A DNA stretch of 64,000 bases, from NCBI RefSeq assembly GCF_000189635.1, contig NW_002476416.1, positions 1 through 64,000 on the forward strand. Direction: 5' to 3'. This document shows, in pieces, positions 1 to 64,000 of the stretch. Below the pieces are notes generated by a model. The model was not told the origin of the DNA, searched no databases, and saw only the letters and a list, made by a program, of their open reading frames with translations. Positions within the stretch are counted from its first letter, which is position 1, and each line of letters begins with the position of its first letter. The position numbers and the translations under genes are program-made. This DNA comes from Tetrahymena thermophila SB210 (taxonomy: Eukaryota > Ciliophora > Oligohymenophorea > Hymenostomatida > Tetrahymenidae).

Positions 1-1423
1 GCTGAACCTAAGCCTGATGCACCTTCATCACCAATTTAATTGTTACTTTTTAAATATTGAAGAAAAAATATATCATTAAATAGTTAATTAGAAGGAAAAA
101 ATGAAGAAAAAATATGAAATAATAAAATTAATTAATAATAAAAGCAAATGAATAAAATAAATGATGAGCTTAATTAACAAAACAGCAAGCACGATAAAAA
201 GAAAAAGAAAAAAGAGCTTTATTGTTTTTAATTAGTTTTTATAATTAAAAATATCACAATCCAAAACAAATAAACTGTTTTTACTTAAGGTTAAGTGTCA
301 AATTTGAGAGATTAATGCATTTTGCTAAAGCTGAACCTAAGCCTGATGCACCTTCATCACCAATTTAATTTTACCTTTTTAAATATTGAAGAAAAAATAT
401 ATGATTAAATAGTTAATTAGAAGGAAAAAATGAAGAAAAAATATGAAATAATAAAATTAATTAATAATAAAAGCAAATGAATAAAATAAATGATGAGCTT
501 AATTAACAAAGAAAAAACAAAACAGCAAGCACGATAAAAAGAAAAAGAAAAAAGAGCTTTATTGTTTTTAATTAGTTTTTATAATTAAAAATATCACAAT
601 CCAAAACAAATAAACTGTTTTTACCAAAGGTCAAGTGTTAAATTTGAGAGATTAATGCATTTTGCTAAAGCTGAACCTAAGCCTGATGCACCTATTTCAC
701 CAATTTAATTTTTACTTTTTAAATATTGAAGAAAAAATATATCATTAAATAGTTAATTAGAAGGAAAAAATGAAGAAAAAATATGAAATAATAAAATTAA
801 TTAATAATAAAAGCAAATGAATAAAATAAATGATGAGCTTAATTAACAAAACAGCAAGCACGATAAAAAGAAAAAGAAAAAAGAGCTTTATTGTTTTTAA
901 TTAGTTTTTATAATTAAAAATATCACAATCCAAAACAAATAAACTGTTTTTACAAAAGGTTAAGTGTCAAATTTGAGAGATTAATGCATTTTGCTAAAGC
1001 TGAACCTAAGCCTGATGCACCTTCATCACCAATATAATTTTAACTTTTTAAATATTGAAGAAAAAATATATCATTAAATAGTTAATTAGAAGGAAAAAAT
1101 GAAGAAAAAATATGAAATAATAAAATTAATTAATAATAAAAGCAAATGAATAAAATAAATGATGAGCTTAATTAACAAAGAAAAAACAAAACAGCAAGCA
1201 CGATAAAAAGAAAAAGAAAAAAGAGCTTTATTGTTTTTAATTAGTTTTTATAATTAAAAATATCACAATCCAAAACAAATAAACTGTTTTTACTTAAGGT
1301 CAAGTGTTAAATTTGAGAGATTAATGCATTTTGCTAAAGCTGAACCTAAGCCTGATGCACCCATTTTGCACCAATTTAATTTGTTACTTTTTAAATATTG
1401 AAGAAAAAATATATCATTAAATA
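1..1423. repeat. Tandem array of 329/340-bp units
   Basis: The landmark GCTGAACCTAAGCCTGATGC begins at 1, 330, 670, 999 and 1339, so the spacings are 329, 340, 329 and 340 bp. The 340-bp units carry an extra 11 bp (GAAAAAACAAA-like) before ACAGCAAGCACG. They also share GTCAAGTGTT where the 329-bp units have GTTAAGTGTC. The array therefore looks like a dimeric repeat of 669 bp duplicated once more. The window starts inside it, so its full size is unknown. In every unit the frame running through AEPKPDAP reaches the same TGA, even where one unit differs by 3 bp. This could be a repeated 3' exon, but no complete gene is visible. Confidence 0.9.
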
Positions 1424-1732
1424 GAGTAAGTTGCCATACAAATTTACAAAAAGCGAGTTTAATATACCAGTTTTTATATTTTATAAAATTAAAATTAAAA
1501 ATTTTTTTATGTGTTTTTTTCCATCATAAGTTTTCAAAATTTATATTTTAAAAAAAAAATGATATGTTATAAGAATATGTGGTATATATAATTTCAAATT
1601 TGACATTTTCTGAATTCAAAGCTTTCAATTAACTCAAAAGTAAAGCTAATTTAAGCTAATTTAGCTTTATATCAAGTTATTAAGATATATTACATTTCGC
1701 CTTTTATAAATTAAAAAGGCGGCATTTCACTG
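1424..1732. mobile_element. MITE-like insertion with TA target duplication
   Basis: A 309-bp sequence interrupts the fifth repeat unit. Intact units read ATTAAATAGTTAATTAG; here ATTAAATA is followed by the insert and the unit resumes with TAGTTAATTAG. This gives a TA duplication at 1422-1423 and 1733-1734. The ends are imperfect inverted repeats: GAGTAAGTTGCC on the left, and CAGTGAAATGCC when the right end is reverse-complemented (8 of 12 match). TA duplication and CAGT-type ends fit Tc1/mariner-type non-autonomous elements. There is no coding capacity. The right part contains a hairpin with CGCCTTTT/AAAAGGCG arms. A related sequence lies near 11540-11748. Confidence 0.7.
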
Positions 1733-1734
1733 TA

Positions 1735-2035
1735 GTTAATTAGGAGGGAAAAATGAAAAAAAATATGAAATAATAAGATTAATTAATAATAAATAAAATT
1801 AACAAAGAATCAAAAAATAAGAAATTATAATAAAAATAAAAAGGTAAACAAATCAAATAAATTAAAAGAGCTTTAATGTTTTAAATTAACTTTTATAATT
1901 AAAAATATTACAATGCAAATCAAATAAACTGCTTTTATTAAGTGTAAATTTTAATAGCAAAAAATGAAGAAAAAGTATCAAATAATAAAAAATGAATAAT
2001 AAATAATTAATTAAAAATTTAAATGAAAATTAAGT
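1735..2035. repeat. Degenerate copies of the left tandem unit
   Basis: After the MITE-like insertion the repeat resumes at TTAATTAGGAGGG and can be followed, with many changes, through the AAAGAGCTTTA and AAATAAACTG landmarks to about 1945. A second shortened copy resumes around 1955 with AAAAAATGAAGAAAAAG. Both lack the AEPKPDAP segment, so the downstream edge of the array is eroding. Confidence 0.65.
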
Positions 2036-3017
2036 TAAAATAGCTAAAAAATTTTTGTTTTAATAAAAATCATTAAATAATAATGATAATTTCTATAATA
2101 AAAATTATTTATTTAAATAAATTGAAAATTAAATATACAAAAAATATTAATAATAAAAAAAAGAATATCTTTTAATTAAATATACCTCAGATGAAGATGG
2201 AGAATCTAATGAGATAATAGTGAAGAGCTTAAAAACTTTTTTTATAAATTAAAATAAATTTAAAGGATATTAATATAAAAATTAATAATTACTTCTTCTA
2301 ATTAGTTATATTTTTTAATCTATTATATCATTTATTTATTTTTCAAAAATATTGAATAGCAATTTATTAAATTTGATTAATTTATCAATTAATTATAAAT
2401 GGATAAAAAGAACAAATAAATATAATAATGAATTAATTATCAAATATAAATTTATAATTTGGTTTTATGAAGAGATATCACAGAAAAATTAATTTAACAT
2501 TCACTATTTAAACTTAATATTTGTATTTAAAACAAACGCTTAAAAATATATATAGTAAGAATTAGAGATGGTCAGTAATTTATTTAGTCCTATTTGAAAA
2601 AATTCTAGTTGTTAATGTTCTTTAATTTTATAAGAATAACGTTTATAAGTAGATTTTTCTGTTTTAGTTTTGTAATTTTGGGAATGGTTTGTATTCCACT
2701 TTTTATGAAATATATTTTTTTATTTATTTATTAAAAAATTTAATATATATATATGTATTATAGTATAATTATAATTAATAAATAATTTAATTTATTTTTA
2801 TTTCAAAATAAATAATATTCAGATTTTTGCATTCAAAAATTAGATTTCTATCATTTCAAAGAAAAAAAATTGCAGTATATCTTAAGAAGCTGGTTAATTC
2901 TGACAACATCTTATAAAAATTAAATAAAAACGCCGCTAATCAATTTTATTAAGCTATATTATTAGTAAATCTAAAAAATTAGTTAACAATTAATAAAAAA
3001 GTATTAAATAAAAATAA
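2036..3017. other. Gene-free AT-rich interval
   Basis: This interval precedes the first coding region. One frame around 2180-2230 reads SDEDGESNEIIVKSLK and is open, but it has no start codon or convincing splice context. With TGA as the only stop, frames of this length occur by chance. Nothing else is supported; it presumably holds the promoter of the next gene. Confidence 0.5.
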
Positions 3018-4391
3018 ATGCATTCTGTTTTATCTTCTATTAATGATATATTCGAAAAAGGATTTATTGTGCAATTTGCATCAAATCCTTAATAACTAAC
3101 TATAACTGCTGAAAATATTTAATATGATTGTCTAGTTGTAAATGTATTTACATAAGAGTATCAGCTAATAGTCTAAAAGCTAGCCTAATTTTACTAATAA
3201 ATAATTAAAAAGGGTTATCAAGAAATATCTTTCGCTATTAGTAAATTGAATTTTAATAATCAACAATACAAAGTAGACTAAGAGGAAGCAGATAATCAAC
3301 TATTACCTTACGGACTTTAAGAAAATTTTGAATAACTTAAAATTGATCAATATAACCTTTAAACTGAAGAAGGTGAAGTAAAATTTGACTAATGCCATTT
3401 TAAAAGTGTGCTAGAAAGTAAAAAATAAATAAAAAATATATCATAAAATGATGATTTTTCATATGACATTTATTAAAACTCTGATGAGAATATACTTCAA
3501 GAAGCCTTAAACAATTTAAGCAACTTAATTATGAATTTGCTGACTAAAGAGATAACTTTTAATACAACAATAGATTTTTAACATTTTAGAGAATTCTTAA
3601 CAAAAGATATTGTAAGCTTTAAAAATATTAAGTTTATAGAATCACAAAGGCTTTATCATGTTTTTGATTATACTTAAGTTGAAAATTAGTTTATTAATAA
3701 TTCTAATAAATATTCATTTCTAATAAGTTTGATTGAAAGAAGAAATTTAGCACTCCACCTAGAAAATTTGGATGTGGTGATTGAATGTTAAAATATAAAA
3801 TACCATCCACAAGAGTCTAATTGGTTTTGCTATACTTGCTTTGATATAGAAAGAAAAGAAATTAAAGGAAGTGACTACTTTTCACAAAGAGTATTTGATC
3901 TCAAAAATATTAAGACTTAGAAATTAAATATTTACTTAATTTAGGATATACCTATATTCCACGATATAATTGTGCACCACACAATTAACAAAGTAAGAAT
4001 TTAAGGTTAATAAGGTTTTGGAGTTAATTTTGTTTTTAAAAATAACTCTCACATCAACATTGTAGAATGGGATGTTGAACTATATTCGCTTCCTTCTACA
4101 ATTTATCTGCTGGAACATTGTTTTTAAGGTAGAATAGGTCATGTGTATTTTCTTAATTAATCTAGACATACAATAATTGATAGCTTTGTTAGTTCAAACA
4201 TATTTTCATCTCAAATTTCATACTCTTTTAAAGACTGCTTAAACTATTAAGGCAGAGCTTCAATTTTCAAGGAGTTTCAGATTCTACTCAATTATAGGTT
4301 TATCATCATACTCTAAGCAATATGCTCATATAAACTAGGCCAGTATTTAAATATTAGTCCTTTGAGAATAATTTAAGACCTCTACTTTTGA
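3018..4391 (+). CDS. Unrecognised protein, copy 1 of a tandem pair
   Basis: A single-exon frame of 457 residues with many TAA/TAG glutamines, from ATG at 3018 to the first in-frame TGA. I do not recognise the family. It aligns throughout with the protein at 4909-6444. Shared blocks include IKFIESQRLYH, a segment near DLKNIKTQKLNI, NNSHINIVEW and CFQGRIGHVYF, and both proteins end QDLYF. The alternating hydrophobic pattern in the C-terminal half (NIYLIQD, NFVFKNNSHI) suggests a beta-rich or repeat-type fold, but this is inference. No signal peptide or membrane segment is obvious. It has no acidic/basic coiled-coil insert, unlike its neighbour. It most probably arose by local tandem duplication. 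Confidence 0.85.
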
Positions 4392-4865
4392 AGTCTATTT
4401 TCTAAAAGTTTTCAATATTGCTCACTAGAAATCCTTACATAAAAATAAAAGATCAAAATCAATTTTAATCAAATTTATAATTTTGTATTGTTTAAGATTT
4501 AATTATTATTTTTGTCACTAAAAAGCAAGTATTTTTAACATTTTTAATTATTATTTTTGCTATTTTACCTAAATTACTTAAAAAAAACCGAAAACAAATT
4601 AACTTTTGAGAAAAAAGACGCAATAGAAACTCAATTAAACTTTATTTGTATAAAGGATAAAATTAATACTGAGATTTTAGTTAATTATTCATATTTATTT
4701 TCACTATTTCAGTATTTAGATAGATATATTTTAAAATTAATACCGCTCATTTATCTAAATCAGAATTCAATAAATTAAAAATAACAAAAAGATCAAATAA
4801 GCAATTTATTAATCATATTTGAATTAATAAGAATTAATAGAATCATTATTATTTCTTATTTCGAA

Positions 4866-4908
<43 letters not shown>
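4392..4908. other. Intergenic spacer with (AAAT)n at its end
   Basis: The spacer between the two paralogues has no gene. A short frame at 4557-4778 is AT-rich and unsupported. From about 4864 to 4908 the sequence is an uninterrupted AAAT tetranucleotide repeat that runs directly into the ATG of the next gene, so the immediate 5' leader of that gene is a microsatellite. Confidence 0.75.
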
Positions 4909-6444
4909 ATGGATACATTTCAAGCTATTCAAACTATATTTGAATAAGGATAAAATATAAAATTTACTTTAGACCATTAACAACTTCTAATTGAAAGTGA
5001 AAATGCTCTATCTGATCACTTTGTTCTTCACGCATCTTCCTTAGAGTATTAGCTATTGACTCAAAAGCTCGCTACTATTTACAAATAGCTCAATATAGAG
5101 GCTTACTAAGATCTATTCTCAATAATTGATTATTTGAACTTTCAAAAGAATTTAGAAATTTAAGAAGAATTAGAAGAAGTCGAAAATGAACAAAAAAAAA
5201 TAGAAAATAAACTCGAAGAAGAAAATGAGCAAGAAGAAAATGAAAAAGAAAAAGAAATAAAGAGAAAAGAATAAAAAAAGAGAGAAAAAGAAATAAAGAG
5301 AGAAAAAGAAATTTAGAGAGAAAAAATAGATACAATCGTTAGATCATAAGTTAAATAATCCTTAAAATATCCAATAAAAAGAGAAGAAGCTAAATTTAAA
5401 AATTTATAATAGTAATAACAGCATTTTGAAGAGATATTATTTAATTAAAATCTTAATCCAATATTAAGGACTATTTTAGAAAATGAAAAATATGAGAGAC
5501 CTAAATATTGCAAAGCAACTTAAAACAAATTCAAAGCTATCTTAGACAAACTAAATTAATTGGTGATAAATATGGTATTAAAAAACAACAAATTTAGTAT
5601 CTCAATAGATTTTCACTACTTAAGAGAGTGTTTAACTAAAAGCAGATTATCGTTTGAGAGAATAAAATTCATAGAGTCATAGAAACTTTATCATCTAAAT
5701 TCCGAATGCTCCATGTATTAATTTGACAATTCGACTAATGAATATACTAGCTTAATAAACTTTCTAAATGAAATAAATTTATAAATAGATGTAGAATAAT
5801 TAGATATATCAATAGAATATTTAAATTTGTTATCTCATGATAGTTATGATGGTACAGATCTTTGTGGTACTTGTTATGAAATACTATGTGAAGAAAAAAG
5901 ATAAAATTTCTTTAAATCAAAATTAATTGACCTGAAAAATATTAGAGCTCATCAGATCAACATAAATTTAATGCAAAATTGTTCTGTTATTCCTGATTTA
6001 TCAATCTCCAATATTGTAAATAAAGTAAAATTCACAGGATAAAAAGGGGCTGGTGTCTATTTTATTTTTGAAAATAATTCTCATATCAATGAAGTTGAAT
6101 GGGCTGTTTAAGAATTTTCTCTTTAGAAAACTCTGTACATTTTTGATAATTTTTTTTAAGGTAGAGTAGGGCATTTAAGCTTTACTAACTTGTGCTAAGA
6201 GTCATTTTACAATAATTTCTTTCATCCTAGATGCATATTTTCATCGTTAATTACATACTCATTCTTTTCTCCTTAAAACGACATTCAAGATGATGAAGAT
6301 GATAACACTCTTTCCAAAAGTATTTAACTTTAATAATTGCTTAATTAAAAATTGATTATCTTATTATAGGGTATAACTTTATATAAATTAACAAATTCAC
6401 TAAATATAAGCCAAATTAGAATATATCAGGATTTATACTTTTGA
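4909..6444 (+). CDS. Unrecognised protein, copy 2 of a tandem pair
   Basis: A single-exon frame of 511 residues, paralogous to the gene at 3018-4391 and in the same orientation. The start is the ATG abutting the AAAT repeat; the N terminus (FQAIQTIFEQG) lines up with the SSINDIFEKG of copy 1, which supports it. Residues about 85-150 are a highly charged E/K/R coiled coil absent from copy 1, followed by a QQQQQ run. The C-terminal 300 residues carry the shared blocks IKFIESQKLYH, NNSHINEVEW and FFQGRVGHLSF and end QDLYF. An acidic stretch (DDEDD) lies near the C terminus. Function is unknown; it looks like a ciliate-specific family expanding in place. Confidence 0.85.
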
Positions 6445-7137
6445 GCATAATGAATGAATGAATAAATTAATCAATCAATTCGCTAAAGATGTTGAAAATT
6501 AAGTTATAACTTAATATAGATAAATATATATTTAGTTCTAATACATTTAATTATAGCTTATTTAATAGTATTTTAATGCTTGTTTTTTATATTTGAAAAC
6601 TTAAGTAAGATTTTATCTTTGAACATTTTTAAAATTAGATTAAGTTATTTATCTAAACAGGGGTTGCTAAGTTTTAGGAAATGAAAATACCAAAAAAATT
6701 TTTGTGAGAGTTATAAAAATCACATTTTAAGAAATTATTTTAAATAATAATTAACCCCTTTTATATATTTTTAATTTTTAATTTCTATCTTGTTGTCTAT
6801 ATGTTTATCTATCTATGAACTCTTAAAAACTAAATTTCTTCTATTAATATTGTATTATTTGATAGAATTTCTATAGCACATAAGACCTTTCTTTTTTGTA
6901 TGTAGACAAGTAAATAAAAAATATCTATTTATTTTTGAAAAATGAAGAATAGAAATATTCGGGTTAAAATAAGAATTCTTCAAAAAATCTAAATCTAAAA
7001 CGATTACATTCTAATATATAAGTTACACTACTAATATATACATATATTTTTAGCTTTTTATTTGCTAAATTTAGGATATTTGGTGATTTTCTTTAAAAAT
7101 AATCTTATCATGATTGATCAGTCAAATAGCCAATCAA
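6445..7137. other. Gene-free interval, start of the duplicated segment
   Basis: No gene is visible. From about 6720 the sequence becomes alignable with about 12125 onward (shared AACTCTTAAAAAC, ATTGTATTATTTGATAG, TGTAGACAAG). This marks the left edge of the tandem duplication. Confidence 0.6.
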
Positions 7138-7326
7138 TCATTATTTTTAGGGTTTTTTGTAATTTTCAAGCACATATTTTTTTTCTTTTTCTATGCATTC
7201 TTATAAAACAGCAAGCAATTAGTTACATTTTGATGGATTATTTGCTTCCCTCATGCAAGCGGATACTTAGCAACCATAAGTATGGCATCTTTATTCAGCA
7301 TAGTTATGCAATTTAATAGGATCCAT
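7138..7326 (-). CDS. Small twin-CX9C protein, CMC4-like (copy 1)
   Basis: A 62-residue intronless frame on the minus strand, ATG at 7326 and TGA at 7138. It has five cysteines, at 14, 19, 24, 34 and 44. C14-C24 and C34-C44 are both CX9C, the twin CX9C (CHCH) pattern of small proteins of the mitochondrial intermembrane space that are imported and oxidised by the Mia40 pathway. The extra cysteine five residues after the first (CHTYGC) matches my memory of CMC4, so I favour a CMC4-type protein. The two copies differ at four positions, all synonymous on this strand, although the flanks have diverged. A longer-looking frame on the opposite strand is a shadow. Confidence 0.85.
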
Positions 7327-8233
7327 CGAACAATTTTAGTTTATATTAAAAATACTGATAAAATTTACACTTAATTAACTAACACAAATTTATTTAATTA
7401 ATAATTATTATAAAATTTCTAAGTAAAAAATTAAATTTATCAATAGAATTTGCTGAGAATATTTTTTCTATAAATAAATAAAATATTTTTTTATTTATTG
7501 ATTTTATTTTTTATTCTAATTTTCTAAGCAATAAATTTAAAATATAACCATCATTTATTTATTAATTTATTTTGGTATAAAAATATGTGTAAACAATACT
7601 ATATAAAATACATGCATATATATTAAGATTGTGTTTTATCTAACTTATAATAGACTTACTTAGTTAAAATTAAATTAATTATTGGCTTACATACATACAA
7701 ACTAATTAAGAATTAATTATATATTTTCATAAGAGAAATATTTAATTAATAATGGAATAAAAAATAAATTATCAAAAAATTTTAAGTTTATTGATTAATT
7801 TTCTAGTTTTAAGAAAAAAGAATATCTAAATATAAAAATAAATATCAAGTAATTAATTAGTATATTTTCTGTATAATATATTGTCAATTTAAATAATACA
7901 TTTATCATAAATATTCAAAAAAAGATATAATTTTGTATTTTCTAAAACAAATTTATTTGATAGACTTATATATTTCATAGCTTATTTAATGTTCTGTTAG
8001 AAAATAATGCTTTTAATTTTACAATTTTAAAAGATAGATTTAATTTTAAATATGTTTTAAAATATAAGCTAAATAAAATACACATTTAAGCATTCTTAAA
8101 ATTAAAAATATAAAAAATATTATCTATTTTTCAAATTAAATATTAATATTAAAATTTTGTACAAATATAAAGATCATATTTGACTTCATTCAATATTTTA
8201 ATTTTAAATTAAAATTTTAAAAGATTTACTAAA
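7327..8233. other. Divergent intergenic interval
   Basis: This lies between the minus-strand CX9C gene and the remains of transporter A. It is AT-rich, no gene is seen, and it is alignable with 12689-13629. It presumably contains the promoters of both neighbours. Confidence 0.6.
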
Positions 8234-9022
8234 ATATCATATTTATTTTATAATATTGCTCCTTAATTAAAATAGAAACTTTTTAATTTTGAAAAAAATT
8301 ACTCAAAGAGGGCTGTAATTTTCTATGCGTTATTGAGCATAGAATCTTTCATATTAATGCATTTCTTCTTTTCCTTAGTAAAAACTAAATACTCTTCAAT
8401 TCAAATAATTATAGGATTTATTTTAAATTCATTGTATTGCTAGGTAAATTAGGTACCTATTTATAGCGAAAAAAGTTATATTTTTAAGCTTGTTACTTAA
8501 AGTGCAATACAACCTGGCTTGCGTGTTATTTATATGTTAACTTACTTTAAACTAATGAGCTTTTCTGATGGCTAAATTAATTTGCAAATACTAATCCTAT
8601 TTGGACAAATTTTCTAGCTGCTATTTCTTTTGGTGAATAGTTATCTAAAAAAGCAATTGGATTTTGCACTTTATCATTTATGAGAATTATATTAGTTAGT
8701 TAGTAGACCTCCTTTCTTATTTTCTGATAATACTGAATATTAAATAAACTAGAATTAATTATTAGAAACTTTAAATGAACTTGCAGTAATTTATTTGTTG
8801 TACCAGTTTAAATTGTTGTTAGAAAGCTTTCTCACTAACTAAATATAACAGAGCTATGCATATGAAGTACAGCTATAGTGATGTTTTGATGTTTAACTCC
8901 CCTATGGAATAGCTAAAATATCCTTATTAATAGAAGTTATGGTTTTTAAAAATCAGGTTATATTAACAAGAGCTATTGGTTCTATTATAATTATTTTTGA
9001 AAGTATCGGAGTTATTATTTCA
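8234..9022 (+). pseudogene. Decayed EamA-type transporter A (copy 1)
   Basis: This aligns along its length with the intact transporter at 13630-14577. The start codon position reads ATA (8234-8236) and the stop position reads TCA instead of TGA (9020-9022). Small indels shift the frame several times. The stretch coding for NMRM near residue 60 is missing, and about 150 bp covering the region after MHMQYSY is deleted. Recognisable pieces remain, for example NPIWTNFLAA and KKAIGFCTLSF. It is a host-gene pseudogene produced by the local tandem duplication, not a retrocopy, since flanks and order match copy 2. Confidence 0.88.
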
Positions 9023-10259
9023 TAAAATTTAAAATTAACCTGAAATAATTTAATAAATAATAAAAATCTATTTATCTTTTTAAATAGAAACTTTAATCTA
9101 GTAAATAAAAATAGAAAATTCATGTTAGATCTAAAACTAAATTTAGATTCATATATTTAATTGGATAAATTCTTTGTATTTCTGCTATTTTAATGATATT
9201 AATTTCAAATTAAACTTTCAAGTGGTAGAAAATAATAAAATTAATTTGTTTTATAATAAATTTCTTTATCTGATTAACTTAATTAAATCGATCTAAATAT
9301 ATATAAATACTTCATCATTATATTTAATGATAACATTTTTTTAATTTTTTTTTAATATGCAATAAATTTTGTTCCTTTCAATTAGTTAGTCACTTTTGAA
9401 TATTTATTTATTTATATTTAATAGATAAAAAATTCCATAGTTTGTTGTTGATATAATTTATTTTTATCATTTATTTACTTTTTTGGCAAATGAATACTTA
9501 CTTATTTTAGCTAGTTAGTATAAATATTTTTTCTATTTACTTTTAAATTATTTTAAAAATAACCACAAATTTACTTTCTATTTCAACGCAAATAATATAT
9601 TTGCCTTTTATTTTAATAAAGTAAATTTTTAAATTTTCTATATGATAATTGATTGATTGATTCTCTTATCATAACATAATTACATATTAATCTAAATTTA
9701 ATTTAAAAAGGTTATTGAAACTATATTTTTAATTTTTATTTATCTTCGAAATAGATGTAAAAAATAAACTAATTTTTATCTCTACATATTTAAGCCAATT
9801 TTATGACATAGACAAAAAATATTTTATGTAATGATATGAAGTATTTGAAGCTAAATTAAGCTGGTAAATAATTATGTAAATTAAATATGTCCAAAACTAA
9901 ATTTTATTTTAGCACTTTATGTATTACGATAAATTAATAATAAAGTAAATTGATTAATTAATCACCAAAGTATCATAATACCAAAAATAGATTCATCAAT
10001 ATTTAAATTTACCACAAAAGTAATACCAAAATTAAAATAGACAGGCGTAATCCATGAGTTTAATTAATAACCTATTATATGTATTTAATTTAAAAATTTG
10101 AATTCATAATTTGATTTTATCAGTAGTAGAAAACGCAAGGCTATCAGCTAATTAAATAATGATATTTTAAAAAATATCTAATATTTTATAGAATAAATAA
10201 ATTTTAAAGAATAAATAAATTTATAAAATAAATTTTAACATAAAAGCATATCCTCTCAA
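9023..10259. other. Gene-free AT-rich interval
   Basis: No gene is seen between pseudogene A and transporter B. Patches align with 14578-15868, as expected for the duplicated segment. Confidence 0.6.
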
Positions 10260-11201
10260 ATGAAAAATCTTGATCAATTTTATTTAAAATTTTAAGATGT
10301 CTTTGAACACCTTGAATAAAGCAACAAAAAGAAAACTGCCATATTATATGCAGTAGCTAGCTAAGTTTTCTTTACAGTTATGTATTATTGTGTTACCCTA
10401 CTGAAAGGAGAGTACTCTTCTATGCAAATAATCAATATGAGAATGATTCTTGGCTTTATTTTTAATACTCTGTATTGCTCTGCGAATAAGGTTGAGGTTT
10501 ATAGTGATTAATCTAAAGTTTTTAAATTACTCACCCTTAGAGGTTTACTTGGAGGTCTAAACATGACTTTTGTTTTTACTTGCTTTACATTGATGACTAT
10601 TTCTGATGGTTCTATCCTTGTTAATACGAGTCCGATTTGGACTAATTTCTTAGCTGCAATTTTTTTGGGCGAACAATTATCTAAAAAAGCTTTTGGGTTT
10701 TGTATGCTTTCCTTTTTTGGTATAATATTAGTGTGCAGACCTGCTTTTTTGTTTGGATAGTCAACAAGCTCTTAAGATTAAAACTAATTTCTTGGAACAA
10801 TTTATGGATTAGCAGGAAGCCTCTTTGTTTCACTAGTTGCAATTGTTATTAGAAAACTTTCTAAATACAACTGTAAAGGGGCTATGCATATGCAATATCA
10901 TTATTTTATCAGCATAATTTTCACTTCTGTAATCCTGCTTACTGACAGTGAAAGACCTTTTATAATTACATTTAAATTCTGCTATATAATGCTTATTTTG
11001 TCATTTAGTGGCTTTGTGGCTTAACTTTTGTAATCTAAAGCTCTTTCCCTTGAAAAAGCTTCTATAATATCTCCTATGAAGTATCTACAAGTGCTTCTCT
11101 CTTTTATGATTGATATTTTTGTTCTTAAAAGTGAGATGTTTATGACCAGTATGGTTGGTGCTGGTCTAATTATACTAGGGAGTGTAGGTATTGTTATGTG
11201 A
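10260..11201 (+). CDS. EamA/DMT-family transporter B (copy 1)
   Basis: A single-exon frame of 313 residues starting MKNLDQFYLKF. It has about ten hydrophobic segments arranged as two five-helix halves, the layout and size of the EamA drug/metabolite transporter superfamily (SLC35G-like in animals). Typical features are NMRMI before helix 2, SDGSILVNTSPIWT, FLGEQLSKK closing the first half, and the second-half equivalent QSKALSLEKASIISPMKYLQ. The substrate cannot be predicted; the location is a membrane. Its nearest relative is the copy at 15869-16810, with the same length and few substitutions. The A-type genes (13630-14577) are more distant paralogues. Five or more in-frame TAA/TAG codons confirm the ciliate code. 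Confidence 0.9.
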
Positions 11202-11539
11202 TAGATTATTAACTAACTAGCCAGTTTTCTTTTATTTATTATAGAATAGACAAATCACTAATAGTAAATGCGTTTAAAATATTAATGCAATTTTGAATAA
11301 AAGCTAAGCCAAATTTTAAAATATTACAATAAAAAAACAAACAAACAAAAAATTAACAAATAATATATTCTAGTCATCTATCTAAAAAATACCTCATCAA
11401 ACTACTAAATTTATTTTATTCAATTTTCTAAAGTAATCTTATTAATTATAAATTATAAATACTATATTTTCATACTAAATTGTTACGTTAATTTTTTATA
11501 ATTTGATAAAAATTTCAATAATTACAAATTTTTTACATT

Positions 11540-11748
11540 CAGAAAAATTTTTCAAAATTTACTTTAAAAAAATGACAAGTTATATTATGAATAAAATGTA
11601 TATATTATTTCAAATTTTTTATTTTAAGAATTTAAAACTTTCTATAAATGCAAAAATGAAGCTGTTTGTTTTAAGCTAATTTAGCTTTATTTAATATGTA
11701 ATTAAGATATATTATATGCCTTTAGTAAATAAAATAGGTATCTCACTC
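11540..11748. mobile_element. Remnant related to the 1424-1732 MITE-like element
   Basis: The right part aligns with the right part of 1424-1732. Shared landmarks are TTAAGCTAATTTAGCTTTAT, ATTAAGATATATTA and a closing segment ending TATCTCACTC. Its reverse complement begins GAGTGAGATACC, close to the GAGTAAGTTGCC terminus of the other copy. No matching left terminus or clear target duplication is found, so it is probably truncated. It sits at the junction between the two duplicated 5.4-5.6 kb units. Confidence 0.5.
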
Positions 11749-11768
11749 AAGATTTTTATATTTTAGAT

Positions 11769-11836
11769 CAACTTATATTTATGCTAATTTGTGTGTAGAC
11801 TCTGCTTTAAATGAATTAGAGTTTAAATATAAGTTG
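11769..11836. other. Perfect 13-bp inverted repeat
   Basis: CAACTTATATTTA at 11769-11781 is repeated in inverted orientation as TAAATATAAGTTG at 11824-11836, with a 42-nt spacer. It could form a stem-loop or mark an element end; no function is assigned. Confidence 0.6.
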
Positions 11837-12499
11837 TTGTTGATGATATTATTTATATTAAGTGAATAAATAAAACTGATAATATTAGATTTTAGTTGTA
11901 ATTTATAAATAAGCACATTATTTAGAAGTAAGATGTATTACTCTCTCTCACTCTCTCTTTAAAATGAATTATTAGAATTGTTTTATTGCTTTTAGTTTTA
12001 AAATAATTTAGGTTTTAGAAGGATTTTTCAATTATCGGTTTATTTATGAAAATTAAATAATCTAAAATATGATTTTTTTTTCATATTTTATTAAAATATT
12101 TTTATTTATAAAATACATATATAATATTTTAATAAATTATTTTAAATAATAACTAATTAATTCCTTATATTTTTAATTTTTAATCTTCTTGTCTGTCTAT
12201 CAACTCTTAAAAACAAAATTTATTCTATTAACATTGTATTATTTGATAGATTTACATAAAATCTTTCTTTTTTGCATGTAGACAAGAAAATAAAAAATAT
12301 TTGTTTTTGAGAAATGGAGAAGAGCAAAATAATATTCAAAAAAAGAATTATTCAAAAAAAATATAAATCTAAAATGATTGCATTCAGATATATAATTTAT
12401 TCTACTAATATATACATATATTTTTAGCTTTTTATTAGTTTTATTTAAGGTTATCTTGTGATTTTCTTAAAATTAATATTATCATGACTGATCAATCAA

Positions 12500-12688
12500 T
12501 CATTATTTTTAAGGCTTTTTGTAATTTTCAAGCACATATTTTTTTTCTTTTTCTATGCATTCTTATAAAACAGCAAGCAATTAATTACATTTTGATGGAT
12601 TATTTGCTTCCCTCATGCAAGCGGATACTTAGCAGCCATAAGTATGGCATCTTTATTCAGCATAGTTATGCAATTTAATAGGATCCAT
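12500..12688 (-). CDS. Small twin-CX9C protein, CMC4-like (copy 2)
   Basis: 62 residues, ATG at 12688, TGA at 12500, no intron. The predicted protein is identical to that of 7138-7326. The four nucleotide differences change AAA/AAG, CCC/CCT, AAC/AAT and GGT/GGC codons without changing residues. Cysteines at 14, 19, 24, 34 and 44 give two CX9C motifs flanking a short turn (MREANNPSK). The C terminus is basic (YKKPQKQ). The likely location is the mitochondrial intermembrane space, by family. It is transcribed divergently from transporter A of the same unit. Confidence 0.87.
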
Positions 12689-13629
12689 CCAACAATTTTA
12701 ATTAATATGAAAAATACTGATAAAATTTGCTTTTAGCTAACAAAAATTTATTTAACTAATAATCTCAATTATTATTATCAAAATTTCTAAGTAAATGATT
12801 AAATTTATCAATAGAATTCGCTGAGAATATTTATTCTATAAATAAATAAAAATATTTTTTATTAATTGATTTTATTTTTTATACTTATTTTCTATGAATT
12901 AAATTTAACCATCATTTATTTAATTTGTTTTTTATTAAAATATGTGTTTAAGATCCCATACATACATGCAGATCAAATCTGTATTTTATTAAATTCTGAG
13001 ATTTGGTTTGTTAAAATTAAATTAATAATTAACTTACAAATTAATTAAGAATTGAATAATTAAATGCCTGTTTTGATAAGATAATCTGTAATCAATGCAT
13101 AAAAATAAATTCTCGAAATTATTTAACTTTATTATATAAATTCTAACTTTAAAGGGAAAAAAAAAAATAAATAGAAAAATTAAAATAAATATCTAGTAAT
13201 TCTTTTTATTTCTGTAATATATTTTCTTAATTTAAATAATATATTTAAAATTGATAATATTATTTTTATAAAATATATTTATGGATAAAAAATTAAAAAA
13301 TCGACATAAATTTGCTATGTGTAAAATTTAAATTTTTTTGGTAGACCGATCTATTTCATTATTTATTTAATTTTCTATGAGAAAATAATGCTTTTTCATT
13401 TACAATTTGAAATTTATTTTGTTTAATTTTAAACCTGTTTTAAAATAGATGACTATAAACTAAAAGGCATATTTACACTTTCTTAAATAATGTAATTTGA
13501 AATATAAAAAAATACTATCTATTTTTCAAAAATGTTTATCTATATTAAAATTTAATATAAATATAAAGATGATGTTTGGCTTCATTCAATATTTTAATTT
13601 TAAATTAAAATTTTAAAAGATTTACTAAA
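12689..13629. other. Divergent intergenic interval
   Basis: AT-rich and alignable with 7327-8233. The short frame at 12866-13048 has no support. It probably carries promoters for the CX9C gene (-) and transporter A (+). Confidence 0.6.
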
Positions 13630-14577
13630 ATGCAAGATCTTAATAATTTTGTTCCTAAATTAAAATAGAAACTTTAGAATTTTGAAAAGAATCACTAAAA
13701 GAGGGCAGCAATATTTTATGCAGTATTGAGCTAAGTATGTTTCACTGCAATGTATTTCTGCGTTTCTTTATTGAAAACTAAATACTCTTCAATTCATATA
13801 ATTAATATGAGGATGATTATAGGATTTATTTTTAATTCATTATATTGCTAGGTAAATTAAGTGCCTATTTATAGCGAAAAGAGTTAAATTTTTAAGCTAC
13901 TTACTTTAAGAGGAATACTGGGTGGCTTGGACGTTATTTGTGTATTTACTTGCTTTACACTGATGAGTGTTTCTGATGGCTCTATTATTGTAAATACTAA
14001 TCCTATTTGGACAAATTTTTTAGCTGCTATTTTTTTAGGTGAATAGTTATCTAAAAAAGCAATTGGCTTTTGCACTTTATCATTTATGGGAATTATATTA
14101 GTTAGCAGACCACCTTTCTTGTTTGCTGATAATTCTAGTAATTAAAAAAACTAAAATTAATTATTAGGAACTTTATATGGACTTGCAGGTAGTTTATTTG
14201 TTGCATCAGTTTAAATAGTTGTGAGAAAGCTTTCTCACCAACTAAAATGTAACGGGGCTATGCATATGTAGTACAGCTATATCATTTGCATATTTTTAAC
14301 TTCCATATTATTAATAAATAACAATGAAAAACCTTTTATTTTTAATATGAAATTTTTTTGCATAATTACCATTCTTTCTTTATGTGGATTTGCTGCTTAA
14401 CTTTTGCAATCAAAGGCTCTCTCTCTAGAAAAAGCTTCTATAATTACTCCTATGAAATATCTATAAATACTTCTATCATTTATAATAGATGTTATTGTTT
14501 TTAAAAATCAGATAATATTAACAAGCGTTATTGGTGCTATTCTAATTATTTTTGGAAGTATCGGAGTTATTATTTGA
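13630..14577 (+). CDS. EamA/DMT-family transporter A (copy 2, intact)
   Basis: A single-exon frame of 315 residues starting MQDLNNFVPKL and ending IIFGSIGVII. It has two repeated five-helix halves. INMRMIIGFIFNSLYC, SDGSIIVNTNPIWT and GEQLSKKAIGF in the first half, and QSKALSLEKASIITPMKYLQ in the second, match the B-type copies and the EamA pattern. It is therefore a polytopic membrane exporter/importer of the drug/metabolite transporter superfamily, substrate unknown. Its tandem-duplicate partner at 8234-9022 has decayed, so this is the only working A copy here. The start is supported by conserved alignment with the B genes. Confidence 0.9.
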
Positions 14578-15868
14578 TAGAAATTAAATTATTTCAATAA
14601 TAAAAATCTACTTATTTATTATAACTATAAATTTCAATTTAGCAAAAATAAATATATAAAATTAAAGAGAACTTAATATTAAATTATATTTTCATTTTAT
14701 TGTATAAATTATATTTTTTTGAGTAATAAAAAAATTATTTTATTTAACAAAATTTGATAAATTCTGAGATCAAATTCTTTGTATTTGTGCTATCATAATT
14801 ATATTCAAATAGAAAATAAACTTTCATGTGGTAGAAAATAAACAAAATAATTCGTTTTACAATTTCTTTCATGATCAGATCAACTTATTTAAGATGATAA
14901 TAATAATATACATCTATAAATAGTTCATCATTGGAAAATAGAATGATAACATTCTTTTAATTTCTTTTTAGTACGCAACAAAGTTTGTTCGTTTTACTTT
15001 ATTTCTTATGAATATTTAAAATGAACAAAGCAAAAAATTCCAATATTTTTTGTTGATATAATTATTTTTATCATTTTATTTACTTATTTGGTGAGTGAAT
15101 ATTTATTTTAGCATGTATATTTTATTAGTTTACAATTTAATTTGAAATTGCTTTGAAAATAACCATTAGCTTACTTTCTATTCCAACACTAATAATACAT
15201 TTTTCTTTTATTTTTAATAAAGTAGATTTTTTTAAATATTCCTTAAATAATCAATATACTAATCCATTCCTACAGGATAAATTAACTACCTTTTACTCTA
15301 AATTTATATTTAAAAGGTATACACATTTTGTTAAAACCATTTTTTGTGTTTGAATTTACTTACGAAAAAGATAAAAAGTAAACAAAGTTAAAGTTCCACA
15401 AATTTAAGCTAATTTTAACAGAGATTTACACAAGAGGTTTTATCCAATAAAATAAAGTTAAGTTGGTGCCAATAGTTAATGAACTTCTAGTATGTGCAAA
15501 ATTAAATTTAATTTGATAGTATTTACGTAATTACATATTGTGTATTATGATCAATTAAATTGATACATAAATTAATTAATTAATTTATCACCATAGTGCC
15601 GTAATACAAAAAATAAATTCATCAATAATTAAATTAATCAACATATTGCCGTATTACCAAAATTTAAATTAATAATATAGATAGGTATATGGTCCGAATT
15701 AATATACAACGTATTTATTTAATCTAAATATTTGAATAAATAAGTTAATTTTATCAATAAGAAAATGCAATGTTGTCAACTAATTAAATCCTAACCTGAG
15801 CTTTAAAAAAGATCTTATATTTAAAAAATAAAAAATAAATTTTTAACATAAAAAAAATATCTTGGCAA
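14578..15868. other. Gene-free AT-rich interval
   Basis: No gene is seen between transporters A and B of unit 2. The frame at 15153-15353 is AT-rich and has no counterpart in unit 1. Confidence 0.6.
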
Positions 15869-16810
15869 ATGAAAAATCTTGATCTATTTAATTTTAAACT
15901 CTAAGGCATTTTTTAACACTTTGAATAAAACCATAAAAAGAAAACTGCAATATTTTGTGCTGTAGCTAGCTAAATTTTCTTTACAGCCATGTATTTTTGT
16001 GTTACATTGCTAAAAGGAGAGTACTCATCTATGCAAATAATCAATATGAGAATGATTACAGGCTTTATATTTAATACTATGTACTGCTAAACAAATAAGA
16101 TAGAAGTTTACAGTGATTAATCTAAAGTTTTTAAATTACTCACTCTTAGAGGCTTACTTGGAGGTCTAAACATGACTTTTGTCTTTACTTGCTTTACATT
16201 GATGACAATTTCTGATGGCTCTATCCTTGTTAATACAAGTCCTATTTGGACTAACTTCTTAGCTGCAATTTTTTTGGGTGAGCAATTATCTAAAAAAGCT
16301 GTTGGATTCTGTATGCTATCCTTTGTCGGTATAATATTAGTATGTAGACCTGCTTTTTTGTTTGGATAGTCAGAAAGCTCTGAAGATAAAAATTAATTCC
16401 TTGGAACAATTTATGGATTAGCAGGAAGCTTCTTTGTTTCACTAGTTGCAATTGTCATTAGAAAACTTTCTAAATACAATTGTAATGGGGCTATGCATAT
16501 GCAGTATCATTATTTTATCAGTATATTTTTCACTTCGATAATTCTGCTTACCGACAGTGAAAGACCTTTTGTAATCACATTCAAATTCTGCATTACAATG
16601 CTTATTTTGTCTTTTAGTGGCTTTGTAGCTTAACTTTTGTAATCTAAAGCTCTTTCCCTTGAAAAAGCTTCTATAATATCTCCTATGAAGTATTTACAAG
16701 TGCTTTTCTCTTTTTTAATTGATATTTTTGTACTAAAAAGTGAAGTATTTGTGACCAGTATAGTTGGTGCTGGTTTAATTATTTTAGGTAGTGTAGGTAT
16801 TGTTATATGA
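15869..16810 (+). CDS. EamA/DMT-family transporter B (copy 2)
   Basis: A single-exon frame of 313 residues, the same length as 10260-11201 and alignable without gaps. It has about ten membrane segments. The motifs NMRMITGFIFNT, SDGSILVNTSPIWT, FLGEQLSKKAVGF and KASIISPMKYLQ are kept. Differences from copy 1 are concentrated at third positions and in the N-terminal 15 residues. It is a membrane transporter of the EamA (drug/metabolite) superfamily with unknown substrate. In-frame TAA/TAG positions are mostly shared between the copies, which argues for glutamine decoding. Confidence 0.9.
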
Positions 16811-18192
16811 AATTTAATTAATTGGTTAGGTAACTTACTTATTTATTTAGATAAAATAGATAAATTATTAATAACAAACGCATTCAAAATACTAATGTAA
16901 TCTTGAACACAAATCGAACCTATTATCAAAATATAACAAAACAAACAAACATTATTTTCTAGTCATCTAAAAAATACCTCATCAAACTGCTAAATTTATT
17001 TATTTATTCAATTTTCTAAAATAACCTTAATTTGATCTTTAAATTATAATAATATATTTTATACAAAATTATTGTATTAATAATTATATCAATTGTAAAT
17101 TCTATTTTTTTATCTTCATTTTCAAAATTTAAATATTTCTAAACGAAATTACATAACAAAAGAGTTGTGTTTTTTAAGTATCATCTTTCCTATTTATTAT
17201 TAAAGAAAATTTATGGTATGTGAAGAAATGTGAATAAATAAAATTTTGAAATTAATTAACATATTTCACTTAACTTTCAAACAAAATTTTTTACTTCTTG
17301 GGACAAATTAATTTAAGAAAAAAAAATCAGTATTTGTTTAGATTCAAGAATTTATTTTCTAATATTAAATTAATATCTTGAGTAAAATCACTCAAAAAGC
17401 TTATAAATTTAACACTTGTTTGATCAAAAATAATAGATGTTTTTTTCAACTAAAATTATTAAATCATTTCTCTTTTGGCTTTATATAGAATTTTTGTTTT
17501 CTACATAGGCCAAGATAATAAAATTAAATAACAATAATAAATTTAGCTTTAAGTAACTTCATATTTTTAAATTATTTACCTTAAAATAAACTTTAATAAA
17601 TATATCATATCTTTTTATATTGCTTAATTAACTTATCTTCTTCCCTTTTTAATTAAATTTATAATCATTTACATTTTTCATAAAGGAAAAATAAGGTTCT
17701 ACTAACAAAAATTGAACAAATTTACATTACTTTAATTCTAAAAAATAAACATTATTTTTGATAAAATCAATAAAAAGAGAGTCAGAAATAATGAATTTCT
17801 ATAATGTGAATGAAAAGAGCTTTTTAAGAACTAATGTAATTATATTATAATTATTATGATTGATATTTAAAAATTTAAATAACTTTAGAAATATATACTA
17901 TATTGATAAATTATAAAATATGTTTTTAAATCTCATGTAGACTAAATAAGTTATTTTACAATTAAAATAGACAATTTTAAATCTTTTTTAGCCAATTAAT
18001 TCAAAAATTATCTATATTATTAAGCTTTTATGTCAAAATATTTTTTTTTAATTAAATAAGAAAAACACTCAATTTATTTAATTAATTAAATTAGCTACCA
18101 GTAATAATTACCTGAATAAAAAAATACTAAAAACATATTATCTTTAAATTATGTTTGATAAAACAAGTTATTTAGTTAGTTAGTTCGTCAAA
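16811..18192. other. Gene-free AT-rich interval
   Basis: The tail of duplicated unit 2 extends to about 17080; the rest is unique AT-rich DNA. No coding region, RNA gene or repeat is recognised. Confidence 0.6.
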
Positions 18193-19971
18193 TCACTCAA
18201 CCTTTTTATTTGGAGTTGAATCTTGATTAATTCCTTTTTTTTGTTGTAAATTTTCTTTTTCTATTTCTTTCACATTTTCAGTGTATCTAAACTTTTAGAA
18301 ATCTCTATCCACTTTCATAAAGTGGTCCCAAAATAAAAAGTATGAGCCATAAGCTCCTGCATTATGAGAATGGTGGAAATTGTGAAAATATGAACTTCCT
18401 AATATATTCATTTACAAAAAAAATAAAAATTTTGATTTCATTTATTTTAATTGATAAAAAAAAGTTATCTATTTGATAAAATAGACAATATTTTTGAAAT
18501 ATACCTGAAAGTGGAAATACTCTCACAGGAGAAAATGGAATTTCATATCCTGAGTGTACTTCTGCTGTTGTATAGGTCCTCCACATCATCCAAGCAATAG
18601 CAGTAAAGATATGGACTCTTGATCCCATTAGTTTTATACCTAAGCTACTTGGAATCTAATAGTATATATAATTGGAATTAAACATTTAAATTAATAAAAG
18701 AATAAAAATATAATTGCAATAATATATCATGAAATGATTATATCTTTTATTTTTTTATTTATTTGTTAAAAATGATGATCAACTAATAATGTTTGTTAAT
18801 ATCCTGTTAATTGATTTAATTAATGACAGCATTTCAAATTTTCTGATTAAATTTCGAATCTAATTTTATAAACTTTCTTCATATAAATATTTTAACTTTT
18901 GATTTTATTTGTAAAGCTTAAATTTGACCAAAAAAATTCTTTTTTATTTAAGATTCTATGCTTACACAATTAGTAATGGTTTAAATGCTATCAATAAAAC
19001 ATAAAGGTATAATATATTTTTTATTTTTACTAGATTTCCTAGAATATATTCTGGTAGGCTTGAGTATTCTGCTGTGATTGAATATGGTTGCTCATATTCA
19101 TGGTGCTTTTTATGATAACTATTATACAACTTAGGGTGATGAAGAGTATAGTGGCTCCAGAAAAATCCAAAATCTTCACAAATCATACAAAATAGTATCT
19201 ATAAAAAGAACTCTCCTCTACATTTAATTTATTATTTTAAATAGAGATTAATTAGATAAGAATAGTATTAATTGATTTATAAATATAAATAGATTATCAA
19301 ATTTATACATGGTAGGAAATTACTCCAAAGACGTTTTGTATTTAAGTCCTGTAACAAAGCTATCAAATAGAAGGATAATAGGAAAGACAATCAGATGATG
19401 CAAAGCAAGGCATTTATATGTTTTTTATTTGAGTTCCTCCCATTCCTTTTTATCCTTTTACCATGGCCACTTACCATTCTCATTTTTTTAGAAGTAATTT
19501 TTCAAATAAATATTTATCAAAAAAAATCAATTCTACCTTGTTGACTCTCCATTTTTCAAATACAGTATTATTTTAGCAATAGAGAATGGAAAATAAACCA
19601 TACCAAGTTAGCATAAAAGCAGTATGAAGTAAACTCATTCCAGAAGGATATAATATTTTCACTAATTTTATTAGAAGAAGATCAGTTTAAATGCATCTTA
19701 TAAAATATAAATTTCTTACAATTCTATCCAACAAATTCATGAACGTAGGACCATAAGACTTTCCCATAAATAGGTAAACCAATAAAAAAGCAAGCCCATA
19801 GAAAGAAGGCAGTAATGAGGTGCAAACCTTAATTTAAATGAATAGTGAGTTTCTTAAATTTAAAAACAAATCATTTTACTTACCTTTTTATTTGTATCGC
19901 CTTTTCTCTATTTCAATAAGACTATAAAGCTTGGTATCTAATTCCTACTGTTTAGAAAGTTTTTCAGACAT
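18193..19971 (-). CDS. Sterol desaturase / C4-methyl oxidase-like (fatty acid hydroxylase superfamily)
   Basis: Seven exons read from the minus strand: 19971-19884, 19827-19720, 19661-19537, 19478-19309, 19217-19031, 18655-18505 and 18398-18193, giving 344 residues. The three histidine boxes that bind the di-iron centre are all present: H186-YTL-H190-H191, H199-KK-H202-H203 and H282-NF-H285-H286. The context SHYTLHHPKLYN and HKKHHEYEQPYSITAEY resembles ERG25/MSMO C4-methylsterol oxidases most. The ciliate sterol C24 de-ethylase also belongs to this superfamily, so substrate is not settled. There are membrane segments around residues 35-60 and 125-140 and after the second box. The location is presumably the endoplasmic reticulum. 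The tail after 320 is charged. Confidence 0.9.
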
Positions 19972-22504
19972 CTGATCAAATAAATATAATTTAATATCTT
20001 ATATGAAAATTATTATCAAATTCGGATTTTATTTATCACATTATTAAATTTAAAAATAATCTATAATGACATTAGTGACGTCAAAAGCTCTATTAATAAA
20101 TTTTAAATATTTATTTACATTTTTGTTAAATTTTAATATCGATATTTATAGTAAAATGAGTAAAAAATACCACTAATATATTCCCATACATAAAATTATA
20201 TTTTTTTTTAAGAAATAATTAAATAAAGGGGCTTGCTTGAAGCTGAAACAAAGATATATTTCTAAATTTAAATTAATCAACATAATATAACATTAAAATT
20301 AACAGCTAATTTTTAATATTAAGTAAAATTTAAGAAAGCAACTCTCAAAAAAGGTTTTTTTTATAAATTTATATTTTACATTATAATCAACTCTATAGAC
20401 AGGCAGATTATTGATTTAATACTTTATTCAACTAAAATTATTGAATTTATTTTTTAAATTTAAGAAAATTATTTTAAAAATGCATTAATAAGTGTTAAAA
20501 TTAAATATCTTTGAGATATCAAATATAATAGACAATATATTTATTAATTTGTAAATTTTTTCATTGATAAGAAAAGTTTTTCATTTATTCTTAATAAAAT
20601 TATATTTTTAGTATATAAAATATGATATTTAGAGCTTTATTCCTATGAAATTGAATTTAATAAAAACTATTTATTTTAAAAAATAAATAAAATGGTAACA
20701 TAGTTAGTAAAAAGATTAAAATGAAAGTTAGATTTAGATATAAAATATTAGAATTTTATTTTTGATAAATTTTAATCATTTGTAGAAAATTTATTTTTAG
20801 AAAACAAATACAAATCAAATTAATATCAAAGAAGTAAACTAAATTATATAGACACCTAATAAATAGTTTTAACACAATTAAATAAATATAATAATCAGAA
20901 TAACAACCTTCAAAATTAATGATTTTGTAAATTATATTTTCTGTAAATGTTTGCATATTAAGGCATGTTTTTTAGAAATTTCTAAAATTGAATGAAATCT
21001 ATGCTCTAAAGCAATAAATTTAAAATTAATATGAGATGACCTTAATTTATGTATCTTTATGGTATATGAAATGATATTTTATTTTTTAAGTTATAGACAG
21101 ACTTTTGTTTTTAATATGTATTATAAAAACAAATTTATTGCATTTATTTTTAAAAATTAAAAGAAAATATTTAAAAATTTTATTTCTAAATCTTAAAATT
21201 AAATTTTTTTGGTATTTAAATTATAATAGACAATACATAAGTAAATATATTTATTAAATTAATAAGGAAGATAGTTATTATGATCTTAAAAAAATCATTT
21301 TTTTATAGTATAACAAGTTTTAAAAATTGAGGTTTTTCATATAAAAATATTAATTATTTTGAGTAAAACATAAGTAATTACTCAAATAATAATTGAGAAG
21401 GTAAGTAAAATTTATATATCAAATATTAGAATTTTGTGTTTTTGGGCTTTAATAAAAATTGAATAATATTCTAAGATTTAATAAATTAAGGAAAATATTA
21501 TTAAAAAATGTTAATTTTAGTAATATTTTCAAATTTCAAATTATTTTTGCTAAAAAATTAATTTTTAGCTTTAAAAATGTTTAAAGAAATTCATAGATTG
21601 ATTATTGATTCATTAACTAAAATTAGTGAAAAATAGTGATTTATTTTTATTTTTTGAAGGTTTCTTTGAAGTGTTTATTCAGTTTTCTGTTTTTTATGTT
21701 TTGTTATTTATTAGAATTAATTAAATTAATCTTTTGCTGAGGAAATATAAAAAATTTAATAAAAACAATGTATGTTTATATTATTATGATTGATTAAAAT
21801 CTATTTAAAACTTGTTTTTAGAATTTTTTTCCTTTTTATTTTCTTTATTATAATAGACAGTAAATATGTATTGAAATAACAAGGTTAAAGAAAAGGAATT
21901 ATCTAGAACAGAATAATTCGAGTATCAGTAAAGTAGAGAGTCAAATGTAATTAATCTAGACACTATAAAAAATCCTTGAATTTAAATTTTTTACAAGCAG
22001 AATTTAAAAGCTAAACCAGCATTTTAATTTTTATTATTGTTAAATTTCGTGTTTTTTTACTATCAGACTACATTACCTTAAAATTTAATCATTAGCTAAA
22101 ATTTGATTTCGAATAATTAGTACAATGCGATCAATATCTTTCCGCATTAATTAACTAACAATTAAATATACTGACTATGATCAAAAGAATACAAAAAGAA
22201 AGGTAATTAATTAGTTAAGGGGCTAATAAATAAAAATTCAATAAATTAGAATATGATATGAAATTAGAAAAGATACTAATAAAGTTAATTAAAAAAGTTT
22301 ATTTATGATTCTAAAAAAGAGTCATTAAAATAGACAGTTTTCTGATGTAGAAAATATTATATAAATTAATATGTAAAAATTAAATAAATAAATATAGATT
22401 GTTTTCATCTTTTTTTCAGTAAAATAAATAAGCGAAAGAGCAATAACATAATTATTATTAATTTAATTTTATAAAAATTTGATATTGTCAGAAAAATTAT
22501 AAAA
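19972..22504. other. Gene-free AT-rich interval
   Basis: A 2.5-kb divergent spacer between the desaturase-like gene (-) and the VID27 homologue (+). The frame at 20756-20956 (-) is AT-rich and unsupported. A short open stretch near 21890-21990 reads KEKELSRTEQFEYQQ but has no start or splice context. No RNA gene was recognised. Confidence 0.55.
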
Positions 22505-25500
22505 ATGAATTTTATCAAAAAAATTTTTGGCAAGGAGGAATCCAAGCATACCCTTCCTGAATATATTAAGGATTATAAAGTTTATGGCAATTTGTTTAGG
22601 AGAGAAGAAAAGGTTTCAAAGCTTATGTAATAAATTTGATTAACACATTCATTAATCGCTATTAATATTTATAAAATTTAACTAATTATCAATTTAATAA
22701 TAATAAAATGTAGAATGGAAGACGCATTGATATCTTTTAGTGAAGGAAAAACTGAATTTAGTTTCTTTTTGGAATTCTTTAAGGATGAACAACCTTTTTA
22801 TTTCCCTATCGCTCCAAGCATGGACTTAAGAGAGTAAGTTTATTATTTCAATAATATACATTTATTTAATCAAAATAATAATAAATTAGATAAACTGCTC
22901 ATGATGGAGACAAGGTTATTAGAAAATATGTATTTGATTTAGAATCAAAGTAAGTTTATTAAGGCGATTATTGTTTATTAAGCTACAATATTTATTTAAA
23001 TAGATTACGTATGAGAGTAGAATTCGATGTAACAGAAGAAAAAGACTTGGAAGTTGTGCTTTAATTTGAAAGATATTTCAGTGAACTCCTTAGTATTGTA
23101 ACATTTTAAAAACCTATAAGTGAAATTTCTAATGAGAGGATTCAACAGATGTGCAGGTAATTAATAAATAAATTAATTAATTTGATTCTAGATTTAATTT
23201 TTTTCAAATTCAAATTTAATTAATCTTTAAATCAAAAAAATAGACATATTGTAGGTAAAGATTTAGGAAGAGAGTCAGAGACAACATCCTAAAAAGACTC
23301 TGATGTATTTTCTATTGCTTAGCACTAAATTCCAAATTAAACCAGCATTGCAAATTAAGACATGAACAGAGTAATTAATTTTTATTACTTTTATTTAATT
23401 AAAAAATTTTTATTAAAATATTTTTATTTATTTAAAAATTCAATAGCTTTCAAAAGAACTTGCAGGCTTAAACCTAGATGATGGTTCCAAAAGAGTAGGA
23501 GAATACTAGCATTAATTCTAGCTTTATAAGAAGTCAAGTTCTTCTAAAGAAAATCAAGTTTAAGATGAGAAAAAAAGTCAATACAAAATTAGAGAAGACT
23601 TAATCATCCAAAATGAAAATAATGCAAAGCTAAAAGATGCCTTGCTTGAAATTGCTAATAAAAAAGTAAATAAATAAATTAATTTTAATCATTTTGATAT
23701 AATAAATTTATTAAATTATTAGGAAATTAAAGTGGCTAATGTTGGAAGTTTATATGAAGCAAGTGGAGTATTTATGCAACTCAAACACAAAGTAAGTTCA
23801 TTCATTATTTTGATTTATTAAAATTATAATTTAAACATTTTTAAATATTAACAATAGGGAATCATTTTTTCTATCAAATTGCTTGAAGATTACGATTATA
23901 AGTTACTTATTTATAATGAAGACTAGCATGTGATTCACTAATACCACTTTGAATAATCTTATGAAATTAACCATCAAGAAAACTATATTAGATGGATAGA
24001 AAATAAAGCTGACTCAATTATATTATATCAAGTTTTCTTTGACAGTCCAGGAGCTTCTTAGCAGGTTGCTGTAGCTTTGCAATCTTGCAATTACGAAAAA
24101 AATAACAAAGTAGAATAATAGAAGGCATTTAAAGACGAAGAAATATAATAAATAATAAGATTTTCCAGCGAAAGATCAGATGAAAATTATATTGAGGAAA
24201 ACAAAGATTATATGGATGAAGAAATCAATAATATTACCTTTGACCCTTAGGTTTATATTGCTCAAGGTGAAACTCAAAGCAATTCTGATCTTAGATCGAT
24301 TGCACAAGCTAAGATCCTTGATAGAACTTTTGTTTCTAAGGGAGAAAACATAGAAGTTTATAGAACCATTCAAGATCAAGACTAAGACTTAGAAGTAAAC
24401 AATAAAATAAATATTATTTCCTATTTTTATTTATTTATTTTTTAATTAATTAATAAACAGTATTTACTTACCTTGCCTATTGTCCAAGGACTAAATGGAG
24501 AAGTTTTCGAGCCAAAGAAGATTTTAATGCAAGAGCAAGACACAAAAATGCTTCTGTTAAATAATGAAGAGAATAAAAAAGTATACTACTACGACATTGA
24601 GAAAGGAAAAATCATCTAAGAATTTGTAAGCTTTTTAAACTATTTTAAAAAAATTTATATTTATTTTCATTTTTACAACAGGGAGCTGATGAAGGTTTCA
24701 ACAATGCAATTAAGGATTTTTGCAACTAAACAAAAAACGGAGACTTAGAAAATACCAAAACTTTTTATTCCATCAATAGCAAAAACATATTCAGGATGGA
24801 TCCTCGTATTTCAAAAGGTGCAGCTTAGACTTGTATTCAAAATGGTAGCAAAATGTATGCATAAAACAACCATTTCACATGCATTTCTAGTACTAAAAAC
24901 GGTGAATTTGCTATTGGTAGTGCTGATGGCTCAGTTCGTCTCTATAATGATGTAACTAAGAATGCCAAGAACTAATTTAATTTAGGTTATGGAGGTAAAT
25001 ATGAATAATATTAAAAATTAAATTTATAATTTTCTCTTTATTATTAAACTTATTTATATTTTTTAAAATAAATAGATCCTATCAAAGGACTTGATATCAG
25101 TTAAGATGGTAAATGGATATTAGCTACTTGCCAAACTTATTTAATTCTATTCCCTACTTACGATTGTTCTAATGTAACCAAAAATGGATTTAACTCTACC
25201 ATTAAGATAGATAACAGACCAGTACCTATAAGACTATAGCTCTCTAGCGAAGATTAGTATTACCTAAAACTTAAAGAAATTGGATTCACTCCTGCTAAGT
25301 TTGATAACTGCTTGACAAAGAAAGAAAAATTCATAGTTTCTACAACAGGAGCATTTACTATAGTCTGGGATTTCATAAAAGTTCTCCAAAAGAAGACTTA
25401 ATGTTACGAAGTAAATAAATTACATTCATCATATTTTTTATTGACTTATTTAAAATTAAAAATAGATTAAGAAATCAGATGAACCAATACAGTAAGCTGA

Positions 25501-25585
25501 ATTTAAGTTTAACAAAAACGATAATGTGCTCGCTGCCTCAGTAAATAGAGTAGAAATGCAAAATATTATTAAGAACAAGAAATGA
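22505..25585 (+). CDS. VID27-family WD40 protein
   Basis: Twelve exons: 22505-22626, 22714-22833, 22890-22949, 23004-23156, 23244-23370, 23447-23665, 23723-23791, 23858-24394, 24461-24625, 24682-24994, 25076-25410 and 25466-25585. All phases agree, giving 779 residues, close to my memory of yeast Vid27 (about 780). The C-terminal half carries family landmarks: [68 protein letters not shown] and FIVSTTGAFTIVWDF. These form a WD40-like propeller. The N-terminal half matches the VID27 N-terminal/PH-like region in position only. VID27 proteins are cytoplasmic; the yeast one was linked to vacuolar import and degradation. The charged linker at residues about 195-265 is glutamine/lysine rich. Confidence 0.92.
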
Positions 25586-26147
25586 GTTCCAATAATTTAA
25601 TGGCTTAAATTTATTTATTTATTTAAAATGCTGCATGAACCAACTAAATAACTAATCAGCAATCCGATATATATAATAAAATTAAAGGATAAATTTTTAT
25701 TACACAGTATTATATGTTTTAGATTTGTGTTATGTATTTGTTTCTTTTAATTCATTCAAATAATAATATTTCAAATATTTTAATAAAAACAAAAAATTTA
25801 TTATATTTTTAGTTAATTAAAAAAAGACAAGTTTTATGAGTTAAATTTTATAACTCTTAATTAGGATGATTATATCTAGTTATTAAAATTTTAATTTTAT
25901 TATTTTACGTTTCCAATTAATGAGTAAAATGATTTTATTTTGTTTTCCATTATTCTAAAAATATCTAATTTAATAAAAAAATTTTTCTCATTTATTACAT
26001 AAATGACATAATTATTAAAAATATATTTGATATTATTTAGTATTTAAATTGTTTATTTATTTATTCATTTTTCTGTTAAATTAATATAAATTGACTAATT
26101 AATTAATTTAATAACTTATAATTATATAAAAATTAACTCTATTAAAA
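25586..26147. other. Convergent intergenic interval
   Basis: 3' flanks of the VID27 homologue (+) and the 26148-26940 gene (-). Very AT-rich; nothing else seen. Confidence 0.6.
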
Positions 26148-26940
26148 TCATTTCTTTTTATTTAAATCTTTCTTAGAGGTTTGTGCAGTTTCTTTTTCTT
26201 ATCCTTTTTTTTCTACTTATTATTAAAGGCCTGCGCTAGGAGACTTTAATCCAACATCAGATTTTTAATTTTGTCTATTTTGGGAAACAGTTGGAGTATC
26301 TAGTTATTAGACTTACAGCTATCCTTTTTTGCTTTCATCCCCTTTTGTCTCTATATTATTTAAAAAATATCTCCATATTTTAAATCAATTAAAACATTTA
26401 TTAAATCATTCTAATTCAATTACAATTCTTCTTTTCTGGGCTTTTGCTAATTTTATTTTCTTTAGTCTAATCTTATTAATTTGTTTATTGATTTTCTATT
26501 ATTATAATTAATATAAAAAGTATGAGATTAGTTTAAATCCTATTAAGTAAATGCTGAATACCTAGTGCTTCGAGAGAGTTTTTAAGAGCAACTCTCTTTT
26601 TTATTTCATTATTTCTTTTTCTTTCAAACTTCAAGATTTACTAAGCTGCAAATTCATATACGTTACCTGAGGGTAAACCATTTTTGCATAGCTACCTTAA
26701 AAAATCTAAATTTTAGAGAATAATTATTTTTATTTTTTTAACTTTGTTTTATGCATTTACATTCATAAGCATCGAGAATGCCTGATGTTTCCAAAATGGT
26801 TGCTATTTGAAATATTAAAATCGATGTTATTTCACTGATATTCAAATATATTTTTTACTATTATTTTTCTGTTCATTAGCTAAACTTTGATTATGCTTAT
26901 TATTAGTTTCATCACGAAATACATCCTTTGTGCGAGACAT
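26148..26940 (-). CDS. Unrecognised 180-residue protein, five exons
   Basis: Minus-strand exons 26940-26859, 26802-26761, 26705-26562, 26495-26424 and 26350-26148, all in consistent phase, giving 180 residues and ending at TGA. The core (exons 2-3) reads ILDAYEYFLRQLCKNGLPSG followed by NVYEFAAQQILKFERKR. This faintly recalls the short helical RIIa/Dpy-30-like dimerisation motif (a proline followed by a FAA.. helix), seen in ciliary and PKA-docking proteins; that is inference only. The C-terminal 100 residues are low-complexity Q/K/S/N (SPEKKNQTKGDESKKG, LDTPTVSQNRQNQKSDVG). A longer AT-rich frame on the opposite strand (26329-26511) is a shadow. Exon 4's 5' border is the least certain, because reading through also stays in frame. 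Confidence 0.7.
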
Positions 26941-27310
26941 TTTATATAATTTAATATTTTTGAAATTTTAATGGCTAGTCCTTTATCTATTTTAGGGATT
27001 ATTTATTTATTTAATATTAATTAATTAATTGATAGAAGTTTTTGATTGCAAATTTATTTTTATAATTATCAATAATTTAGTTATTTTTTTGGAAATAATT
27101 GATTGAGTCTACTTAAACATAGTCATTTATTTATTTATTTTCATCAGCAAAAAAGTAATATAAAAAATTGATCATAAACTCAAAGTAAAAAATTAAAACT
27201 CTTAGAATTGAATTAATACAGATCATAAAAGTAATATTTCTGTTGAAACTCAAACTGAACAACATAAATACAAAAAAAAAATATTTTTTTAACTTTATAT
27301 TTTAATGCTT
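26941..27310. other. Short intergenic interval
   Basis: 370 bp between two minus-strand genes, holding the promoter of the 180-residue protein gene and the 3' flank of its upstream neighbour. No other feature. Confidence 0.6.
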
Positions 27311-27952
27311 TCAAAAAATTTCCTTTTTTTAAGATTTTTTATGATTTTCATAAGATTCATAATCTTCTTGTGATTTATGAATAAGTTCTTTAGTTTCTTC
27401 AGTGAAGAAATTATTTTCTTCCAAAGTCTTTTATTAATTGTCTAATTCCTTTTTTGCTTGATTTAACAAATTAGGAGATAAGTTAAAATACTTCATAACA
27501 TCGTATAAGACATAATTTTATACATAAGGATCGAATTTTATTGTGTTATCAATAATTCTTCCTTATATCTTAGCGTAACCTCTAACGTATTCAGCAGGAT
27601 TCCAAAAGTTAGTAACAACTGCAGCTCCTAGCAAATAAGTACCTATAAATACAGTCGATTAAATTGTTCCATATTTAACAATTTCTCTAAAGGTATATTC
27701 CTTTGGCTTAAAAAATTTCTTAGAGTAATGCTTAAAATTCATGGTATAATACATTGTTAAACCGCACATCACACAATTGTAAAGAAAGAATGCAAACATT
27801 CTATTTTTAGGAAGTTTTTCATTTTGCCATTTATCTAATAATATTAAAGTTTCTTCTTCATTTAAATCATCTAGATTATCCATAGTAATCAATGAATCAT
27901 CCCTGATTGGTAATTTCTTTTTAAAGGGTAAACTTAAATTTTCTTCACTCAT
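27311..27952 (-). CDS. Unrecognised protein with two predicted membrane segments
   Basis: An uninterrupted frame of 213 residues, ATG at 27952, TGA at 27311. The N-terminal 50 residues are charged (NLDDLNEEETLILLDKWQNE). Hydrophobic segments follow at about 52-70 (FAFFLYNCVMCGLTMYY) and 94-115 (STVFIGTYLLGAAVVTNFW), separated by a basic loop. The last 90 residues are soluble and helical (LLNQAKKELDNQQKTLEEN). No family is recognised. Two helices in a small basic protein would suit an organelle inner-membrane subunit such as a lineage-specific respiratory component, but nothing in the sequence proves this. Five TAA glutamines occur in the last 115 codons. Confidence 0.75.
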
Positions 27953-28201
27953 TTAAACACGCTACTTCTAAATAAACAATCTAACAAAAACTATTTCTTA
28001 TTTTTTAATTAATAAATTAACAAATATATCTTTTTTTAGAAAGAATCTGAATATTCTATTAATATTAATCTAAATTTGGCTATAAAATTTAGTTATTTAT
28101 TTATTTTATATATAGAATTCAAAAATTAAATTATCACTTTACTAAATTAAATATTAGGACAATAAGCTCATTATGGTAAATAATTAAATTAAATTAATAA
28201 A

Positions 28202-28450
28202 ATGTTTAAATGTCTAATATTTAATTCTGACTAGTTAATGATATCAATTAAGAAAGTTAGTTAAGAGTGTCTCCAAGAGAATTAAATAAGCTCATAATAA
28301 AAATAATCTTAAAGTATTTAAGATTTGAATGAAAATATGGAAAATATATTAATAAATTTCTCTTCACAGAATGAATAGATAATTAAAAAATCGAGTACTT
28401 ATAAGTTTCAGATCAAGGGACATATGTTTAGAAAATTCAAAATAATATGA
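28202..28450 (+). CDS. Possible small Q-rich ORF or first exon
   Basis: A TGA-terminated frame of 82 residues from ATG at 28202: MFKCLIFNSDQLMISIKKVS, then a Q/S/N-rich middle and a basic end (IKGHMFRKFKII). Base composition is a little richer in GC than the flanks. There is no recognisable domain and no clear splice partner before the next gene at 29288. It could be a chance frame, since TGA is rare in such AT-rich DNA. Confidence 0.3.
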
Positions 28451-29287
28451 TATAAATAAATTAGATTTGTAGAGTTTAGAATAAGGATAAGTTAAAAAGC
28501 AATTATATTTAATAACATTTTATTTTAAAAGCAGGAAAAAATAAAAGCAAATTGGTTATTTAAATTAAGTCTGAAAATTTTGATTTAAATTATTTTATAT
28601 TTAATTTTATTATTCTTTTGTTATATTTAAAAGCTAGCTATTTTTTAAAAATATTTATTTGGTTTACTGAGTTTTTTTTTTTTTGAAAACAAATTTTAAA
28701 TCAAACACTCTCTTAAAAAATATTTTTAATAATAAACTTAAAGCAACTATTAATAATTTTTAATAAATTGATTCAAATAAAAAAATGTTTTATATTTAAT
28801 AAATATTGATATGAATTAAAAATTTAGGAAAATTTGTATAATTAAATGTTATTAATTTATGTTAAAATAAATGCCATGATTGTATTTATTAATAATATAT
28901 TATTAAAAACAATATATTTATTTCATTGTTTTTTTTATATTTATTGATTTACTGTTAGGAACTACCTTCATTCAAACTTTTAATTGGTTTCAATAAAAGT
29001 AATAAAAAATATCTAAATCATTATTTTATAAAAAATATACGTGTATTCTTATTTTATTAGATCAAAACGATTCTTGTTATGTAAAAATTTAAGAATTTAC
29101 TTAGTTTGATAAATGAATCAATCAATAAATACCTGCTATCTATTTATCTATTGGTTTAAAGAATTTTTCATTCAGGCAAAAAGAAGAAGATATTTAATTA
29201 AATAAAAAGATTTTTGCTTAATATTAATTAGTAAATAGATATTTTATAGCAAAAGGCTTAGTTAAATTCTATTAAATATTTATTTGT
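28451..29287. other. Gene-free interval upstream of STT3
   Basis: AT-rich, no gene recognised. It presumably includes the STT3 promoter. Confidence 0.6.
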
Positions 29288-32139
29288 ATGAGTACAGACT
29301 CAAAGACAACTAAGCGTTAGGTTAAGAAGGATGAAACTCCTTCTGACGTTAACGTAGAATCTTCAGAAGAAAAAAAAAATTTAGAAGAAGATGAAATTTC
29401 TGAAGAACAAGTAGCTGAAAATAAATCGAAATTCAAATTACAAATACATGCTCAACTAATAAAGTGGGCTCCTGCATTGAATATGACTATTTTATTATTA
29501 ATATCAATTGTTGCAGTTTTAGTTAGAGTCTATTCCGTTATTCGTTACGAAAGTATTATTCACGAATTCGATCCTTGGTTCAATTATCGTACAACCTAAT
29601 ATTTGGTCACCAATAAAGATGGTATTTACGGATTATGGAATTGGTTTGATTCCGAATCTTGGTATCCTCTTGGTCGTTCTGTTGGTGGTACTCTTTATCC
29701 AGGTCTTATGGCTACTGCTGGTGCTATCTACTGGACTCTTCATAAATTATGTTTGCCTGTAAATCTTTAAATCCCTGAAATAAAAATAGCTTAAAATTAA
29801 TTTATTTAAAGATATACACAATTTTTCAAATAATTTATTGCATTATAAAATAGAATAAAATATATTTATTATTAATTTATAACAAATAATTATTTTTTTG
29901 GGCAATATTATGATTTTTATTATATTTATAATAATTATTTAAAATGTATTAATTCATTTTTTTAATGAAAGGTTGACATTAGAAACGTTTGTGTGTTCCT
30001 TGCTCCTATTTTTGCTGCTTTCACAAGCATAGCAACTTACTTATTGACTAGATAAGTTACTAAGAGAGCAGATGCAGGCCTTTTCAGTGCTTTATTTATT
30101 GCAATAGTACCTACTTATATGTCTCGTAGTGTTGCAGGTAGTTATGATAATGAAGGTGTTGCCATTTTTGCCTTGGTCTTTACTTTTTATCTTTTCCTTA
30201 AAGCTGCTAACACTGGAAGTATCATTTGGTCTTCTTACTCAGCTTTGAGTCTTTTCTTCATGGTTGCTTCTTGGGGTGGTTATGCTTTCATCATTAACAT
30301 TATTCCTATCTTTGTTGTTTTCTTAATGATTACTGATAGATATTCTACTAAGCTCTATGTTTCATACAACGTATTCTACATTCTTGGAACAATTTTAGCT
30401 CTCTAGATTCCTTTTGTTGGCTTTTAAGTAATTAATTTTCATTTGCTATTTTTAATTCTTAAGAATTAACCTTTTTATGATTGATATTTTCTAAAATAAC
30501 TTTTTACATTTATTAATTAGGCTATTCATTCTTCTGAACACATGGCAAGTCATGGTGTCTTTATCTTGCTTTAAGTTTACAAATTTGTTAACTTCTTAAA
30601 AGGCCATATCCACAAAAAAGGAGTTAAGATTTTAACTCGTTTGTTCATTATTGGTGTTGCTTTGTTCTTGCTAATAGCCTTTATTTTGATGTATGTCACA
30701 GGTAAAACTAAATGGAGTGGCAGAAGTTTGACTCTTCTTGATCCTACTTATGCTAAGAAATATATTCCAATTATAGCATCAGTTTCTGAACATTAAGCTA
30801 CTACTTGGTCTTCTTTCTTCTTTGATCTTCACTTCTTAACTATATTTGGACCTATTGGTTTGTACTACTGCTTCAAAAAACCAAACTATGGTAAAATATT
30901 CATGGCTATTTACCTCGTATTGAGTGTTTATTTTGCTTCTGTCATGGTTCGTTTACTTTTAGTCCTCGGTCCCGCCTTGTCAATCGTCGGTGGAATTGGT
31001 GTTAGTTGGACTGTCAATCTTTTCACTAAATCCTTACGTAACTTTGTTTTTGGTGCAAAGAAGCAAGAGAAAAAATCAAAATACCATGTAAGTCCTACTG
31101 TCAGCTTGATAGGTTTATTATTGATCGGATACCTTATATCAGTTTATATTATGCATTGTAATTACACTGGTGCTGAAGCTTACTCTTCTCCCTCAATTAT
31201 TCTTTCAAACAGAGATAGAAACGGTAATAGACACATTGTTGATGACTTCAGAGAAGCATACTTCTGGTTAAGACAAAACACAAAATCTGATGAAAAGATT
31301 CTCTCTTGGTGGGATTACGGTTATTAAATTACTGGTATGTCCAACAGGTAATAAAAGACATTTTAATTCAATTTTATTATTTATGAAAATATTAATTAAA
31401 ATTTTTTAAAAATCCATAATTAACTTTCATTAATTAAAATAAATAATATTTATTAATCAAAAGAACTGTCATGGTAGATAATAACACTTGGAATAATACT
31501 CATATTGCAACTGTTGCAATGGCTTTGGCTAGTAGTGAATCAGATGCTTATGAAGTTTGCGACAAACTTGATGTTGATTATATTTTGATGATCTTTGGTG
31601 GTTACTCTTACTTCTCTGGTGATGATATTAACAAATTCCTTTGGATGGTTCGTATTGCTGGTGGTGTTTATCCACATGTCAAGGAAGAAGATTTCTACAG
31701 TAAGAACAATTAATATCGTATTGACTCCTAAGCCTCTGAAACAATGCTTAACTCTCTAATGTTTAGATTGAGTTTTTACAGGTAATAGTTTCCAAAAATA
31801 TCTTTTTATTCAATATTTTTATGAATTAGATTTGATGAAATATAAACTGCCTATCAAAAACCCAAGGGTTGGGATAACGTCAGAAACTAAGAAGTAGGTC
31901 TTAAAAAATTCAAATTAGAGTACTTTGAAGAAGCCTTCACAAGTGAAAACTGGATTGTTAGAATCTACAGAAGAAAACCTAGAAAGAACAGAGAAGGTAT
32001 TGTCTTCTTATCTAAGAGCTTAAATAATTTCCCAGCTCCTGAGTAAGATAATGAATACAGAAAGAGACATGAAGTCTTTGATGATATTAAGTTTAATAAG
32101 ATCATTCTTAAAAAGAGAAGAAATGTTGCTTCTAGATGA
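29288..32139 (+). CDS. STT3: Oligosaccharyltransferase catalytic subunit STT3
   Basis: Five exons, 29288-29758, 29972-30427 (left border within one base), 30521-31347, 31464-31781 and 31830-32139, giving 793 residues. STT3 transfers the lipid-linked oligosaccharide to Asn of N-x-S/T sites in the ER lumen. Hallmarks are FDPWFNYR (residues 94-101, the DxD-like catalytic loop), [13 protein letters not shown] (398-410, the SVSEHQ motif), and the signature WWDYGYQ (572-578), which reads the sequon. It is followed by [17 protein letters not shown]. About a dozen membrane helices precede the lumenal domain. The 70-residue cytosolic N terminus is acidic. Lengths and motifs indicate a complete protein. 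Confidence 0.97.
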
Positions 32140-33003
32140 TTAAAAAAAACTGACAAATAAATCAATATATAATTATTAAATTTGTTATTAAATAAATAAG
32201 CATGTTTTATATATAAAAACAATTTAATTTCTTTCTAAACACAATATTTAATATTTTATTATTCTATTAAAAAATTGAATTAAATTCCTATTAAGCCTTA
32301 TCCTTTTTTCATTTTTTATTCTTAAATCAAAGAAAGAATTTTATTTTATTTGGTGGTAAATTAAAAACATTTAAAAAATTAATTAGGTTCAAAATACAAA
32401 AAAAATAAAACATCATTTTATGATGTGAAGAAATTTTTTGTTGTGGTTGTGTTTGTTCTAGATTTAATTAATTTTTATTTTTTAGAATTATTTCTTGGTT
32501 TACCATTTTAGATGCTAAAAATCTCAAAAGCAAACTATCTTACTTGGTTTAAAGGTTAAATAAATTTTTTCATTTAAAGTACAATAAATTGAAATAGATT
32601 TGTAAGTTTAAAAGAAAGCTAAATAGAAAAAAATAGCTTGGTTGCAAATTAGAAATTATAAAGAAAATTTTTATTTATTTTATGCAATAAGTTTCTAAAT
32701 ATTTTTGAAATAATTAATATGCTTCTATTTTATATAAATTTGATTTTAACTTAAAGTAGAAATTAAGATATTAACTATATAGTTGGTTAATATAATACAA
32801 TGTTAAGTTATTTAGAAAAAATCTTTGTAATAAATTCTATGCGCAGTTTTGTTTCAAAATACATTCAATATTTAACTAAGAATTTATAATTAAAATATAA
32901 TAAATATTACTTATAATCAGATTTTATTTTCAAATAATTTTATCATCAGCAGAAAGAATTTAAGGACAATTACTTGAAATTTCTTTAGTGAATAAGTTAT
33001 AAA
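32140..33003. other. Gene-free AT-rich interval
   Basis: Between STT3 and the SNARE gene, both on the plus strand. No gene or repeat recognised. Confidence 0.6.
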
Positions 33004-34012
33004 ATGTTTTAGCATGATGAAGAAGAGTATAAAAAGTTAAACAGCCAACTGAAAGAATAAGTTGGGCAAGCATAATTGCAATCTTTAGGTAAAATTGATG
33101 AATTAATATCTTAATTTATTTCTAAAATCAATAAAAATGGTTTAGATTTAAGGTATTTAATTTAATAAATAATTAGAAAAAATGGAGGAAATGCTCGCCT
33201 CGATTAATGAGTAATATAAAAAGTGCTAATCAAAAGTAATCTTAGAATCTTTAGTAATGTCTTGAGAAAAAATATTTAATATTATGAAATTATTTAGCTT
33301 CAAGAACTAAAAAGTTATTCAGAAAAGAACAACCTAAGAAAGGAAATAGATAAAGTAATTTTAAAAAACTTAAATAAAGAGAAGAAAGAATATTGATTAA
33401 TATTTGTTATACAAAGGTAAAGAAATATAATGATGACTTGAAACAAAGCAAGAGTAGAATAGATAGAATGACTAAGAATATTGAAAAGTAAAAAAACAAA
33501 CTTGATGCAATTTAAAGTGGGCAAACTGATATGGCTGAGAGCTCAGTATAATTATATATATTTTAATTAAAATAACACTTTTTACTGAATTAATTAATTG
33601 TTGGTTCTTTAAATAAAATAGAATTTATAGAAAAATATACAATAATCTGAAATTAGTATGGCAAAAACATAAGAATCTAACTATCACACCATATTGTAAA
33701 TAAATGCTGTTGCTGCTTAAGGTAATATGGTTACAGATAGCACAATCTAAAAGTTACACGAATAAAACGAGAACATTAATAAAATTATATCAGGGGTAAA
33801 AAATTTTATTGGCTTTAAGTTTAAAAATGAAATTTATATTTTAAACATTTTATATAAAGATTAACTAAGTTGATGAAAATTTAACACTCATTGATAGAAT
33901 AAGAAGGGTTGTAAGCAATAAAGCTATGTTAGAGAAGTTACTATTATTTTTAATGGTGATTATCTTGGTAATTGCCAATCTTATAATTCTATATTATAAA
34001 ATTACTCGTTGA
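33004..34012 (+). CDS. Qb-type SNARE (Vti1/GOSR-like)
   Basis: Six exons: 33004-33088, 33177-33253, 33298-33354, 33417-33545, 33622-33795 and 33860-34012, giving 224 residues. The C terminus is a tail anchor (201-220, LLLFLMVIILVIANLIILYY) with a very short lumenal end. Directly before it is a heptad SNARE helix containing LHEQNENINKII and VDENLTLIDRIRR, with glutamine at the central layer. The pattern of Q..E.I..I... VDENL and the basic run before the anchor resembles Vti1 and membrin/GOS28 (Qb). The N-terminal region (MFQHDEEEYKKL) is coiled coil. It would mediate membrane fusion in Golgi/endosome traffic. Intron 1 is ambiguous: an in-frame readthrough of part of it would add about 17 residues. 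Confidence 0.82.
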
Positions 34013-35638
34013 ATAAAAATTACTTTTTCATATTCATTTTTTGTTTATATAATAGTTATATTCATTATAGATGCTTGATATTATGTTAATAAAATCTTTT
34101 TATTTCGTTTATATTAAATTTAATTAGGTTTTTATTTGATACAAAACTCTTTTCCTTTTATATATAATTCTGTAAGCTTATTAATAAAAATGAAGTATAA
34201 ATTTTATATTTTACTATTGCATATTAATTTAATTTTAGATTAAATTAATTATTAAATTTTAATATAATTGCTTTCAAATGCAAATTTTATTTTTTTCAAA
34301 CAAATAATTTCTACTTTTTATATTAATTAGTTAAATAGTTTTTTTTAATAAAATAAATATTGACTTTAATTAGATTTAAATTTTAATAAATGTTTTAGTT
34401 TAAACTTTTAGAGCAAAAATTTAAAAAAATATATAAAATTCATAAAAATTACTTAATTTAATCTAAAGCTTTAGAAATAAGGGATTGAGGTTTTACTTAA
34501 TGATAATTTACAGTATATAATAAATAAAATATCAAATTTAGTAAAAATTTTATGACCAAATTGTATCTAAAATAATTATTTTTAAAATTTGAATATCAAA
34601 ATTATTTATTTTTAATAAATATGAAATGAATAAAAAACTAAAAGCACTGAAAGAAACTAAGAATATAGAATATAGATGAATAGATAGATAGATGTATAGA
34701 TGAATGAATGGTAAACATATTTATTTATTTATAGTTAATATGATATTATTTAGATTATTTTTAGTCAAAAGTGAAAGAGGAGAGAATAAATTAAATTGAA
34801 TCAAGAAATAATAAAAAATTTCCTCTCATCATTTTAATTTGACACAAACAGTATTAAACAAAATTTTTAAATAAAGAAATATGTTTAACTCTATTTGGAT
34901 GAAAATCCCCTTTCACTTTAAAAAGACAATATTTGTATATTTTTATATTTATTTATTTACTTAGTTAGTTATTGTTATTATTTTAGACAGTATAATTTTA
35001 TTATTTCTATATAATCAATAATCTTCCCTCTTTTTAAATAATTTGTATTTAATATTTTTATTATCAATAATTTAATTAATTAATTATCCTTTGTTCTCAA
35101 ACTAATTTTAATTATAGAATCATATTTTATTTGTAGAGATCCCATCAATAATCAGGATAGATAGCTTACTTTACTTTCATATTAACTAACAGGTTAAATA
35201 ATTAACTAAAAGAAATAATGTATTTGACAATTATTAGCTTAAAATTGAGTTTTGTAAGGTTATATTGGCAAGATATAATTTATTTTACAGTATATTATTT
35301 AATATGTAAATTATATTTTGGTATCTTAAGAGATTACTTACTACTCGCTTCAGAAAAATGTTTAACTTACTTAATAATTTTGTAGGACTCAAAAAGCGGA
35401 GAGGAAAAACTAATTTATATGTTTATTATAAGATTAAAATATACTTTGTGGTTTTATTCGTAATGTAGAGTTAGGAATTTATGTAATTAATAATATTGTA
35501 AAGGTTAATTGATTGATTGAATGACACTGGTTGTGTGGTTGGTTTTTTTTTAAAGTGAGAAGCTAATTTTTTATGATTTGATATCTTTTATCTATTATTA
35601 ATTGTTCTAACTATTTTATTAGACTATTCTCAAATTAA
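34013..35638. other. Convergent gene-free interval
   Basis: Very AT-rich 1.6 kb between the SNARE gene (+) and the end of the hydrolase gene (-). Short GATA/TAGA repeats near 34675-34700. No gene recognised. Confidence 0.6.
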
Positions 35639-38600
35639 TCACTTGTTTCCAGTATGTCTTGGAATATTTTATTGTGATTGTTTATATTACATGGATGTAT
35701 CCTTGAATAAAGTATCAACTCTATAATTTGACTATGAACTTCCTTTTGGTGTTGTAGGAACTCCTCCTAAGCTTCCTATTCCTAATTAATTGTGAGTAGA
35801 AAATGCCTATTAGTTGCTTTCCATGAAATCAATCAAATTGTTTGAGGATTTTTTACGATTAAAATCATCGTTTTTGTAACTGAAGGCTGTATCATATGTG
35901 CTAAACATTTTATTAGGCATTGAAAAGGTTGTATTTTTAGTAGAAGATGGCTAAATGTTTATTTGCTATTACTGTAAATTGGAAGACGATCCTCTGTTTT
36001 CATCTTATGAAGACAGTTGAAGATTTGCATTATTTGATGTTTAATTCTGAGATGGGAATTGAGGAGATTAAATTTGCTAATCTGAATACTGGGGTTAATT
36101 GGTATTTATAATCAGTTTATAATTTTGGGCATTGTTTTCACTGTATTTTCTGTTTGTATTATTCCCTTAATTGCTGTTATATGAATCTATATTGTACTAT
36201 TAATAGTTGTTAATTTAGTTTAGATTGTTCATTTGATTAGGAGAATTGTATTTAATGTAGTTGATTTCACTTGCATTAGAAGATGAGTAATTAGAAGCTT
36301 CAGTAGATTTTCTGCTAGTGTTTTCATTTGACGTATTGTTGCTATATTGTGTGGCGGTAGTATTGCTATTGTTATTATTGTTGCTAATATTGTTGTTCAT
36401 TTAGATATTACTAGTAATTCTCTATGTATTATTTTAATTTGCAGAGATAGAAATATTTGCGACTGGTATATGAGTCAATCCTTATTTCTTTTCTATTTGT
36501 GTATTGTTAGGAGTTGATTGCTAATTCATAATTTAATTGACATTTTAAGGCAAGCTATTAAATTAATTTAGGTTTATGCCTGCTTTAGGTACCACATTGT
36601 TGCTGCTAGTTTGTTGGACTATTGATTTCACAGAAATGCTTTAGTTTTGTTGCTATTACTACTGTTATAAGATCTATTCTTGTTTTTATTATTATTGTTG
36701 TTGATTTTGTTAAATGATCTATGGTTGTTGCTATTACTATTATTGCATTTATTATTATTATTACTGCTATTGCTATAGAACAAATTGCTATTACTATGGT
36801 ACTTATTACTGTTGTTAAAATATTTACTGCTATTGTTGTTGGATTTGTTATTGTTACTATTATTAAATCAGTTGCTATTGTTAAAGTTGTTCACCTCTCG
36901 TTTTTTCAGGGCTCAAAGGAGGTTTCATGGCATTTACTGGTTTTTATTAGTGAGGAACTAATAAATTATTATTTAAACTATTCATCTGTATTGCTTAACT
37001 TTGTATATTAGTAGCATCAATGCTACCGTTCAATCCCCTAGAACGGAAGTGTATTTATTATTATTGATTTTGTTAGTGAGAAGGACTATTTGTAATATTA
37101 GCTTAAAGTTATTAGCTTATTTATTGTGGAACTTAGATATTCACATTCTTTTGAATTGATTATTGTTAAGGTGGAAGTTAACCTTAAGAAACTTGTGGTT
37201 ATGTATTTATAGGACCTGTATAGGATGAGAAAAATGGCATTTATAAATTTAAAAAATTTTAATTTGAACTCATTTATTAATATTGAGCACCTTGTTACTG
37301 GTTCAAATTCTATTAGGTTTTTTACTATTTAGGAGTGAGGGGTTCATTTCCTACTGTTTTTAAATTTAATGTAACAAGAGGAGGGTTATTAGGATTGGTA
37401 TTTGAAGAGCTGAAATCAGTAATTTGCTAAGTAAAATTGTTTAATTAACGTTCTCTTGTGGGAATATGTGCATTCTTGGATTGAGGATTGTAATTATGAA
37501 GTTAGTTTGGAATTAAATTTTGACTTGCATTCTTCGAATTTGATGAAGGCTGTTGCTCTTATTTATTTGAGAGAATAGCGCCATTGCAAGTTGATGATCT
37601 AACTTATCTTTGGGAAGGCGTATTTGAATTAGAGGCATTCTTACCAGATTTTTCTTAGTCTTCTTTGGTATTCTAAATTGTTTAATTATTTAACCCTTAA
37701 ATCGTTATTGGATTTATTTAATGGGGTTATTCATGTAAATTTTATGTACTCATGTTCTTTGATGGATGAATTAATTAATATGAAATTTGCTATCCTTGAG
37801 AGGTCACAGTAAACTTTTATGGTTGCTGATGCTACAAGCCTTGTAAAGAACTTTAAACGACAGAAGATTTCTCTGTTTTTCTTGGAGGAGTGGTATTCAT
37901 TTAAGTCTGTAGTTTATTATTTTATTCAGTTGTTTCGTTGTTACTACTTCTTGTGCTTTGCTAGTTAGTTTGCTAAATTTAAAGTGCAGAAAATTAACTT
38001 GGCTAACGAACCTTGTAATTAAATTTATTTCCATTAGATGATTAAGTCGAGCCATAGCTGCTTACTTCGTCTGACTTCCCATCATTTGGTATATTTGGGC
38101 TTTGCTCATTATTTTTATATGAAGCTAAATCAATCTGATTGGTAGGAGCAAATGAGGATTTTTAATCTGGTTTGAACTGAGGTGTTCCAACTAGACTTCC
38201 GTCTTTTGATTGCTTGTTTTCAAACTTTTATACTTAAATAGGCAAAATATTCTGAACACTCTATCTCTTTTACTAGGGAAATGGCTAATCAGTAAAATCT
38301 TAGGATGTATTGTAAGGTACCTAAAAGCTGTTAAAGTTTTAATTTGCGCTTCTGCGAGGTGGTATGTCGCCACTCTGATATTCTATTTCAAGTTATCCGC
38401 TTCCAATAGCATTAGAAGCATTGAAATTTTAAGAAATATGGTGCTAATGATGATGAGAGTGATGTGGGTTATTAGAACCATAATTAGACAACAAAGTTTG
38501 TTGGACACTTTACTAAGTAAATTGTTAAGAATCCTGTCTGCGATTATGCATCTTTTATCTAGGACTTTCTTCAAATTCTTTGTTCCTTATGGGTGTAGAT

Positions 38601-41600
38601 GAAATTCTATCATTAGACTAAACATCTTCATTAATATTACTCAAAAAGCTGTAAGCGTGCTAGTTTTGTATATTTTATTTATTATTAGCATTTTGAATAT
38701 TAGCAAAACCGTTTGTGCTTTCGTTATTTTCATTTCTTGATGAAGTTTCTTCAGTTGGGATGCGTGATTGAGAAGAATTACTTTCAGGTAATTAAGATTA
38801 TCTCTCTTTTTCAATTTTAGCTTGTTGCTATGGGGCTTAATTATTAAAATCGGCTAACATTTTAATTTATTGTTAATCCTATTACATACCAATTATTTAT
38901 TAAACTCCTCTTTAAGGGAGCTATTATTGCTGTTACTAATTGATTTGAAAAGCTTATCCAATTCTATTTACATCTAAAGATTACTAAATACTATTTCTTA
39001 CAGGAATATTATCAACTTATGTTTTAATAGGACTAACAGATCTATCGTTATAAGAATTTCGAGGATTTGGTGATTGTGTCATTACTATTTTTTGAATATT
39101 AGAATTGCTGCTGCTATTAATAATTTTTATAGGTTAAGCAGCACCTGATTACTTGCGATTTTAAGACACATTTTCTTAAGTCAAATCTATGTTAGTAGTC
39201 ATAGTTGTATTACAATTTTTTAGCATAGCATTATATGATGAGCTTGATTAGTCTTTATTTAAAATTGATTCATCAACCCATCTAATTATTTTATCAATAA
39301 TATCATTAGTTCTTTGAGCGTTATGATTACCACTGACATATTCTAGCCATTTTTGGCCATTATAACGAGCATAAAGCTGTTCTGAGTGCTCACACTTCAC
39401 AAAAGTATCTTCTTTTGAGCAAATAAAATAGCATGGTATGTATATATTAGTAATAACTTTTGTTAAATCTATTTCCTAAATGTCAATAGGAACACGCTCT
39501 TTCACTTAATCTCTTACCTATGATATCGCAATATCTAAAACTAAATTTGGCATTCCCGTTTTCTATCTGGCGACATCCAAAGCAAGAAAATTCAAATTAG
39601 CGAAACCACTATCAAAAACAATTCCCTTCACTCTCTAAGTCTGTCTCTTTGACAAATACATCATGCTTGTAACAGCACCCATGCTATTTTTATAAAATTA
39701 AATAATTATTATTATTTTATTTTGCAAATTCATGTTTCAGTCAGCAGCTATTAATTTTATCATTTTGATAAAAAATTATTGAAATCATTTTAATTTAGAA
39801 AAATTTGTAAAAAATTTTAGAATTTAATTAAAATATTCAAGATGGGTTTGAAACTGAAAGAATTTTTTTGAGAAAATGAAATTATTATAAGAAAAATTTT
39901 GATAATAATAGTTAGTGTATTTAGTCTTATGCTGTTAAAAATTTGTTAGAGATTGCTTTAATAAATAAAATTTAATCAAAAAATAAATTTAACAATAGTA
40001 GGAAGATTAATAATTTATTTTGTGGTTGTTATTTTTGATGAATCTAGTTAATTTAAAAAGAAATCAGAAAATATAATTCAAATTCAAGTGAATGCTCAGT
40101 TATTATAATTTATCTGTGCAAATAAATAAGTTAGAAAAGGAATTAATTTTTTTCAAGCTTCCAATCTCTAATTTAAATTTAAAATTTGGAAAAAGCTAAC
40201 TTAGCTAAAAAAAATTAGAAAATCATGCTGGGATAAAGCATCTAATTAATTTTTTTAGGAAGAGAAAGTATTTTTTAAGTTAAAACTTTAATTGTATCCA
40301 GTAAAAAATAATATTTATCATTTGTGAGTAACAAAAATTTTCTTTTTTCTTAAAAATGTCAAATAAGAAAAAAGAAAAAAGAAGAAGAAAAATATTTATT
40401 GTATTTCTTCAAATAATTGAAAGTATGAATCAATCTATGTATGTATTTATTTATAAAATTATAAAGATCTGTGAGTAAATAAATAAATGAATAGATTGAA
40501 ACTGAATTTAAGCAATGTAAGGATTTTAGGGATATTTAAATTATATTTTTTCATTTTAATTACTGCCAAATAGGTATTTTATTGCTTTTTACTGAATAAA
40601 TAGTAAAATAGTGATGTAAATTCTCTTAATTTCTCAATTATTTAATCAAGCTTTATTGCTTTTGGCTGGCTTTCTAATATTCAAAAAGAATTAGTCAAAT
40701 AACATACTCACAAACTTAAAACTGCATTATTTTAAATACCAAAACTCATTTCCTTTAATCCATAATCAAATTTTCATAACTTATTTGGCATTATACCTTC
40801 ATCCTTTTCATTTTTGAATCTACCTAAAAATTGCTTATTTATAATTATTTTTAAAAGTAATGCTTGCATTTTTCTTTTAAAACTGACTCTTACTTAAACC
40901 TTAATACCTTTTTTGACTAAAAATACTATTTGCACAAAAATCTATCAATTATTTTATTAATTCATTCTTGTAAAATAATTTGGGGTATTGAAAATATTTA
41001 TTTATATATGTTTACCTTCTACCCCAAAGTACTATGTTGTTTATTTTGCCTGAATCTAAGAGATTTTGGACAATACATTCTAAATCTTAACTCTCATTGA
41101 TTCCTAATGTCACATATTCACCTTCAGAGAGACCGCTACCAGAGAAGTCAAAGCAAAAGAGACCTATTCCTCTTGAAATTAAATTAGGCAATAATCTTAG
41201 GGCTTCTATTCTAGAACCACTATTGCAGTGGCAATAAATAACACAATGGAACTTATTTTCTTCATTGCCTTACTGTTATCCAATTAGTATCGGTTCAAAT
41301 AATGAGCACTATAATTTTAAATTGCGCTTGTTTAAAATAACTTGATCAGTTCTTTTCGATCTATATCTTCCAAATACTTGTGTTTCATGTCCTTTTTTAG
41401 AAATTAAAATAAACTCATAAATATTATTTGCCCTTTTACAATTTTTATAGCTACTTATTTATTGCAATTAAACATTAAAACTAAATAAATGGCTAAAACA
41501 TATATTAATATCTCAAAAAATAAACTTTTTTTCGCCTCTCCATACAAAATTAGAGCTAAATAGCTGAAAAGTAACACACCTTCTATCTTTCTTTTAAAAT

Positions 41601-41915
41601 AATTTATGTTCTAAAATATTTCTTATTTTACTTAGACTCCCGCTCACTTCACAAATAAGACTATAAGTAATATTGATAAAGTTTGTTGCTAGCTTGCTTG
41701 CTTTGCTTGGTTGATTTCTTTATATATATTTCTTAAATAAGAAAGAAAATAGAAGGGAGAAACGAAAAATCATCAGCGCGAGGCAGAAAAACAGAATAGG
41801 ATTGGAGAAACAGATGAAATAGGTGGAAATAAAAATTACCTAAATCTGAAGTGGAATACTCCATTCTTTAGGGTCGAATGAACATCTTCCACAACTAATT
41901 GAATTATCCTATCAT
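35639..41915 (-). CDS. Alpha/beta hydrolase with giant Q/N-rich C-terminal tail
   Basis: Three exons, 41915-41840, 41391-41016 and 39683-35639, giving 1498 residues. The start (MIGQFNQLWKMFIRPQRMEY, then STSDLG) and RTDQVILNKRNLKLQCSLFEP fit protist ABHD17/S33-type hydrolases. The nucleophile elbow is G149-R-S151-M-G153. D243 (SKEDTF) and H271 (SGNHN) complete a plausible triad. The hydrolase domain ends near residue 290. The remaining 1200 residues, in one 4-kb exon, are low complexity: long Q runs written as mixed CAA/CAG/TAA/TAG, an N-rich block (NNNISNNNNNSNTT) and an H cluster. The codon of S151 (AG|C) is split by intron 2, which at 1332 nt is by far the longest in the window. Substrate unknown; family members are often membrane-associated lipases/thioesterases. 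Confidence 0.85.
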
Positions 41916-44141
41916 TTTTATCGCAGATTAACCCTTTTTAATATTATAGATTTAATCAAATCTGTGAATTGATAGATTGATTTTGTTTGTTTGTTTGTTT
42001 GTTTGTTTATTTATTTGTTTGTTTGTTTGGCTTTTCTTTAATTTTTGTTTATTTTTTTTTCGTGAATGTATTTAAATTCTTAAGTTAGATTTAATTTATT
42101 TTTTATGGTCTCTTTCTTGGATTAATTAATATTGTTCTCTAATTTTTTTTTCGCTTGGTAGTGAATTAGTTAATTAATTAATTGATAAATTACCTAATGG
42201 GTTTCTTCAATCCGAAGTTTATTTTTGAATAATTAATTTTTTTTTTTTTTTATTTCAATAGATAAGACACAGAGTTAAATAATTTTTTTTCTTTTAATAT
42301 TTTTTATTATATTCATAGGCCAAAGCCAAAATGTATTAAATTTTTTCATTGTTAAGACAGACACACTTTAATAAAAACAATTTATTAATCAATCATATAT
42401 TTATTCATAAATCAAATAATAAGTTTATTGATTATCTATAAAAAATAAATAAATCAGTCGTCTGATAAGGCTTTTTTTTCATTTCTCGAATTATTTATTA
42501 TCATCTAAGCTTTACTTATTTTGCTTTTAGATCAATCAATATTTGTTTTGTCCATAAATAAAAATTCCAACTTACTCCCTTATATTTATAAGTAAGTCTT
42601 CATTGATTTTAATGAAAGTATTCGAACTAAATTTTATTTGCTTATTCAGGCTATATCTTAAGTATTTATTTAATATTTAGTCCTTAAAATAATTTGATAT
42701 TCTTTCATAAATTAAAAATTATTATATTGATATTTCTATAATTTTACGTAATTCTTTGTAATTATAGTAATATAAAAGCGTTTTTGACCAGCTGAATTTA
42801 AGACATGAATTGAAATATTTAAAAAAATTAGCCAATTTACACATTGGTTTTAAAGCATATAAACAGAGATTTTCATTTTGCAAAAAATTGTCAAAATTTA
42901 AATTATTTTTCTTAAAATTTTAGGCCAATTCAATATTTAAAATCAGGTTTTTGTAAAATTCCTATCAAATATTATAAATAAGTTCCAATTATTATTGTTA
43001 TATTTAAATTAAAAATAGCCAACGAATTTAAGACTATCAAAATTTTATGATACAAAGTGAGTGCTCGTACTATGAATTCATATTATTATCTAGAATTAAA
43101 AATATATTTAATAGTACTTAAAAATAATTTCTTTCATAATTTAATCCAATATTTTAGCCAAAATGTGTTTTGTTTGCCTATTACTCAAAAGATAAAAATA
43201 AAAAAAATAAATATCATAAATAATAATAAAAAATTATTAATTAAGAATTCTTAGAATATCAAATTAAGCTAAATAAATTATTGTTTCAATTCAATAAATA
43301 ATAAATTCTACAAAAACACTCTAATAAAGCCATCTAAGTTAACCCTGATTTTAATTTTTAATTTTTTGATTAGATTCAAAATCATAGATTGAGGTTAATA
43401 TTTAACAATAATAAAATCTATTATGAAAAGATGAAAATATTTTTTAATTATATAATTTTTTCTTGTTTTGCTATTAAATTTATTTCATTTTTATTATTTC
43501 ATATACATTGATTAAAAATTTGGTTAGCTTAGTCTTTATATTTCATTTAAACCTAAAAAATTTATTAAAAACTTATATTAGAATTTTTATATTTTCATCT
43601 TATTACCTAATACAATATTTTTAAATTTAAATATAAAAAAGAAAACATTTTTAATGAATTTATGTTATTAAAACATAATACTTAAGATTTAAATTTTTAT
43701 TTATAGAATCTTAGCTGAAATTAATTAATAATTAGATTGATATTTGTTAGATTTTTTAAATATGCTGTGAAATAAATGGCTTTGTACTTTGAAATGCTAA
43801 ACTTGCCTTAAATTCAAAAAAACCATATTTAAAATTAAATGAATTAATTAACTAATTATTCAAGCAATTTTTTAATCATTTTATGTAGGATAAAACAAAA
43901 TGTTTTATATTACTTAATGATAAATTAAAAAAAATTAATTGATATTATTCTTTAGACAAACCATAATTTGAAATAAACAATACGAATACATGAATTTATA
44001 CTGCTTTACAAGTTAATTTTGCTGAATTTATTGATTAATTAACTATTTATGGATTGCCTTTTGACTTTGAAATAAGTCTATGCGATTAAGAGACCATTTT
44101 TAACTATTTTAACTTAATGATATCAAATAATTTCAGAATGC
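41916..44141. other. Gene-free interval with simple repeats
   Basis: 2.2 kb upstream of the hydrolase gene and downstream of the cyclophilin gene. It contains a (TTTG)n microsatellite with TTTA interruptions at about 41981-42030 and poly-T runs near 42240. A possible minus-strand 5' leader splice donor (CATTAG|GTAATT) lies near 42190. The frame at 43057-43254 is AT-rich and unsupported. Confidence 0.55.
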
Positions 44142-44732
44142 TCAATCTAAATCAACTTCAGTACAGTCAGCAATAACGACGTTCTTAGAAGGAGTACCGG
44201 AAGGAGAACCTGCAGCTTCGATCTTTCTGACGATGTCTTCACCTTAAGTAACTCTACCGAAAACAACGTGACGTCCATCTAACCAACTGGTTTAAGCAGT
44301 GGTGATAAAGAATTGAGATCCGTTGGTGTTAGGACCAGCATTAGCCATAGAGAGGCAGTAAGGTTCGTGTCTAAGCTTGAAGTTTTCATCTTGGAATTTA
44401 GAACCATAAATGGAAAGACCACCAGTGCCATTGTGGTTGGTGAAGTCACCTCCTTAAACCATGAAGTTAGGGATGATTCTGTGGAACTTAGATCCCTTGT
44501 AAGAGAGCTTGTGACCATTACTTTCACCTAATTCACCAGTGCAGAGGGCACGGAAATTTTCAACAGTCTTGGGAACAGTTTAACCGAAAAGACCGATTTC
44601 AACAAAACCAGGTTCCTTACCATCGAATGTAACAGTAAATCTGACCTTCTTGGTAATCTTTTCTTCCTTCAAATTGGCAGAAGCAACTGCGAGAATTGCC
44701 AAAGCGACTAATAAGTAATAACCCTTATTCAT
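44142..44732 (-). CDS. Secretory-pathway cyclophilin (peptidyl-prolyl isomerase)
   Basis: A single-exon frame of 196 residues. The first 19 residues ([16 protein letters not shown]) are a signal peptide. The rest is a complete cyclophilin domain: [15 protein letters not shown] at 83-97 with the catalytic arginine R85, [11 protein letters not shown], and W150 with H154 in [11 protein letters not shown], which form the proline and cyclosporin pocket. The order and length match cyclophilin B (ER lumen, peptidyl-prolyl isomerisation during folding). No KDEL-type retention signal is present; the end is EVDLD, so it may be secreted or held otherwise. Codon use is richer in C/G-ending codons than in most neighbours, suggesting high expression. 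Both strands are open here; the plus-strand frame is a shadow. Confidence 0.95.
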
Positions 44733-45868
44733 TTGATTTTTTATTTTAAATTAATAAATACGAATAATTTCAGAAATATTATTGATTATTTTTTTATGGA
44801 ATGACTTCAAAATATTTTTAAAAGACGTTGATATGAATAATTTAATGATTGAATATATCTTTTAGGAATCTATATATCTATATATCTATCTATCTGATGA
44901 TGATAGAAATCAAGTAAATTTCTATTTTTAATAACTAATTAAAATCAGAAAATATCTAAGTTCTATTTCAAATTTTTTGATAAAAAGAAAAATCAATTAA
45001 AAAACACACTCACATCCTCTAATAATCTTTTTCGTGTGAACTTATTATTTAACGCCGAGTTTATTTAATGATGAAATAAATTGCTTAACATTTTAACTAA
45101 TTATGCACCTTATTTTATTATTCAAAGGAACTTTTTTTAATATTTGAATTACCTTAAGCTAAATATCAATAACAAAAATCTTATTCAATAACAACTTTTT
45201 ATAGTAAAAAGCATCAAATTTCATACTTCGTTTTTACAACCCTTTTAATAAAATAGTTAAATATGTTAAAAATTCTTCATTAATTTTAGAATTAATGATG
45301 ATAAAAATTATTTAAAACCTGTGAAATTAAAAAAATAAAAGTCAAAAATTAATTAAAAACTATTTTTTCATTCTTTAAAATTTAAAATTATTGTTTTGCT
45401 TCAATTTAGAAAGAAAAAAACTGTGAATTTTTAATAATATTCTTAAAATCTAAAAATAAAGTATTCATACACAAATTATTAATTTATTTTACAATCTCAT
45501 AAATATTTCTAATATCTGCTCAAAATTTTGTAAATTATTTTGATTTTAACTTGACTTGAAGGCTGAAAAGTTAGAAAACAATAACAAAGCATACTCATAT
45601 ATATTTATTTGATTATTTAAGATTAATCTAACTAAAATAATATTTAAAATAATATATTATTGAAATCAAATGGATATTTGTTATATAGAGATAGATGTAT
45701 TTACTTTTTATAAAAATTTAAATTTATAAGAAGTAAGTAAGTAAAGATGATAGATGACATATTTAAAAATTATTGATTTATTTATTTAACACTAATAACT
45801 AACTAACTTATTATGTTTATATATTTGAAATACGTTATTGTTTTACTCTAAATAAATATTTAAGACAA
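44733..45868. other. Gene-free interval upstream of cyclophilin
   Basis: About 1.1 kb between two minus-strand genes, presumably carrying the cyclophilin promoter. ATCT/TATC repeats near 44870-44895. No gene recognised. Confidence 0.6.
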
Positions 45869-46768
45869 TCAAAAATATCTGTTGATATCATGCTTTGAGC
45901 TTAACTCCTGAAATTCCTCACATGGAGACATATCAACTCTTTCGCTTAGATTCTAGTAATAATTTTAATCTCTTTTAGTCCAAGAATTTCTGGCCATATT
46001 AGCATACTATCTTCTTTTTGCATCTTAATTTAAACAACTAGCATTCAAATTAGAGAGATACTCTTGCTCTACTTTATATTCAAATGAAGGTAAGTACTCT
46101 ATATCTTCCATTACTTTATCTTCGAAGGAGCTATCAACGAAATAGTTAATATTTAAGAAAACACTTTTTTTCAAGATATTAAATGAGGAGTTTTTATGAA
46201 GAGAGAATTGAGGAGATTCCTAAAAGAGTTGACTGAAGACACCAGAGAATATAAGTAAAAAGAAAGGAAGTAATTAAAGCAATCCCATTAAATTAAATCC
46301 TTTTTAATTATTTTAACCATTTCTGTCTTCTTAATCTCTGCCTCTTCTAGTTGAATAGTATTAATAATGGCGCCTCTATCCTCCTTACTAAAATGCAAAT
46401 CCAGGACCGAAGAAAGCGCTAAAAATATCGGCAGGATCTATATCATCATAATATTATTGCTCATAAGCTCTCTATTGCTATGGCTAATCGCTACCTGTTC
46501 TATCATAGTGAGCACGTTTATCAGGATTTGATAAACAATCGTAAGCCTAAGCTATTTTTTTAAACACATCTTAAGCACCTGGTAACCTTAGTTTATCAGG
46601 ATGGAATCTTAAAGCGAGCTTTTTGTATTACTTTTTAATGTCTTCTTCTGTGGCAGTTTTGCTAACTCCAAGAAGTTCATAAAAATCCTTAGTTTAAAGC
46701 ATTCTTCTAATGTCCTCCTCTGTTGCAGGAGCTTTTCTTTAAGTTGTTTGTTGAGGTTATGCGTCCAT
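45869..46768 (-). CDS. DNAJB12/14-like membrane-anchored J-domain protein
   Basis: A single-exon frame of 299 residues. The J domain occupies about 28-92 (KDFYELLGVSKTATEEDIKK), with the HPD motif at 56-58 and the usual DVFKKIAQAYDCLSNPDKR helix after it. A Q/G/Y-rich linker containing ADIFSAFFGPGF follows, then a membrane segment at about 158-180 (MGLLQLLPFFLLIFSGVFSQ). The last 115 residues have the spacing of DUF1977 (SFNILKKSVFLNINYFVDSS, VEQEYLSNLNASC). This J + TM + DUF1977 architecture is that of ER-anchored DNAJB12/DNAJB14, which present the J domain to cytosolic Hsp70 for ER quality control. Confidence 0.9.
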
Positions 46769-49291
46769 TTCTATATTATTAATTTTAAATTTTTTTCTAT
46801 TTCTTTTACTATTTTTATTGAAGCTTAACTTAAATCGAAATACTTTTTAGTAATTTTATTTATCTATTATAAATTATAAAATCCCTAGAGTTGGCTAATA
46901 TTGATATACTACTGCTATTTAACTTTATTTACTTACTTATACTTTCTTTAAGTATTTGTAATTTTATGTGTTAACTTTTAATTATTTTTTAGTTTGTTTA
47001 TTTGTTTTGTTTATTTTATTTTTTATTAATTTATTTGATGTTTCTCTCTATTTGTTATTTGATAATTTATTAACTAATTAATTTATTAATTTGATAATTA
47101 ATTGTATATTTTTTTTTTTTTTGCAATCAAACACAACACAATACCTTCAATACAGTTATTTGTTTTAAAAACAATTACATTTACTTATTAACAAAATTAT
47201 TTGTTTGTTTGATCGATCGATCGATAATTTAAATGCAAATAGACCTATTTTTGAAAATTGAGACATTTTATTTATTTATTTATATTTAAATGTGAAAAAA
47301 TTTGTTTTCTAATGAAATTTCTTTGATTTTTCTATCATTCTATTGTTTGTAGATTTGACATTAAGATTAAATTTTGTAATATTTCGTTATCATTTGAAAT
47401 AAATTAATATTTTTGATAATATGTATCAATAATTTGAACGTGTGAAATTAATATTTTATGGATTAAAACTAATTAGTTGATTTTGATCTTCTATATTTTT
47501 ATCTAAATTACTCTATTATACTTATAATTTTTACTTACTCAACCTAAGAAAACAAATCACTTTTTTGCACAAGCATTCAATTTGCTATCTCATAAATAGA
47601 AACTATTTTTTACTTTAACCTTACAATAAAAAATAAAAATATTGATTATAAAAGTCGTTATTTTTATCATAAAAATTATTTAAAATTTACTTTTGCAATT
47701 TAATTTTTAAATTTCATAAATATTATTTAAAATAACATGTGAAGTAGGTTTAAAAATTCAAAATTGTAAAAATTTAATATTAAATTTAAAAAATAATAGA
47801 AAAAAATATTAATGTTTAAATAGTGCTATCAAAAATTATAAAAATTTAATAAAAAATATGATTTTAATAATCGTTAATGATCCTAAAAATATTTAGTAAA
47901 ACTAGTTTTTTACTAAAATTAAGAGTAAAACTTGAAAATCTTTTATGGAACCAAAGTATTACCTAAAATTAATTCTGTAAAACAAGATTTAAATCAAATT
48001 AAAAAAACTATCTTTTCAAATAAAATTAGATTAAATGATAAAAATTTATGTAAATTTGGAAAAATTATAAATAAATATTGTGATTTGTTACATTTTTTTA
48101 ACTTTTTTAATTAAAAAAAACTTAATTTAAAATAAATTTTCAAAATGATGTTTATTTGTTTATTATTTCGTTTGTTTGCTTGCTTCTGTAATATTTTACA
48201 CTTAAAGATTATTAAATAGGTTATACTAAATAATTTTTTTATTTATTTAAGATATTTTATTTGTGCTAGATGATGAAACTTTAGAATTATTTAATTTTTT
48301 TTGTTTCTGATAAATTTACCAATATAAAATTATTTTTTATTTTGTTTAAATTAATTTTTTTATTAGATCATAAATTTTATTTTTTTAACAAGCAGAAATA
48401 CCTAATTAAAAGGATCTATTAAGGTAAAAGAATAAATTCACTTAAATATAGCAAAAAAATTAATAGATAAAATATGATATTTATATAAAAATTAGATCAA
48501 AAATAGTGAAAAATAAGCTAAAATAAGTATATTAGATTTAAGTAAAAAATTAAAGAATAAAACTAAATAAACCATCACCCATCATTTTGATCTAGGTAGG
48601 GGAGATTTATAACAGAGATAAAAAGGTAAATAAACAAACAAATAAATAAATATCTATTTAAATTGTCAAAACTAAAAAATATTCTTTATTATAATTTTTT
48701 TATTGTTTTAATTAAATAATACTTTATTAATTGGGGATTGGTAGTATATCGATCGTACTTTTTAAAATAATATTATTTTTTATAAGAAATTTATTCTTTT
48801 TAAATTTATTTAAAAGCAATAAATTTTGGGAATCTTTTTTACCAGCAAAAAATACATTTCTTAGCTTTCATGAAATAATTAGAAATTAATTGAAAAATTA
48901 GAAATAAAAGAAACATATATTAAAGTATTAATGTATTTTTTAGGAGAATATTTTATAAGAATGAATTAATTCTTTAAATTTTATTTTGTTCAGAATAGTT
49001 TAGAGTATATTTAAAAATACCTACAAGTTATTACATTAACTTTAATATTGCATTTTATAATTATTTTAAAAAATAGTTTATTAGTTTATCATTCTTTTTT
49101 GAAAAAACTTATCAATTTATCTGACAATTTTAATAATTTTAAAAATACTATAAATTAAATGATAACTTAAATTTTATCAAAAACTGATCACAATTAGTTA
49201 TTGGTTAAAGAAATTTAATCAGAAAAATTAATTATCCGCAAAAAAATACAAAAGAAAACTTTTTTATAACTAAATATTATAAACAACTCAA
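46769..49291. other. Divergent gene-free interval
   Basis: 2.5 kb between the J-protein gene (-) and the RING/TRAF gene (+). It contains GATCGATCGATCGAT near 47211-47225 and poly-T/A runs. The AT-rich frame at 47932-48114 lacks any support. Confidence 0.55.
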
Positions 49292-51095
49292 ATGAATCCA
49301 ATAAGGTAAATTCAAAATCAATATGGATCTCCTAGTTAGCCCTCGCAAACCTAGCCATAGCCTTAGTCATTTTATTAGAATAATTTTTCTCCTCAGCATT
49401 AAATCTAACCTTAGCAAGTAATTTTACAGCAACAATTAAATATAAATCATCAGAGAGCAAGTTTTCCTCCTCCACCAATTATTTAACCTTAGAATTACTT
49501 TCCTCTTTTTCCATCTTTAAACCAGACTCCAACTTAGCAGTAATTTTAACAACAAAGAGGATTTGTTATTCCTCACAGGTATTTTCTAAGCTTTACATTT
49601 ATTTTATTTCAAATTAAACAAACTGAGTTAGTTAAATCACTCAAACTCAGAAATACATTAAAATATATAGAGAAGCAAATACATCTATTTTCACTATGGC
49701 AGAAGTGTAAGAAAGGCCTGAGTCTCTAGAATAAAACAATTTAAAGAATATGCAAGAATTCATGAATTTCATAGATACCTTTGCTGACAAAGATAATTAC
49801 TTCTGTTAAATTTGCCATAACATACTCTGGTAACCAGTAAGTTGCAATCATTGCAGTAAAATTTACTGTAGAGATTGCTTGAGTCGTTGGGTTGATTAAT
49901 ACTCTACCTGTCCAACTTGTAGAGACAGATTTGAATTGAAGAAAGTTGATAAATCAATTACAAATAACCTCTCTAAGCTTGTCTTTATTTGCAATGCTCA
50001 AAGTAGTGGCTGCACTGAATTTATAAATTATGATTCACTTTTAAAGCATCAAAATACATGCTTGTATTAATCTCTACATTGTCCTAATATTGGTTGTGAT
50101 TTCTAATCCATTCGCAAAGTAATATTGCAACAAAAATAAAAATTGATTTGCTCAAGCAAAATATTTTACATTTCATACAAATATTTTTCTATTCTAACTT
50201 AAATGTTAATTTGAAGAATTTGAGTTATTCATTTCTTAATTCACAAAAATGGTGTTTATTTATTATAAGTTATCTATTTTATTTATTGCCATTATCTTTT
50301 ACTGATAATATAAATCTTTTCTTATTAACTTTATCTAATAAATAAATACCCATTTTTCAATTATTCTTAATTATTTATTTAATTCTTGATCAATTACAAA
50401 ATATTTTTATAAATTTAAGAAAAATGTATTATAAATTATTATGAAAAAATATTTACAATATTAATTAGGAAATGGTTGACCATGAGAAAATTTGTCCTCA
50501 CTATTAGCTAAAATGTAAATGGTGTGAGAGATCTATTAAGAGAATGAATGAGGTTTAGCATGACCTTATATGTGAAATGAAAAAATTAGGGTGCGAAAAC
50601 GAAGGATGCTAAATCACTTTAACTAGAGCAGAAATGAACATTCATATTTAGGAATGTCCATACAATATTTAGAAATGCAATTTATGTAACCAAGAATTTA
50701 AACTAAAGGATCTTGCTAGACATTAAGAATGCTGTGATTTCAAAATAGAATAATGCAAAGGTTGTAAACAGAGTATGTATAAAAAATAGATTGTTTAGCA
50801 TGAAGAAAACTGTGAAGAAGTAGAGTTGATATGTCCTGACTGCACAGATGTTATACAAAGAAAAAACCTAGCCAGTCACGATCAAATAACTTGTTTGAAA
50901 AGAGGTTAAAAAATTCTATTAGAAGCTAAAACTCAATTATAATGCGAAAATGCTTGTCTAAAGAAAGACATAGAAACATTAAAACTATGTGTTGCCTAAC
51001 TCTATTCTGAGAGTATTTATTTTTTTACTTTTGAATTAAATACTTAAAAATCATCTTTTAAATAAAGTCTAAGATATAGCCTCAGATAAGCATGA
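49292..51095 (+). CDS. RING finger + TRAF-type zinc-finger protein
   Basis: Three exons, 49292-49578, 49671-50118 and 50469-51095, giving 453 residues. Residues 1-96 are a Q/P-rich disordered leader (QPSQTQPQPQSF). A C3HC4-type RING runs from C141-QI-C144 through CNHCSKIYCRDCL to C176-PT-C179, so E3 ubiquitin-ligase activity is likely by family. From about 195 to 400 there are repeated C/H fingers of TRAF type (CTEFINYDSLLKHQNTC; CPHYQLKCKWCERSIKR; CPYNIQKCNLCNQEF), each ending with H-x3-5-C. A short coiled coil and an unrelated C-terminal tail follow; there is no MATH/TRAF-C domain. The RING + TRAF-zf architecture is common in ciliates. Intron 2 is 350 nt. Confidence 0.9.
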
Positions 51096-52460
51096 AAAAA
51101 GAAATTCTATGATGAAAATTTTAAGACCTCAATAATGAGCATTTATTTATTTATTAATCTAATTCCTTTATTGGCCAAAAATTCAAAAATTTTGAATAGC
51201 TTTCTATTTAGAAAGCCTTTTTACTTTACTCAATTAACAAGTAATATACTTTTAATTTTTAGTTATTAACTTTATCCAAAAAAAAAAATTAAATGTAGTT
51301 TACGTCATATAAACGTTCACAAAAATACTAAATTAACGATATGCATTTAACTCAAGGATAAAAAGTGATAAATTGTGAAAGATCAACTAATTCTACTCGA
51401 TATTATTGATTATATTAATATACTATATTCATTCAGTTTAATATTCAAATATTATTGAAACAACAAATTGCTTATTAAAATCCTATGAAAAATTTACTAA
51501 TAATTTTTATTAGATTAAGCACTAAAACAATAATCAAATGACTTAATATTATTCTCTATATAGTTTTAGATATACAAAAATTACAATCATGAAAAAGTAT
51601 ACTAATTATATTTATTTACTTTATTATAAATGAGCATTCACATAATTATTTTGTTGAATTATAGAATTAATATTTAAGAAGTTATTTTAATAAAATAAAC
51701 TGGAAAAATTAAAAATGAAAGTTAAATTTATTTTAATTTTTTTAATATTTATAATCAGATATATCATTCAATTTGATAAAAGATAAATAAATAAATAAAT
51801 TTTAGATACTGTTAAATTTGTGTTATGAGGGCATCAATAAATTGGGCAATAAAAATAGTAAGCTATTAATAAAGTTTCATTTATTTTTTAAATATTCAGC
51901 AATAAAACTAATTAACCTAATAATTAGGTTGTAGCAATGCTTTATCTTTTTAAGTTTGACTGTATTATTTAAATAAAGTTAAAATATTAGCTTTTAAAAT
52001 GAAATTACAAATGTTTTATCAATTTTCAAAAAAACCTTATCTGATCAGAAATAGCTTAGAGATATAAATCCATAAAATTAAAAATAAAAAAACCTTTGAG
52101 GTTTATAAAATTCATTACCTAAATATTTTTAAAAATGTAAATTGAAGATCATAAAATTAAAAAAAAGGTTTTATGAAAGATTTTTACAGGTCAAAAAACT
52201 AGAATAATTTTTTAAGGTTATTTAAAATAGCTGGATTAATAAAGAACACTTTTAATAAAATGTTGAAGAGGATGAGTGAGTATCTTGAAATATTTATTTA
52301 ATTTTAATAAAACAAATTCTCTAAATTAGTAATATTTTTATTTATGTTTTTATTAATAAATGAATAAGATGAGTTTTTATAAATATTTTTTTTATTTTAG
52401 TTAAAGATATTTTTTGGATATTTAAAGTAAAGAAGTAATTAATAAATAAACTATATTCAT
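51096..52460. other. Gene-free AT-rich interval
   Basis: 1.4 kb between two plus-strand genes; no coding signal, RNA gene or repeat recognised. Confidence 0.6.
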
Positions 52461-53384
52461 ATGTCATAAAAGCCAAAGTATATTATATTTCACGTAGAAT
52501 TACCACAAGATAAGAGCATTCTTGCCAATTAGCTTGACCAAATTGAGGTGTTTAAGAATTACATTTCTGTAGGAGCGTCTTAGCTTTTGTTGCATAAAAA
52601 ATCAGCATTCACTTATCTTAGCTCATTATTTTCTTTTGAAGGTGAATCATATGAATAGTCATCAGAAAATAAGCATTAAAAATTTGATGAAAATAAAAAA
52701 AAAGTGATTAATGAATCTGAGTTTGATGAAGAATAGAACGAAATCAGATTCATTAAGAATCCAAATTACTATCATGAGTTTTCAAATAACTTATAGACTC
52801 TTTTAGTAACAAATAGTCAAAAAACTGTAACATTTGCTAATAGCGTTAAGATTGATTATTCCTAAATTGAGTATAATGATGGCGAAATTTCAAAAATATT
52901 AAGAGAAGACACAAGTGATATTGAATTGATTATTATTGATTATTCTCTCAAATCAAATTGTCTTAAGTAGTTGACTTCTGTTGCCTAAGAAGTATCCACC
53001 TTTGAATAGCAATCTAATTAGGTTTTCATCAATTTGATAGTTTCTCCTTTCTTATCTGAAGAGGAAACTGCTGATTATTTGAATCCTTAATTCAGATTGA
53101 ATAATTTAAAAAATGAAAAATCTGCTTCAATTATTTCTAAAATTTTACCAGTTTAAACCTGGGAAACCTATCAAGGTAAAATAAATCAAGAATTTGTAAA
53201 CGCTGCTAAAGTTTCTTCTCTTAGTGTTTTTTATGATAAAAACGGTTGCAGATAAGACAAACTTGATAATTTTTCTTCTGTAAAGTAGAATCTTGATAAG
53301 CTAGGCTTTGCTCACATAAATGCAGAATTCCTTTTTAGGGAGATAACTTTTAAATTAGGAAAGCTACCAAAATATGGAGCATGA
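52461..53384 (+). CDS. Unrecognised protein, single exon
   Basis: A frame of 307 residues from ATG at 52461 (MSQKPKYIIFHVELPQDKS) to TGA, without introns. Coding character is clear: mixed codons, 13 or more TAA/TAG glutamines, and higher GC than the flanks. An acidic/basic low-complexity stretch lies at about 70-105 (EGESYEQSSENKHQKFDENK). The C-terminal third has alternating strands and helices (IELIIIDYSLKSNCLKQL; QVFINLIVSPFLSEEE; AHINAEFLFREITFKLGKL). No membrane segment, signal peptide or known motif is seen. It converges on PIG-C with only 187 bp between stop codons. Confidence 0.8.
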
Positions 53385-53571
53385 GTAATTAATTAATTAA
53401 ATAAATGAGTAAAGAAGTGAAATAAATTAATTAATAAATATGTTCGTATAAACATTTTATAAACTAAATTTTACTTTTAAATAATTTTAAAAGTTAAATG
53501 TTTCACATAAAATACATTTAATTGTATTATATAAAATAAATAAATATCTTTAATTTTATTCATATATTTAT

Positions 53572-55161
53572 TCAATCCTTTACTTGGATACCCTCTGGTA
53601 AATCCCAAGGTCCATGGAATGTCCTATAAAAAAAAATCTTTATTTAAATGATATTTTAGTAATTTTAATTACCTTTTGTATTAATAAAGCCAAATCAACC
53701 ACATAGGACAAATGAAAGTTATAAAGATTTAACTTTTTAAAATATAAAATATGTTAATTAGTTTGTTGTTTAGACTATCTAAATATTTTAGATGCTAAAT
53801 AAATATTTACCCTAATAAAAACAAAAATCCAAGGATTTTTGAGACATTTAAAATCATAAAAAATAGAATAACTGATGAAATGAAATTCCATGACTTGTAT
53901 AAAGTGGTTGAAAAATCCTATTTAAAATATAAAATTAAAACGGAATATCAATTTTTATTCTACAATAAAATATTACTTTGACTTCTTTCTTAAAAAAGGA
54001 AGAGTAGAAAAACAAGCTAATTATTAATTAGAATAATTTTAATATCAAAGGCTTTTATGATTAAGTTAAATTACATCAAGAAGCTGAATAATAGAGTAAA
54101 TACTTAAAAATCATTATTTAATCTTGATCCCAAAAAAGATGAAAAAGCATATGCTGCTAAAGTTGAAGAATTACAATTCCAATCTTTTACACTTCATTTA
54201 TTAACATTTTATTTGTTTGATAGAGTTTTATTTCAATTAAAATTTACCTGCATGTATTTTCAGCACTATAGTCTTTAAATATCAAATGGAAGATAATTAA
54301 GCCTTTTAGATTAAAAAACATAATTCGTTATTAAACCATTCAAATTTTTTTATTATGCAATAGAAATTTAATCATTTTTTAGTAATTTTTATATTATCAC
54401 CTATAGAGAGTGCATAGGTAGTGTTGTCTGCGTATGTTTCGTTTACTGTTTTCATTATTGGAGACAAGAAAAAAAGAGCACAAACCAAAAATAATGTTCT
54501 CTTTATGTTTTTGAAAATAGTTTATGTCTTTATGATATTTTTTGATATGATTATGTAGAGGAAAGTGCAAACCATGCTTGAAATGAATACAACTGAAATC
54601 AAAACGCCTTCAGAGAGAATGCTAGATTTCATGTAGTGAAAAATCAGCAGAAATATTGCAACTAAATTTATTGCCCAAGTCACATCTAAAGTTTTTTCGA
54701 TTACCTCTCGTAATTGTATATTGCTTCTATTGTCTATTTATTTTAAGAAAAATAATTTTAAAGTACTGAAAGATAAATATCTCTCTCAATTTGCTCAAAA
54801 ACTTTGTTTGAATTTCAAAATAATTTATTATGTATGATTAATAAATTCATACTTTTTTGCACAAGAGAACTTAGAAATGTTTCATCAAAATAGTTATCTT
54901 CATGTCCTCTCTGCTCGTAAAGTACTTTGCTCCATTTCTTAGCTGCCTTTTTTGGTGGATCGATTTATTTCTTTTTAAATTAACGATTAGTTAGTCACTC
55001 ATGGGTTTTCTAGCTATTAATATAGTAGAATATTCAATAATTACTGTCATATTTCCTCTAACTCTTTTGCAAAGTAAGCAAGAAGTATCTGTTGTAGTAA
55101 ATTTATACCCATCATAGGGACAATAGTTAAATATTTCAGGTTAACTGGATCTCTGCTGCAT
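53572..55161 (-). CDS. PIG-C / GPI2, GPI-GlcNAc transferase subunit
   Basis: PIG-C is a multispanning subunit of the enzyme that adds GlcNAc to phosphatidylinositol, the first step of GPI-anchor synthesis on the ER. Exons: 55161-55045, 54970-54853, 54733-54401, 54302-54248, 54191 to about 54014, 53917-53811, 53732-53673 and 53623-53572; about 339 residues. Family landmarks in order: KKWSKVLYEQ, EDNYFDETFLSSLVQ, LREVIEKTLDVTWAINLV, LSPIMKTVNETYADNTTYAL, HLIFKDYSA, LAAYAFSSFLGSRL, ITFICPMWLIWL and the terminal FHGPWDLPEG. The fifth exon's donor is unsettled: the obvious GTAATA donor at 53976 leaves the wrong phase, and a GTTTTT donor at 54013 restores it. The extra N terminus (NYCPYDGYKF..CLLCKR) has paired cysteines. 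Confidence 0.87.
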
Positions 55162-55499
55162 AAATCCAACTAAATTTATAAATATCTAATAAATTAAAAT
55201 GTGTCCTTCTATTAATATTTTTAAGCAATTAATGCTAAGCTTTTTTATTTTAAAAATAGGAGAGAGAGTTTAATTAATTTAATATACAATTTTTATCAAG
55301 CAATTACTTATTTTATAAAGATTTGCAACACTCTTGTTTAAATAAATTAAAATAATTTAATTACAAATTTTTTACATCAAGTACAAATTAATCATCATAA
55401 AATTTAAAGTTTAAGAAAAATTATCATAAAATTATTTCTCAAATTATTAATTTTGAAATATAATTAATTTTCATAGAACTTTAATAAAAATTAATTGAG

Positions 55500-55548
<49 letters not shown>

Positions 55549-56697
55549 AACTTACTCTAAATTAGATAAAATTAAAATATTAAGAATTTTCTTCAAATCA
55601 ATAAAAAAATTTTAAAAAAATATTAATAATAAAAATGAGATTTAACGATTTAATGAATTAATAGAGATTTAAATAATGAAGAAATTTTTAATAATAGAAT
55701 ATTAAAAATTCAATGAATTTTAAACATTATTAAGATTTATTAGTTTTATAAGACATTAACTTCAAGAAAAAACCAAAAATATTATAATTACAACAAAAAA
55801 ATGTTCTTAAAAATAAGAGCTATCTTTAGATTTGTTTGGAAAATATTTTTAAAACTGAAAAAACATAATTTAATCAATATATTAAATTATTTATTTAAAT
55901 ACTAGATATTTATTTATTTATTGATAGATATATAGATAGATAGAAACACTTCATAGGTTTTAGAAATTAAAACCCATACTGTTTAATTAATACTAATAAA
56001 TTCCATTTTTTAAACAACTCTTAATAAAAAATTGAATTAAATATTTATTTTTTATTAAATTTGTATTTTAAATTAGTTTTACAAAAATCATATTTTATTT
56101 AATATGTAATTTAAATTTTTATAATACAAATTATTTTTGGTAAATACTCATAACCTTCATACATTTATTTATAAATATAAAATATCAAAAAAATATAAAA
56201 ATCATCTAAATAATTGTTGAATAAGACTAAAAGGCTGATTTGCTTGATTAACTATGGTTATTTTTTTATATTTAAAAACATTAATGATTTATAAAATTAA
56301 ATAAATTTATAAAATATGATAAGAAGGATAGATAAATATTTAGATAGATTTTTTTATGTTTATACACTTAAAAAAAAATTGATTAAAGAAGCAATTATCT
56401 ATCGATTTAGTACTATAAATTATATTTATACTTTTAAATATCTTAGTAAATCACATTAACTTTCATGGTTTAAAATATTCTTTTAAAATTTACAGAAGAT
56501 ATTTGGAGTAATGCAAAAGTAAATTTAAACTTCATAGAAAAAAAAAAATTTAGATGAAGTTGACTGTTCTATCTTTCTATTTATTTATTTATCTTACAAA
56601 TTAATTTTGATAAATTAAATTTGATTAAAAAAATCAATAAAAATTAAAAAAATATATCAATAAATAATAAGTAAGTAAGTAAGCAAGCAAATAATAA
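55162..56697. other. Divergent interval with (TATC)12 microsatellite
   Basis: 1.5 kb between PIG-C (-) and the cysteine protease (+). A perfect (TATC)12 run occupies 55501-55548. A GTAA/GCAA repeat (GTAAGTAAGTAAGCAAGCAA) lies at about 56671-56690, just before the protease start. No gene recognised. Confidence 0.75.
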
Positions 56698-58567
<1,870 letters not shown>

Positions 58568-59310
58568 CACATTTAAAAAATACTAAAATAAATAAATAAA
58601 AAATATTTAATATTTGATCACTTATAAATTATATTTAAAGATAGTTAAGTAGAGCGTTTATTTTATGTAATTATTTATTAAATTTTTAAATATTTATTTA
58701 TTTATTTTGAATTATCTTCAATATTTTTTACATATTTCGTAAAGATTTAAAAACTCTGAAAGGAAGAAAGAAAAATTGAATTATTTATTAATAAATAAGA
58801 TAGAAATTAATTAAGAATTATTTATTTATTTAAAAGCAATTTAAATTTTAAAGCTAAAACTATATTAAAAATAAACAAATGTGTATTGTAAGTATCATAC
58901 AAATAATTAAGATTAGATGCCAATAATTATGTTAATAGTTAGGGAGGGACTAAATTTTTAAATTTATTTAAGAAATAATTGTTTTTTTTTTTAGTAAAAA
59001 GAAATCATTTTTGAGAGTATGTGCAAGAATTTTATCTATTTTTTAAATACTAATTTATTTATTTTATACTTACTTCTCTTTCTTTTAAAAAATGAGGTTT
59101 ACCAAATTAATTATAAAAAACCTAATTTTTATTGATTTGGTTAAATAGTTTCTTTAATAATTAATCTTTATTGATGAATGGTTATTATCAATCAATTTAT
59201 ACCTATCTTACAATTTATTTTTTTAGTCAATATTTTTTTAGAATACTATCAGAAGCTAGCTAAAATTTAATTGATTTTGCCTTCTGTAAAAACCTGTTAT
59301 TTATTATGTT
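58568..59310. other. Gene-free AT-rich interval
   Basis: 3' flank of the protease gene; no feature recognised. Confidence 0.6.
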
Positions 59311-59555
59311 TCAATGAATTATGGGTAATTATAGCTAAAATGAAATCTATATCAAAAAATTTGAAACAGATTCATCGGTGTTTGTTGGCATGGTTGTCAA
59401 TTTATTTTATTTATACTTTAGATTCTAAAGCAATTACTTACTTGGATTTCATAGCTACCTATTTAAAATCCTATTTTTCTATTGGATTTTATTTTAGAAT
59501 GTTTTATTAATATCATTAGATAAATATTTTCTTTTAATTGTTCTAGGCTTTACAT
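59311..59555 (-). CDS. Possible small two-exon gene
   Basis: The minus-strand frame from ATG at 59555 reads MQSLEQLKENIYLMILIKHS and continues to a strong donor, CAA|GTAAGT, at 59441. An acceptor ATATAG at 59347 would join it in phase to a 12-codon exon ending at TGA (59311), for about 49 residues. An alternative 26-nt intron would retain a GC-richer stretch (MPTNTDESVSNFL), but is shorter than any other intron here (44 nt minimum). No family recognised. The plus-strand frame at 59271-59510 overlaps and has no ATG. Confidence 0.25.
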
Positions 59556-60458
59556 ATTATTATTTTTTTGACCTGATAATTTACATTTTCTCTAATTTTA
59601 AAAAATTTGGTTTTTGTTATATTTTTAAACTTACTTTTCTAAATTTGAGTAATTGAATTAGAAATTGAAGAAATTAAACAAAAACATCTCTACAGATTCA
59701 AAAAGATAATTATCTTAAAATGAGCATGAACAAATTTAACAATCGACATAAGAATAAAATAATAAGAATTTTAGGGTATTTGTATATTTTGAAAGTATAA
59801 GTGTATTTTATAAATTAAATTAGTATATTTATTTAGTCATTTTGTAAATAAAAGTGGTTTATTTATTTATTGGTTATTTATTTATTTATTTGTTTATTGG
59901 TTGGGAAATTTGCTTTACTATAACAGTATTTAAGAAGTAATTTATTTATTTATGTATTTATTTATTTATTATTTTTATTGTTGAGAGATATTACTTACAA
60001 GTTAGAAAAGTAAAGATTATTATTAGTCCTTTTACAAATGAGAATGATAACTGGTTGATTGGGTTTTACCGTATTATTGTTTTTATTATTATTTATTATT
60101 ATTTTTAGTTTGTTTTAGTTTTGGCAAATTAAGAAATGTACTATTACTTTTTTGTTTTTTCAAAAAATTAGTTTGTTTTGTATAGATGTTAAATTTTATT
60201 TGAATTTTAATTTTAGCAAAAATGGAAGTTGTTTTATGTCAACAATTAGCACTGCAAGCAAATAAGCAAGCACCATTCAACAGCTGCAAAGCTAATAGAC
60301 TAATCAAGCAATGATGAGTTGATGGTTGAGCGATCTTAGTGCGTTAGCGCTTGTTTGTGATTTATATTTATATTTACTTGATTTATTTTCAGTACTTTTT
60401 GATTACAAATAAAAAATATTAAAATTTGATTTTGATTAATTAGTTAAAAATTATTTAC
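59556..60458. other. Interval with a GC-richer island of unclear nature
   Basis: Mostly AAAT/TTTA-type repeats (59860-59980), but about 60225-60355 is clearly less AT-rich. Three short readings compete there. The plus strand has ATG at 60213 (MEVVLCQQLALQANKQAPF) and ATG at 60236 (MSTISTASKQASTIQQLQSQ). The minus strand has a possible last exon 60334-60239 of the upstream Q-rich gene (IAQPSTHHCLISLLALQL). None can be preferred from sequence alone. Confidence 0.4.
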
Positions 60459-62610
60459 TCCTGATTTCTTCTTTTTTGATGTCTTTTTAAAAGCACTTTC
60501 TTTGAACTTGACTTTCTTTTTTGCTTTACTCTTTTAGCTATCAGCGTCAGAATTAAATGAGCTGTTCAGATCATTATTGTTTCTTCTTTTCATTATAGAA
60601 CGCGGTTTGTCAACACTTTTTACAGAGCCTGAGTCAAATGAAGAATTAACATCATTTTCTGCTTTTCTTCCTCTAGCGCTCATGAGAGGTGAATTAGGCT
60701 GAGATTAAGAAGCAGCAGGCTAAGAATTCGGTTTTTTAAGCTATGGCAAATTCATTTGTGCCTTTTACATATTAGAGTTTTTATCATTTATATTTTATTA
60801 TGCTTATTGAGCTTAAGCGTTACTATTAGGTTAGGTTACTACCACTTATTACTGTGGTTGTTATGCTGTATTTGCTTACTGAGGATTAACTTATTTTGAC
60901 TGTACTTATTGTAGTTACTATTATTAAGCTAGCAATTATTACTGTAGCTATTACTATATTAAATGCTACTTTTCTAATAACTATTGCTACTAAATTAATT
61001 ATTGTTGCTACTATTTTAAAAGGGATTGCTGTTATTCAAATTATTGGCTTGCTCTCCTAAGCAATATATCTTTTTAATTAGGATTTAAAGCTTGGAGAGT
61101 GTCTTGTTTTATGATATTTAAGTCTGATTTTTTCTTCTCCAACTCTTTTAGCTCCTTAGAATTAGTCGCAATAAGCTTCTTTTGCTCTTTAACTTCGAGA
61201 CCTATCTACTCAGCTTATACAGGTAATACTTCTTCATTTGCTATATTCTACAAATTTAGTTCTTAAGTCTATATTGCAGTATATTCTCCCAGCTTTTTAT
61301 TTATTTAAACAAAATATTTATTTACCATCTTCATTAAATTTGAATTTATTTATCCAGTAAACATGCAATAATAATTATCAAAGCATTCTCTTAAAAAATC
61401 CTTGCGAAAATAAATGCGATAGAAAGGTGAGTAATTAAATAAATAAGTTTATGCTATGCTTTCAAATTAAAATATTTATTTATTGATTTTTAAATTAAAT
61501 TTTCCTATTTTTAAAATGTTTCTTTGATTTAAAAAATAGAATCATATTTAAATATTTATTAGCCTTTGAATTCGTAACCTTACTCCAATCAATTTTTATT
61601 TCTTTGCTTAATAGTTTTAATTCTAAAGAAAAGAAAAATATATTTTTTAAAAAAAAGTAAGTTAATTTCTGGAGGAAAATTTGGAGAGTTTTTTAAATAT
61701 GTAGAGGGATAGATAGTTGGCTAAATTTTACCTTATTTTTAAAAATTCAATTTAAAATATTATTTGTTTATTCTGAAATGCGGTACCTTAGGATTTAAAA
61801 ACAAAAATGCCTACTTATTTTTATATTTCTTATTAAGAATGCAGATAAGTTGTATGTGTAAATGAATATAGGTAAGCTTGATTTTTTGTATTAGCTCAAG
61901 ATAAAAAATAATCAAAAATAAATTAATTAGGAATTAATTATTTTGTTTATTTTTGTTTATTATTAACTCACAAGTTTATTTGATCATTCATTTTGATTTA
62001 TTTTAATTAAAAAATCAATAAATTATAGGCTATTAACCACTTTGTTAAAATATTAATATTTAAAGGGAGACATCGAATTAGAAATTGTATCCCTTAATTA
62101 TATTTATGTATGTATGCAAGTTTGCTTGACTGACAGCTTGAAAGCATTATGCAAAATTGCTAAAAATATCAAGTATTCTTTTTCATGGTTATTCATTACT
62201 CACCTTTGAAAGTACTCTGAATAACAAAAATATCTAGAGTGCTATGGTAAAAATATGTTCACGGATTTAAAATAGCTAATTGTTAAATTTTGTTTTAATA
62301 TTACTGCTTCTGCTCCATAGAATGGCTCTTTTTTATATTTCTCGTTTTCGTCTTGCTCCATCGTTCCATGATTTTGAATCATTGATTATATATTATTTTA
62401 AAGCATGCTCCCATATTAGAATGACCGCTGAGAACTAGTCTCTCCTTAGTCATCCATTTTGTCTTAAGGATGCAAGCGCGTCTCGTTTTAATTTTCTTCA
62501 TTTAACTTATCTAATACATCTTAGATCTCTCTTTCCCGATTACTTCCGCCTGTGTAGACCGTTTTTTCTCGATCTTACTTCTGATTCACATAACCGCAGC
62601 AAGTACCCAT
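60459..62610 (-). CDS. Q-rich protein with possible acylated N terminus (MGTCC)
   Basis: Minus strand, tentative exons 62610-62204, 61606-61584 (23-nt micro-exon), 61453-61326 and 61292-60459; about 464 residues before an uncertain 3' end. The start MGTCCGYVNQK has glycine at 2 and cysteines at 4 and 5, the classic N-myristoylation plus palmitoylation pattern, so membrane attachment is likely. The middle (FLPQHSRYFCYSEYFQ; YRIYFRKDFLRECFDNYYC) looks globular. Next comes a charged coiled coil (EVKEQKKLIATNSKELKELE), then a roughly 100-residue Q-rich stretch written with TAA/TAG/CAA, and a basic tail (KAKKKVKFKESAFKKTSKKK). The frame stays open past 60459; splicing to 60334-60239 is one possibility. 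Family not recognised. Confidence 0.65.
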
Positions 62611-64000
62611 TTATTCAATATCTCCTTAAAGAATTGCTTACTTTTTTGTACTAGCGGCTTTGAAATTATACCCTTCTCTATTTACTTTTTTTACTGTACT
62701 AACTAACTAACTTCTTCTACTCTTTCTTGCTTTATTTAATAATTAATTAATTAATTGTTTGCTTGCTTGCTTAATTGATTGATTGATTCTTTTAAAACTC
62801 TTATTCTTCTTCTTTCACGACTAATAAAAAATTGAATTAATTTTTACAAACTCTACTCTTTATCTAAGTTTTTTTCACAAAATTTGATAATAAATTAACT
62901 TTAAAGGTTTTTATTTCTGATTATCTATCTATCTATTATTTTGTTTATTTGTTTGTTTGCTTGCTTTATTGATTGTTGCATTCTTTTCATTTAGTAATAA
63001 TAGAACTAACAATTAATACTGCAACAAAAAAACTAACCCAAAAATAAATTAATCATTAAACCAACCAAGCATTCCACTACTCATCACAATAAAAAAATTA
63101 GTTTTCTTAATTAAATTTAGATTTCAAGAATAATTACACTAGGCACAAAAACTAGTATATTAATTTGCTATTACATTTATTGATTTTTCAAAGAAACATG
63201 ATCCACACACATATTAATCAATTAGTTCATTCATTCATTCACTCACTTCATGCTGAATAAAATTTTATTCTCTTAAAAATAAAAGAATAGATTTTTAACT
63301 TAGTACATTTTTCGTACTATTTTTAAAAGTATTTAAATTTACTGAAGAGGTTTTAAATTATACAAAACCCAAAATTAGCTATTTCTTAGATAGCTATTAA
63401 TTCATAAAAAATTCAAAAAAATTTATAAGTATTTTAATTACTGAATACATAAAAATACTTACCCTATTTCTTATTTAACAATCCTTTCTGAAATTTACAT
63501 TTATAATAGGATGAAACATTTATTATCTAATATTATTATTTTTTATTTAAATATTTTTGATTGTCAAATTTAAAATAATTTACAATAAACATTTTGAATA
63601 GATAAATATGAAACTTAAATACTAAATATATTTTTTTAACTGCCCATATAAATGAGGTAAAACCTTTAGCAAATAGCATAAAACATATTTTACTGCATTT
63701 TTTATTTTAATATTTCCAAAAATAAATTAAATTGAAAATGATATTATTATTTATTATATGTATATTTTGATTTATTTAATAATTTAATTTGCTTACAAAT
63801 AAATATAAAATTTTTAGTATTCTTTATTTTAGTTTAATTATTTCAAAACCAACTTAATATACCTATTAATTCACTGAGTGATTATATGTTAAGTAATTTA
63901 TTTTGTTCGTTGAACTTTAATTTCTAATATTATATATTTATTCATCAGATAGATTTATTTATATTTTATTATATTAAAGTTATCTATCTGCAGATCATAT
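62611..64000. other. Gene-free AT-rich interval to the window end
   Basis: Upstream of the MGTCC gene, presumably its promoter and leader. Short tetranucleotide runs (TTAA, TTGC, ATTG around 62735-62790; TTCA near 63228-63248). No gene, RNA or repeat array recognised. Confidence 0.55.

Follow-up and report, generated by a model that had tools for sequence, protein, structure and literature searches.

A very short twin-CX9C gene on the minus strand, retained in two tandem copies in Tetrahymena thermophila

Among the described proteins with twin CX9C motifs, CMC4 is presented in PMC7909247 as an intermembrane-space protein of unknown function; the same paper reports no respiratory defect after its knock-down in yeast and an interaction with SCO1 in human cells. 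For ciliates, PMC5679390 states that Mia40 homologues are lacking but that Erv1 is present, and CHCH subunits of the Tetrahymena ATP synthase are reported in PMC7583250. One paper mentions both Tetrahymena thermophila and CMC4; judged by its title, it concerns a meiotic cyclin. Here we describe a gene of this known kind in T. thermophila, which is real, fairly ordinary and very short. We hold with good confidence that it is an ordinary, apparently intronless minus-strand gene present in two tandem copies, and that its product is most likely a soluble CHCH protein of the mitochondrial intermembrane space.

The analysed stretch of DNA, hereafter the window, comprises 64,000 nucleotides (bases 1-64000 of contig 131 of the genome) and was translated throughout with table 6 (the ciliate code, in which TGA is the one stop codon). 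An exon of NDUFV2 in this genome agrees at 168 of 168 residues with chain 7tgh_V2, which is also present in 8b6f, 8bqs, 8gym and 8gzu, and the window is accordingly taken as nuclear DNA of T. thermophila or, less probably, of a very close relative. Repeats and alignment revealed a tandem duplication of a three-gene unit at 6712-17250, with approximate outer limits; unit 1 extends over about 6.7-11.6 kb and unit 2 over about 12.1-17.2 kb, and paired repeats are spaced 5.35-5.61 kb from start to start. Each unit holds the CX9C gene on the minus strand and two transporter genes, the EamA transporter A and transporter B, on the plus strand. Transporter A is intact in unit 2 (13630-14577, 315 aa). 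Its counterpart in unit 1, at approximately 8241-9035, is broken: seven of nine indels shift the frame, ATA stands opposite the ATG, and one in-frame TGA occurs among 253 comparable codons, in agreement with the decay of this copy noticed in the preliminary description. The transporter A pair gave pN 0.135 and pS 0.203. Both copies of transporter B are intact (10260-11201 in unit 1 and 15869-16810 in unit 2, 313 aa each), with 0 indels in 942 bp, dN 0.060 and dS 0.354. The EamA assignment by Pfam covers two of the three intact transporter copies, while the unit 2 copy of transporter B is assigned to the family because it resembles its counterpart in unit 1. Both CX9C copies were thus kept with the same product while the adjoining transporter copy decayed. 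Further upstream on the plus strand, the ORFs at 3018-4391 and 4909-6444 (457 and 511 aa) look alike by eye, both ending in LNIS..RI.QDLYF, and are possibly a further tandem family; the 511-aa ORF had no Pfam match at E <= 1.

Copy 1 of the CX9C gene lies on the minus strand at 7138-7326 (ATG at 7326-7324, TGA at 7140-7138) and copy 2, also minus, at 12500-12688. The two translate from ATG to TGA into an identical protein of 62 aa and are distinguished by four silent DNA differences, so that the minus-strand twin-CX9C protein recognised at these positions in the preliminary description was recovered as described. Its cysteines are arranged as C14-X4-C19-X4-C24-X9-C34-X9-C44, which gives the two CX9C motifs C14-X9-C24 and C34-X9-C44 and one extra cysteine, C19, in the middle of the first. 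A six-frame scan for CX4CX4CX9-10CX9C returned two occurrences in the window, both of them the CX9C copies, and the pattern was found in none of 40 simulated windows built from the window dinucleotides. A looser twin-CX9C pattern with a spacer of 2-25 residues occurred six times, four of them away from the CX9C copies; the simulated windows, which are gene-free, averaged 0.3 such matches and never had more than 2. Two of these four other matches fall in a cysteine-rich frame near 50.6 kb (CPYNIQKCNLCNQEFKLKDLARHQECC..., about 50650-50780, plus strand, frame 3), which from its residues has the look of a TRAF-type zinc finger.

When the 62-aa protein was searched against the 101-Mb genome (445 contigs) at E <= 10, both of the two candidates were the CX9C copies themselves; as introns are not handled by this search, the number is a lower bound. 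The GC content of the ORF is 29.6% in either copy and 12-20% in the four flanking stretches measured. Scans of the window for tRNAs and Rfam families found nothing. The base at -3 of the ATG is T in both copies, which is unusual for Tetrahymena starts and was counted against the reading as a gene.

Profile and structure searches placed the protein near known families at sub-threshold scores. The best Pfam match was CMC4 (PF08991) with 16.6 bits and E 0.0099, below the curated cut-off of 28.9; the CMC4 profile search that had been proposed beforehand therefore put this family on top but fell short of a family assignment, and the unrelated Colipase-like family scored nearly equally (E 0.012). 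In the PDB the best match was plant NDUFS5, with E 0.023 to 0.047, and the nine rows at E <= 10 included no entry of the set 7tgh, 8b6f, 8bqs, 8gym and 8gzu, which we take to be Tetrahymena thermophila respiratory structures. The CHCH chains of the Tetrahymena ATP synthase were likewise unmatched at E <= 10, provided that their entries are in the PDB copy searched. The protein was also scored against 16 CX9C proteins of human origin and the core of a plant NDUFS5, using 500 full shuffles and 500 shuffles in which the cysteines were fixed. The score was reached by 0 of 500 cysteine-fixed shuffles for the plant core (the best of the 17, in a test that is biased because this core was chosen as the best database hit), by 2 for CHCHD7, 14 for CHCHD3 and 19 for CMC4; by full shuffles CMC4 came next after the plant core with 0 of 500. 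For ten of the 16 human sequences, more than 100 of the 500 cysteine-fixed shuffles did as well as the protein itself.

Of five AlphaFold2 models predicted from the single sequence, the best has a mean pLDDT of 85.6 and shows helices at residues 3-13, 15-27 and 31-55; the other four had mean pLDDT values of 77.6, 66.7, 62.7 and 58.6. None of 43 Foldseek matches in the PDB reached E <= 0.001. Some of the weak rows (E 4.5-9.4), among them 1bgy_H and 3cwb_H, are cytochrome bc1 chains that we presume to be the hinge subunit.

A narrower form of our explanation, compatible with it, is that the protein is a ciliate-specific CX9C protein of the intermembrane space and orthologous to no opisthokont family. 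The sub-threshold scores to known families speak for this, as do the lack of a cysteine after C44, where CMC4 has a place for its third disulfide, and the spacer of X9 for X10. Against it stand the position of the extra cysteine in CX4CX4C, which is that seen in CMC4, and the first rank of CMC4 among the Pfam families. We regard the ciliate-specific form as a serious possibility, and lean slightly against it.

Relatives were also sought more widely. Eleven pattern matches in viral contigs included no confirmed relative, and neither the viral nor the genome contig collection yielded a genuine one from elsewhere. Of 30 pattern matches in the genome-contig collection one remained; it lies on the strand opposite a 435-aa ORF in a Chloroflexi MAG, which by its look we take for a CoA-transferase, and it contains the patterned stretch by which it had been selected. 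This match was attributed to chance. Family searches of the own genome gave no candidates with CMC4 and Ndufs5, and one and three matches with COX6B and CHCH, respectively, none of which came up to the cut-off (best E 7.05 and 0.326). Since even the known copies escaped the CMC4 search and Ndufs5 located nothing despite the existence of 7tgh_S5, the absence of other CX9C genes is not shown by these results.

The comparison between the two copies showed that the ORF is constrained as a protein. The CX9C copies differ at 4 of 189 positions (2.1%) with 0 indels, whereas the seven further segments aligned from 6700 to 8000 carry 16-31% substitutions and 1 to 4 indel events each; the strong constraint claimed for this gene was borne out. 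All four differences are synonymous third-position changes on the minus strand, as had also been claimed, which corresponds to 0 changes at 151 nonsynonymous sites and 4 at 35 synonymous sites. A random substitution in the minus frame is silent with a probability of 0.19 unweighted, or 0.23-0.27 with transitions weighted 2 or 4, and at these two weights four silent changes out of four are expected by chance with a probability of 0.003-0.006. For 0 changes in 151 nonsynonymous sites the chance is ~1e-13 at the flanking rate of 0.18 and ~1e-4 at the rate of transporter B. At silent sites the CX9C ORF has diverged less (0.114) than transporter B (0.282; P about 0.016, in one of several comparisons), a difference that may reflect codon preference, chance or a partial gene conversion.

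Maximal-segment scoring of the whole unit alignment ranked transporter B as the best conserved segment and an island around the CX9C gene as the second. The island covers 7131-7366, with its unit 2 counterpart at about 12493-12728, and consists of the ORF, 7 bp past the stop and 40 bp upstream of the ATG. Its edges depend on the mismatch penalty: they were 7131-7366 with penalties of 5, 6 and 8, 7131-7526 with 4, and 6812-7540 with 3. At the upstream edge, ~30 bp upstream of the ATG, the motif AAATTTTATCAG is common to both copies (about 7355-7366 and 12717-12728, minus strand) and is possibly a promoter element, part of the 5' UTR, or the 3' splice site of a 5' UTR intron. A longer protein from an upstream start was considered, as the frame stays open for ~13 codons, but two of the four differences there alter a residue and such an extension is therefore not favoured. 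The CX9C gene may have a spliced 5' exon.

The island could instead be a gene-conversion tract between the copies, owing nothing to selection on the protein, and the silent divergence of 4 in 35 sites, below that of the transporter B pair at the P value given above, would fit such a tract. This is however hard to reconcile with four of four ORF differences being silent, which is rarely expected by chance, and with a zone of low divergence that nearly matches the ORF plus about 40 bp. In addition, at the flanking rate of about 0.18 simple arithmetic predicts ~6 silent changes where 4 were seen, so that the silent deficit of the ORF is weak. We therefore consider conversion as the sole cause very improbable; it may be an addition to selection and cannot be a substitute for it.

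That the protein is the NDUFS5 subunit of Tetrahymena complex I was suggested by the plant NDUFS5 match in the PDB (E 0.023), which has the same CX9C-X9-CX9C spacing, and by the first rank of the plant core in the cysteine-fixed shuffles, where the choice of that row was biased. The S5 position in 7tgh is, however, occupied by a different chain, 7tgh_S5. The plant NDUFS5 core finds this chain at E 0.0022, so that in Tetrahymena complex I a protein other than the one described here fills the S5 position; the 62-aa protein itself does not match 7tgh_S5 at E <= 10. Ndufs5 (PF10200) was also absent from its Pfam matches at E <= 10, and its score against human NDUFS5 was reached by 230 of 500 full shuffles. 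An identity with NDUFS5 is accordingly hardly to be expected.

The strand of the gene requires some care, since the preliminary description took the longest frame at this place to be on the plus strand and called the CX9C gene hidden and antisense. Among the ATG frames of at least 60 aa found with table 6, those that span the whole CX9C intervals are longest on the minus strand, at 256 aa (7138-7908) and 299 aa (12500-13399), both in register with the CX9C protein; on the plus strand the corresponding frames have 138 aa (6942-7358) and 78 aa (12484-12720). A rule based on length thus tends to the right strand with the wrong start. The warning that it would call the wrong strand applies beside the gene and not over it: the first 45 bp of copy 2 are overlapped by a plus frame of 361 aa (12644-13729) and those of copy 1 by one of 170 aa (7282-7794), and at copy 2 the rule could instead pick the spurious plus frame beside the gene. 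Pfam searches with two of the plus frames gave either nothing or, at best, an unrelated family at E 0.029. As no gene could be recognised on the plus strand, 'antisense' is a misnomer, as is 'hidden' where no plus frame covering the gene is longer.

The copy differences had further been described as mostly amino-acid-changing on the plus strand. This is correct for two plus frames, including the 138-aa one, in each of which all four differences change the amino acid. In the third plus frame (offset 1) all four are silent, because its third positions sit opposite those of the minus frame. With one plus frame equally silent, substitutions alone do not choose the strand. Codon-usage scores, trained on seven window ORFs, were 17.7 and 17.1 bits for plus offset 1 and 13.5 and 14.8 for the minus frame, slightly higher for the former, and did not tell the two frames apart. 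As judged from the DNA, the strand is settled by the cysteine pattern together with the ATG and TGA limits: one edge of the island falls 7 bp beyond the minus TGA, and directly upstream of the minus ATG the residues begin to change, with two of four differences altering a residue in the 40 bp to the other edge. That the island instead codes on the plus strand in this mirror frame, with the minus CX9C frame as a by-product, has a negligible probability despite the equally silent differences and the higher codon-usage scores, since in copy 1 the first ATG of the mirror frame falls at 7193 within the island and its best Pfam match, an unrelated family at E 0.029, falls for the most part outside the ORF, the frame runs on past the ORF into diverged sequence and is stopped by TGA at different codons (106 in copy 1, 70 in copy 2), the island edges follow the minus-strand limits just given, and the cysteine layout of a known family is seen in the minus product only.

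For the minus-strand gene, we infer a location, disulfides and an import route as follows. The reduced 62-aa protein would pass the TOM pore into the intermembrane space, where oxidation would trap it; disulfides C14-C44 and C24-C34 would clamp two helices into a helical hairpin (CHCH), and C19 would be left unpaired. An Erv1-only relay would drive the oxidation, Erv1 being the presumed oxidant because ciliates are reported to have it and to lack Mia40. Erv1/ALR-family domains were found in the same genome with three matches on two contigs (C242, 84930-85322, and C278, 334321-334512; best E 1.3e-14), which suggests at least two Erv1-type oxidases. By analogy the protein may have a role in the biogenesis of respiratory complexes. 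Orthology with CMC4 is unproven and lies outside what this explanation claims.

A probable intermembrane-space CX9C protein is thereby added for a ciliate model organism. In a lineage reported with Erv1 and without Mia40, the 62-aa protein is a usable test substrate for Mia40-free trapping. A more far-reaching reading is that it is an intermembrane-space CX9C factor peculiar to ciliates, that its fifth cysteine is odd, that an Erv1-only relay folds it without Mia40, and that two copies are kept under selection for an identical double dose. The dose part rests on the identity of the two proteins as set against the silent divergence of about 0.35 in the transporter B pair, and we consider this reading as a whole unlikely. 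The locus also illustrates that the length of an ORF says little in a genome with one stop codon, that real genes are well recognised by comparing duplicate copies, and that one antisense frame may stay indistinguishable when substitutions are the sole criterion.

Set beside the known systems, the protein resembles CMC4/p8-MTCP1 (human P56277, yeast Cmc4) in its size of 62 versus 68 aa, its twin CX9C motifs and its predicted helical hairpin. The extra cysteine that divides the first motif (CX4CX4C) is shared as well, with C14, C19 and C24 here and C7, C12 and C17 in the human protein, as counted on the sequence printed in PMC12114033. The spacer between the motifs is X9 here and X10 when counted on that human sequence, although a table in the same paper writes X9. 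Unlike CMC4, the protein has no cysteine after C44 and so no CC after the second CX9C, and it has no partner for the third disulfide, given for the human protein in PMC12114033 as C39-C50. With plant NDUFS5 (7ar7_e, 7a23_j), its best phmmer match in the PDB, it has the CX9C-X9-CX9C spacing in common, but the match is weak, the plant protein is without the cysteine in the middle of the first CX9C, and Tetrahymena has its own S5 chain in 7tgh. From twin-CX9C/CHCH proteins in general it differs in spacers and flanking residues, and it agrees with them in carrying two CX9C motifs, which would lie on two helices, CHCHD7 and CHCHD3 beating most cysteine-fixed shuffles. We concluded that the 62-aa product is a twin-CX9C protein with a CMC4-like cysteine layout but lacking the third disulfide of CMC4, for which an identity with CMC4 is no more than suggested.
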